Shown one piece after another: positions 1-38,503 of a DNA stretch of 38,503 nt. The stretch is from Actinomycetes bacterium. GTDB taxonomy: Bacteria; Actinomycetota; Acidimicrobiia; Acidimicrobiales; RAAP-2. The notes beneath the pieces were generated by a model. That model did no database searches, was not told the origin of the DNA, and worked only from the letters and a program-made list of their open reading frames with translations. How positions within the stretch are numbered: position 1 is the first letter of the stretch; each line of letters opens with the position of its first letter. The translations under genes and the position numbers were made by a program. The DNA is taken from positions 1-38,503 of the forward strand of contig JAKBNI010000009.1 in NCBI GenBank assembly GCA_021831125.1, read 5' to 3'.

Positions 1-1
1 G

Positions 2-124
2 GACGCCGCCCGGGCCAAGGAACTTGACAGGTTCCTCCAGCGCTACAACACTTCTCGCTACCACACGGCCGTCGGGGGTCCTCCCATCAGCCGCGTGATG
101 AACGTGGCTGGGAGTTACAGCTAG
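2..124 (+). CDS. IS481-family transposase, C-terminal tail (partial, 5' end outside window)
   Basis: Forty residues read in frame from the left edge to a TAG at 122-124. The segment FLQRYNTSRYHTAVGG followed by PPISRV matches the end of the rve-type integrase core in IS481 transposases, where a Tyr-Asn...Arg-x-His-x-Ala-x-Gly-Gly motif precedes a short Pro-rich tail. The catalytic DDE residues would lie outside the window. Its stop shares the palindrome CTAG (121-124) with the stop of the convergent secreted-protein gene. No room therefore remains for a right inverted repeat between the genes; any repeat would have to lie inside the neighbour's coding sequence. It may be an intact element's end or a fossil; the window cannot decide. 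Confidence 0.75.
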   Translation, partial: DAARAKELDRFLQRYNTSRYHTAVGGPPISRVMNVAGSYS

Positions 125-1557
125 GCGCTGAGGGTGAAGCCCTGGTAGGAGGCGCCGCGTTGGTAGCTCCCCACCCCGACGCAGGCCCCGGCGCTCGAGC
201 AGGCGAGCGCGTAGAGGCCCCCGTCGACCCCGACGGTGGCCGCGCCGCCCGGCAGGGCCACCGTCGAGCCGCGCCAGGCGCCGCCGGCCTGGGCGAGGAC
301 CAGGGCCTGATAGTGACCGGCGCGGTCGAGGTAGGCGCCCCCGGCCCGACAGCCCCCGACCGTGGTGCAGGCCACCGCGACGACGCCCCCGTTGGGCCCG
401 CCGGAGGTCGCCCCCGCCGGAAGGGGCATCCGGGTCGCCCGGTGCCACGCGCCGTTGGACTCGGTGGCGAGGAAGCCCTGGTAGAGGCCGTTGGCCGTCA
501 CGTACTGACCACCGGTCGCGCACGTGCCGGCCGCCGAGCAGCTGATCCCCTGGTAGCCGTAGAGCAGGACCTTGGGGTCTCGTCGGGCCCCGGTGGGCAG
601 GGCGAGGGCGCTGGCCTGGGGCCAGACCGACGACGAGGAGGAGTCGACCAGGGGCACCACCGCGCCGGCGCGGTTGATGTAGGTGCCCACCGCGGTGCAC
701 GGGCCGCCGGCGACGCAGGCCACCTCGGCGAGCGACGTCCCGGCGAAGGTGCTGGCGTCGGCGGGGGGAGCGACCACACTCGTGGTGAGGACCCCCGCGT
801 CGATCGAGACCGCGAGCCCCTGGGTCACGTCGTTCGAGTCGACGTACGAGCCCACCGCGACGCAGTGGGTCGCCGACGCGCAGGCCGCCTGGTTGAGGCC
901 CGCGAAGGGATTGAGGTTGGCCGGGGTGGGCAGGGTCACCTCCTGAGCGGGGGACCACCGGCCGGCGGACTCTAGGGCGACGAAGGCGCGTGTGCGCGGG
1001 ATCCGCGAGTCGTCGAGGTAGGAGCCCACGGCGACGCACGAGCCGGGTGCCCCGCAGGCCACCGAGCGCACGGCCGCCGTCTGCCCGGGGCCGAGGGCGT
1101 TCGCCGGCAGCCCGACGGTCAGGGCGCGCGGCCAGGCGTCGCCCGCCTGGCTCGCGACGAAGGCCAGGACGTCGCCCGCGGCGTCGGTGTACGAGCCGCC
1201 CACCACGCAGCGCCCCACCGCGGGGCAGGCGAGTGAGGCCACCGTCGTGCCCGGGTTGGCGTTCGCGCCCAGGGGCGCGCGCAGCACGCTCGGGGCCACC
1301 CACCGGCCGGCGCGCTCGTTGAGCACGACCCCGTAGACCGCCCGTCCGGCTCCGGTGAAGGAGCCCGCGGCCTCGCAGTCGCCCGCGGCGGGGCAGGCGA
1401 GAGTGGTGAGCAGCCCGCTCGCGATGCTGGTGCCCCCCGCGGGCAGAGCGGCCCGGAAGGCGGGGACCCGTGCCGGCGCGGCCCCGGCGGCGCTCGCCAG
1501 GGACGCGACGACGGCCAACGCACCCAGCAGGACCGAGGCACGGCGCAACGTTCTCAT
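121..1557 (-). CDS. Secreted protein with eight Cys-pair repeats (possible beta-propeller)
   Basis: 478 residues. An N-terminal signal peptide (MRTLRRASVLLGALAVVASL, then an AxA-type site near residue 27) is followed by eight repeats of about 50-57 residues. Each carries a core of the form aCxxxGxCxAxGxYxDxxG, then a strand-like stretch and a short GxW or AxW segment. The two cysteines six residues apart in each repeat could form one disulfide per blade. Seven to eight such repeats suggest a secreted beta-propeller, but I recognise no enzymatic motif. The ATG is preceded by GGAAAGGG, and a TATACT -10 box lies 47-52 bases upstream. It is monocistronic and ends in a stop shared with the transposase tail. 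Function unknown; extracellular binding is a guess. Confidence 0.85.
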   Translation of the reverse strand: MRTLRRASVLLGALAVVASLASAAGAAPARVPAFRAALPAGGTSIASGLLTTLACPAAGDCEAAGSFTGAGRAVYGVVLNERAGRWVAPSVLRAPLGANANPGTTVASLACPAVGRCVVGGSYTDAAGDVLAFVASQAGDAWPRALTVGLPANALGPGQTAAVRSVACGAPGSCVAVGSYLDDSRIPRTRAFVALESAGRWSPAQEVTLPTPANLNPFAGLNQAACASATHCVAVGSYVDSNDVTQGLAVSIDAGVLTTSVVAPPADASTFAGTSLAEVACVAGGPCTAVGTYINRAGAVVPLVDSSSSSVWPQASALALPTGARRDPKVLLYGYQGISCSAAGTCATGGQYVTANGLYQGFLATESNGAWHRATRMPLPAGATSGGPNGGVVAVACTTVGGCRAGGAYLDRAGHYQALVLAQAGGAWRGSTVALPGGAATVGVDGGLYALACSSAGACVGVGSYQRGASYQGFTLSA

Positions 1558-1603
1558 CGGCCCTTTCCGCTCCGAGCCCGGCGTGGGGCCGGCTCGAGGT
1601 CTC

Positions 1604-1609
1604 AGTATA
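1604..1609 (-). promoter_or_regulatory. Candidate -10 box (TATACT) of the eight-repeat secreted protein gene
   Basis: On the minus strand TTATACTGAGACC lies about 47 bases before the ATG at 1557, leaving a leader of roughly 40 bases that includes the GGAAAGGG ribosome-binding site. No TTGACA-like -35 is visible at 16-18 bases, so the call rests on the -10 alone. Confidence 0.4.
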
Positions 1610-1633
1610 AGAAAGGTCCCTCCGATGGAGGCC

Positions 1634-2011
1634 CTAGGGCAGGTCGACGACCCGACACGGGATGGGCGCGTCCTCGTCGATCCAGTAGCTCGCGCAGATC
1701 CGGTGGTAGCCGTCGGCGACCGTGAGCGGGTAGTCGGCCGACGCTCGCCCGCGCACGAGCAGCACCGGAGAGAGCCTCTTGCCGTCGCGCACCTTGGCGA
1801 AGTCCTTGGCCACGTGGGCGTCGGTGCGCTCGAGCAGGGGTAGACGGCTCGCCCGGAGCAGGTCCTTCGCCAGGTAGACCGAGGTCGGCGCGTCGCGAAG
1901 GGCGCTCGCGAGGGCGGCCGCCGTCGGCGCGTCGAGCACGAGGCTGAGGTAGCTCTCGGCGGCGGGGTAGTCGTGCTCCTCGGGAGCGTCCTGCCAGTGC
2001 TCGCTCGCCAC
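1634..2011 (-). CDS. ParB/sulfiredoxin-like domain protein
   Basis: 125 residues from the GTG at 2011, chosen because GGAGG lies four bases upstream; the open frame extends further but there only mirrors the upstream gene. The C-terminal half reads like the ParB N-terminal/sulfiredoxin-fold superfamily: an alternating strand 'SPVLLVRG', then 'PLTVADGYHRICASYW' with the Gly-Tyr-His-Arg signature (compare GxHR/GERR in ParB), then 'IPCRVVDLP'. The protein is much shorter than chromosomal ParB and has no DNA-binding HTH, so it is a stand-alone domain. It lies 22 bases behind the SHOCT membrane protein, so the two are probably cotranscribed. Possible activities in this fold include NTP binding or hydrolysis and nuclease; none is assigned here. 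Confidence 0.7.
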   Translation of the reverse strand: MASEHWQDAPEEHDYPAAESYLSLVLDAPTAAALASALRDAPTSVYLAKDLLRASRLPLLERTDAHVAKDFAKVRDGKRLSPVLLVRGRASADYPLTVADGYHRICASYWIDEDAPIPCRVVDLP

Positions 2012-2033
2012 CGGGCCTCCTCGGATGACGAGC

Positions 2034-2351
2034 CTAGGCGGACTGCTTGAGCAGGTCGCGGCGCTGGGTGTACTCGCCCGCGTCGATCTCGCCTCGGGCG
2101 AAGCGCTCGTTGAGGATCCGCAGCGCCTCGTCGTTGGCCGGCGGCCCGACCTCGCTGCGCGGGGCGATCGGGTGACGCGTCGCCCCCGCGCTCCTCCCGC
2201 GCAGCAGGATCGCCACGGCCCCGACGGCGAGGGCGACGAGCAGGGCGATGACGAGGACGGCGATGAGCCCTCCGACCAGTGGGTGGCCGAGGAAGAAGCC
2301 CGGACCGTGACCGAAGTAGTCCCCGGGCCCGACGCGGATGGTGGGAGGCAT
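2034..2351 (-). CDS. Small membrane protein with C-terminal SHOCT domain
   Basis: 105 residues from the ATG at 2351, preceded by AAAGGA; an upstream in-frame start at 2417 has no such site. Order: a Gly/His-rich N-terminus (GPGDYFGHGPGFFLGHP), one transmembrane helix (about residues 26-49, LVGGLIAVLVIALLVALAVGAV), a short basic linker, then a C-terminal SHOCT module of about 30 residues (EALRILNERFARGEIDAGEY, then a basic end). SHOCT (short C-terminal domain) proteins are frequent in actinobacteria and often modulate oligomerisation or membrane association. The downstream ParB-like gene starts 22 bases after the stop. The pair may form a two-protein membrane module of unknown role. Confidence 0.85.
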   Translation of the reverse strand: MPPTIRVGPGDYFGHGPGFFLGHPLVGGLIAVLVIALLVALAVGAVAILLRGRSAGATRHPIAPRSEVGPPANDEALRILNERFARGEIDAGEYTQRRDLLKQSA

Positions 2352-2496
2352 GGCGTCCTTTCTGTTCTCACCAAGTACTAAGACTCTCCGAGACGCGACG
2401 CAAGTCGAGAAGGTCACATTTCCGGGCGTTCTCGCACGATCGGCGTCGAGCGCGGACGCCCGAGCGCGTCGCCCCCGTCGTGACCAGGGGGTCCCC

Positions 2497-2502
2497 TAGA
2501 AT
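2497..2502 (+). promoter_or_regulatory. Candidate -10 box (TAGAAT) of the SGNH hydrolase gene
   Basis: TAGAAT lies 63 bases before the GTG start at 2566. No good -35 at the usual distance is seen; GTGACC occurs nearby but too close. The assignment rests on fit to TANNNT and position only. Confidence 0.3.
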
Positions 2503-2565
2503 GGTCGAGTCCCGCGGGCGCCGCGCCCGCCCGGGGTGCCCGTTCGCCCCCAACGGAGGAGTGTT

Positions 2566-3486
2566 GTGAAGTACGTCGTGCGCGTGGTCGTGGCCCTGGT
2601 GGTGCTGGTCGGGGTGTACCTGGCCGGGCGCCAGAGCTCGGGCGCCGACTCGACCACCACCACCTCGACCACCACCGCGCCACCCACCGCGATGTCGGCC
2701 TTCTACCTAGACGTGGGGGCGTCGGCGTCGCTCGGGTTCCAGCCCACGGGCGTCCCCCACCACAACGGTGCGCGGACCAACACCGGGTACGCGAACGACC
2801 TCGTCTTCCGCGAGGCGCTGCGCGGCGTCACCCTCACCCTCGACCAGATCGGCTGCCCGGGCGAGACGGTCGAGTCCATGCTCTCCACGACGGTCGCCGA
2901 CCACTGCTACCAGCTCCCGATGACCCAGTTGCGCCGGGCCGAGCAGATCCTCCAGGGCGACAAGGGCCAGACCGGCCTCGTGACGATCGACCTGGGCTTC
3001 AACGACGTGCGCGTGTGCCTCAACCACATCCCCGCGAACTCGGCCTGTGTCGCCGGCGCGCTCGCCCGAGTGTCGGCGGACCTCCCGGTCATCGTGCGCG
3101 ACCTCAAGGCCTCCGCCGGCCCGAACGTCCGCTTCGTGGGGCTGCTCTACAACGACCCGTACCTGGGCTACTTCCTGGACGGAGCGGGCGGCCCGGCCGC
3201 CGCCACGTACACGCTGGAGTCGATGAACCGGCTCAACGCCGTCATGGCCCACGTCTACCAGTCCGAGGGCGTGGCCGTGGCGAACGTGCCGGCCCTCTTC
3301 CAGACCGACGTCACCACCCGCGTCGCCGTCGACAACGTCGGCGTCATCCCCCAGAACGTGGCGGCGGCCTGCGCCTACACGTGGTTCTGCTACAAGACGC
3401 CGTTCGGGCCCGACGACCACCCCAACGACGCCGGCTACTCACTCATCGCCCAGGCCATCGCCGAGGTGTTGCCCGCGCGTTGGTGA
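2566..3486 (+). CDS. Membrane-anchored SGNH/GDSL hydrolase
   Basis: 306 residues from the GTG at 2566, set by a GGAGG six bases upstream. An N-terminal transmembrane or signal-anchor helix (about residues 3-20) is followed by a short Thr-rich spacer (DSTTTTSTTTAPP), then the hydrolase domain. Block I reads FYLDVGASASLG, with Ser-53 as the presumed nucleophile in a GAS rather than GDS context. Block III contains GFND (oxyanion Gly and Asn). Block V reads DDHPND (catalytic Asp and His) close to the C-terminus. Cysteines in CLNHIPANSAC and CAYTWFC suggest extracellular disulfides. It probably deacylates or de-esterifies a lipid or surface polymer outside the membrane; the substrate is unknown. 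The Asp-to-Ala change in block I is uncommon for the family. Confidence 0.85.
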   Translation: MKYVVRVVVALVVLVGVYLAGRQSSGADSTTTTSTTTAPPTAMSAFYLDVGASASLGFQPTGVPHHNGARTNTGYANDLVFREALRGVTLTLDQIGCPGETVESMLSTTVADHCYQLPMTQLRRAEQILQGDKGQTGLVTIDLGFNDVRVCLNHIPANSACVAGALARVSADLPVIVRDLKASAGPNVRFVGLLYNDPYLGYFLDGAGGPAAATYTLESMNRLNAVMAHVYQSEGVAVANVPALFQTDVTTRVAVDNVGVIPQNVAAACAYTWFCYKTPFGPDDHPNDAGYSLIAQAIAEVLPARW

Positions 3487-3502
3487 CGTCGGCGCTGAGC
3501 TC

Positions 3503-3802
3503 TCAGTCCCAGTGTCGGTGGTGCCCACACCTTTCGCACTCACCTGTGCGGAACCGGCGGCCCTCGTCACCCCGCCCGCGGCGCGGACGCTCTCGCTCGT
3601 CCTCGCGCTCGTCCCACCCGTGGTGGTCGTGACCGCAACAGTGGCGGTGGGCGTGCGCCTCGGCCCGCGACGTGACGCGCGCGACGGCTGTCGCCAGGGC
3701 CATCATCCCGAGCAGGGGCGCCATCCGTGCGCCCACCATCGCGCAGCGTCGACCGAGCCCCATCGGGCCGTGACCGTGCTCGAACGACTCGTAGCGATGC
3801 AT
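3503..3802 (-). CDS. Small His/Cys-rich hypothetical protein
   Basis: 99 residues. The ATG is preceded by GAGGAG three bases upstream. A weakly hydrophobic stretch (about residues 23-45, MVGARMAPLLGMMALATAVA) is followed by a His/Cys-rich, highly charged tail: HAHRHCCGHDHHGWDER, an Arg/Glu/Asp segment and CERCGHHRHWD. CC and CxxC with flanking histidines suggest metal binding (Zn, Cu or Ni), perhaps on one side of a membrane. I recognise no family. It ends 16 bases from the convergent SGNH gene. Composition bias in such GC-rich DNA makes small frames risky, so confidence is moderate. Confidence 0.5.
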   Translation of the reverse strand: MHRYESFEHGHGPMGLGRRCAMVGARMAPLLGMMALATAVARVTSRAEAHAHRHCCGHDHHGWDEREDERERPRRGRGDEGRRFRTGECERCGHHRHWD

Positions 3803-3872
3803 GCTCTCCTCGTCTCTCTCCCCAGCAACGTCCTAGGGGAGCGCGGAGGGTCTCGACTAGGCGCGAAGGTCC

Positions 3873-6071
3873 CTATTCGCCCTCGACGACGTGCCGCTCG
3901 CTCATCCGACCCCGTCGGCGACGGCTGTGGTCGATCGGGGGGCTCTCGCCCAGCCGCGCGATCAGGTCCTCCACCTCGTCGAGCCCGACCGCCGGCGACC
4001 AGAGGAAGCCCTGGCCGTAGCGGCAGTTCACGCCGCGCAGCCGGTTGTACTGCGCGGGCGTCTCGATGCCCTCGGCGATCATCATCACGCCGAGTTTGCG
4101 CCCCAGGAGCAAGATGAGCTCCAAGATGGCGTCGCTCTGGGGGCTCGGGCTCGCCGGGCGGACGAAGGACTGGTCGATCTTGATGGCCCTCGGGCGCAGC
4201 TGCACGAGGTACGAGAGCGAGGAGAACCCGGTGCCGAAGTCGTCGAGGGCGATGCCGACGCCGAGGGCCAACAGCTCCTGGATGATCGTGAGGGACTCGG
4301 CGATGTCCTCCAGTGCCACGCTCTCGGTGATCTCCAGGAGCAGGCGGTGCGGGGCGACGTCGTGGTGGCGCAGGGCGCCGCGGACGAGCTGGGCGAGGTT
4401 GCGGTCGTGGAACTGGCGAGCCGAGAGGTTCACGGTCACGTAGGGCGGGTAGCCGTCGGTGCGGGGGAGTCGCGTCATCGCCTCAGCCGCGGAGCGCAGC
4501 GCGAACGCCCCGAGGTCGTAGATGAGGTTCGACTGCTCGGCGAGCGGTATGAAGACGTCGGGCGGCACGGCGCCGCGCTCTGGGTGGTGCCAGCGCATCA
4601 GGGACTCGTAGCCGACGACCTCGCCGTTAGCGAGGTCGATGATCGGCTGGAACGCCATGGACATCTCGCCGCGCTCGAGGGCTCGACTGAGGTCTTGGGC
4701 GAGGGTGAAGCGACTGACCGCCTCCTGGTGCATCGACGGCGTGAAGACGACGACGCGTCCTCGACCCTGGCGCTTGGCCTCGTAGAGGGCGATGTCGGCG
4801 CTCTGGACGAGGGTGGCGACCTCCTCGGAGGAGGGGTCGAAGACGGCGACGCCGACGCTGGCGTGCTGGACGAACGTCGTGCCCCGAAGGCTGAAGGGCG
4901 CCGACATCTCCTCGAGGATCCGTTCGGCGATGACGCGCGCCTCGTCGGCGACGGCCATCTCCTCGACGAGGACCAGGAACTCGTCGCCCCCGAATCGACA
5001 GAGCGTGTCGGTCGACCGGGCGACGCGTCGCAGTCGGTCGGCGATGGCCGACAGCAGTTCGTCGCCGATGACGTGACCGTAGGTGTCGTTGACGCCCTTG
5101 AAGTCGTCGAGGTCGATGAGCAGGACGGCGCCGTAGCCACCGTGTCGTCGGGCCCGGGCGTGGGCCTGGTCGAGGCGATCCTCGAAGAGCGACCGGTTCG
5201 CGAGGCCGGTGAGCGGGTCGTGGAGGGCGCGTTTGGACAGCTCCGCGTTCATCTTGCGCTCCTCGGTGACGTCGCGCTCGGAGAAGACGAAGTACTGGGG
5301 CATCCCCCCGGGTCCGACGGCGGTCGCGCGCGAGACCTCGACGGTGATGATGCGCCCGTCTTTGCGGCGGTAGCGCTTCACGTACCGGGTCTGGGGCGCG
5401 GCTCCGGCGAGGGCCCGGCGGTGGCTCTCCTCGGTGATGCCGACGTCCTCGACGTAGGTGAAGGTCGTGGAGTCGTGTCCGACGAGCTCCTCGCGCGCGT
5501 AGCCGACCATCTCGCACATGGAGTCGTTCACGTCGATGATCCGGTCCTCCAGGTCGGTGAAGGTCATCGGCGCCATGTTCTCGGCGAAGGCGACCCGGAA
5601 CCGCTCGGCGAGCGAGGCGAGTTCGGCCTGGTCGCGATTTCGCTGGGTCACGTCCTGGCCGTTGACGAGGATCCCCTCGATGGCGGGATTGTCGAAGGAG
5701 TTCGTCGCCACGAGCTCGAGGTCCTTCTCGTCCCCGGAGGGCGTCACGACGCGCAGGCTCTCGCGGATCGAGCCGCCGGGTCGCCCCATGAGCTCGGAGA
5801 AGCGCTGGAGGATGCGCTCGCGGTCATCGGGGTGGATGAGTCCCAGTGCGTCGGTGCCGACCCCCTCCTCGGCGCTCAACTCGAAGAACTGCTGGGCGAC
5901 GGGGTTCCCGTAGACGACGAACCCCCCGTGGTTCAGCACGACGATCACGTCCGCCGAGTTGTGGCCGACGGCCCCGAGGGCGAGGAAGCGCTCGGCGGCG
6001 GTGGGATTCGACAGGCGATGGGAGCTCGGCGGGTCGCCCATCGGTCTCCCGCTCATCTCGCTCCCGTCCAT
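3873..6071 (-). CDS. PAS-PAS-GGDEF-EAL cyclic-di-GMP synthase/phosphodiesterase
   Basis: 732 residues, no transmembrane segment. Two PAS domains (about 35-145 and 155-275) precede GGDEF (about 285-445) and EAL (about 460-710). The GGDEF motif is intact (361-365), and the inhibitory I-site RxxD (R352-D355) sits exactly five residues before it, so product-feedback-controlled cyclase activity is likely. In the phosphodiesterase domain the EAL signature is ESL (489-491), but the metal and catalytic set is present: N548, E580, E583, D610-D611 in DDFGTGFSS, K631, E667, E670 and Q687. It should therefore make and degrade c-di-GMP, switched by PAS-sensed signals in the cytoplasm. The start is uncertain: ATGs at 6071, 6056 and 6041 are all possible, and 6056 has a GGGAG. 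It appears to be transcribed alone. Confidence 0.95.
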   Translation of the reverse strand: MDGSEMSGRPMGDPPSSHRLSNPTAAERFLALGAVGHNSADVIVVLNHGGFVVYGNPVAQQFFELSAEEGVGTDALGLIHPDDRERILQRFSELMGRPGGSIRESLRVVTPSGDEKDLELVATNSFDNPAIEGILVNGQDVTQRNRDQAELASLAERFRVAFAENMAPMTFTDLEDRIIDVNDSMCEMVGYAREELVGHDSTTFTYVEDVGITEESHRRALAGAAPQTRYVKRYRRKDGRIITVEVSRATAVGPGGMPQYFVFSERDVTEERKMNAELSKRALHDPLTGLANRSLFEDRLDQAHARARRHGGYGAVLLIDLDDFKGVNDTYGHVIGDELLSAIADRLRRVARSTDTLCRFGGDEFLVLVEEMAVADEARVIAERILEEMSAPFSLRGTTFVQHASVGVAVFDPSSEEVATLVQSADIALYEAKRQGRGRVVVFTPSMHQEAVSRFTLAQDLSRALERGEMSMAFQPIIDLANGEVVGYESLMRWHHPERGAVPPDVFIPLAEQSNLIYDLGAFALRSAAEAMTRLPRTDGYPPYVTVNLSARQFHDRNLAQLVRGALRHHDVAPHRLLLEITESVALEDIAESLTIIQELLALGVGIALDDFGTGFSSLSYLVQLRPRAIKIDQSFVRPASPSPQSDAILELILLLGRKLGVMMIAEGIETPAQYNRLRGVNCRYGQGFLWSPAVGLDEVEDLIARLGESPPIDHSRRRRGRMSERHVVEGE

Positions 6072-6424
6072 GCCCGTCCCGGTCCGTTCGACCCGGGCCG
6101 CGGCGCGCCGAGAGGGGGGATGGAAGCGCGACGAGGTTCCCGGAAAATCATTCTCGCACGTGGTGTGTCGACTCCGTGGGGACGTGGCCCGTCCCGCAAG
6201 GGCATTTAGGGACGAGCCACCTCAGCTGAGACTGAGACCTCTTCGAGGAACTCGAAGGGTTCCGCCATTCTGCCGCCCCGACCGGACTATATCCCCTGAT
6301 TGTTGGGGTTTTGTGAGGGTCTTGACCGTCCGGTGTCCCAACGCCGGGCCGGGAGCGCTCGCGGCGGGCCCGGCGCCGGGTCGACCTCGCACTCCGAGGA
6401 CCTCGCGGCGCCCACACGGGCGAC
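6072..6424. other. Intergenic region between the phospholipase and GGDEF-EAL genes, with one hairpin
   Basis: About 350 bases without a convincing gene. They hold the upstream region of the GGDEF-EAL gene and the downstream region of the phospholipase gene, both on the minus strand. An 8-bp inverted repeat is listed separately. A patch near 6285-6320 is richer in A/T than its surroundings. I see no c-di-GMP riboswitch signature. Confidence 0.6.
6343..6374. terminator. GC-rich hairpin downstream of the phospholipase gene
   Basis: GCCGGGCC (6343-6350) pairs perfectly with GGCCCGGC (6367-6374) across a 16-base loop. It starts about 50 bases beyond the stop at 6425. There is no U-tract, so it could be a terminator-like or 3'-stabilising structure, or simply chance in GC-rich DNA. 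Confidence 0.3.
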
Positions 6425-7942
6425 TCAGCGCTCCGGTACGGGCATCTCCTGGACTGCGGGCAGCGGGTAGAGCGAGCCCGGCCCCGTCTCGTTGACGTCG
6501 GCGAGGGTGCAGCCCTGCAGGACGAGTGCCTGATGACGGACGTCGAGCGTGGAGGGCAGGCTCGGAACGCGGAACTGGGGCGCTCCGGCGAGGGTGGACG
6601 TGAGGTCGCCCACCGTCGAGCGACGCCAGCGAGAGATCGCGTCCACCCGTATCCCGAAGCGCTCCTCCAGCAGTCGCAGCTGAGAGGTGTGGTCGTAGGT
6701 CCCCGAGTCGATCCTCCCACCCCGGCTGAACGGCGACACGACCAGCATGGGGACCCGGAACCCCAGGCCCAGCGGCCCCGCTACCCCACCGGCGGAAGCG
6801 GGCAGCACCGAAGCGGAGAGGTACTCGCCAGGGGTCTGGGGTGGGGGGGTCGGCGGGGCGACGTGGTCGAAGAAGCCGTCGTTCTCGTCGTAGGTCACAA
6901 AGAGCGCGCTCCGTGCCCACACGGCCCTGTTCGACGACAGGACTTTGAGGACCTCGTTCAAGAACCAGGCGCCGTAGGCCGGGGGGGCCGGGGGGTGCTC
7001 GTCGTAGCCGTTAGGCGTGATGATCCACGAGACGTGCGGGAGCGTCCCGCGCGCGACGTCGCGCTTGAAGTCGTTGGGGAAGGTCGGCAGGAACGCCTTC
7101 TGGTAGAGGGGGGACCGAGGGGATCGATACTGGCGGAAGTAGGGCAGGACGGCGTTGCCCATGCCCAGCTGGGGTTGTCCGGGCACGTACGCCCCCCCGG
7201 GAGGGGAGTAGACCTTCCACGACACGCCACGCTCCTCGAGCAGCTCGGGCACCGTGGTCCACTCCACGCTGAACAGCGCGTCGGCGCCGAGATTGGTGGT
7301 TATCACCGGCCCCCCGTGCCGTCCGGAGGGGTCGATCGTCCCCGACAGGCTCATCAGACGATTGGGGTGGGTGGGGCCCAGGATCGAGCAGTGGTACCCG
7401 TCGCACAGGGTGTAGGCGTCGGCCAGGGCGTAGTGGAACGGCAAGTCGGCGCGGTCGTAGTAGCCCATGGTCAGCAGTCCCCGCGACGGCCCGTCGACCG
7501 CCGCGTCGGCGTGAACCGACACGAAAGCGTCCATCGCCCCTCCGGACCAGCACCGGTGCTGGGTCACCCAGTCGTGAGCCAGGTCGGCGACGCACTCCCC
7601 GGATCCCGTGCGGGTGTTCAGTCGGAACGGAAGGATGACACCCGTGGGTCGACTCGTCGTGTTCTGGGGGTAGGGCTGGGCGAACACCCCGTCGGTACCC
7701 CGGGGATGGTCGCCGAAGCCCCTCGCCTTGGCGTACATGCCGAAGTAGTGGTCGAACGACCGGTTCTCCTGCATCACGAAGACGACGTGCTCCACTGCGC
7801 CGAGGTCGGACCCGGCGGCTCGCGTCGCCCTCGCGCGCTCCAAGACGGCTCCGGCCGACGGGGGCCCCAGCCCTCCCGCCCCGAGGGCCACTCCCGCACC
7901 GAGGAGCTGGCGTCGGCTCAGGGTCGAGTCCCGTCCGGTCAT
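6425..7942 (-). CDS. Tat-exported phospholipase C / phosphoesterase family protein
   Basis: 505 residues, close to the usual length of bacterial PlcA-PlcC-type enzymes (about 500-520) without the extra C-terminal domains of some family members. A twin-arginine signal (SRRQLLGAG, residues 9-17) precedes a cleavable Ala-rich region. Family hallmarks follow in order: VMQENRSFDHYFG with metal-binding Glu-59 and Asn-60, GPTHPNRLMSLSGT, SWKVYSPPG, HVSWIITPNGYDEHPP, FVTYDENDGFFDHVAPP and RVPMLVVSPFSRGG followed by YDHTSQ. All point to an intact active site. It probably hydrolyses the phosphate headgroup bond of phospholipids, or acts as an acid phosphatase, outside the membrane. A LicD-like gene on the same strand lies 241 bases upstream. 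The ATG at 7942 has no clear ribosome-binding site. Confidence 0.92.
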   Translation of the reverse strand: MTGRDSTLSRRQLLGAGVALGAGGLGPPSAGAVLERARATRAAGSDLGAVEHVVFVMQENRSFDHYFGMYAKARGFGDHPRGTDGVFAQPYPQNTTSRPTGVILPFRLNTRTGSGECVADLAHDWVTQHRCWSGGAMDAFVSVHADAAVDGPSRGLLTMGYYDRADLPFHYALADAYTLCDGYHCSILGPTHPNRLMSLSGTIDPSGRHGGPVITTNLGADALFSVEWTTVPELLEERGVSWKVYSPPGGAYVPGQPQLGMGNAVLPYFRQYRSPRSPLYQKAFLPTFPNDFKRDVARGTLPHVSWIITPNGYDEHPPAPPAYGAWFLNEVLKVLSSNRAVWARSALFVTYDENDGFFDHVAPPTPPPQTPGEYLSASVLPASAGGVAGPLGLGFRVPMLVVSPFSRGGRIDSGTYDHTSQLRLLEERFGIRVDAISRWRRSTVGDLTSTLAGAPQFRVPSLPSTLDVRHQALVLQGCTLADVNETGPGSLYPLPAVQEMPVPER

Positions 7943-8183
7943 CGAGGGGCCCGGCGGGATGCGTCGCTCCGTGGGCGGGCACGGCCCCGGCCGGCCCCAC
8001 TCAAGAGGGCCCCGCCGCTAGGACCCCGCCTGGCCCGTCGCCATCGGGCCGGTTCCCAGAGGGGGTGGTCGAGGCGATCCTCGAACGGGACTCCCACGAG
8101 GGGTCCGGGGGCACCCGGGGCGCCTCTGGCGGCCCTACCGCCACCGGTGCCCGCCCCCGTCGCCCGGGTCGGACCTCGATCAC

Positions 8184-8864
8184 CTACGGCTCCCACGCGG
8201 TGCTCGGGTAGACCCACGGCTCCCTACCGGTCAGGGCGAGGTCGTCGTCCATGTAGTGCCATCGACGCTGGGGTGTCCGCCAGTCGCCGTACATCGCTTC
8301 GAGCTCGGAGTCGACGTCCTGGTGGCAGTTCCAGGTCCGGCCCAAGAAGTCGAACTCCTTGAGGGGCTGGTCGGCGATTCGAGCCTCGTTCTGGAAGAGG
8401 TTGTCGGGGGGCCAGCCGAAGGTGTAGTAGACGAGCTCGTCGTCGATCCGCTCGAACGAGAAGAACTCGAACTGAAGCCCGTCGCGGATGAAGCGCAGGA
8501 TGCGGGTCGTACCGTCATTGCTGCGAAAGCGCGCCCGAGGCTCGAAGCCGGCGGAGCGCAGCCGTGGGACGAGGGACTCCAGGAGCGGGACGTCGTCGAG
8601 CATGAGGGCGAGGTCGGCGTCGCGGTCGTGCTTCAGCAGTGCGCCCTCGCGGGCCCAGCCGAGCAGGAGCCCCGACCAGACCCAGTACCGCCCTCGGAGC
8701 GGGCTGTCATCGAGGATGTCGTGGAGGTCGAGGAGTGCCGGGACGAATCGGCGTCGGAAGGCGAGATGCGCGACCGCGGCGATGGCCCCACCGACGACCG
8801 GCAGTTTGAACGCCATCGAGAGGTACTTCTCCCTCTTGGCGGCCCACGCGCTCGCTCTCCTCAC
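8184..8864 (-). CDS. LicD/fukutin-type nucleotidyltransferase-fold protein
   Basis: 226 residues from the GTG at 8864, preceded by AAGGAG at a six-base spacing; the open frame upstream of this shows no family resemblance. The core begins 'LLDLHDILDDS', then 'WSGLLLGWAREGALLKHDRDAD', the Gly-Trp-x-Arg plus Asp-x-Asp pattern (Asp-80/82/84) of LicD, FKRP and related transferases. It ends 'GDWRTPQRRWHYMDDD', matching the family's terminal GDW/P element. LicD proteins move phosphocholine from CDP-choline to cell-surface glycans; related members transfer other phospho-linked groups. It could decorate the polysaccharide made by the genes to the right. It may be cotranscribed with the phospholipase C-type gene downstream. 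Confidence 0.85.
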   Translation of the reverse strand: MRRASAWAAKREKYLSMAFKLPVVGGAIAAVAHLAFRRRFVPALLDLHDILDDSPLRGRYWVWSGLLLGWAREGALLKHDRDADLALMLDDVPLLESLVPRLRSAGFEPRARFRSNDGTTRILRFIRDGLQFEFFSFERIDDELVYYTFGWPPDNLFQNEARIADQPLKEFDFLGRTWNCHQDVDSELEAMYGDWRTPQRRWHYMDDDLALTGREPWVYPSTAWEP

Positions 8865-9654
8865 TTGGAACTCCTTCAAGGTCAGTCGACTCCGGTGGGC
8901 GCCAGACCCGGCCAACTGATCCTTCCGAGTCCCACGTGCAGAACAGGTCAAGGATACGCGCACCTCCGTAGCCCTAGGACCTCGGCATTCGGCGAGAGGG
9001 AGTTGTCGCCGACGGCCCGTGACGAGTGGCGCACGTGCTGACGTGGCGTCCGGGGTGTCGCTCGAGCTGGCGCCGACAGGGAGGAGTCCCGACGGGCCGG
9101 GGCCGCGGGACGCGACGATCGTGCCCGGCGTCGACCTCGAGTCGACCTCCGCGGGGGTGGCCGTGCGACCTCGGTCATCGACTCCTCCGTCGGCGAGCTC
9201 TGACACGCCCCGCAGAGACCCACGCGCACGACGCCGACCCGTCTCGGGGTCCGCCGCCGGTGGCACCTCCTCGTCACTGGAGCGGCCCTCGCGACGGCGC
9301 TGGGCCGCGTCGCGTCGGCACTCTCGGGGCGGGTCGACGCCACCACCGACACCTCGTGCGTCGACCACGGGTGTGTTCGGAGGTGCGGCTCCGTCGTGTG
9401 GTGCCAGCCGGCTTGGTGACCCGGGTCGAGGGCGGCGCGAGTCCTCGCCGGGTCACGGCGCTGCCGACTCCTGGCGAGGTGGATTCCCGAGTCCGTCGTC
9501 GTGTCGCGCACGAGCCCGACTGATCACGCCGTCGGGCCGTGGGACCCGGGCCGTCGGGTCCCCACGCCCCGCTCAGGATTCCCCAGCCCCGACGAGGCCG
9601 GCTCCTCTAGTATCGGTCCTCGATCATCGCGCGCCGGTTGACGAAGGGAGCGAC
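8865..9654. other. Long divergent intergenic region without a convincing gene
   Basis: Nearly 800 bases separate the LicD-like gene (minus) from the acyltransferase gene (plus). Open frames cross the region on both strands, but their translations are low-complexity Arg/Ser/Pro/Thr-rich and resemble nothing I know. A TATCCT at 8951-8956 (minus strand) is a possible -10 for the LicD-like gene. The rest may be regulatory, a decayed gene or an unrecognised RNA. Confidence 0.5.
9608..9613 (+). promoter_or_regulatory. Candidate -10 box (TAGTAT) of the FemAB-like gene
   Basis: TAGTAT lies 41 bases before the TTG start at 9655, leaving a short leader that carries GGGAG. No -35 consensus is evident. 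Confidence 0.4.
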
Positions 9655-10827
9655 TTGAGGGGGAGAGTCCTTCGCGTCAGAGACGTCTCGCCGCAGGAGG
9701 AGTCCGCGTGGCGAGAGTTGGCAGCGCACTCGCTCGAGAGCAACCCTCTCTTCGGACCCGACTGCGTCATCCCCGCCGCGACGCACCTCCCCCACGGCGA
9801 GCGCATCAACCTCGTCGTCGCCGAGGAAGGAGGGCGGTACTTCGGCGCCTTTCCGCTGCTGCGCCAGGGGAGGAATGACGCTGACGTGACACCCGTCGCG
9901 GGCCTTCGACGGCGCGTCCTCACGACGAACGTGCGGAGATTCCGATTCAGCGGCACACCTCTGCTCCACCGCGATCGTCCGGACGAAGCGGCTCGGACCA
10001 TCTTCGAGCACCTGCGCGACACCCGGAACCTGACCCAGGCTGGGGTGGTCTTCATGGACTCACTGGTGCACGATGGAGAGGCCTACGCGGCTCTTCAGGG
10101 GGCGCTGGCGACCTGCGGCGTGCGTACGGCCACCTATCACCAGTGGCATCGACCGATAGTCCGCCGTCGGAGCGAGGAGGAGATCGACCACTTCAACTCG
10201 CAGCGCACCAATCGACGCTTCGCGCGCCAGCGGCGGGGGCTGGAGGGCCTCCTCGAGGCTCCACTGGTCCTACGGGACCGAAGCGACGATCCCGGTGCCC
10301 TCGAGGACTTCCTGACGATGGAGTCGGCCGGCTACAAGGGGCGCGAGGGCATCGACCTGCGATCGCATCCCGGGGAGGCCGAGTGGCTCGTCGAGATGTG
10401 CCGGCGACTGCGTGAGTCGGGAGACCTCTGTGTCGTGTCGCTCAACGGTGGCGACCAGTCGGTCGCGATGGAGGTCCTCATCCGCGCGGGCGACGGTTGG
10501 CTCGAGCTCTTCACGACGTACGACGAGGCCTTCGCGAAGTTCAGCCCCGGCATTCTCCTGCAGCGCGAGCTCTTCAAGTTCGTCTTCGCCCACTTCGACG
10601 CCGACTGGATGGACAGCTGCACCTATGAGGGCAACACGACCATGGAGTTCCTCTACCCCGATCGCCTCAACCTGGTCGCGACCTTGGTGGTTACCGGAGG
10701 CGTCATGGACTGGTGGTCCGTTCGCACCACGCACCTCAATCTGAGGTTGTTGAAGCGTCTGGCCGCGGCGCGCGAGAGCCATCCCCGACTTTCGCGCTCG
10801 CTCGACCGGGTCGTCGCTCGCACTTAG
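9655..10827 (+). CDS. GNAT/FemAB-type acyltransferase (BioF2-like)
   Basis: 390 residues from the TTG at 9655, chosen because GGGAG lies four bases upstream and the conserved part begins just after it; translation further upstream is low complexity. Two tandem GNAT-like halves are typical: an N-half with 'NPLFGPDCVI' and 'LVVAEEGGRYFGAFPLL', and a C-half with 'FLTMESAGYKGREGIDL', 'VAMEVLIRAGDGWLELFTTY', and 'DEAFAKFSPGILLQRELFKF'. The last is the Lys-phe-SPG element of the Acetyltransf_6 family. Relatives acylate sugars, amino sugars or peptidoglycan and lie in exopolysaccharide loci. A cytoplasmic enzyme is expected, with no signal or transmembrane helix. Its product could add acetyl or aminoacyl groups to the glycan built by neighbouring glycosyltransferases. 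Confidence 0.85.
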   Translation: MRGRVLRVRDVSPQEESAWRELAAHSLESNPLFGPDCVIPAATHLPHGERINLVVAEEGGRYFGAFPLLRQGRNDADVTPVAGLRRRVLTTNVRRFRFSGTPLLHRDRPDEAARTIFEHLRDTRNLTQAGVVFMDSLVHDGEAYAALQGALATCGVRTATYHQWHRPIVRRRSEEEIDHFNSQRTNRRFARQRRGLEGLLEAPLVLRDRSDDPGALEDFLTMESAGYKGREGIDLRSHPGEAEWLVEMCRRLRESGDLCVVSLNGGDQSVAMEVLIRAGDGWLELFTTYDEAFAKFSPGILLQRELFKFVFAHFDADWMDSCTYEGNTTMEFLYPDRLNLVATLVVTGGVMDWWSVRTTHLNLRLLKRLAAARESHPRLSRSLDRVVART

Positions 10828-10934
10828 CTCCACCACGTGACGACGGACTCGTCCCATGCGTGAGCCTCAGACGCAGCGCTGGGGTGTGAGGTCCGTGGCC
10901 GCCAGCGCGGTCGCGCCGGGATCGCATCAGAGCC

Positions 10935-13115
10935 CTAGGGGGTCGCTCGGCTCCTCAACTCGAAGAGCTCCGCACTCGAGGTCCGCGACACGACCCTCCA
11001 CGAGGGCGACCGGGCGAACTGGTCGGCGAACCTCCAGTACTGGGCCAACGAGGCGTAGTTGTACGCCGCGAGGTACGCGGCGGACTGCTGGTCCGCCAGG
11101 ACGTAGAACCGCGGGTTGTCACCGATGACCGGAGAGGGGACGGACCTGATCAGTCCGGTCAGACCGCTCATGAACTGGCGATAGCTGGCTCGCGCGTCCA
11201 GGGGGTGTGCGAGGTTCGATCCCACCACGTTGGAGGTGACGAGCTCGTTGACGAGGTTGTAGCGCCCTGAGACGCCGGTCGGTGGGCTGGGTGGGGCGCC
11301 GATGATGACGAGATACGAACCCACCGGGGCGGACAGCTCGAACTTAGAGATCGCCGCGACGTCGCCCGGCCTCATCACGTTCACGAAGTCGAGGCCCATG
11401 TCCGCGACCAAGTAGAGACCCAGGAGCGCGACCGTGACCACCGGCCAGAGCACGGCCGACTTGGAGTGGGGGGTGAGGCTGAGCCGACCGGCCAGGATCG
11501 CCAACCAGGGCAACGCGAACAAGACGACGCGGAAGTCGGCCTCGTTCCCGTAGGAGTTGGCGACGAGCAGGCCGGCACCGCTCGCCGCGCAGAGCGCGAG
11601 GCACGCGGTGAGCTGATCGCGGTGACGCGCGATCGAGACGAGAGCGAGCACGCCGATCAAGAGAGCGGACCCGCCTTCGAACAGCCGGACGAGATTGGCG
11701 AGCGAACCCGGCGACGGACCCCCGCCCGCGATGCCCGGTGTTAGGGCGTTCCCGAAGATGTTGAGGAACGCGCTCAGTGAGACGTGCTGCTTCACGTACG
11801 AGAAGTAGATGAGTGCCCACGCAGCCGCCGGCGCGAGGCTGACGACTGGCGCCCACCGAGTCTTCGCCCGTCCGAAGACGACGAGCACCACGAGTCCGAT
11901 GGTGGTCATGTACGGAGAGAGCTGATGGGTGATCGCGTCGGCGATCGACATCGTGAGGATGAGCATCCACCCCGCCGGTGGCAGACCCGGCTCCTCGTCT
12001 CGGTGCGCGAAGACCACCGCGAAGGTGGCGATCGTGAGGAGGAAGCCGGTGGACTGCGGTGAGAAGTAGTCCGCGTCCGCGATCGTGTAGCCGACCACGA
12101 AGACGGTGGCCGCCATCCAGGCCCTGGCGGGACTCCGCAGCACCGCCCTGGCGAGTTGGTACACGACGAGAAGGGTTGCCAGGTCGATGACCGGTGGCCA
12201 CCAGTGAGCGACGGAGATGGGTGAGGAGAGCCCGGCCGTCTTGCACAGCCAGGCCACGCCCGAGAACAGTCCCGGCCACGCCTGGTAGATGTCGATGCTG
12301 GGATTCACCGTTCCGTGCAGCAACACGTACGACGTCACGCCGACGTGCTTGGCGGTCCACGAGTAGCGAGGATCGACGTACGCGATCGCGGGGGTGAGCG
12401 TCAGCATGAGTTGAAGCACCACCACGGGGAGTCCGGTGAAGAGTCCGCCGAGGCGCTGTCCGACGAAGACGGCGCCGGTGACGAGCAGGAGTCCGACGTA
12501 CCACGCGGGCGAGATCGCCCCCAGCAGCCCTGCCCAGCCGGGGGTCAGGGGCCGGATGGCGAGAGCGCTCGACACGACCAGCACCACGCCGACGCCGACG
12601 AGGAGCGACTCGCCGCGTATGAGCGCTCGACGCTGGCGTGCGTCGGGCGACGGGGCGTCGACCCGAGGTCGGTCGACTTGGCGACCGTAACGGACGTGCG
12701 CGCCGGAGGTGGGCTGGAGGAGGCTCAGACCCCGAAGCCGGACGAACGTGACGACAGTGTCGACGTGGACGAGTCCCGCGAGCAGCGCGACGACCCAGAA
12801 CACGTACGGCCCCAGAACCCAGACGCGCAAGAGGACGATGAGCGCCCCGAGAATGAGTGTGAGAGCCAGTCCCAAGGGCGGGGCGAAGCCGACGGCTCGC
12901 TCACCTCTCCACCCAAGGACGGCGAGTGTCGCGGTGCTGAACCCAAAGAGCGCGTAGATGAACACACACCATGCGGCCAGGGCGTGTACCGAGAAGAGCG
13001 CACCGACGAGCGCCCCCAAGAGGAGGGCCAGCGAGGAGAGGGCCGCGACACCGTCTACGACATCGACGTGCGCTGGAGAACGTCCGCCAGGATAGCCACG
13101 TACCCTGTCCAGCAT
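10935..13115 (-). CDS. Large polytopic membrane protein, GT-C-like
   Basis: 726 residues with roughly 14-16 predicted transmembrane segments (my reading) and a C-terminal soluble tail of about 140 residues. The segment DPRYSWTAKHVGVTSYVL, then HGTVNPSIDIYQAWPGLF, resembles actinobacterial multi-pass proteins of surface-glycan loci, where a loop with Asp-Ile-Tyr-x-x-Trp-Pro-Gly follows the first helices. The fold suggests a GT-C polyprenyl-phosphate-sugar-dependent transferase or a polymerase-like protein. The start is the ATG at 13115: no Shine-Dalgarno is present, but a TATAGT -10 box ends seven bases before it, so the mRNA is probably leaderless. The open frame upstream has no membrane character. 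It stands convergent to the acyltransferase gene. Confidence 0.75.
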   Translation of the reverse strand: MLDRVRGYPGGRSPAHVDVVDGVAALSSLALLLGALVGALFSVHALAAWCVFIYALFGFSTATLAVLGWRGERAVGFAPPLGLALTLILGALIVLLRVWVLGPYVFWVVALLAGLVHVDTVVTFVRLRGLSLLQPTSGAHVRYGRQVDRPRVDAPSPDARQRRALIRGESLLVGVGVVLVVSSALAIRPLTPGWAGLLGAISPAWYVGLLLVTGAVFVGQRLGGLFTGLPVVVLQLMLTLTPAIAYVDPRYSWTAKHVGVTSYVLLHGTVNPSIDIYQAWPGLFSGVAWLCKTAGLSSPISVAHWWPPVIDLATLLVVYQLARAVLRSPARAWMAATVFVVGYTIADADYFSPQSTGFLLTIATFAVVFAHRDEEPGLPPAGWMLILTMSIADAITHQLSPYMTTIGLVVLVVFGRAKTRWAPVVSLAPAAAWALIYFSYVKQHVSLSAFLNIFGNALTPGIAGGGPSPGSLANLVRLFEGGSALLIGVLALVSIARHRDQLTACLALCAASGAGLLVANSYGNEADFRVVLFALPWLAILAGRLSLTPHSKSAVLWPVVTVALLGLYLVADMGLDFVNVMRPGDVAAISKFELSAPVGSYLVIIGAPPSPPTGVSGRYNLVNELVTSNVVGSNLAHPLDARASYRQFMSGLTGLIRSVPSPVIGDNPRFYVLADQQSAAYLAAYNYASLAQYWRFADQFARSPSWRVVSRTSSAELFELRSRATP

Positions 13116-13122
13116 GCGAGCA

Positions 13123-13128
13123 ACTATA
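13123..13128 (-). promoter_or_regulatory. Leaderless-type -10 box (TATAGT) of the large membrane protein gene
   Basis: On the minus strand TATAGT is followed by seven bases and then ATG (13115). Transcription would start at or next to the A of the start codon. No Shine-Dalgarno sequence is present. Confidence 0.5.
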
Positions 13129-13694
13129 CATTTTGCCTCTTCGGGCGGGTCTTCGCCGTGTGCGATGTGAGCGACTCCGTCGGGTGGTCCGAGGGCGGGA
13201 CCCAGGGTGACCTCCGAGCTGAACCGACGAGAGCGCGAGCCGGCCGGCTTGTGCATCGATTCATCGCAGATGCGCGGAACCTCAGTCGCGGAAGGCTGTG
13301 GTGGTCGCACGTCGGTGGCCGTCATTGGTCCGTGGGCCGCGACACGCGATGGGTGGTCGCCGGCTCCGTCGGGGCCATCGGGTGGCGTCGTCCTCAATCG
13401 CTGCCGGTTTTGCGGTCTCACGACACGTGTCTCGGCTGGACACGGTGGTATGAGATCCCCGCGAGGTCCGTGGTGAAATGACATCCGAGCGCCCCACGTT
13501 CGCCACGCGGCGACGAGTGGGGACACGAGGGGATGGTCATTCGTCCGGCGACGATCCCGTGGCGGGTTGGCCCTCCGGGCCCCGGCGCCGCACGTTGTGC
13601 GCTGCGCGAGCGTCGCCGCGATGGGTCGATGCCGTCGGCGAAGGGCTCCTGCCGGGGGTCTCGAGGCGCAGTCTGGTCGATGGCGTCCGGTTGG

Positions 13695-13700
13695 TACTCT
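13695..13700 (+). promoter_or_regulatory. Candidate -10 box (TACTCT) of the first GH16 gene
   Basis: TACTCT is followed by nine bases and the GTG at 13710. The fourth GH16 gene has TAGTCT, nine bases, then ATG, so the same geometry recurs. A GTG directly behind the box at 13701 is in frame but would lie before the expected transcript start. Confidence 0.4.
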
Positions 13701-13709
13701 GTGCCCTTG

Positions 13710-14585
13710 GTGACGGAGGGGCCCTCGAGCATTGGACCGAGTCCGTCAGGGGCCTCCCGGATTCCGGTGGCGATCGTCATCGCGGTCGCCGTCGTGCTGT
13801 TCGGTCTGTTGGCGTACCTCGGTTGGATCAACAAGACAGCCTCGACGAATCAGGCGACTCCCGTCACGCTCCCTAGCACCCCGTACCCCGTGGGGACTCC
13901 GTCGAAACACTCACCTTCCCGGCTCGCACCGCCCGGCGCGTTGGCCATGCCGGGTTACCGCCTCTCCTACGTGGCGGACTTCTCTACGTCGGGCATACCT
14001 AAGGGATGGGATCTCTTCAAGGGCGAGCCGGGCGGAGATCCGGGAGCGCAACTGAGCCCGACGCATGTCGGGGTGCACGACGGGAAGCTCGTGCTAGCGA
14101 CCTACCGGGACAAGGCCTACGGAAATCGTTGGGTGACGGGCGGGCTCTGCCAGTGCGGGCGACCCAGCCTCTACGGTGCGTACTTCGTTCGTTCGCGGGT
14201 CACCGGGCCCGGCCCCAACGAGGTGCAGCTCCTGTGGCCGGCCAACAATCAGTGGCCTCCCGAGATCGACTTCAACGAGTCGTCCTCGACTACCCATACG
14301 ACCGCCACGGTCCACTGGGGCGTGGGGAACTACATCTTGCAGACCCACATCAAGGGCATCGATCTGACCAAGTGGAACACCTGGGGGGTCGTCTGGACGC
14401 CCAAGAGGATCGTCTACGTTCTCAACGGACGAGCGTGGGGTGCGATCACCACTCCCGGTGCGGTCCCTCACATGAAGATGACTCTGAACCTCGAGCAGCG
14501 TACCGAGTGCACCATCCACCGCCAGTGTCCACGCAGGCCCGTCCAGATGCTCGTGGCGTGGATCGCTGAGTTCCACCGGCGCTAG
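13710..14585 (+). CDS. Membrane-anchored GH16-type glycanase, CQCG subgroup (copy 1)
   Basis: 291 residues. An N-terminal membrane anchor (about residues 18-40, IPVAIVIAVAVVLFGLLAYL) and a short Ser/Pro/Thr spacer precede the jelly-roll domain. The catalytic signature ExDxxE is intact as PPEIDFNE (nucleophile E185, D187, acid/base E190). A GLCQCG motif (C147, C149) lies on the preceding strand, and C267/C273 sit near the end, so two extracellular disulfides are plausible. The start is GTG 13710; GTG 13701 and an upstream ATG are in frame but less likely given the -10 box. GH16 members cleave or remodel beta-glucans and galactans. Here it probably trims or crosslinks the exported polysaccharide at the cell surface. 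Confidence 0.85.
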   Translation: MTEGPSSIGPSPSGASRIPVAIVIAVAVVLFGLLAYLGWINKTASTNQATPVTLPSTPYPVGTPSKHSPSRLAPPGALAMPGYRLSYVADFSTSGIPKGWDLFKGEPGGDPGAQLSPTHVGVHDGKLVLATYRDKAYGNRWVTGGLCQCGRPSLYGAYFVRSRVTGPGPNEVQLLWPANNQWPPEIDFNESSSTTHTTATVHWGVGNYILQTHIKGIDLTKWNTWGVVWTPKRIVYVLNGRAWGAITTPGAVPHMKMTLNLEQRTECTIHRQCPRRPVQMLVAWIAEFHRR

Positions 14586-14929
14586 GCGATCACGGCGCCC
14601 TCGAGCGGAGGATGCCGGGCGCTGCACGGTGCCTCCCGTCATCAGAGGAGGTCAACGAGAGTGAGTGCGAGCGTGCGGTGGCACGTCCGACGGCTCTCGA
14701 GGAGCATATGGGTTGACACGGGAGTCCGTGAAGTGGACGTGTTGTGCTTACGTTGAGGATCGCCGACCCGCGAAGAGTCTGGTGGACGGGCGGTGACAGG
14801 GCACCTGCTCCGTCGGTCCTAGGGCGGTGAAGAGAGAGCGTGCGGCTCTTTGTCCGCGCGTTGTTCAAATTGAGTATCGATTGATGTGCCGTAAGTCAGT
14901 TCTTGATGTGCGACTGCGACCGTGGACGC
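14586..14929. other. Intergenic region between two GH16 genes
   Basis: About 345 bases without a gene. It holds a TTGACA at 14714-14719, but no TANNNT at 16-18 bases from it, and an A/T-richer patch at about 14855-14905. The 12 bases TGCGACCGTGGA just before the following ATG recur at the third GH16 gene and are listed separately. Confidence 0.5.
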
Positions 14930-16048
14930 ATGGCGAGAACAGAACGTATGAAGAGGGCACTGTTCAAGCCAGCGGGACGCGTCGCCCAGCTGGTGACCCT
15001 TGGAATCACACTGACGATGCTGGTGGCGGTGGTGAGCACCGAGGCGTCTGCCGGAGCGAGCGTCGGAGGTGGCGCCGTCAGCGCCGCCGTGGGTATTCCC
15101 TCGGCGACCGTGACGTCGGCGGCACTGACCGGCCACGCGAGGGTGGACGTGGTGTCGACGAAGTCAGCTGCCGTGTTCTCCGGCTCCACTCGAACGACGG
15201 GCGCTCGGGGAAGACGGCACCAGCGCAATCCGCAGTCCACCACCACGACGACCGTTCCCCCCACCACCACGACGACCGTTCCCCCCACCACCACGACGAC
15301 CGTTCCCCCCACCACCACGACGACCGTTCCCCCCACCACCACGACGACCGCGGTGACGCCCGGCGTACCCCAGCCGGTCGGAGGAGCCCCTGGTCCGTGG
15401 CGCCTGGTCTTCAACTCGGAGTTCACGGGGACCTCGCTCAACGCGTCGCAGTGGTCGACGGGTTGGTTCGGCGCGGGCATCACCAAGGGCATCAACAGCG
15501 CCGAGATCGAGTGCATGGACCCGTCGCAGGTTGTCGTGTCGGGCGGCGCCCTACAGCTCACGGCCATTCATCAATCCGAGACGTGTGGCGGCGTCACCCA
15601 GCCCTACACCTCTGGAATGGTCACTACCGACGGCCGCTTCAGTTTCACCTACGGCTACATGGAGGCACGCATCTGGATGCCCGGGAATGGCTCCGTTGCC
15701 GACTGGCCGGGATTCTGGGCTGACGGCCAGAGCTGGCCGACCGACGGGGAGATCGACGTGGCGGAGGGACTAGGAGGAACAGTCCAGGGCCACTTCCACT
15801 TCGCGGGTGGCACGGACGGTCCCATCGTTGGCCCTGGGAACTACACGGGTGGATGGCACACCTTCGCCGCCGACTGGGAGCCTGGCTCGATCACCTACTA
15901 CTACGACGGGATCAAGATCGGCACCTTCACCTCGGGCATCACGTCCGCCCCGATGTACCTCATCTTGGACCTCGCTCTGTCCAATGGCCCGTCCGTGGTC
16001 GCACCGGCGACGATGAAGGTCGCCTACGTGAGGGTCTGGCAGCACTAG
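14930..16048 (+). CDS. Secreted GH16-type glycanase with Thr/Pro linker
   Basis: 372 residues from the ATG at 14930; ATG at 14906 and 14948 are in-frame alternatives and no Shine-Dalgarno decides. A signal peptide with a long basic n-region (hydrophobic core about residues 18-38) is followed by a variable region and a linker of repeated TTTTTVPP units (about residues 104-140). A canonical GH16 catalytic domain then runs to the C-terminus: 'GGALQLTAI', 'YGYMEARIWMP', GEIDVAE (E274, D276, E279) and a terminal strand 'MKVAYVRVW'. It lacks the CQCG motif of the other three GH16 proteins, so it belongs to a different branch and may attack a different linkage. The linker likely spans the cell wall and could be O-mannosylated. 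Secreted, no C-terminal anchor. Confidence 0.9.
   Translation: MARTERMKRALFKPAGRVAQLVTLGITLTMLVAVVSTEASAGASVGGGAVSAAVGIPSATVTSAALTGHARVDVVSTKSAAVFSGSTRTTGARGRRHQRNPQSTTTTTVPPTTTTTVPPTTTTTVPPTTTTTVPPTTTTTAVTPGVPQPVGGAPGPWRLVFNSEFTGTSLNASQWSTGWFGAGITKGINSAEIECMDPSQVVVSGGALQLTAIHQSETCGGVTQPYTSGMVTTDGRFSFTYGYMEARIWMPGNGSVADWPGFWADGQSWPTDGEIDVAEGLGGTVQGHFHFAGGTDGPIVGPGNYTGGWHTFAADWEPGSITYYYDGIKIGTFTSGITSAPMYLILDLALSNGPSVVAPATMKVAYVRVWQH
15237..15350 (+). repeat. 24-bp tandem repeat coding for the TTTTTVPP linker
   Basis: Four perfect consecutive copies of a 24-base unit (15237-15260, 15261-15284, 15285-15308, 15309-15332) plus an 18-base partial copy. Each encodes one eight-residue linker unit in the GH16 protein. 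Nucleotide identity between copies, including silent positions, suggests recent slippage or recombination, so copy number may vary between strains. Confidence 0.95.
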
Positions 16049-16101
16049 TCCGGCTGGACGCGTCACCATCTCGAGCGGGGGTCACACCACCTTCCGAGGT
16101 G

Positions 16102-17343
16102 TCATCTCCGGTATGGAGCGCGCGCGCCCGACGTAAGGAGACGGCGCCGGGAGAGCCTGCTCCGAGCGAAGGCGACCGGGCCGTACAGCATTCCCGCGAT
16201 GAGGACGACGTTCGTGACCGAGGGGTACGTGGCCCGAGCCTCGCGGTGTCGGCCCTGGGGTGAGAAGAAGAACATCCTCACCCCGAGTGGCACCCGACGA
16301 GCGATCTCCCAGAGGTGGCGGCGGTCCTGTGCGATCAGGGCTGTGTAGAGCGCCGTCAGTCCGACGCTGTAGCCGAAGATCTGCGAGAGGAACTCCCGTT
16401 CGGTGCGTCGATGAGAGTGCCGAACGAGCGCCGAAGGGACGTACGCGGCGGTGTTCCCCGCCAGCAGCGCGTCGACGAACATCTTGTGGTCCTCCGCGCT
16501 CTTGGCTGGCGTGCCCACGCCCAGTGACTCATCGAAGCCACCGATCTGCTCGAAGACGGCTCGCCGCATCGCGATGTTGTTCCCGCTGCCGAAGTGTCCG
16601 GCGGAGTAGGGGAAGAGGGGGTCGGACGCGCCCACCTCCTCTCGGCTCCACTGGCGGTACTCGAAGGACTTCGTGAATCCCCCGAGATACTCCTCGAACC
16701 ACAGCTGGGCCCGCGTGTCGATCTCCCGCGGGCGGACCATTCCGCCGATGACGCCCAGTGCGGGGTCGGCGGCGAACGCCACACCGATGGCCCTGAGCCA
16801 CTCGCGGTCGACCTCCACGTCGTCGTCCGTGAAGGCGATGATCGCGTGCCGTGCGGCGCGCACTCCCGTGTTGCGCGCTGCGGATATCCCGGGTGTCCTC
16901 TCCTCGACCACCGTCACCCTCGTGGACTCTGCGAATGGCGGTATCGGCTCACCGGGCTCAACACGATTGTCGACGACCACGATCTCGAAGGTGGGGTAGT
17001 CACAGCCCGCGACGGAGCTCACCGTCCGGTGGAGCTGTTCGACCCTTCGGTAGATGGTCGGGATCACGACCGAGATGGGCGGCAGGGAGTCATCTGCGAC
17101 GGCGTGGAGGTCGGCAACGGCGCTCTTCGAGTACTCCTCGCGAAGGAGGGAGAGCGTGGTCTCGGGGAGTCCATCAGGACCCATGACACCCTCGGCTACT
17201 CCCACGACCTGACCGCGGCGACTGACCTCCAGCCACAACCGCGTCCCGGGCGCGACGCCGGGGATAGGGTCAATCCGCTCGGCCTCCAAGTCCAGGCGGA
17301 CCAGTCGCACCTGGCTCGGCGCTTCCTCCGACACTCGCCCCAT
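16102..17343 (-). CDS. Family 2 glycosyltransferase with N-terminal extension (twin A)
   Basis: 413 residues. A region of about 85 residues with beta-rich character ('RLWLEVSRRGQVVGVAEG') precedes a GT-A domain: 'ISVVIPTIYRR', 'EIVVVDNR', 'GISAARNTG', and the metal site FTDDD (D173-175). The end carries amphipathic or hydrophobic segments near 'VVLIAGMLYGPVAF'. The protein closely parallels the glycosyltransferase at 19745-20998, including the extension and C-terminus, so the two are paralogues. The start is ATG 17343, since a TATCAT -10 box ends seven bases upstream; GTG at 17346 is adjacent. It is predicted to add a sugar to a lipid-linked repeat unit at the inner membrane. It closes a minus-strand series glycosyltransferase - flippase - FkbM - glycosyltransferase. 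Confidence 0.92.
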   Translation of the reverse strand: MGRVSEEAPSQVRLVRLDLEAERIDPIPGVAPGTRLWLEVSRRGQVVGVAEGVMGPDGLPETTLSLLREEYSKSAVADLHAVADDSLPPISVVIPTIYRRVEQLHRTVSSVAGCDYPTFEIVVVDNRVEPGEPIPPFAESTRVTVVEERTPGISAARNTGVRAARHAIIAFTDDDVEVDREWLRAIGVAFAADPALGVIGGMVRPREIDTRAQLWFEEYLGGFTKSFEYRQWSREEVGASDPLFPYSAGHFGSGNNIAMRRAVFEQIGGFDESLGVGTPAKSAEDHKMFVDALLAGNTAAYVPSALVRHSHRRTEREFLSQIFGYSVGLTALYTALIAQDRRHLWEIARRVPLGVRMFFFSPQGRHREARATYPSVTNVVLIAGMLYGPVAFARSRLSRRRLLTSGARAPYRR

Positions 17344-17350
17344 CACGTCG

Positions 17351-17356
17351 ATGATA
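17351..17356 (-). promoter_or_regulatory. Leaderless-type -10 box (TATCAT) of glycosyltransferase twin A
   Basis: On the minus strand TATCAT, seven bases, then ATG (17343); no Shine-Dalgarno. It would give this gene its own leaderless transcript within the minus-strand cluster. Confidence 0.5.
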
Positions 17357-17427
17357 CGAGGCCGACCCTCTGCGAGGGACGGGCGCGTGTCACTGAACGG
17401 TGGGTCGATCGGACGGCGGTCGGCGAC

Positions 17428-18237
17428 CTAGGCGTGGGGCGGCACTCGCGTCGCGTGTATGTCGTACCACTCGGCGCGTCCCCCGAAGCCGAATTCGGCG
17501 TCCAACTGGTGGAGTCTCCCCCAGAGCGTGATGACGTCGTCGGGGGAGAGCCACGGCCCAGGGAGTTCGAACGACATCGGACCGGAGCTCTCTCGGGAGA
17601 AGTGCCACGCGTAGCGACGGAGGTGGGGCCGATAGACGCGTCGAAGGTGTGGTCCGTAGGGACCCAGGCGTGACAAGACCCGGCGAAGGGCGAACTCCCT
17701 CTCGCAGTTCTCGGGTGTCAGCTGGAAGAAGTCACCCTGGCGCACCAACTTGAATGCCGTGTACCCCAGTCGGCCCAAGTGCTCAACGGCGGCGTCCCCG
17801 TCGCCGTACTGCATCTCGATCGACAGGTACGTCGGTGCGGAGTCTTGGGTGAGCTGCTCTATGCAGACGATGTCGTTGCCCTCGATATCGATCTTCGCGA
17901 AGTGCGGGACTCCGTGCTTAGCGATGAGTGAAGCGAACGTCATCGTCGGTATGGCGACGGGCGACGCGGTAGCCCTTCCCTTGGTGGCGTTCTTCTGGTC
18001 GAACGAGCTCCACACCGTCTTGCTGGAGACCCAGAAGACCATCTCCCCGATGTCGCGGGCAATTCCCACGTTCTCGATCACCAACTGTCCGGAGGAGACC
18101 TCTCGGCTGAACTTCGTTGACACCGTGCGACACAGTTGGGGGTCGGCCTCGATGGCGACGACTCGGCAACCCTGATGAAGGTAGTAGGACGTGTCGTCGC
18201 CGTTGTTCATCCCCACGTCAAAGACGAGTCTGGGCAC
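17428..18237 (-). CDS. FkbM-family SAM-dependent methyltransferase
   Basis: 269 residues from the GTG at 18237, with GGAAGG nine bases upstream. The SAM-binding start LVFDVGMNNGDDTSYYL matches the D-x-G-x-N-x-G motif of FkbM proteins, followed by 'VVAIEADPQLC' (acidic loop after strand 2) and 'HFAKIDIEGNDI', the Lys-Ile-Asp-x-Glu-Gly signature. A C-terminal extension of about 90 basic and aromatic residues is longer than minimal FkbM domains. Such enzymes O-methylate sugars or natural products, and methylation is a common capping or decorating step in bacterial surface glycans. It lies between the flippase and a glycosyltransferase on the same strand. Confidence 0.9.
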   Translation of the reverse strand: MPRLVFDVGMNNGDDTSYYLHQGCRVVAIEADPQLCRTVSTKFSREVSSGQLVIENVGIARDIGEMVFWVSSKTVWSSFDQKNATKGRATASPVAIPTMTFASLIAKHGVPHFAKIDIEGNDIVCIEQLTQDSAPTYLSIEMQYGDGDAAVEHLGRLGYTAFKLVRQGDFFQLTPENCEREFALRRVLSRLGPYGPHLRRVYRPHLRRYAWHFSRESSGPMSFELPGPWLSPDDVITLWGRLHQLDAEFGFGGRAEWYDIHATRVPPHA

Positions 18238-18382
18238 CTTCTCGAACCTTCCTTTCCTCTACCACGTCGCACGCTGTCTCAACTCTGTCGGTCGCCCACT
18301 GCCTAGCACGTCCGACACTCTCAGACCACGGTGGCCCATGACCGAAGGGGGCTGTGAGCCTTCTCGCGCGGCGCCCGTTTCA

Positions 18383-19672
18383 TCAGTCGGACGCGACGTC
18401 CGCGTCTTCGATGACGGCGGCGCGGTACCGCCGGACAACCCGTGGCAGGAAGAAGATTCCAAGGAGGCCGGCTTCGACCACGCTGGCCACCCCTACGGCG
18501 TTGATCCCTAGGCGTCCGATGAGCGCGAGGATCACCCCGAGGTACACAACCAGGCTGAAGAGGTCGCGGGCCGTCATCCACCACACACGTCGGTCAAGCC
18601 ACGCGAACGCGGAGTAGAAGATCGATACGGCGTACCCGGGAAGTGCGATGATGATCAATCGCATGAGGAGAGTGCCCTTCGCCGCGTACTCGGGCCCGAA
18701 TATGCGAAGTACCCACGGTGCGGCGATGAGGCCTCCCACCACGATGGCCGACGTCACGATGAGGCCCGCGCGGAGAGCCGTCCGTGTGTGTCGTCGGAAG
18801 GCCTGAGGGTCGGTCGACGCCTCCACGACGAATGACCGGCTGATGCTGTTGAGGACGAGAATGGCGCCCCACGCGATCTGGGCAGTGAGGTAGTAGTGAG
18901 CGTTGGCCACCGGCCCGAGCCGTGAGATCACTATGAACGCGACGATGGATGGCTCCATCACCGTTATGAGCTGGGAGACGTATCGGGCAACGGTGAGACC
19001 CAGCATCTCCCGGGGGCTGGGCATGGGCTCGTGGGGAACGCTGTGGATCTCATGGGCGGGGATGCGCTTGGTGAACAGGATCCAGTTCACCGCCAGGACG
19101 ATGGCGATCACCGGGGCGTTCCAGGCGACGAATATGCCGTATTGCGAAGAGACGGAGAGGAACAGGGGGAGGAGCACGAGCTTGGCCGTGGAGAACGCCA
19201 TGCTCTGGACCGGGACCCATCGAGCCTCCCGGAGGCCCACCAAGATCGGCTCTTGGAGAGAGAAGATCGTCCAGAGCACCGTGGCGACTACGAAGAGGAC
19301 TCGCCACTCGAGAGCTCGGGGAACCGTCGACGCGCTCAAGTGCAAAGAGACGTAGGCCGTGGCAATGGCGATTGCGGACAGGGAGCTCGCGATGTAGGCA
19401 CGACGCACGAACCGGCCCGCTCGGGGGCCCGCGACGGGGAGGAACCTCTCGAAAGTGACCCCGAAGCTGAGTTGGGCGAGGATGGAGAGGAGAGACATGA
19501 CCGCCAGCTCGGCACTGGCGCGTCCGACGAACCTCGCCGGCGCACGGTGGGCGGCCAGCGCCCAAAACCCCAGGCCGATTAGGGCCGACCCCGCACCGGA
19601 CACGATGAGCGACGTCGCGTTCTTGATGAGGCTCGTGACGTGGCGCGATCTCATGAGGAGAGCCCCCGACAT
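18383..19672 (-). CDS. Wzx-like polysaccharide flippase
   Basis: 429 residues with about 12 transmembrane helices and little soluble sequence, as in MOP-superfamily O-antigen/polysaccharide exporters. Typical parts are an N-terminal amphipathic start 'SLIKNATSLIVSGAGSALIG', a central charged loop (KRIPAHEIHSVPHEPMPSP) between the two six-helix halves, and 'SRSFVVEAS' and 'IFGPEYAAKGTLLMRL' in the second half. Wzx proteins flip undecaprenyl-linked repeat units across the membrane. No Wzy polymerase is recognised with certainty, although the large membrane protein at 10935 could fill that role. ATGs at 19672 and 19654 are both possible; neither has a good ribosome-binding site. It starts 72 bases after the upstream glycosyltransferase. 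Confidence 0.88.
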   Translation of the reverse strand: MSGALLMRSRHVTSLIKNATSLIVSGAGSALIGLGFWALAAHRAPARFVGRASAELAVMSLLSILAQLSFGVTFERFLPVAGPRAGRFVRRAYIASSLSAIAIATAYVSLHLSASTVPRALEWRVLFVVATVLWTIFSLQEPILVGLREARWVPVQSMAFSTAKLVLLPLFLSVSSQYGIFVAWNAPVIAIVLAVNWILFTKRIPAHEIHSVPHEPMPSPREMLGLTVARYVSQLITVMEPSIVAFIVISRLGPVANAHYYLTAQIAWGAILVLNSISRSFVVEASTDPQAFRRHTRTALRAGLIVTSAIVVGGLIAAPWVLRIFGPEYAAKGTLLMRLIIIALPGYAVSIFYSAFAWLDRRVWWMTARDLFSLVVYLGVILALIGRLGINAVGVASVVEAGLLGIFFLPRVVRRYRAAVIEDADVASD

Positions 19673-19744
19673 CTGTTCGGGGTCACGGAAGCCCCGGGGA
19701 ATTCGAAGGGAGTCGTCGCACGTCCTTCGCCCGCCGCAAGGGGG

Positions 19745-20998
19745 TCATGCACGACGGCGCGTACGGACGCCGCCGCTGCGCATGAGTGCGACCGGGCCCC
19801 AGAGCATTCCCGCGATCTGCACGAACGTGGCCCGGCGGGGCAGAGTGGAACTCTCCAGACCCAGGCGCTCACCTCGGTTGGTGCGCAACCGCTGCAGACC
19901 CGCCGGCAGTCGTCGCACAATGTCCTTGATCCGCTTCGGGTCCTCGATGATGAGATAGGTGAGCATCGCGGAGAGTCCGACGCCGTATCCGTAGACCTGG
20001 GAGAGGAACTCCTCGCGGGTGCGTCGGTGGGTGTGCCGAACGACCGCTCGGGGCACGTAGGCGTAGCGGCCCCCGCGGAGAACGGTCTCGATGCACGCTG
20101 CCAGGTCCTCGCCCCCCCTCGCGGGAGTACCGGTGCCCAGGACGGTCGCGAAGCCCCCGATGCGCCCCAGGGTGTCTTTGCGGAACGCCAGGTTGCACCC
20201 GGCTCCGAACGTCGAGGGCGAGTAGGGGAACAGAGGGCTCACGGTGGCGCCCATGTCCAGGCTGAGAATGGACTCGGTGTAGGAGTCATTGAAACCCCCG
20301 AAGAACTCCTCGAACCACAGTTGGGCGTCTGTCTCGAGCTCGCTGGGGAGCACCAGTCCCCCCACGCCGTCAACCTCGGGGTGAGCCGCGAACGTTTCGC
20401 CTATCGCCCGGAGCCAGTCGGAGTCCACCATCGCGTCGTCGTCCGTGAACGCGACGATCGTCCCGCGCGACGAGGCGATTCCCGTGTTCCTCGCGGCCGA
20501 GATCCCGGGTGTGCTCTCCGGAACGATCGTGAGGTCGTGGGTGTCCTCGAAGGCGGGCATAGGGTGCTCGCGGTCCGACGGTCGGTTGTCCACGACGATG
20601 ATCTCGAAGCGTGGGTAGTCCGAGGCCTGGAGCGCGCGGACCGTACGTCGGAGTAGCTCAGAGTTGCGATGCACCGTCGGCACGACCACGGAGATGAACG
20701 GAAGCTCGCCGCCGTCCACCTCGGGGCGGGGTGCGGGGACGACAGTGCCAAAGCGCATACGGAGATCCTCGGCCGTGGCGCGTGGGAGAGTGCCGTCGGG
20801 CGACCAGCAGTGGATCACGCCAATGACCTGAGCGTCCCTGAGTACCTCAACCCAGAAGAAGGTGGGGGCGGCGCCCATCTTCTCGTGCGGAGCCGGGAGG
20901 GCGTCGACGTCCACCCGGATGATCGTCCATCGCCGGGGGCCCGCCTCGACGGTCCGAGGGGAGTGGGGTCCCTCGGGCCTCGGCGTCGGGTCCATCAT
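19745..20998 (-). CDS. Family 2 glycosyltransferase with N-terminal extension (twin B)
   Basis: 417 residues. Same architecture as the gene at 16102-17343: an N-terminal domain of about 95 residues ('TFFWVEVLRDAQVIGVIH', then a Trp-Ser-Pro-Asp-Gly turn) before a GT-A domain with 'ISVVVPTVHRN', 'IIVVDNR', 'GISAARNTG' and FTDDD (D186-188), and a shared end 'VQIAGMLWGPVALMRSG'. The ATG at 20998 is chosen because a TAGATT -10 box ends seven bases before it; longer frames upstream read non-conserved sequence. It heads the minus-strand cluster that continues into the flippase. Presumably it adds a sugar to the lipid-linked repeat unit. Confidence 0.92.
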   Translation of the reverse strand: MMDPTPRPEGPHSPRTVEAGPRRWTIIRVDVDALPAPHEKMGAAPTFFWVEVLRDAQVIGVIHCWSPDGTLPRATAEDLRMRFGTVVPAPRPEVDGGELPFISVVVPTVHRNSELLRRTVRALQASDYPRFEIIVVDNRPSDREHPMPAFEDTHDLTIVPESTPGISAARNTGIASSRGTIVAFTDDDAMVDSDWLRAIGETFAAHPEVDGVGGLVLPSELETDAQLWFEEFFGGFNDSYTESILSLDMGATVSPLFPYSPSTFGAGCNLAFRKDTLGRIGGFATVLGTGTPARGGEDLAACIETVLRGGRYAYVPRAVVRHTHRRTREEFLSQVYGYGVGLSAMLTYLIIEDPKRIKDIVRRLPAGLQRLRTNRGERLGLESSTLPRRATFVQIAGMLWGPVALMRSGGVRTRRRA

Positions 20999-21439
20999 GG
21001 CTTGAAATCTACTAAGTCGCCCTTTTGCGGTTCCGGCGCGACAGGTGCCGCGCCACACCTCACGGGGGTGACAGCCTCCGTCGCACACCGTGGGGTGGGC
21101 TTCTAACGAACGACCGTCGAGCGTCGCCGAGGCGTCGACGAGGCCCCTCGCATCCCCTGTGGGCCGGCGGGCGTGGTCGGCGACGGTCCACGATTCAGGG
21201 GGGTGCGGAAGCTCGTCACCCTACCGTGGGTCGGGGCCGGATCGCGGGCGTGGGAGAGACGTCTCGCCGTTCGCCGAGGGCTCGACGTCTGGTGGCTCGC
21301 CTGGCCCCATGTTCGGGGGAAGCCCTCTGGGCCCGGACAGCGCGGCGCCGGCGGCCCCTGGGGCGCGCGATCCCCTCGTTTGTGACGATGTTGCGAATTC
21401 GTGGACAAGGGCATGACTCTGCCTTGCGACCGTGGAGTC
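20999..21439. other. Divergent intergenic region upstream of the third GH16 gene
   Basis: About 440 bases between twin B (minus) and the third GH16 gene (plus). It holds the leaderless -10 box at 21006-21011. Open frames in the remainder are Arg/Gly/Pro-rich and unconvincing. No hairpin or known RNA motif was seen. Confidence 0.5.
21006..21011 (-). promoter_or_regulatory. Leaderless-type -10 box (TAGATT) of glycosyltransferase twin B
   Basis: On the minus strand TAGATT, seven bases, then ATG (20998), with no Shine-Dalgarno. This is the likely promoter of the whole minus-strand glycosyltransferase-flippase-FkbM cluster. Confidence 0.5.
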
Positions 21440-22594
21440 ATGCGAATAGGGCACGCACAAAGCACGTTGGGTCGTTGGGCGAATCGCCCCGTATCAAGGG
21501 TCGCTGTTGTTATCTCGGTGATGGCGACGTTGTCCACGGTCACGGGGGTTGCGACCCTCGCCGCCGAGGCGGCGCCGGCGCGTCCTTCGGCCGTCGTGCC
21601 CGTCGGGGGGCCGCGCGCAGTGAGAGACGCCAACTCTCATCGGATCACTCCGGTTGTCTCCCACCGCGACCGTCTCGATGGCACCACCACGACGCCCCCG
21701 TCGACGACCACCACGACGCCCCCGTCGACGACCACCACGACGCCCCCGTCGACGACCAGCACGACGCCGGCGGCTCCCACCACCACGACGACGCTCCCGT
21801 CGACGACCACCACGACGCCGGAGGCTCCCACCACCACCACCATCACGACGCCCCCGTCGACGACTACCACGACGCCGGCGGCCCCGGTTGGTTTCCCGGT
21901 GGGGACGGTCGACAGCGCTGAGCCGTCGGGGTTCGCCCCACCCGCACCCAACGCGCTGAGCGGGTTCACCCAGACGTACGTGTCGGACTTCACCGGGTCG
22001 TCTCTCCCCTCGGGTTGGGACACCTACGACGGGACGCCCGGTGGGGACCCGGGAGCGCACTTCGGTGGGAGTTCCCACGTCGTGGTGAGCGGGGGGGTGC
22101 TGCAGCTCGAGACGTTCCAGGACCCGGCCTTCAACGGAGACTGGGCGACGGGGGGGCTCTGCCAGTGCGGCCTGCCCCAGACCTACGGCGCCTTCTTCGT
22201 TCGGTCACGGGTCACCGCGGGCGGTCCGACGGCGGTCGAGCTCCTGTGGCCCGCCAACAACGTGTGGCCTCCCGAGATCGACTTCAACGAGAACGGCGGC
22301 AGCACGTCAGGGACCACGGCCACCGTCCACTACGGCTCGAACAACATGGATCACCGCGGGGTGGCCGTCGACATGACCCAGTGGCACACCTGGGGCGTGA
22401 TCTGGACCCCGACGTCGATCACCTATACCGTCGACGGGCGAGTGTGGGGGACCGTCACCAACGCCGCGGAGATCCCCTCGGTTCCGATGACCCTCGACCT
22501 GCAAGAGCAGACGTTCTGCACCATGAATCGCGAGTGCCCGTCGTCGCCCCAGTCCATGGAGGTCGACTGGGTCGCGGAGTACGCGCTCGGCTAG
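21440..22594 (+). CDS. Secreted GH16-type glycanase, CQCG subgroup with Thr/Pro linker (copy 2)
   Basis: 384 residues from the ATG at 21440; in-frame GTG 21401 and ATG 21413 are alternatives. A signal peptide with a long n-region (hydrophobic core about residues 20-43) ends near AAEAAPA. A Thr/Pro linker of about 65 residues (TTTTPPS and TTTTTPAAP units, residues 82-148) connects to the GH16 domain. The domain has GLCQCG and PPEIDFNE (E279, D281, E284), followed by 'MTQWHTWGVIWTP' and C-terminal cysteines in FCTMNREC. Its catalytic half is very like copy 1 even at the DNA level, indicating duplication. Copy 1 is held by a membrane anchor, whereas this copy is released or wall-spanning. It probably acts on the same surface glycan. 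Confidence 0.9.
   Translation: MRIGHAQSTLGRWANRPVSRVAVVISVMATLSTVTGVATLAAEAAPARPSAVVPVGGPRAVRDANSHRITPVVSHRDRLDGTTTTPPSTTTTTPPSTTTTTPPSTTSTTPAAPTTTTTLPSTTTTTPEAPTTTTITTPPSTTTTTPAAPVGFPVGTVDSAEPSGFAPPAPNALSGFTQTYVSDFTGSSLPSGWDTYDGTPGGDPGAHFGGSSHVVVSGGVLQLETFQDPAFNGDWATGGLCQCGLPQTYGAFFVRSRVTAGGPTAVELLWPANNVWPPEIDFNENGGSTSGTTATVHYGSNNMDHRGVAVDMTQWHTWGVIWTPTSITYTVDGRVWGTVTNAAEIPSVPMTLDLQEQTFCTMNRECPSSPQSMEVDWVAEYALG
21683..21885 (+). repeat. 24-bp tandem repeats coding for a Thr/Pro linker
   Basis: Three perfect 24-base copies (21683-21706, 21707-21730, 21731-21754) followed by diverged copies with GCGGCTCCC or GAGGCTCCC endings to about 21885. They encode the TTTTPPST-type linker of the GH16 protein. 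The unit resembles, but is not identical to, the repeat at 15237-15350. Confidence 0.85.
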
Positions 22595-22738
22595 CGGTGA
22601 CTCTGGCGGGTGGGTGGGCAGCGGCACCGCCCCCACGTGAACGCTGAGGCGCCCGAGACCTTCTCGGCCGGTCCGCCCTTCCCGCCGGGGTCGCCGGTCG
22701 GGTCACCATCCGAGTCTGTGAATTCGTGAGTCGTGGTG

Positions 22739-22758
22739 GTGACGGGCCCGCCCGTCAC
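22739..22758. terminator. Hairpin between convergent GH16 and glycosyltransferase genes
   Basis: GTGACGGG (22739-22746) pairs with CCCGTCAC (22751-22758) over a four-base loop. The right arm contains the stop codon of the minus-strand glycosyltransferase. It has no U-tract; it may act as a terminator or 3' stabiliser for either strand. Confidence 0.4.
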
Positions 22759-23690
22759 GCAGCGGGTGCGCCGGCGCGCAGCGCGACGCGGCCGCGGGCG
22801 TAGCCGAATGCGGTGGCGACGACGCCCGTCACGAGGAGGGCCGCTCGCCGCCCTCCGGTGGCGGGGCGCGAAGGGAGCTGCCCGAGACTCTCGAGGAACT
22901 CACGTGGGACCGCGCGAGCGAGGTGGGAGCGCTCGGACTCGAGTCCACGACCCCTCCCGACGAGACGCGAGACCATCGCCTTGGAGAGTCCCTCCCCGTA
23001 GCAGCGCGTCACGAAGTAGTGGAGGGTGACGCGAGCCGGGGGGACGTGGTGGACAACCACGGCGCGCCGCGCCAGGACGAAGCGCTCGTCGGGGTGGGCC
23101 GTCGTGTAGCGGATGCAGAGCTCGGTCTCCTCGCAGCCCAGCGGGGTCTTGCCGATGCGGCCCAGGCCCGACGTGAAGCCGCCGATGGACTGGAAGACGG
23201 CTCGACGCAACACCATCGACGCCCCGATGGGGTTGCGTATCGACGCGCCGTCCGCGGGCAGTCCCTCGTAGCTGCAGCCGAGGACCCACATGAAGGTGGC
23301 CGGGTACCCCGCGGGCTCGGCGTCCCCGGGCCACCCCGGGACGACCCAACCCCCGACCCCCGCGACGCGGCGGTCGTCGAGGGGTCTCGTCAGCTCCTCG
23401 AGCCAGGTGGCGGCGGCGCGGGCGTCATCATCCAAGAAGGCGATGACGTCCCCGCTCGTCGCCGCGACCCCGGTGTTGCGAGCCCCCGAGAGGCCCTTCG
23501 TCTGGGTGTTCGCCACGACGATCACGTGAGGGAACTGCGAACGGGCACGTTCCAGGAGCTCGTCGTTGTAGTCGATGACCACGGCGATCTCGTCGGGCGC
23601 ACGCGTCTGGTCGGCGCACGAGGTCACCGCGGCCACGAGGTCGTCCCAGCGCTCGACGGTGTAGGCGCAGATGACGACCGAGACCCTCAT
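22755..23690 (-). CDS. Family 2 glycosyltransferase
   Basis: 311 residues from the ATG at 23690, which overlaps the upstream gene's TGA as ATGA; the frame stays open further upstream but only shadows that gene. GT-A features: 'MRVSVVICAYTVERWDDL' at the very N-terminus, 'GLSGARNTGV', the metal site FLDDDA (D87-89), 'GGWVVPGWPGD', and 'GCEETELCIR' (the ED-type base region), then 'HHVPPARVT'. A C-terminal hydrophobic segment (LLVTGVVATAFGYA) suggests membrane association. Last gene of a translationally coupled trio of glycosyltransferases. It is similar to inverting transferases that extend exopolysaccharide chains. Acceptor unknown. Confidence 0.92.
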   Translation of the reverse strand: MRVSVVICAYTVERWDDLVAAVTSCADQTRAPDEIAVVIDYNDELLERARSQFPHVIVVANTQTKGLSGARNTGVAATSGDVIAFLDDDARAAATWLEELTRPLDDRRVAGVGGWVVPGWPGDAEPAGYPATFMWVLGCSYEGLPADGASIRNPIGASMVLRRAVFQSIGGFTSGLGRIGKTPLGCEETELCIRYTTAHPDERFVLARRAVVVHHVPPARVTLHYFVTRCYGEGLSKAMVSRLVGRGRGLESERSHLARAVPREFLESLGQLPSRPATGGRRAALLVTGVVATAFGYARGRVALRAGAPAA

Positions 23691-24823
23691 GGCACGCGGT
23701 CGTGCGTCGGCTGGAGACCTCGCCGACGGGGACCGCGGGCAGCGGGCAGAAGGAGCGACGCCAGCTCGTCCCACGCCTCGGGCGTCGGGAACTGGAGATC
23801 CGCGAGGCGCAACGCGTGGTTCATCCCGACGAGGACCGAGACCGGCAGGTTCGGATCGGCCAGGAAGCCGCCGACGTAGCCACTGCCGACGCTCGGGAGC
23901 GGGGCCGACGTGAGGACGACGGTCGCGATCCCGGACTTCACGGCCTGGGAGAACGCTCGGGAGTCGAGGGTCGGGTCGGCCACCAGCAGGGCCGACGACG
24001 ACGCGACGAGGGCGGCGACGTCGTCGTCGCTGAGTGGGGTGTCGATGACGTCCACGTTCTCCGAGTGGTAGCTGGCCGCGGCGAGCAGACGGGTCGGGAC
24101 GCTGCTGTGACGCATGACCACGTTGAGGCGATACTCCCGAATCCACGCGTCGGGGATCGCGTCGAAGGCCATCAGCAGCGCGTTGAGGGAGCGCTCGTCG
24201 TCTCGGGGGATGAATGCCGTCACCCGGCGGCGGTCGGACCGCTGCGCACGTCCGGTGAGGCGGAGCGCTCGGTGGACGATGATCCGTGGGCCTACGATGC
24301 CGTACGCCGCCTCTAGCGCCTCGCGGTCGTCCTCGGACCCCACCACCACGAGGTCCGCCGACGCGAGGGTTCCCACGAGCGAGGACGTCATCGACGAGCG
24401 GCTCTGGGGGACCGTCGCGCACAGGGCTACCGTGAGGGCCCCGACCCGCTCCGCGGCGCTGAAGAACGGCCTCGTCCACGACGCGTCGAGCCCCGGCCAC
24501 AGGTACGCGACCGCGAGGGAGCAGTCGTCGGAGACCCACTCTCGGAACGCACGCGCTCTCAGCCGGGCGTTCTCGGGCGCCGAATGGCTCTCGACGTCGA
24601 GCACGTTGATCCAGTCGTGGGCCGCGGACAGCGGTGGGACGCGATGGAGGCCCGCGTCGAACCCGTTTCCGGCGTTGACCTCGATGCGCGTGACGAGGTG
24701 CTGGCGCGTGAGTGCGGCGACGATCTGGGAGACGATGTTCCCCGGCAACGTCAACGTCGAGCTCGGACCCGCGACGATGATGCGAGCGGCTCCGTCGGCG
24801 GGCGCGAGGCTACTCGTCGTCAC
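23687..24823 (-). CDS. GT-B-like glycosyltransferase (weakly recognised)
   Basis: 378 residues from the GTG at 24823, overlapping the upstream gene by 14 bases. The N-terminal half has Rossmann-like strands ('IIVAGPSSTLTLPGN', 'LAVAYLWPGLD', 'SADLVVVGSEDDREAL'). The C-terminal half resembles a GT4-like nucleotide-sugar-binding domain ('AFIPRDDERSLNALLMAF', 'ENVDVIDTPLSDDDVAALVA', 'SSALLVADPTLDSRAFSQAV', 'KSGIATVVLTSAPLP'), where a Glu or Asp in the D-S-R-A-F turn would stand for the usual EGFG motif. That key motif is not canonical, so activity is uncertain. It lies between two GT2 genes in a coupled operon, which supports a glycan role. Confidence 0.7.
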   Translation of the reverse strand: MTTSSLAPADGAARIIVAGPSSTLTLPGNIVSQIVAALTRQHLVTRIEVNAGNGFDAGLHRVPPLSAAHDWINVLDVESHSAPENARLRARAFREWVSDDCSLAVAYLWPGLDASWTRPFFSAAERVGALTVALCATVPQSRSSMTSSLVGTLASADLVVVGSEDDREALEAAYGIVGPRIIVHRALRLTGRAQRSDRRRVTAFIPRDDERSLNALLMAFDAIPDAWIREYRLNVVMRHSSVPTRLLAAASYHSENVDVIDTPLSDDDVAALVASSSALLVADPTLDSRAFSQAVKSGIATVVLTSAPLPSVGSGYVGGFLADPNLPVSVLVGMNHALRLADLQFPTPEAWDELASLLLPAARGPRRRGLQPTHDRVP

Positions 24824-25622
24824 GGTCGTAACCCTGGAGGCGCTCGCGCACGATCGTCCGGAAGATCCGGAGCCCGTCGCGTAGCGCGTGCAGGTTGCTG
24901 GAACCGTGGATGCGTCGGGCCTCGAAGCACGGGACCTCAGCCGTCTTGAGCTTGGCTCGCGCGACGCGGATGCCGATGAGCGTCTCGACCTCGAAGCCGG
25001 CCGAGTCGATGTCGATCTTGTTGATGACGTTCTTTCTCACCCCGATGTAGCCGTAGGTCGCGTCGGAGTAGCGCCCGCCGAAGAGAATCCTGATCAGGAA
25101 GGATATTCCGTGATCACCCATCCTCCGGAATCGGGTGAAGTCCGCCGAGCCGGCCCCTGGTCCGAAGCGAGTGCCCTTGACGTAGTCGGCCCCGTTCCTC
25201 AAGGCCTCGTAGAAGGCCGGGATCGCCGCGCCGTCCATGGACCCGTCGGCGTCCAGGGCCACGATGAAGTCGCCCTTGGCCGCCTCCAGCCCTGCCCGCA
25301 TGGCCGCACCCTTGCCCGGCGTCGGCTCTTCGATGACGCGCACGTCGGGCCGCAGCACTCGCGCGACTCGCAAGGTGTCGTCCGCCGACTGTCCGTCGAC
25401 GATGACGACCTCGTCGACCCAACTGGGGATGGTGTTCAACACGTACGGGAGGTTCCCCGCTTCATTGAGCGTGGGAATCATGACGGTCAGCGAAGGGCGC
25501 GGCTGGGCAGGGGGGGCACTTCTAACCTCGTCGTTGAGCCCCGTCTTACCAGGGTCGATGGTCACCACTTCGCCTCTCCAGCCGTCGGCCCTTGCACGTG
25601 CAATGTTGGCAGACCGCTTCAT
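24810..25622 (-). CDS. Polyprenyl-phosphate glycosyltransferase, DPM1-like GT2
   Basis: 270 residues. After about 45 non-conserved residues comes a GT-A domain of the dolichol-phosphate mannosyltransferase group: 'LTVMIPTLNEAGNLPYVL', 'VDEVVIVDGQSADDT', 'GKGAAMRAGLEAAKGD', the metal site DADGSMDG (D124, D126), 'VKGTRFGPGAGS', and 'FEVETLIGIRVA'. It lacks C-terminal membrane helices. Such enzymes make polyprenyl-phosphate sugars that feed GT-C transferases in the periplasmic space, and this window has three GT-C-like proteins. ATG 25622 has no ribosome-binding site; a GTG about 19 codons inside is an alternative. First gene of a three-gene operon with overlaps of 14 and 4 bases. Confidence 0.88.
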   Translation of the reverse strand: MKRSANIARARADGWRGEVVTIDPGKTGLNDEVRSAPPAQPRPSLTVMIPTLNEAGNLPYVLNTIPSWVDEVVIVDGQSADDTLRVARVLRPDVRVIEEPTPGKGAAMRAGLEAAKGDFIVALDADGSMDGAAIPAFYEALRNGADYVKGTRFGPGAGSADFTRFRRMGDHGISFLIRILFGGRYSDATYGYIGVRKNVINKIDIDSAGFEVETLIGIRVARAKLKTAEVPCFEARRIHGSSNLHALRDGLRIFRTIVRERLQGYDRDDE

Positions 25623-26095
25623 GTGAAGTCAATGGGACGAAGGGAACTACTCCGATGTAATTCCGCTGACGCGTGATAGCGGAACGATGGTTCCCCAGAA
25701 CGTCCGCACTCCGCGGCGACGACACAGGCGACACGAACGCTCTCGCGCGGTCCGTGAGTCGCACGAGAGACGCGCGGCGTCGGCGTGGACCCGGTGCGCC
25801 GAGGGGGCATCGATCCCACGAACGCGCGCTCGAGGGTCCGACAAGTCGCGGCGGTCATCGAGCTCGGAAGCGGCCGACGGTGAGCCGTCGTCGCCCCGGC
25901 CGAGTCGGGATGGGGACCGGGTGGGCGGGCCAGCCTCCGGCGCCCGCGGACGCATCGGGTTGTGGGTCTCTTGACGACCACGCGGAGCCCACCCGATGCC
26001 ACGGGACCAACTTCACAGTCGAAGGTCAATCAAGGGACATGGAGCACCCAACGTCTCCCCAACTCACGACGGCGACGGGGCCGGTCTCGGACGGG
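25623..26095. other. Intergenic region with an imperfect hairpin
   Basis: About 470 bases between galE (ends 26096) and the DPM1-like gene (starts 25622), both minus strand. It contains the inverted repeat at 25952-25999. No convincing gene; crossing frames are Arg/Ser-rich. Confidence 0.5.
25952..25999. terminator. Inverted repeat downstream of galE
   Basis: GCATCGGGT (25952-25960) pairs perfectly with ACCCGATGC (25991-25999), and inner bases GGG/CCC extend the stem after a three-base bulge. It lies about 100 bases beyond the galE stop. It has no U-tract. It may terminate galE transcription or be a structured site upstream of the glycosyltransferase operon. Confidence 0.4.
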
Positions 26096-27049
26096 TCAGT
26101 GCGGGTGGCGGGCGCGCCAGGCGTCCTCGACGATCCCCTCGAGAGAGGGGTGCTCGGGCCGCCAACCGAGCACCTCGCGCGCGCGTGCGTTGGAGGCGAC
26201 GGCCGAGGCCGGGTCGCCCGGCCGGCGAGGCGCGTGGCGCACGTTCAACCGTCGACCGGTCACCCGCTCGACGGCGTCGATCACCTCGAGGTTCGAGTAC
26301 CCCACGCCGTTGCCGAGGTTGGCCACGATCTCGGGGTCGTCGTCGAGCGCCTCGATGGCCAGCACGTGCGCCGCCGCGAGGTCGACGACGTGGACGTAGT
26401 CGCGAACGCAGGTGCCGTCGCGCGTCGGGTAGTCGTCGCCGTAGAGATCCAGGCCCGGACGAAGGCCGGCGGCGGCGTCGAGGGCGAGCGGTATCAGGTG
26501 GATCTCGGGGTCGTGTCGCTCGGGGTGGGCGGGAGTGGCCCCCGCCGCGTTGAAGTAGCGCAGGCTCGCGGCCCGCAGCCGGCCGCTCACGCTGAGCCAG
26601 TGGAGGCACTCCTCCACGATCAGCTTCGACTGGCCGTAGGGGCTCTCGGGCCGGGTCGGGCGGTCCTCGACGATGGGCATGACGTCCTGGGCGCCGTAGA
26701 CCGCCGCCGAGGACGAGAACACGACCTTCGGACAACCGGCCCGCACGAGGGCTCGCAGGAGCGAGACCGTCTCTCCCACGTTGGTCACGAGGAACTCCTC
26801 GGGCTCGACCATGGAGAGTGCGGGCTCGATTCGACCCGCGAAGTGCACGCAGGCGTCGATGGTCCCGAGGTCGCTGACGAGGCTCTCGTCGCCACAGCGC
26901 CCCTCGACGAACGTCGCGCGCGTCGGCACGTTCTCGCGTCGACCGTGGCTCAGGTCGTCGAGGGCGATCACGTCGTGGCCGGCGTCGAGCAGCAGCTCCG
27001 CGGTCGTCGAGCCGATGAAACCCGCAGCCCCGGTGACCAGGACTCTCAC
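26096..27049 (-). CDS. galE: UDP-glucose 4-epimerase
   Basis: 317 residues, slightly under the usual 330-340. Extended short-chain dehydrogenase features: NAD-binding GAAGFIG (7-13), 'ALDDLSHGRREN', 'CVHFAGRIEPALSM', catalytic 'SSSAAVYG' (Ser-113/114) and SPYGQSK with Tyr-138 and Lys-142, then 'RYFNAAGATP', 'YPTRDGTCVRDYVHV' and 'NLGNGVGYSN', all typical of GalE. It interconverts UDP-glucose and UDP-galactose (or the GlcNAc forms) to supply sugar donors for the glycosyltransferases in the window. The GTG start at 27049 overlaps the stop of a 12-codon upstream ORF as GTGA. No well-placed Shine-Dalgarno is visible for galE itself, so translation may be coupled to the upstream ORF. Confidence 0.93.
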   Translation of the reverse strand: MRVLVTGAAGFIGSTTAELLLDAGHDVIALDDLSHGRRENVPTRATFVEGRCGDESLVSDLGTIDACVHFAGRIEPALSMVEPEEFLVTNVGETVSLLRALVRAGCPKVVFSSSAAVYGAQDVMPIVEDRPTRPESPYGQSKLIVEECLHWLSVSGRLRAASLRYFNAAGATPAHPERHDPEIHLIPLALDAAAGLRPGLDLYGDDYPTRDGTCVRDYVHVVDLAAAHVLAIEALDDDPEIVANLGNGVGYSNLEVIDAVERVTGRRLNVRHAPRRPGDPASAVASNARAREVLGWRPEHPSLEGIVEDAWRARHPH

Positions 27050-27084
27050 GCGGACGCCGGTCCCTCGCGTGATGGCTCGGTCAT
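27046..27084 (-). CDS. 12-codon upstream ORF coupled to galE (candidate leader peptide)
   Basis: ATG at 27084 followed by 11 more codons (peptide MTEPSREGPASA) and a TGA at 27048-27046. The TGA overlaps the galE GTG in the form GTGA. A TACAGT -10 box ends exactly seven bases before the ATG, the spacing seen at other leaderless starts in this window. The ORF is out of frame with galE. Its length and exact coupling suggest it delivers ribosomes to galE, or is a regulatory leader. No run of one amino acid suggests attenuation. Confidence 0.45.
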   Translation of the reverse strand: MTEPSREGPASA

Positions 27085-27091
27085 GCGAGGC

Positions 27092-27097
27092 ACTGTA
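27092..27097 (-). promoter_or_regulatory. Leaderless-type -10 box (TACAGT) of the uORF-galE unit
   Basis: TACAGT, seven bases, then ATG (27084) on the minus strand. If transcription starts at that A, galE is reached after a 35-base 5' segment consisting entirely of the upstream ORF. Confidence 0.45.
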
Positions 27098-27220
27098 ACA
27101 CCGTCCTTCGAGAGGGCGTTCGTGAGGTGGGCGCGCGGAGTCCTCGTCGTGGGGGCGCGTTGGGGGTGGACTGGTAGCGTCACCAGCGTCGTAGGGCAGC
27201 CGTTGGGGAGAGGAGGGCCC

Positions 27221-28021
27221 GTGCCGCTATCCGACGCCGCCTCCTTCAGCGAGCAGGAGCTGCGCGAGGCCTTCGAGTCGGGCCAGTTCCTGCTCGTCTA
27301 CCAGCCGATCTTCGATCTCCAGACTCGCGCGTTCGTCGGTGTGGAGGCCCTGATCAGGTGGAAGCACCCGCAAAGGGGACTCCTCGGGCCCGACGCGTTC
27401 ATCGACGTGCTCGAAGCGGGCGACTTCGCGCGGCCCATCGCGCAGTGGACGCTCGAGACCGCGTGCGACCAGGGGGCCGTCTGGCACGACTCGGGCTACC
27501 GCTTCCACGTCTCGGTGAACGTGTCGGAGCGCCAGTGGGGTGCGGGTGGAATCGTCGACGACGTCCGTGACGCGCTCGGTGCCAGTCGCTTCGACCCCGC
27601 ACTGTTGGTGCTCGAGGTGTCTCGAGCCACCCTCGAGGCCGACCCGAGCGCGCGGGAGCGACTGGGCGCGCTGGCGCGACTGGGTGTGCACCGTGCCGTC
27701 GACGACTTCGTCCCCGACGAGGGTGCGCTCGAGTACCTGGCGGGCCTCGGCGTCGACGTGGTGAAGATCGACCGAGACTTCCTCGCTCGACGTGCGGGTT
27801 CGGGCAGCCTGGGTGAGGCCGTGGCTACCCTCGCGGCCCGTGCCGAGTCCTTGGGAATCTCGGTCATCGCCGCGGGCATCGAGGATGACGACCAGCGAGA
27901 GGTGCTCGCGCGTGAGCGCATCGCGACCGGCCAGGGCTTTGGCCTCTCCGAGCCCTACGAGGCCGACGAGATCGACCACGTCCTCGAGGACTTCTCGATC
28001 TTCTCTGGCAAGCCCCTCTGA
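27221..28021 (+). CDS. Degenerate EAL-domain protein (probably non-catalytic)
   Basis: 266 residues from the GTG at 27221, with GAGGAGGG just upstream. A single EAL domain fills the protein. Retained: EAL itself (E42), N100, E132, D161-D162, K182, E221 and Q238. Lost: the loop-6 glutamate of ExxE (R135), the loop sequence after DDF (VPDEGA instead of the GTGYSS type), and the general-base glutamate of the AEGxE motif (A218 in IAAGIE). Substitutions at these places in EAL proteins abolish or cripple c-di-GMP hydrolysis while binding can persist, so a receptor or adaptor role is more likely than phosphodiesterase. Only four bases separate it from the hybrid histidine kinase gene, implying joint function. 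A TAGCGT at 27175-27180 is a possible -10. Confidence 0.9.
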   Translation: MPLSDAASFSEQELREAFESGQFLLVYQPIFDLQTRAFVGVEALIRWKHPQRGLLGPDAFIDVLEAGDFARPIAQWTLETACDQGAVWHDSGYRFHVSVNVSERQWGAGGIVDDVRDALGASRFDPALLVLEVSRATLEADPSARERLGALARLGVHRAVDDFVPDEGALEYLAGLGVDVVKIDRDFLARRAGSGSLGEAVATLAARAESLGISVIAAGIEDDDQREVLARERIATGQGFGLSEPYEADEIDHVLEDFSIFSGKPL

Positions 28022-28025
28022 GCCC

Positions 28026-30500
28026 ATGGTGCGACGCGCGACCCCTCCCGAGTCCGCGAGAGCCGGGGACGTCGACGCTCCGGAGAGGGCGGCGCGCCTG
28101 AGGGGGCGCTACGTCGACTTTCGTGCCGCGAACCGTCACGCCGGCCCAGGCCCGCGATCGGGGTCGGAGGCCCTGGTCGACGCCTTCGCCGCCCTCGCGG
28201 CGGAGGAGTTCGCGGACTGGGTGGTCGTCGACGTGATGGACGTCGACGGGGCGACGGTCCGGGCTCAGCTCGTGGCGGGACCGCGATCGGGGGATGGTGA
28301 CCCGCTTGACGTGGTGCCCGGACTGGCCGGCGTGGTCGACCGGGTGATCGCGTCGGGCGTGACCGAGGCCTGGCCGACCTCGGGGCCCGACGCGCGTGCC
28401 GTGGTGGTGGGCCTGCGGGTGAAGGACCGCGCGTTCGGTGCGGTCGGGTTCGTTCTGCGCCCCGGACGGGCCCCCTACGGGGCGAGCGACGTGGTGGCGG
28501 CCGAGGAAGCCGCGTGGGGTCTCGCGTCGATGATCGAGCGACGGCTCCTGCTCGACGAGAGCCGACAGGCGCTGCGGGCGACCCAGAGGATGGCGCGTCA
28601 GCTCCATCAGCTGTTCGCCGCGACGATGAACGTGTCGGGCGCGCGCGACGAGGCCGAGGTGGCCGCCGCCGTGGTCCAGAGCGCCCGGCGAGTCTTCGAC
28701 GCCGACGTCGCCGTGATCGACCTCGACGACGGCGGGGTGGCCGCGTGGATCGGACGGGGAATGGCGCGCGCGACCCCGGGACTGCGCGACGACCTCACGG
28801 TGCCCCCCGGATCCGGCGAGCGGGCCCTCGCCGCGGGGGAGTGGCTGGTCGCCGGAGTCGGGGGCGGCGCACCGGGCCACCGCGGTGTCCTCGCCGTGAG
28901 ACGGCGGGCCTCGGGCTTCTCGTCCGAGGACGTCGAGATCGCCACCCTGCTCGCCCAGGCGGCGTCGGCGGCTCTCGAGTCACGGGCCCTGGCGCGTGGG
29001 GTCGAGCGGAGCGAGGCGCGCCTGAGGGCCCTCGTCGAGGCCGCACCGATCGGCATCCTCGAGGCGAGCACCGACGGGTCGCCGCGCTGGTGGAACCACG
29101 CCGCGGAACGTGTGCTCGGCTGGCCCGCTCCCGGGTCGGCCGTGGTACCCGAGGTTCCCGCGGCCCTCGCCCGAGCGATCGACGACCTTGCTGCTGAAGC
29201 GCGGGTCGGGGGTGGACCGGCCCTGCGCGACCTCGTCGACGTCGAGGTGCGCGGTCGGGTCCGCGATCTCACGACGTCGGCGGCACTGGTCGCGTTGCCC
29301 GAGCAGGCCGACCCCACCCTCATGGTGCTGATCGACGACGTCACCGACCACCGCCAGCTCAAGGCGGAGGTGGCCCACGCCCAGCAGATGGAGCTACGGG
29401 GTCAGGTGGCGAGCAGTGTCGCCCACGACTTCAACAACCTCATCACTCTCATCACGGGCTACTCCGAGATCCTCGAGCGCTCCTTGGGCGATGACGACCT
29501 GGCCGAGATGGTGCGCGACATCCAGGCGACGGCCTCGCGCGCGTCGCGCCTGACCGCCCAGCTCCAGAGCATCGGTCGCGCCGAGGAGCTCGAGCCGGTG
29601 GACCTGGTCCCCGCCGACGTGATCCGCGCCAACGCCGAGGTTATCGAGCGCGTCGTTGGTCGGGACGTGGAGCTCGAGCTGGCCCTCGAGGACGACGCGG
29701 GCGTGGTGCGCGTCGACGCGGCCCAGTTCGAGCAGATGATCTTGAACCTCGCGGTCAACGCGCGCGACGCGATGCCCGACGGCGGGAGCCTTCGCGTGGT
29801 CGTGGGCCGCGCGCAGGTGACCGCTGAGCGGGCGGGGGAGCTCGGGATCGTGCCGGGGCCGTACGTCGCGGTGACGGTGGCCGATACGGGGGTCGGAATG
29901 GACGAGGAGACTATGGCCCACTGCTTTGACGCGTTCTTCACCACCAAGGGGCCCCTGCGCGGGACGGGCCTCGGACTGGCATCGGCCCGCCGGCTCGTCG
30001 ACGCGAGCGGTGGGGCGATCACGGTGCGCAGCGCCCCCGGGGTCGGGACGACCTTCGAGGCCCTCTTCCCGTTGACCCGTGAGGCGGTCGTCGTCGAGCT
30101 CTCCAGCGCCGCGCCCACGCCCACGCGGGGCTTCGCCACCGTCCTCGTGGCCGAGGACGACGACGGACTGCGACGGCTCATGGCCCAGGTCCTCAGCCGC
30201 AACGGCTACGAGGTGTTGACCGGGGCCACCGGAGAGGAGGCGCTCGCGATCGCCGAGCGCTACGAGGGGCCCATCGACCTGCTCGTGAGCGACGTCGTGC
30301 TCGGGGGCATGACCGGGGCCGAGCTCGCGTGCGCCCTCCAGGGACGCCGGGCCGGGATGCGGGCGCTGCTCACCTCGGGCACCGCGGACGCCTCGGTCCT
30401 CGAGGGGCTCGTGCCGGGCACGGGGGCGTTCCTGCCCAAGCCGTTCCGTCCGAGCGCCCTGATCGAAGGGGTCCACGACCTCCTCACGCGACGCAACTGA
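28026..30500 (+). CDS. Soluble hybrid histidine kinase (GAF-GAF-PAS-HisKA-HATPase-REC)
   Basis: 824 residues, no transmembrane segment. Two GAF-like sensor domains (about 45-175 and 195-320), a PAS domain (about 328-445), then the H-box VAHDFNNLITLITGYSE with phosphoacceptor His-467. ATP-binding motifs follow: N-box NLAVNARDAM (N578), DTGVGM, 'CFDAFFTTKGP', and GTGLGLASA. A C-terminal receiver domain has acidic residues VAEDDD (710-712), phosphoacceptor Asp-756 in VSDVVLG, and Lys-805 in LPKPF. This layout matches cytosolic hybrid kinases that relay phosphate to a separate partner; no output domain or Hpt domain is present. It is coupled to the degenerate EAL gene. The orphan regulator at 31376-32074 receives phosphate on its own Asp and could be reached directly or through a phosphotransfer step. 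Confidence 0.93.
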   Translation: MVRRATPPESARAGDVDAPERAARLRGRYVDFRAANRHAGPGPRSGSEALVDAFAALAAEEFADWVVVDVMDVDGATVRAQLVAGPRSGDGDPLDVVPGLAGVVDRVIASGVTEAWPTSGPDARAVVVGLRVKDRAFGAVGFVLRPGRAPYGASDVVAAEEAAWGLASMIERRLLLDESRQALRATQRMARQLHQLFAATMNVSGARDEAEVAAAVVQSARRVFDADVAVIDLDDGGVAAWIGRGMARATPGLRDDLTVPPGSGERALAAGEWLVAGVGGGAPGHRGVLAVRRRASGFSSEDVEIATLLAQAASAALESRALARGVERSEARLRALVEAAPIGILEASTDGSPRWWNHAAERVLGWPAPGSAVVPEVPAALARAIDDLAAEARVGGGPALRDLVDVEVRGRVRDLTTSAALVALPEQADPTLMVLIDDVTDHRQLKAEVAHAQQMELRGQVASSVAHDFNNLITLITGYSEILERSLGDDDLAEMVRDIQATASRASRLTAQLQSIGRAEELEPVDLVPADVIRANAEVIERVVGRDVELELALEDDAGVVRVDAAQFEQMILNLAVNARDAMPDGGSLRVVVGRAQVTAERAGELGIVPGPYVAVTVADTGVGMDEETMAHCFDAFFTTKGPLRGTGLGLASARRLVDASGGAITVRSAPGVGTTFEALFPLTREAVVVELSSAAPTPTRGFATVLVAEDDDGLRRLMAQVLSRNGYEVLTGATGEEALAIAERYEGPIDLLVSDVVLGGMTGAELACALQGRRAGMRALLTSGTADASVLEGLVPGTGAFLPKPFRPSALIEGVHDLLTRRN

Positions 30501-30502
30501 CG

Positions 30503-30521
30503 GGGCCGCTCTCGTCGGCCC
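30503..30521 (+). terminator. Short hairpin after the hybrid kinase gene
   Basis: GGGCCG (30503-30508) pairs with CGGCCC (30516-30521) across seven bases, starting three bases after the stop. There is no U-tract, so it is weak evidence for termination. Confidence 0.25.
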
Positions 30522-30533
30522 GGCGGACGTCGC

Positions 30534-30539
30534 TAGTCT
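30534..30539 (+). promoter_or_regulatory. Candidate -10 box (TAGTCT) of the fourth GH16 gene
   Basis: TAGTCT, nine bases, then ATG (30549), with no Shine-Dalgarno in between. The geometry equals that of the first GH16 gene (TACTCT, nine bases, GTG). Confidence 0.4.
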
Positions 30540-30548
30540 CGTGGGTTC

Positions 30549-31379
30549 ATGTTGTTCTGGACCAGTCGTACGCCGCACCGAGTCCAGCGGCTGGCGTGGG
30601 CCCTCGTGGCGGTGGCGGTCATCGCGGCGACGGGGACGACCCTGCCGGCGCGCCGCCTCGTCAACCTGAACGGCCACTACCCCCTCGGGGTTCCCAACCC
30701 CGCCGAGCCCTCCGGCTACGGCCCGCCGGGCCCGACGGCGCTCGCCGGCTACCGGCTGGCCTACGTCGCGGACTTCGGGGGCCACGTCCTGCCCCGGGGG
30801 TGGGACGCGTTCGCCGGCCAGCCCGGTGGCGCACCCGGGGACGTGGACGCCGTCTCGCACGTCGTGGTCTCGGGCGGGATGCTCCAGCTGCAGATCTACC
30901 GGGACCCGCGCTACGGGAACCGCTGGGTCACCGCCGGGACGTGCCAGTGCGGGGTGACCCGGGTCTACGGCGCCTACTTCGTCCGATCGCGCTACACGGC
31001 GGCCGGACCCGACCAGGCCGAGCTGCTGTGGCCGGCCTCGAACCAGTGGCCCCCGGAGATCGACTTCAACGAGACCGGGGGGTCGATCGTCTCGACGACG
31101 ACGTCCTTCCACTGGGGTGGCGCGAACACCATCGTGCGCAGCGCCATCCACATCGACATGACCCAGTGGCACACCTGGGGGGTCATCTGGTCGAAGCACT
31201 ACATCCTCTACACCGTCGACGGCCGGGTCTGGGGGAGCTACCGGGTCGCCGCCAACATCCCCCGGGTGCCCATGACGCTCAACTTCGTCCAGCACCAGCT
31301 GTGCTCCAAGGGCCGTCAGTGCCCGACGAAGCCGACCCAGATGGACGTCGACTGGGTCGCGGAGTACGTGGCGCGCTAG
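30549..31379 (+). CDS. Secreted or anchored GH16-type glycanase, CQCG subgroup (copy 3)
   Basis: 276 residues. A single N-terminal hydrophobic segment (about 15-31, LAWALVAVAVIAATGTT) acts as signal peptide or anchor, with no Thr linker. The GH16 domain has TCQCG (C132, C134), 'LLWPASNQWPPEIDFNE' with E170, D172 and E175, 'MTQWHTWGVIWSK' and C-terminal cysteines in LCSKGRQC. It aligns along its length with the two CQCG copies in the polysaccharide region but is more GC-rich and sits about 8 kb away, between a kinase and a response regulator. Its stop shares CTAG with the convergent regulator gene. Probable surface-glycan remodelling enzyme, possibly under control of the adjacent signalling genes. 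Confidence 0.88.
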   Translation: MLFWTSRTPHRVQRLAWALVAVAVIAATGTTLPARRLVNLNGHYPLGVPNPAEPSGYGPPGPTALAGYRLAYVADFGGHVLPRGWDAFAGQPGGAPGDVDAVSHVVVSGGMLQLQIYRDPRYGNRWVTAGTCQCGVTRVYGAYFVRSRYTAAGPDQAELLWPASNQWPPEIDFNETGGSIVSTTTSFHWGGANTIVRSAIHIDMTQWHTWGVIWSKHYILYTVDGRVWGSYRVAANIPRVPMTLNFVQHQLCSKGRQCPTKPTQMDVDWVAEYVAR

Positions 31380-32074
31380 CGAGGGGGCTCGAAGCGGTAG
31401 CCGACGCCGCGCACCGTGGTGATCCACGTCGGGCGATCCGGGTCGGCCTCGAGCTTGATGCGCAGCCGGCGCACGTGCTCGGTGACGGTCGCCTCGTTCT
31501 GCCACTCGGGCGAGGACGCCCAGACGTGCTCGAGCAGCTGGGCCCGGGAGAAGACCTGGCGGGGCGACTTCGCCATGAAGGCGAGGAGGGCGAACTCCCG
31601 GGACGTGAGGTCGACGACCCGGCCGTTGAGGCGGACCTCGTGGGTGGTCTCGTTGACCTGGAGGTCCCCGAAGGAGATCGTGGGCGCCTCGATGCGGTGG
31701 TGGGCCGTGCTCACCCCGGCCCGGCGTAGGACCGACTCGACCCGGGCGGACATCTCCCCGAGGCTGAAGGGCTTGACGACGTAGTCGTCGGCCCCGAGCT
31801 TCAGCCCCGCGATGCGCTCGGTCTCGAGGCCCCGCCCGGTGAGGAAGATCACCGGGACGTCGCTGAGGAGACGGATCTCGCCGAGGAGCTCGCGGCCGTC
31901 CTCCTCGCCGAGCACGATGTCCAGGATCACCAGGTCGGGCTCGTTGCTGGAGGTCAGCTGGAGGGCCCGGACGCTGTCGTGGGCGACCGAGACCTCGTAG
32001 CCCTCGCCGGCGAGGTGGGTCTCGAGCATCCGGGTGATCTCCGGGTCGTCGTCGATGACCAGGATGGCGGTCAC
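31376..32074 (-). CDS. OmpR/PhoB-type response regulator (orphan)
   Basis: 232 residues from the GTG at 32074 (CGAGG seven bases upstream); an upstream in-frame ATG reads non-conserved sequence. Receiver domain: 'ILVIDDDPEITRML' with acidic residues D8-D10, phosphoacceptor D52 in VILDIVLG, Thr in IFLTGRG and Lys in YVVKPF. A winged-helix DNA-binding domain follows, with 'VVDLTSREFALLAFMAKSP', 'VFSRAQLLEHVW' and 'TVTEHVRRLRIKLE', then 'WITTVRGVGYRF', all canonical. No sensor kinase is adjacent in an operon. The nearest kinase is the hybrid protein at 28026-30500 on the other side of the GH16 gene. Transcribed divergently from the GT-C operon across 157 bases, so it could control that operon. 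Confidence 0.95.
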   Translation of the reverse strand: MTAILVIDDDPEITRMLETHLAGEGYEVSVAHDSVRALQLTSSNEPDLVILDIVLGEEDGRELLGEIRLLSDVPVIFLTGRGLETERIAGLKLGADDYVVKPFSLGEMSARVESVLRRAGVSTAHHRIEAPTISFGDLQVNETTHEVRLNGRVVDLTSREFALLAFMAKSPRQVFSRAQLLEHVWASSPEWQNEATVTEHVRRLRIKLEADPDRPTWITTVRGVGYRFEPPR

Positions 32075-32231
32075 GAACGGGCCTCGCGGGTTGGGCGGGG
32101 CGCTCGGGTGGCGGGCACGGGGCCATTGTACGGAATGACCCCCGCCCGGGGGGACTAATCGCTCTCCGAAACGGTGGCCGTCGGGGTCGCTGAGACGTGG
32201 CATTCGCGGGTCGGGCTGTCAGACTTGGGAG

Positions 32232-33824
32232 GTGACCGCCCTGGCCGCGACTCCTGAGCTGACGCCCCTCGAGCGGCCCGCGCGCCGCCGCGTCGGTGGA
32301 CCCCTGATCATCGTCGGTATCGGGCTCGTGGCGCTCGGGATGTACCTCTGGCAGCTCTCGGTGCCCGAGCAGCTCTCCTTCTACGACTCGGGGGTCTACC
32401 TGGCGGCAGCCGTCCACCTGGTCTCGGGGGTCCTGCCGTACCGCGACTTCACGTTCGTCCAGCCTCCGGGTCTGCTCTACCTGCTCGCCCCGGTCGCCGT
32501 CGCGAGCCGGGTCTTCGGGACCCACGACGGGCTCACCATAGGCCGGGCGCTGAGCGCCGTCGTGACGGCGGCGAACTGCTCGCTCGCCGCGTCGCTCGTG
32601 CGCGGCCACGGGCGCGTCGCCATGGCGGTGACGGGCGCGGCCGTGGCGGTGAGCCCGGTGGCCTTCCTCGTGAGCTCGGCGATCAAGCTCGACCCCTTCA
32701 GCCTCCTGTTCGTCCTGGTGGCCTTCGTGGTGGTGTTGGGCCACGGGCGCGTCGCCACCTTGTCGCGCCGGGGGGCCGTCGTGGCGGGCGTCGCGCTCGG
32801 GGTGGCCGGCCTGGTCAAGCTGTGGGCGTTCTTCCCCTTCGTCGCGGTGGTCGCGCTGGTGTCGTGGCGGGCCCGCGCGCGTGTCGTGGCGCTCGTGGCG
32901 GCGGCGGGCGCGACCTTCCTCGCCGGGGTCGCGCCGTTCCTCGTGACCGCCCCCCACCGCTTCATCTCGGAGGTCTTCGTCGAGCAGCTCGGCCGACGGG
33001 CCAACGCCTCGGACAGCGGGACGCTGCTCTGGCGCCTGCGCGCCCTCACCGGGTACTTCGACACCCTGGTCGCCCCGAGCGCTCGCGTGGCGGTCGCCGC
33101 CTTCGCCCTGCTCGCCCTCGCGGTCGCGGTGGCGTACCGCCGGTGGCGGAGCGTCTCGGACACGGAGTGGCTCGTGCTCTTCGGCGCGATCGCGGTGGTC
33201 GTGATGCTGCTCGCGAGCCCCGAGACCTACACCTACTACGACTACTACGCCCAGCCGTTCCTCTACGCCCTCGCCGTCACCGCCCTCTGGCGTCTCGGGC
33301 GCGGCCTCGCGGGGGTGCTAGGGCGTCCCGCGCTCTCGCGCGGGACCCGTCGCGTCGTGATCGGCGCGGGCGTGGCCAGCCTCGTTCTCGCCGTCGGGTC
33401 GATGACCCTCTACACGACGAGCTTCTACTCGGCCTACGCCTACGTCTACGGGTACTACGGGCGATGGATGGGGCTCGTCACCCGGGCCGTGCCCGCCGGG
33501 TCGTGCGTGGTGTACAACCAGGTCGCCTTCGGGGTGTACGCGAACCGGCTCATCACGTCGGACCCGGCGTGCCCCACGGTGGTCGACGTCTACGGGGAGT
33601 GGATGGGCAACGGCTACCAGCTCGTGGCGCCGCCACGCTCGTTCAGCCGCGAGTGGCTCGGCTACTTCGAGCGCGCCCGCTACGCGGTGTTCACCCGGGC
33701 CCGGCCGGGGGACATCCCGTGGGACGCGAGCCTGACCCGGTGGTTCGACCGGCACTACCGATTGGTCGCCAACCAGCAGTTCGTCTTCGTCTTCAAGCAC
33801 ACGACATCGACGACGGGGCGCTGA
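32232..33824 (+). CDS. GT-C-fold membrane glycosyltransferase (PMT/ArnT-like)
   Basis: 530 residues with about 10-11 transmembrane helices. After the first helix comes 'LSFYDSGVYLAAAVHLVSG', then 'YRDFTFVQPPGLLYLLAP', the acidic first-loop motif and aromatic Gln-Pro-Pro-Gly element of GT39/GT-C transferases that use polyprenyl-phosphate sugars on the outer face of the membrane. A soluble C-terminal domain ('CVVYNQVAFGVYANR', 'CPTVVDVYGEW', 'ARYAVFTRARPGDIPWD') is common in actinobacterial members. GTG 32232 has CAGACT six bases upstream, again resembling a leaderless start. Its TGA is followed without a gap by the prepilin peptidase start. A role in glycosylating pilin or another exported protein or glycan is suggested by this position. 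Confidence 0.85.
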   Translation: MTALAATPELTPLERPARRRVGGPLIIVGIGLVALGMYLWQLSVPEQLSFYDSGVYLAAAVHLVSGVLPYRDFTFVQPPGLLYLLAPVAVASRVFGTHDGLTIGRALSAVVTAANCSLAASLVRGHGRVAMAVTGAAVAVSPVAFLVSSAIKLDPFSLLFVLVAFVVVLGHGRVATLSRRGAVVAGVALGVAGLVKLWAFFPFVAVVALVSWRARARVVALVAAAGATFLAGVAPFLVTAPHRFISEVFVEQLGRRANASDSGTLLWRLRALTGYFDTLVAPSARVAVAAFALLALAVAVAYRRWRSVSDTEWLVLFGAIAVVVMLLASPETYTYYDYYAQPFLYALAVTALWRLGRGLAGVLGRPALSRGTRRVVIGAGVASLVLAVGSMTLYTTSFYSAYAYVYGYYGRWMGLVTRAVPAGSCVVYNQVAFGVYANRLITSDPACPTVVDVYGEWMGNGYQLVAPPRSFSREWLGYFERARYAVFTRARPGDIPWDASLTRWFDRHYRLVANQQFVFVFKHTTSTTGR

Positions 33825-34601
33825 GTGTTCACGGCCCTCGTCGTCGGCTGCGCGGTCGCGGGCCTCGCCGTGGGCTCGTTCCTCAACGTCGTCATCTACC
33901 GGGTGCCCCGCGGTGAGTCCGTGGTGCGCCCCGGGTCGCACTGTCCCGCCTGCGCCGCGCCGATCGGGGCGCTCGACAACGTGCCGGTCGTCTCCTGGCT
34001 CGTCCTGCGCGGGCGCTGTCGCCACTGCGGGGCGAGGATCTCGGCCCGCTACCTCTTAGTCGAGGTGGCGACCGCCGCCCTCTTCGCGGGCGTCGCGGCC
34101 CGTCTCGGGGCCACCGCCGCCCTCCCGGCCGAGCTCGCGGCCGTCGCCACGCTGGTCGCCCTCTCGGTGATCGACGTCGAGCGGCTCGTCCTGCCCAAGC
34201 GCGTCGTCTACCCCGGCCTGGTCGTCACCGGTCTGCTGCTCGTCGCGGCCGCGGTCCACGACCACGCCGGGGGCCGTCTCGGGGAGGCCGCGGCGTGCGC
34301 CGGGGCGTGGTTCGCCCTCTTCTTCGTGCTCAACCTGGCGGCGCCCCGGGCGCTCGGGTTCGGGGACGTGCGCCTCGCGCCCCTGCTCGGCGCGTCCCTC
34401 GGGTGGCTGGGCTGGCGCTACGCGGTGGTGGGGTTCTTCGGCGCGAACCTGGTGGGCGCCGTGGTCGGGATCGCCCTCATCGCGTCGGGTCGGATGAGCC
34501 GTCGCCAGCCCATCCCCTACGGCGTCTTCCTCGCCATCGGCACGGTGGGCACGATCCTCGCTGGCCCGGCGGCCGTCTCGTGGACGACGGGGATTCGGTG
34601 A
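33825..34601 (+). CDS. Type IV prepilin peptidase / methyltransferase (A24 family)
   Basis: 258 residues. The N-terminal region has '[16 protein letters not shown]' and the zinc-site cysteine pairs CPAC (C40, C43) and CRHC (C65, C68) linked to the methylase function. Seven to eight transmembrane helices follow. Both catalytic aspartates are present: D117 in VIDVER and D181 in GFGD. The enzyme removes the leader of type IV prepilins and methylates the new N-terminus. A matching substrate, the prepilin at 38055-38483, lies 3.5 kb away. The GTG start directly abuts the upstream stop, and its own TGA overlaps the next GTG as GTGA, so it is translationally embedded in the glycosyltransferase operon. 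The functional name pilD would fit. Confidence 0.93.
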
Positions 34602-36145
34602 GGCGCACGAGCCTCCGCTCACGGGTCCTCGAGGGGCGCCCGCTGCTGCCCCGCGCGCTCGTCGAGCGGCTCGACCGACCGGTCCGCCCCTTCGCGATCG
34701 TGATGGGCTGGATCGGCTCGACGATGGTCTTCTTGCTCGTCGCGACCGGCCTCGGCGGCCCGACCGAGGGCGACTCCGCCGAGGTGGTCTACGGCACCTG
34801 GGCGGTCGCCCACGGGCACCTGGCGTGCGTCTACCCCGCGACCGGGGGCCACCTGCCCGTCGGGCTCGCCGACCCCTTCGCCCTCGCGGCGCCCCTCTAC
34901 GCCGTCGTCTCGGGCGTCATCGCGGCGGCGCTGCGCATCGGCCACGGCGTGGCCTTCCCCTCGGGCCACGCCCTCGGGCCGAGCTGCGTGAACGGCTTCA
35001 ACGCGATGTACCACTGGTCGACGACCTCGGCGGCGATCCTGCCGACGGTGCGCCTGGGCTACGTCACCTGGGCCCTGCTGCTCGCAGGGGTCACCTACCT
35101 GGTGCGCTCGACGCCCCTGCGCGCGACGGGCTGGGAGGTCGCGGCGGGCTTCCTCGTCGCCCTCGCGCCACCGGTCGTGATGTGCCTCACCTACTACTTC
35201 CACCCCCAGGACCTCCTCGCGATGGCCCTCGTCCTGGTGGCGGCCGGGGCGTGGCTGCGCGGGCACCACCTGGCCTGCGGCGTCTGGCTGGGTCTCGCCC
35301 TCACCGCTCAGCAGTTCGCCGTGCTCGCGGTGGTGGCCCTGCTCGTGCTCTCGGCGCGCGAGCGGGTCGTCCGGCTGCTCGGCGGGCTGGTCGCGGCCGT
35401 CGCCGTCGTCGACGGGACCTTCGTCGCCGCGAGCGGGCTGCGCGCGGTGAAGACGGTCCTCTTCGGCTCGAGCCGGGTCGGCTCGTCGGTCACCGCGCAC
35501 GGGGGGACGGTCGTCTTCGCGCTCGGCCTCCACGGGGTGGCCGACTTCCTGCTCGCCCGGGTCGCCCCGATCGTGGCGGCAGCCCTCGTCGCCTGGCTCG
35601 TGCGCCGTCGGGTCGGACGCTCGCCGATCGCGGTGGTCGGGGCGCTCTCTGCGGCGATGCTGTGCCGCCTGGTGTTCGAGGTCAACGTCTACGGCTACTA
35701 CTTCATGGCCGTCGTCGTGGGCGTCGTCCTGCTTGAGGTCCTGCGCCGCCAGGTCGGGCGCGACGTCATGGCCCTCGTGGGCCTGTTCATCGTGTTCTTC
35801 GACCCCGAGCACATCGCGCTCGTCGCCAACCTGACGACCTACGGCCTCTCGCTCTACTACGACCTGCCGATCGTGGTGCTCGCCCTCGGCGTCGCCCTCT
35901 TCCTCTTCGACGCGGTGCGCAGGCGGTTCTCGCCGGCCCTCGTCGTCTGGCTCGGGTTCGTGGCCCTCGCCGGCGAGTCCCATCTCTGGAACCGCTACAA
36001 CCCGCTCTGGAACCTCCCGGAGTGGGCGTGGCAGGTGGTGCTGGTGGCCCTCCTCGGGGTCATCCTGGCCCGTCGCCTGCGCGAGGCCCGGAGCGACGAG
36101 CCAGCCGACGCCCCGGGCGCCCTCGAGACGAGCGCGCTCGTCTAG
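34598..36145 (+). CDS. GT-C/GT87-like membrane glycosyltransferase
   Basis: 515 residues from the GTG at 34598, overlapping the prepilin peptidase stop by four bases. About 11-12 transmembrane helices. The first external loop has '[20 protein letters not shown]' with acidic residues at the position of the GT-C catalytic Asp/Glu, and a later segment '[19 protein letters not shown]' followed by '[20 protein letters not shown]' resembles the DUF2029/GT87 group of polyprenyl-phosphate mannosyl and arabinosyl transferases. Last gene of the three-gene operon; its stop shares the CTAG palindrome with the convergent DUF429 gene. Presumed to transfer a sugar on the outer face of the membrane. Confidence 0.82.
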
Positions 36146-36855
36146 AAGACGAACTCCATGCGCAGCCCCGTCGAGTCCCACTCGGGCTCGCGCGGGATTC
36201 GCCGGGCGCCGTGGCCGAAGACCCGCCGGGCGGTCCACAGCAGGGCCATCGCGTCGAGCTGGTGGCGCAGCCCCACGCCGCCGGGCGGGTCGCGCAGGGC
36301 GTTATCGATCCCCCCGGGGACGTGCGAGTCCAGGACGTCGACGCGCTCGTCGCGGCCCTCGGCCAGGCGCTTGGAGCGTCGCATCGAGGTGTCGCGGTTC
36401 AGCTGGTAGAAGCTGAGCTCGGGGTTGCCCTCGAAGACGACGCGCTGGCGAAAGGGCGACATCTCCAGCGCCACCTCGCGGTAGCGGGGCAGGAGGGTCG
36501 CGGTGATCGCGTCGAGGCCCCCCTCCTGCCAGGTCATGGTCCCTTCGAGGACGGCCCGGGTAGGGGCGTTGTGGACGGCGGCGCCGCGGACCCCGAGGAG
36601 CCGACGCGCCTCCGCGTCGCACTGGCGCGGCGGGTCGCCCGGGGCGTCGCGGTAGCCGACGGGGGCGTTCACGATGAGCAGCTCGAAGGCCGGGCGCTCG
36701 TCCAGGATCTCGAGGAACGTCGGGTAGACCCGGGGCCGCTCGGGGGCGAACGTGGCGCCCTGGACCTTGGCGGCCTGGACGAGCCAGCCCGGCGGGCACG
36801 GGGTGACCGAGGCGATGACGTGATAGGGGAGAGTGGGTCCGCGATGCAAACTCAT
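36142..36855 (-). CDS. DUF429-family protein (predicted RNase H-like fold)
   Basis: 237 residues. The segment 'FELLIVNAPVGYRD', followed by 'RQCDAEARRLLGVRGAAVHN' and 'APTR', matches the DUF429 signature (an Asp/Asn-x-Pro-x-Gly turn, Arg-x-Cys-Asp, Ala-Arg, then Leu-Gly and Pro-x-Arg), as do 'ELSFYQLNRD' (the E-x-x-F-x-x-Leu-Asn motif) and 'DAMALLWTARR' near the end. The usual Asp-x-Pro has become Asn-x-Pro. Function unknown; the family is predicted to have a nuclease-like fold. The ATG at 36855 has no Shine-Dalgarno but a TATAAC box lies eight bases upstream, inside the end of pilT. Confidence 0.8.
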   Translation of the reverse strand: MSLHRGPTLPYHVIASVTPCPPGWLVQAAKVQGATFAPERPRVYPTFLEILDERPAFELLIVNAPVGYRDAPGDPPRQCDAEARRLLGVRGAAVHNAPTRAVLEGTMTWQEGGLDAITATLLPRYREVALEMSPFRQRVVFEGNPELSFYQLNRDTSMRRSKRLAEGRDERVDVLDSHVPGGIDNALRDPPGGVGLRHQLDAMALLWTARRVFGHGARRIPREPEWDSTGLRMEFVF

Positions 36856-36863
36856 CGTGAACC

Positions 36864-36869
36864 GTTATA
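36864..36869 (-). promoter_or_regulatory. Leaderless-type -10 box (TATAAC) overlapping the pilT stop codon
   Basis: The bases GTATAACGG on the minus strand include the last codon and TAA stop of pilT. Eight bases later comes the ATG of the DUF429 gene. It could start a leaderless transcript independent of pilT. Confidence 0.4.
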
Positions 36870-37959
36870 CCCGAGCGGGCGCCTTCCCCATCTGCTCGAG
36901 CGTGCGGGTCAGCTCCTTCGGGCGTGCCGTGGTGGCCATCGCGTCCTCGTAGGAGATGGTCCCCTCGGTCACGAGGCGGGCGAGGTCGGTCTCGAGCAGC
37001 TGCATGCCGTCGGCCGTGCTCGTGAACATTATGTTTTGAAGCTGGTTGCTCCGTCCCTCGCGGATGAGGTTGCGCACCGCGTGGGAGGCCACCAGCACCT
37101 CGAAGGTGGCGACCATGCCCCCGCTCGTCGTCGGCACGAGCCGCTGGGCGATGATCGCGGTGAGCGACGCGGCGAGCTGCACCCGGGTCTGCTCCTGGCG
37201 CCACGCGGGGAAGACGTCGATGATGCGGTCGATCGCCTGGGGGGCGTCGTTGGTGTGCAGGGTGGCGAAGACGAGGTGGCCGGTCTCGGCCATGGTGAGC
37301 GCGATCTGGATTGACTCGATGTCGCGCATCTCACCGATGAGCAGGACGTCGGGGTCCTCGCGCAGGGCGGAGCGCAGGGCCCGGTCGAACGAGGGGCTGT
37401 CGAGTCCGACCTCGCGCTGGCTCACAGCCGCCGTCTTGTGGTTGTGGACGTACTCGACGGGGTCCTCGATGGTGAGGATGTGGCACGCCCGCGACTCGTT
37501 GATCCGGTTCACGATCGCCGCGAGGGTCGTCGACTTGCCCGATCCCGTCGGCCCGGTGACGAGGACGAAGCCGCGGGGCTGCTCGGCGACCCACCCGGCC
37601 GCCCAGGGCAGCCCGAGCTGCTCGTAGGTGGGGATCTCGGCGGGGATCATGCGCAGTGCGAGGGCGACCTGGCCGCGCTGGGTGAACGCGGAGCCACGGA
37701 CGCGGGCCTTGTCGCGCCAGGAGAAGGCGAAGTCCACGTCCTGGTTGTCGGCGAAGATCTGCTTCTGGCCCGCCGAGAGGAGCTCGTCGGCGATCTTCTC
37801 GATGTCACCCCCGGTGAGGGTGGGCTCCCCCTCGAGCGGCCGGAGCCGGCCCGAGACCCGAATCCTCGGAGGCGAGTCGCTCGAGAGCAGGAGGTCGGAG
37901 CCCCGTCTCTCCCAGAGCACCTCCATCCAGCCATCGATTAGCGGTGAACTACCCGTCAC
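36865..37959 (-). CDS. pilT: Twitching motility ATPase PilT
   Basis: 364 residues from the GTG at 37959, set by GGGAGG five bases upstream; an earlier in-frame GTG at 37977 lacks a site. N-terminal PAS-like domain ('GSDLLLSSDSPPRIRVSGRL'), then the RecA-like motor: Walker A GPTGSGKST (about 136-144), Asp box 'TIEDPVEYVHNH', Walker B 'EDPDVLLIGEMRD', His box 'ATLHTNDAPQAIDR', and the PilT-type retraction motif as AVRNLIREG (AIRNLIRE in classical PilT). Length agrees with PilT (about 345-370). It powers pilus retraction. No PilB, PilC or PilM-Q genes are in the window. It follows the pilin gene on the same strand, separated by a strong hairpin. Confidence 0.95.
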   Translation of the reverse strand: MTGSSPLIDGWMEVLWERRGSDLLLSSDSPPRIRVSGRLRPLEGEPTLTGGDIEKIADELLSAGQKQIFADNQDVDFAFSWRDKARVRGSAFTQRGQVALALRMIPAEIPTYEQLGLPWAAGWVAEQPRGFVLVTGPTGSGKSTTLAAIVNRINESRACHILTIEDPVEYVHNHKTAAVSQREVGLDSPSFDRALRSALREDPDVLLIGEMRDIESIQIALTMAETGHLVFATLHTNDAPQAIDRIIDVFPAWRQEQTRVQLAASLTAIIAQRLVPTTSGGMVATFEVLVASHAVRNLIREGRSNQLQNIMFTSTADGMQLLETDLARLVTEGTISYEDAMATTARPKELTRTLEQMGKAPARV

Positions 37960-37983
37960 TGGGGCCTCCCGTGTCACTCTGAG

Positions 37984-38017
37984 ACCGAGTGCCCGGCGTC
38001 GCCGCCGGGCACTCGGT
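37984..38017. terminator. Perfect 14-bp hairpin between pilin and pilT
   Basis: ACCGAGTGCCCGGC (37984-37997) pairs perfectly with GCCGGGCACTCGGT (38004-38017) over a six-base loop. It lies 37 bases after the pilin stop and 24 bases before the chosen pilT start. No U-tract follows on either strand. It is likely a terminator or attenuator, or a 3' mRNA stabiliser, allowing much more pilin than PilT from one promoter. Confidence 0.75.
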
Positions 38018-38054
38018 TCAGATGAAGGTGTACTTCTTTCGTGTCGCTATCGGC

Positions 38055-38483
38055 CTAGTGGAGGCCGATGCCACCGTTGGTCCCGCAGGACTGCGGGCCG
38101 GTGTACTTGATGAAGGTCCCAGGACTTCCCTTGACGACGGGCGCCACTTCAAGGACGCCACTGGCAAACTTGAACGCATAGCTGCCGTTGTTCGGCCACG
38201 ACTGGATGTACGGGCCACCCTCGGTCGTGCCCGTGAGAAGCGCTGACGTCGGGGTCGCGGACGCGTTCTCGGCGTGGAACGCCGAGACGGCCGTGGAGAC
38301 GGTCGCCCCGTCGGCCTGGCACGCGGCGAGCTGGCTCTTGCCCGTCACCCCACCAAGGGCGAAGATCACGACGGCTGCCAAGATACCGAGCACCACGATC
38401 ACGATGAGGAGCTCGATCAAGGTGAAGCCGTCGATCTCACCCGTGTCCCGACGGCGCTTCAGCCGCTGGTAGGTCGAAATCAT
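38055..38483 (-). CDS. Type IV prepilin (PilA-like / pseudopilin)
   Basis: 142 residues from the ATG at 38483, preceded by AAGGGAG; an in-frame GTG at 38489 overlaps that site. A 19-residue basic leader ends in Gly, and cleavage G|FTLIELLIVIVVLGIL follows, with Glu at mature position 5, the class III signal read by the prepilin peptidase. The hydrophobic N-terminal helix (about 25 residues) is followed by a small globular domain with Ser/Thr/Ala-rich stretch 'AENASATPTSALLTGTTEGG' and two cysteines (AAC and near the end SCG), which could form a disulfide. Size (mature about 123 residues) fits a minor or major pilin. The upstream promoter lies outside the window. Confidence 0.95.
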   Translation of the reverse strand: MISTYQRLKRRRDTGEIDGFTLIELLIVIVVLGILAAVVIFALGGVTGKSQLAACQADGATVSTAVSAFHAENASATPTSALLTGTTEGGPYIQSWPNNGSYAFKFASGVLEVAPVVKGSPGTFIKYTGPQSCGTNGGIGLH

Positions 38484-38503
38484 TTTCACTCCCTTGCTTT
38501 TCT

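Follow-up and report, generated by a model that had tools for sequence, protein, structure and literature searches.

At the locus described here, the gene for a stand-alone, degenerate EAL protein (hereafter EAL*) lies directly before that of a soluble hybrid histidine kinase, and the question is what an EAL domain with an altered active site contributes to a two-component system. The analysed stretch of DNA, in the following the window, comprises 38,503 nt of contig JAKBNI010000009.1 (assembly GCA_021831125.1) of an Actinomycetes bacterium of the order Acidimicrobiales. The reading that we favour, with a probability slightly below 0.6, is that EAL* would be a c-di-GMP receptor without hydrolytic activity that acts in trans on a dedicated kinase, with a response regulator as the output.

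Gene set of the locus and its conservation

EAL* (27221..28021, + strand; 266 aa) was recognised as an open reading frame with a ribosome-binding site, the GTG start being located behind GGAGAGGAGGG, and 4 nt separate its end from the kinase ATG at 28026, as stated in the initial annotation. The kinase P0002 (28026..30500, + strand; 824 aa) was resolved by Pfam into GAF-GAF-PAS-HisKA-HATPase-REC, with both GAF matches below the Pfam cut-off, and a hydropathy scan of the window kinase revealed no transmembrane-like stretch, so that its earlier description as a soluble GAF-GAF-PAS hybrid kinase stands. Convergent with the kinase is an OmpR/PhoB-type response regulator (31376..32074, - strand; Pfam Response_reg 90 bits, Trans_reg_C 88 bits), a gene absent from the initial annotation. 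Its reading frame is open to 32203, and the start was placed at the GTG at 32074, since many relatives are homologous from residue 44 onwards, which is a GTG. In the window and in its nearest relative, a GH16-like gene (30549..31379, + strand; Pfam Glyco_hydro_16 35 bits) is located between kinase and regulator; the gap between these two is 882-884 nt in the window and in locus L094, and 9-15 nt in L095-L098. Upstream of EAL*, a divergent sugar-nucleotide epimerase gene (26096..27049, - strand; Pfam Epimerase 167 bits) was found, as in many relatives.

EAL* had been proposed to be an adaptor, binding c-di-GMP or a protein, that feeds a phosphorelay. The phosphorelay part was not supported: a search of the window's own genome (87% complete) for HPt proteins or domains gave no match at E 0.01, with controls detected in 8/14 cases, and the conserved partner, a convergent regulator of the OmpR/PhoB type, is in keeping with ordinary phosphotransfer.

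Stand-alone EAL* is carried by 46 of the 99 genomes of the genus. Conservation of the pair, suggested earlier as a check, was evident, as a related kinase follows EAL* on the same strand in 45/46 genomes and the contig ends in the remaining one, and the convergent regulator is present in all 43 EAL* loci whose contig reaches that far. The flanking genes of the EAL* loci vary between relatives, and the first GAF of the kinase has undergone at least five presence changes on the kinase tree. Nine related kinases of the genus are encoded without EAL*, and together with the restriction of EAL* to 46/99 genomes this indicates that the kinase/regulator core can do without it. In two further genomes, G128 (93% complete; EAL*-clade kinase) and G117 (80% complete; kinase 72% identical to that of the window), the kinase is located at a contig edge and the genome yielded no EAL*, which represents either assembly gaps or losses.

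In 298 genomes of the order, for each of which up to nine candidates were scored, no EAL* was seen outside the genus; five short-frame EAL matches (L168-L172) were rejected, as the fetched pieces held no match to this kinase at E 1e-10. Likewise, no match to this kinase at E 1e-10 was found beside nine EAL paralogs of the genus (L124-L132) on pieces of 3.6-17 kb. Fused EAL*-kinases, the other arrangement suggested for checking, were sought in the outside loci, of which twelve were fetched and 11 read (L183 excluded). The long open frames (up to 1835 aa) had made fusions conceivable, and the EAL profile found nothing fused in the 11 kinases; by eye, their additional N-termini consisted of TM/GAF sequence or of open-frame run-on in G+C-rich DNA. 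The single EAL match near these kinases (L174) was upstream of the kinase open frame.

Altered active site of EAL*

EAL* matched the Pfam EAL profile over positions 2-236 of 236 (176 bits), and at Pfam E 0.001 EAL was the only domain matched, with no PilZ domain. The AlphaFold2 model (pLDDT 88) had 3n3t, an EAL with c-di-GMP, as its best PDB fold match, with MorA and RocR also among the matches. The ExL motif is present, E42 and L44 being invariant (n=45). All residue counts refer to 45 complete sequences, L139 being left out on account of a gap of N within its EAL*.

The initial annotation had reported three losses in the active site, two of which hold throughout the family. At R135 (27623..27625, + strand), the loop-6 glutamate position that we take to correspond to RocR E268, the 45 sequences carry Q (27), R (7), L (3), Y (3), A (2), G (1), V (1) or H (1) and in no case Glu, which is present in 9/9 GGDEF-EAL paralogs of the genus. 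The general-base position, A218 in the window (27872..27874, + strand; RocR E352), is in turn S in 31, A in 13 and T in one sequence, and Glu in 9/9 paralogs. The third claim, loss of the DDFGTG-type loop, was correct for GTG, which is replaced by V-P-D (residues 161-166 in VDDFVPDEG; 27701..27718, + strand) and intact in 0/45, and incorrect for D161, D162 and F163, which are retained. Counting the window, D161 is found in 45/45 and D162 in 42/45, and the T position of GTG is P in 42/45 EAL* and T in 9/9 paralogs.

The retention of ligand and metal residues, also claimed initially, is pronounced: Q28, E42, L44, R46, N100, E132, D161, K182, E221 and Q238 are invariant among the 45, and 10/11 ligand/metal residues are invariant as opposed to 40/253 columns (hypergeometric p ~3e-8, with a residue set of our own choice). 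Identity to the window EAL* falls to ~41% across the same sequences, and five pairs gave dN/dS values of 0.07-0.23, indicative of purifying selection. The loss of the catalytic residues exceeds chance, since the same three losses occur in all 45 complete sequences under purifying selection and within a conserved gene pair. Ligand affinity, too, might be shifted by changes such as R135 and V164.

EAL* also has a C-terminal tail of its own (residues 255-266, LEDFSIFSGKPL; 27983..28018, + strand). The 45 ORF ends compared read FSGKPL (28), FSGRPL (11), FTGEPL (2), FSGKPI, FSGQPL and FSGKPLG (one each), the remaining end being frame-shifted, and no such tail was present in the nine genus paralogs with both catalytic Glu.

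The kinase and the phylogeny of the pair

H467, N578, D620 and D756 of the kinase are invariant in the 42 EAL*-clade sequences, two of which are from contig edges, and the phosphoacceptor His, the N and G boxes and the REC Asp of a hybrid kinase are thus all present. Column comparison singled out S463, close to the phosphoacceptor H467 (29412..29426, + strand), which is Ser in 42/42 of the EAL* clade and Gly in 9/9 unpaired and 11/11 outgroup kinases. Residues 184-195 (28575..28610, + strand) constitute a candidate site of coupling to EAL*; they lie in the helix that precedes the second GAF and spans 153-204 in the kinase model. R184, Q187, H194 and Q195 are the same in every paired kinase, whereas unpaired kinases mostly have other residues there. 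Outside the EAL* clade, H194 and Q195 each occur in 1/20, and Q187 and S463 in 0/20, one outside row being gapped at 187, 194 and 195. Other kinase clades have private fixed columns as well, ten in one clade of two rows.

The closest solved kinase core by sequence was that of CckA, and ShkA and CckA were among the fold matches of the kinase model, which had a low pTM. At the positions of the CckA c-di-GMP site Y514/K518/W523, which we placed on P0002 by reference to H322, P0002 has R655/D659/A664. Y514 is also named for this site in PMC5189948.

EAL* formed one clade in the EAL tree (31/31 EAL* rows, SH-aLRT 100), adjoining or inside the EALs of genus GGDEF-EAL proteins. The nine kinases without EAL* formed one clade (100/100), and paired and unpaired kinases were sister clades when rooted with outside kinases (SH-aLRT 90 and 99). 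The rooted tree included 16 of the 42 EAL*-clade kinases, every one of the nine unpaired kinases and, from outside the genus, 10 of 11. Cut, broken or gapped sequences (L102, L113, L117, L139, L143, L146, L154, L162) were left out of the kinase tree and column tests, and L111 had no kinase on its piece; L147 and L148, both at contig edges, fall into the EAL* clade; the figure of 42 includes them and that of 40 does not.

Proposed cassette and its alternatives

The locus may be viewed as a three-gene signalling cassette of EAL*, hybrid histidine kinase and convergent OmpR/PhoB-type regulator. EAL* is probably the part through which the kinase reads c-di-GMP, as the cutting residues are lost, the binding ones kept and the adjacency to the kinase nearly constant. 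In this reading EAL* would be catalytically dead, would still bind c-di-GMP and would dock on its dedicated kinase, our best guess for the site being the helix at about residues 184-195 with a contribution of the EAL* tail; docking would switch the kinase/phosphatase balance, and the regulator would then change transcription. From the gene context, its predicted targets are genes for polysaccharide or pili.

It is rather unlikely, albeit the strongest of the competitors, that EAL* is a protein partner of the kinase without c-di-GMP binding. Precedents are YdiV and STM1697, described in PMC10333796 as stand-alone, inactive EALs that do not cleave c-di-GMP, do not bind it and work through protein contact instead, and the conserved tail of EAL* would suit such a role. 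The targets of YdiV and STM1697 are transcription factors, whereas EAL* is kinase-linked. Against this reading, the near-complete invariance of the EAL* ligand/metal residues despite identities down to ~41% is difficult to account for unless the ligand is bound. We consider it more doubtful still that EAL* is a c-di-GMP receptor for some other target, its gene being merely co-inherited or co-transcribed with that of the kinase. The distance between the two genes, which among 27 loci with readable spacing ranges from -4 nt up to 135 nt, is compatible with this, as are the sister-clade kinases that manage without EAL*; yet the adjacency persists in 45/46 genomes despite divergence, varying flanks and the repeated changes in first-GAF presence, and the kinase tree has the fixed changes on its EAL* side.

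A phosphodiesterase with a slow or altered mechanism, lowering c-di-GMP locally near the kinase, would be consistent with the conserved E42, N100, E132 and D161, presumably metal ligands. FimX in turn, according to a passage of PMC3527489, binds c-di-GMP and has very weak turnover left with several catalytic residues missing. Against this stands that the general base, loop-6 Glu and GTG, all expected of active enzymes of the RocR/MorA type (PF00563), are gone in 45/45 sequences, and that replacement of the general-base Glu by Ala in TBD1265 (E703A) abolished activity, as reported in an extract of PMC12943098; we regard residual hydrolysis as very improbable.

The favoured reading, a non-hydrolytic receptor, places EAL* with receptors of the FimX/LapD type, which likewise have the EAL fold with the catalytic residues lost, and ligand-contact residues are kept in EAL* (residue set of our own choice). 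FimX and LapD are multidomain proteins and are not known to sit in a kinase/regulator cassette, whereas EAL* consists of one domain and a conserved tail specific to it. LapD is listed among EAL-domain receptors in part of PMC10519070, and FimX is described as devoid of the DDFGTG motif in a passage of PMC5301497, whereas EAL* keeps its DD. In its mode of action the cassette would resemble HapZ-SagS of Pseudomonas aeruginosa, in which, as outlined in PMC10333796, the c-di-GMP receptor is a separate protein that works on a histidine kinase in trans and changes its phosphotransfer. However, HapZ belongs to the PilZ proteins and SagS signals to HptB, whereas the putative receptor of the window, an EAL, is encoded in linkage with its kinase, and HPt was not found in the window's own genome (87% complete). 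The Caulobacter kinases CckA and ShkA are also presented as c-di-GMP-responsive in PMC10333796, but they bind the messenger themselves, and P0002 does not have the CckA residues.

GGDEF was present in 46/46 EAL* genomes, and PilZ matched in 0/46 of these vs 7/34 other GGDEF-bearing genomes (p 0.002, kinship uncorrected; four of the seven over the Pfam cut-off). Matches to this kinase at E 1e-40 occurred in 66/80 GGDEF-bearing vs 0/19 GGDEF-less genomes (Fisher p ~8e-12), which constitutes weak support, since distant kinases were counted, at most ten candidates were scored per genome and descent was uncorrected. The GGDEF and PilZ associations are both confounded by descent and genome size. MshEN was detected in 66/99 genomes of the genus and in 39/46 of those with EAL*, so EAL* is not the sole candidate c-di-GMP receptor. 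More tentatively, a genus of largely PilZ-less actinobacteria may have made a two-component pair into a cytoplasmic c-di-GMP sensor by fixing a detached, dead EAL in trans as the sensory subunit of the kinase, in which case EAL*, kinase and regulator would be a main readout of c-di-GMP to transcription. In these 46 genomes, with synthase domains and no PilZ detected, the cassette offers a compact, testable link of c-di-GMP to two-component signalling.

EAL* was probably added once to an existing kinase/regulator pair, since such pairs without it were found inside and outside the genus. The EAL domain would have been detached from a GGDEF-EAL protein of the genus and placed before the pair. As a point against the favoured reading, the presence of EAL* and the changes in the kinase share a single split of the tree and so amount to one event. 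The 46 genomes with EAL*, the nine kinases of the sister clade that lack it and the outside relatives form a natural series, and acquisition of a second-messenger input in trans by a kinase is testable via H194, Q195, S463 and the EAL* tail. Some relatives of the two-component pair in other families have an N-terminal membrane-anchored part, and TM-like N-termini were seen in three outside kinase relatives.

The degenerate EAL protein and the adjoining kinase

The degenerate EAL gene (27221-28021, forward strand) has a GTG start with a good ribosome-binding site upstream, and encodes a 266 aa protein for which the Pfam EAL match covers positions 2-236 of 236. As noted in the initial annotation, it ends 4 nt ahead of the gene for the 824 aa hybrid histidine kinase (28026-30500, forward strand), in which PAS, HisKA, HATPase and REC domains were identified with Pfam, together with two GAF matches below cut-off. 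The host genome is 2.0 Mb and 87%-complete; four MAGs labelled Actinomycetes bacterium are the closest relatives with a name, and three EAL relatives at greater distance bear the labels Acidimicrobiaceae, Acidimicrobiia or Acidimicrobiales.

Alignment to MorA and MucR confirmed the loss of the loop-6 glutamate (R135) and of the general-base glutamate (A218). In the 45 complete sequences from 45 genomes, Glu was present at position 135 in none (0/45), and position 218 was S in 31, A in 13 and T in one. The DDFGTG-type loop, initially regarded as lost altogether, retains D161, D162 (D in 42/45) and F163, whereas its GTG has become VPD and is found in 0/45 sequences. Retention of ligand and metal residues was borne out: 10 of the 11 residues that we take to form these sites, a set of our own choice based on EAL structures, were invariant (Q28, E42, L44, R46, N100, E132, D161, K182, E221 and Q238) versus 40 of 253 columns overall (p about 3e-8 for this chosen set). 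The gene is under purifying selection (dN/dS 0.07-0.23 in five pairs), and the best PDB match of its AlphaFold2 model (pLDDT 88) was 3n3t, an EAL protein complexed with c-di-GMP. The protein also has a tail of its own, FSG[KR]P[LI], which terminates 40/45 ORFs and was not found in the nine GGDEF-EAL paralogs of the genus with both Glu kept. Ala at the general-base position is reported to have abolished the activity of TBD1265 (PMC12943098), and FimX binds c-di-GMP without DDFGTG (PMC3527489, PMC5301497).

The window also encodes a full-length c-di-GMP turnover protein, the 732 aa PAS-PAS-GGDEF-EAL protein (3873-6071, reverse strand). Four long ORFs, all on the reverse strand, were without Pfam family at E 0.001 (121-1557, 10935-13526, 18383-19672 and 34619-36238), the last with matches of 50-53% identity in two related loci (L095 and L096).

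Conservation and descent of the pair

The degenerate EAL profile, run on 99 genus genomes, returned 45 matches, one per genome, of 344-438 bits, set apart from long GGDEF-EAL frames of 339 bits and less; their open frames were 271-414 aa, save for the 783 aa run-on of the window, and a 46th copy, in G017, is broken by a gap of N. A related kinase lies immediately downstream on the same strand in 45/46 loci, and the adjacency, whose conservation the initial annotation had left to be checked, is thus conserved. The exception is G009, in which the contig stops after the EAL gene and the kinase is found at the truncated edge of a different one. The gap between matches was 6-461 nt, apart from L117, whose kinase is in two pieces and where it reached 1673 nt. 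With starts chosen mechanically, the spacing from stop to start was -4 to 135 nt in 27 readable loci, and -4 to 5 nt for the six loci of the window's group and for four more. Frame changes appear to break the junction in L106 (G043) and the kinase in L117 (G014), and are possibly assembly errors. Two genomes, G128 and G117, have kinases of this kind at contig edges and no degenerate EAL gene was found in either, which represents either assembly gaps or losses.

The degenerate EAL proteins form one clade (SH-aLRT 100, 52 rows) that adjoins or nests within the EAL domains of a genus GGDEF-EAL protein with both catalytic Glu kept. In the kinase tree (51 rows), the nine unpaired genus kinases were one clade (100/100), with the paired kinases and two from contig edges on the other side; when rooted with kinases from outside the genus (35 rows), paired and unpaired kinases were both clades (SH-aLRT 90 and 99). 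A single gain of the EAL gene is the simplest reading, although it may also have been gained at the base and then lost once. The first GAF underwent at least five state changes on the tree and is absent from 15/51 kinases by a length criterion, the EAL protein being present with all 15. Extra N-terminal sequence is frequent in outside kinases; three were tested, and all had TM-like stretches.

Eight kinase columns (184, 187, 194, 195, 209, 463, 466 and 500) showed fixation of at least 95% among 40 paired kinases and were shared by at most 25% of the nine unpaired ones. Four of them fall within 12 residues of one helix, and by difference in variability the 12-residue windows that begin at 187 and at 184 ranked first and third of 640. 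In outside kinases, R is the usual residue at 194 (7/11) and 195 (9/11), and Gly is found at 463 in all (11/11), so H194, Q195 and S463 look derived in the paired kinases; Q187 is in no outside kinase, and at 466 the change occurred in the unpaired clade instead. As evidence for coupling to the EAL protein, however, these columns represent a single tree split, and private columns, 0 to 10 in number, are also found in other clades, but without clustering in the helix.

Signal input and output

The catalytic residues of the kinase are intact, and among solved kinase cores that of CckA is the closest to it in sequence. The c-di-GMP residues of CckA, Y514/K518/W523 in the numbering adopted here, are replaced by R655/D659/A664, and therefore c-di-GMP input to the kinase, if any, would more likely come from the degenerate EAL protein. 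GGDEF matches were present in 46/46 genomes with this protein, and PilZ was detected in 0/46 versus 7 of the other 53 genus genomes. MshEN proteins, in 39/46, are possible other c-di-GMP receptors; in four relatives an MshEN-domain protein of the pilus ATPase type is located about 1 kb from the EAL gene (G014:C22, G012:C66, G101:C43 and G106:C137; loci L117, L119, L149 and L157). Among the 99 genus genomes, 19 (1.0-2.2 Mb; G006, G013, G016, G019, G022, G040, G052, G055, G056, G111, G125 and G129-G136) were without a GGDEF match at E 1e-10, and c-di-GMP signalling seems lost or absent in them.

The degenerate EAL receptors FimX (PMC3527489) and LapD (PMC10519070), the non-binding EAL adaptor YdiV (PMC10333796), the kinases CckA and ShkA that themselves bind c-di-GMP (PMC5189948, PMC10333796), and HapZ-SagS, a PilZ adaptor acting on a kinase (PMC10333796), are already described. 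An EAL-kinase pair of the present kind was not recognised in a targeted search, most subscription papers being outside its reach.

An OmpR/PhoB-type response regulator (31376-32074, reverse strand), with its start probably at GTG 32074 because the homology of many relatives begins there, is convergent with the kinase in 43/43 paired loci where the contig extends far enough. It is also present in 8/9 genus loci lacking the EAL gene, the ninth contig ending, and in 10/12 outside loci, not being found on the pieces of the remaining two; identity to the window's regulator was 51-85% across these loci. The proposal that the pair feeds a phosphorelay was not supported, as no HPt was found in the window's own 87%-complete genome, and for this reason phosphotransfer from the kinase to the adjoining regulator is favoured. 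From the glycosyltransferase, epimerase, prepilin peptidase and T2SSE genes nearby, surface polysaccharide or pili can be guessed as the output. A GH16-like gene (30549-31379, forward strand) separates kinase and regulator in the window, as also in L094, its nearest relative, but not in L095-L098; several relatives have a second GH16-like copy on the far side of the epimerase gene.
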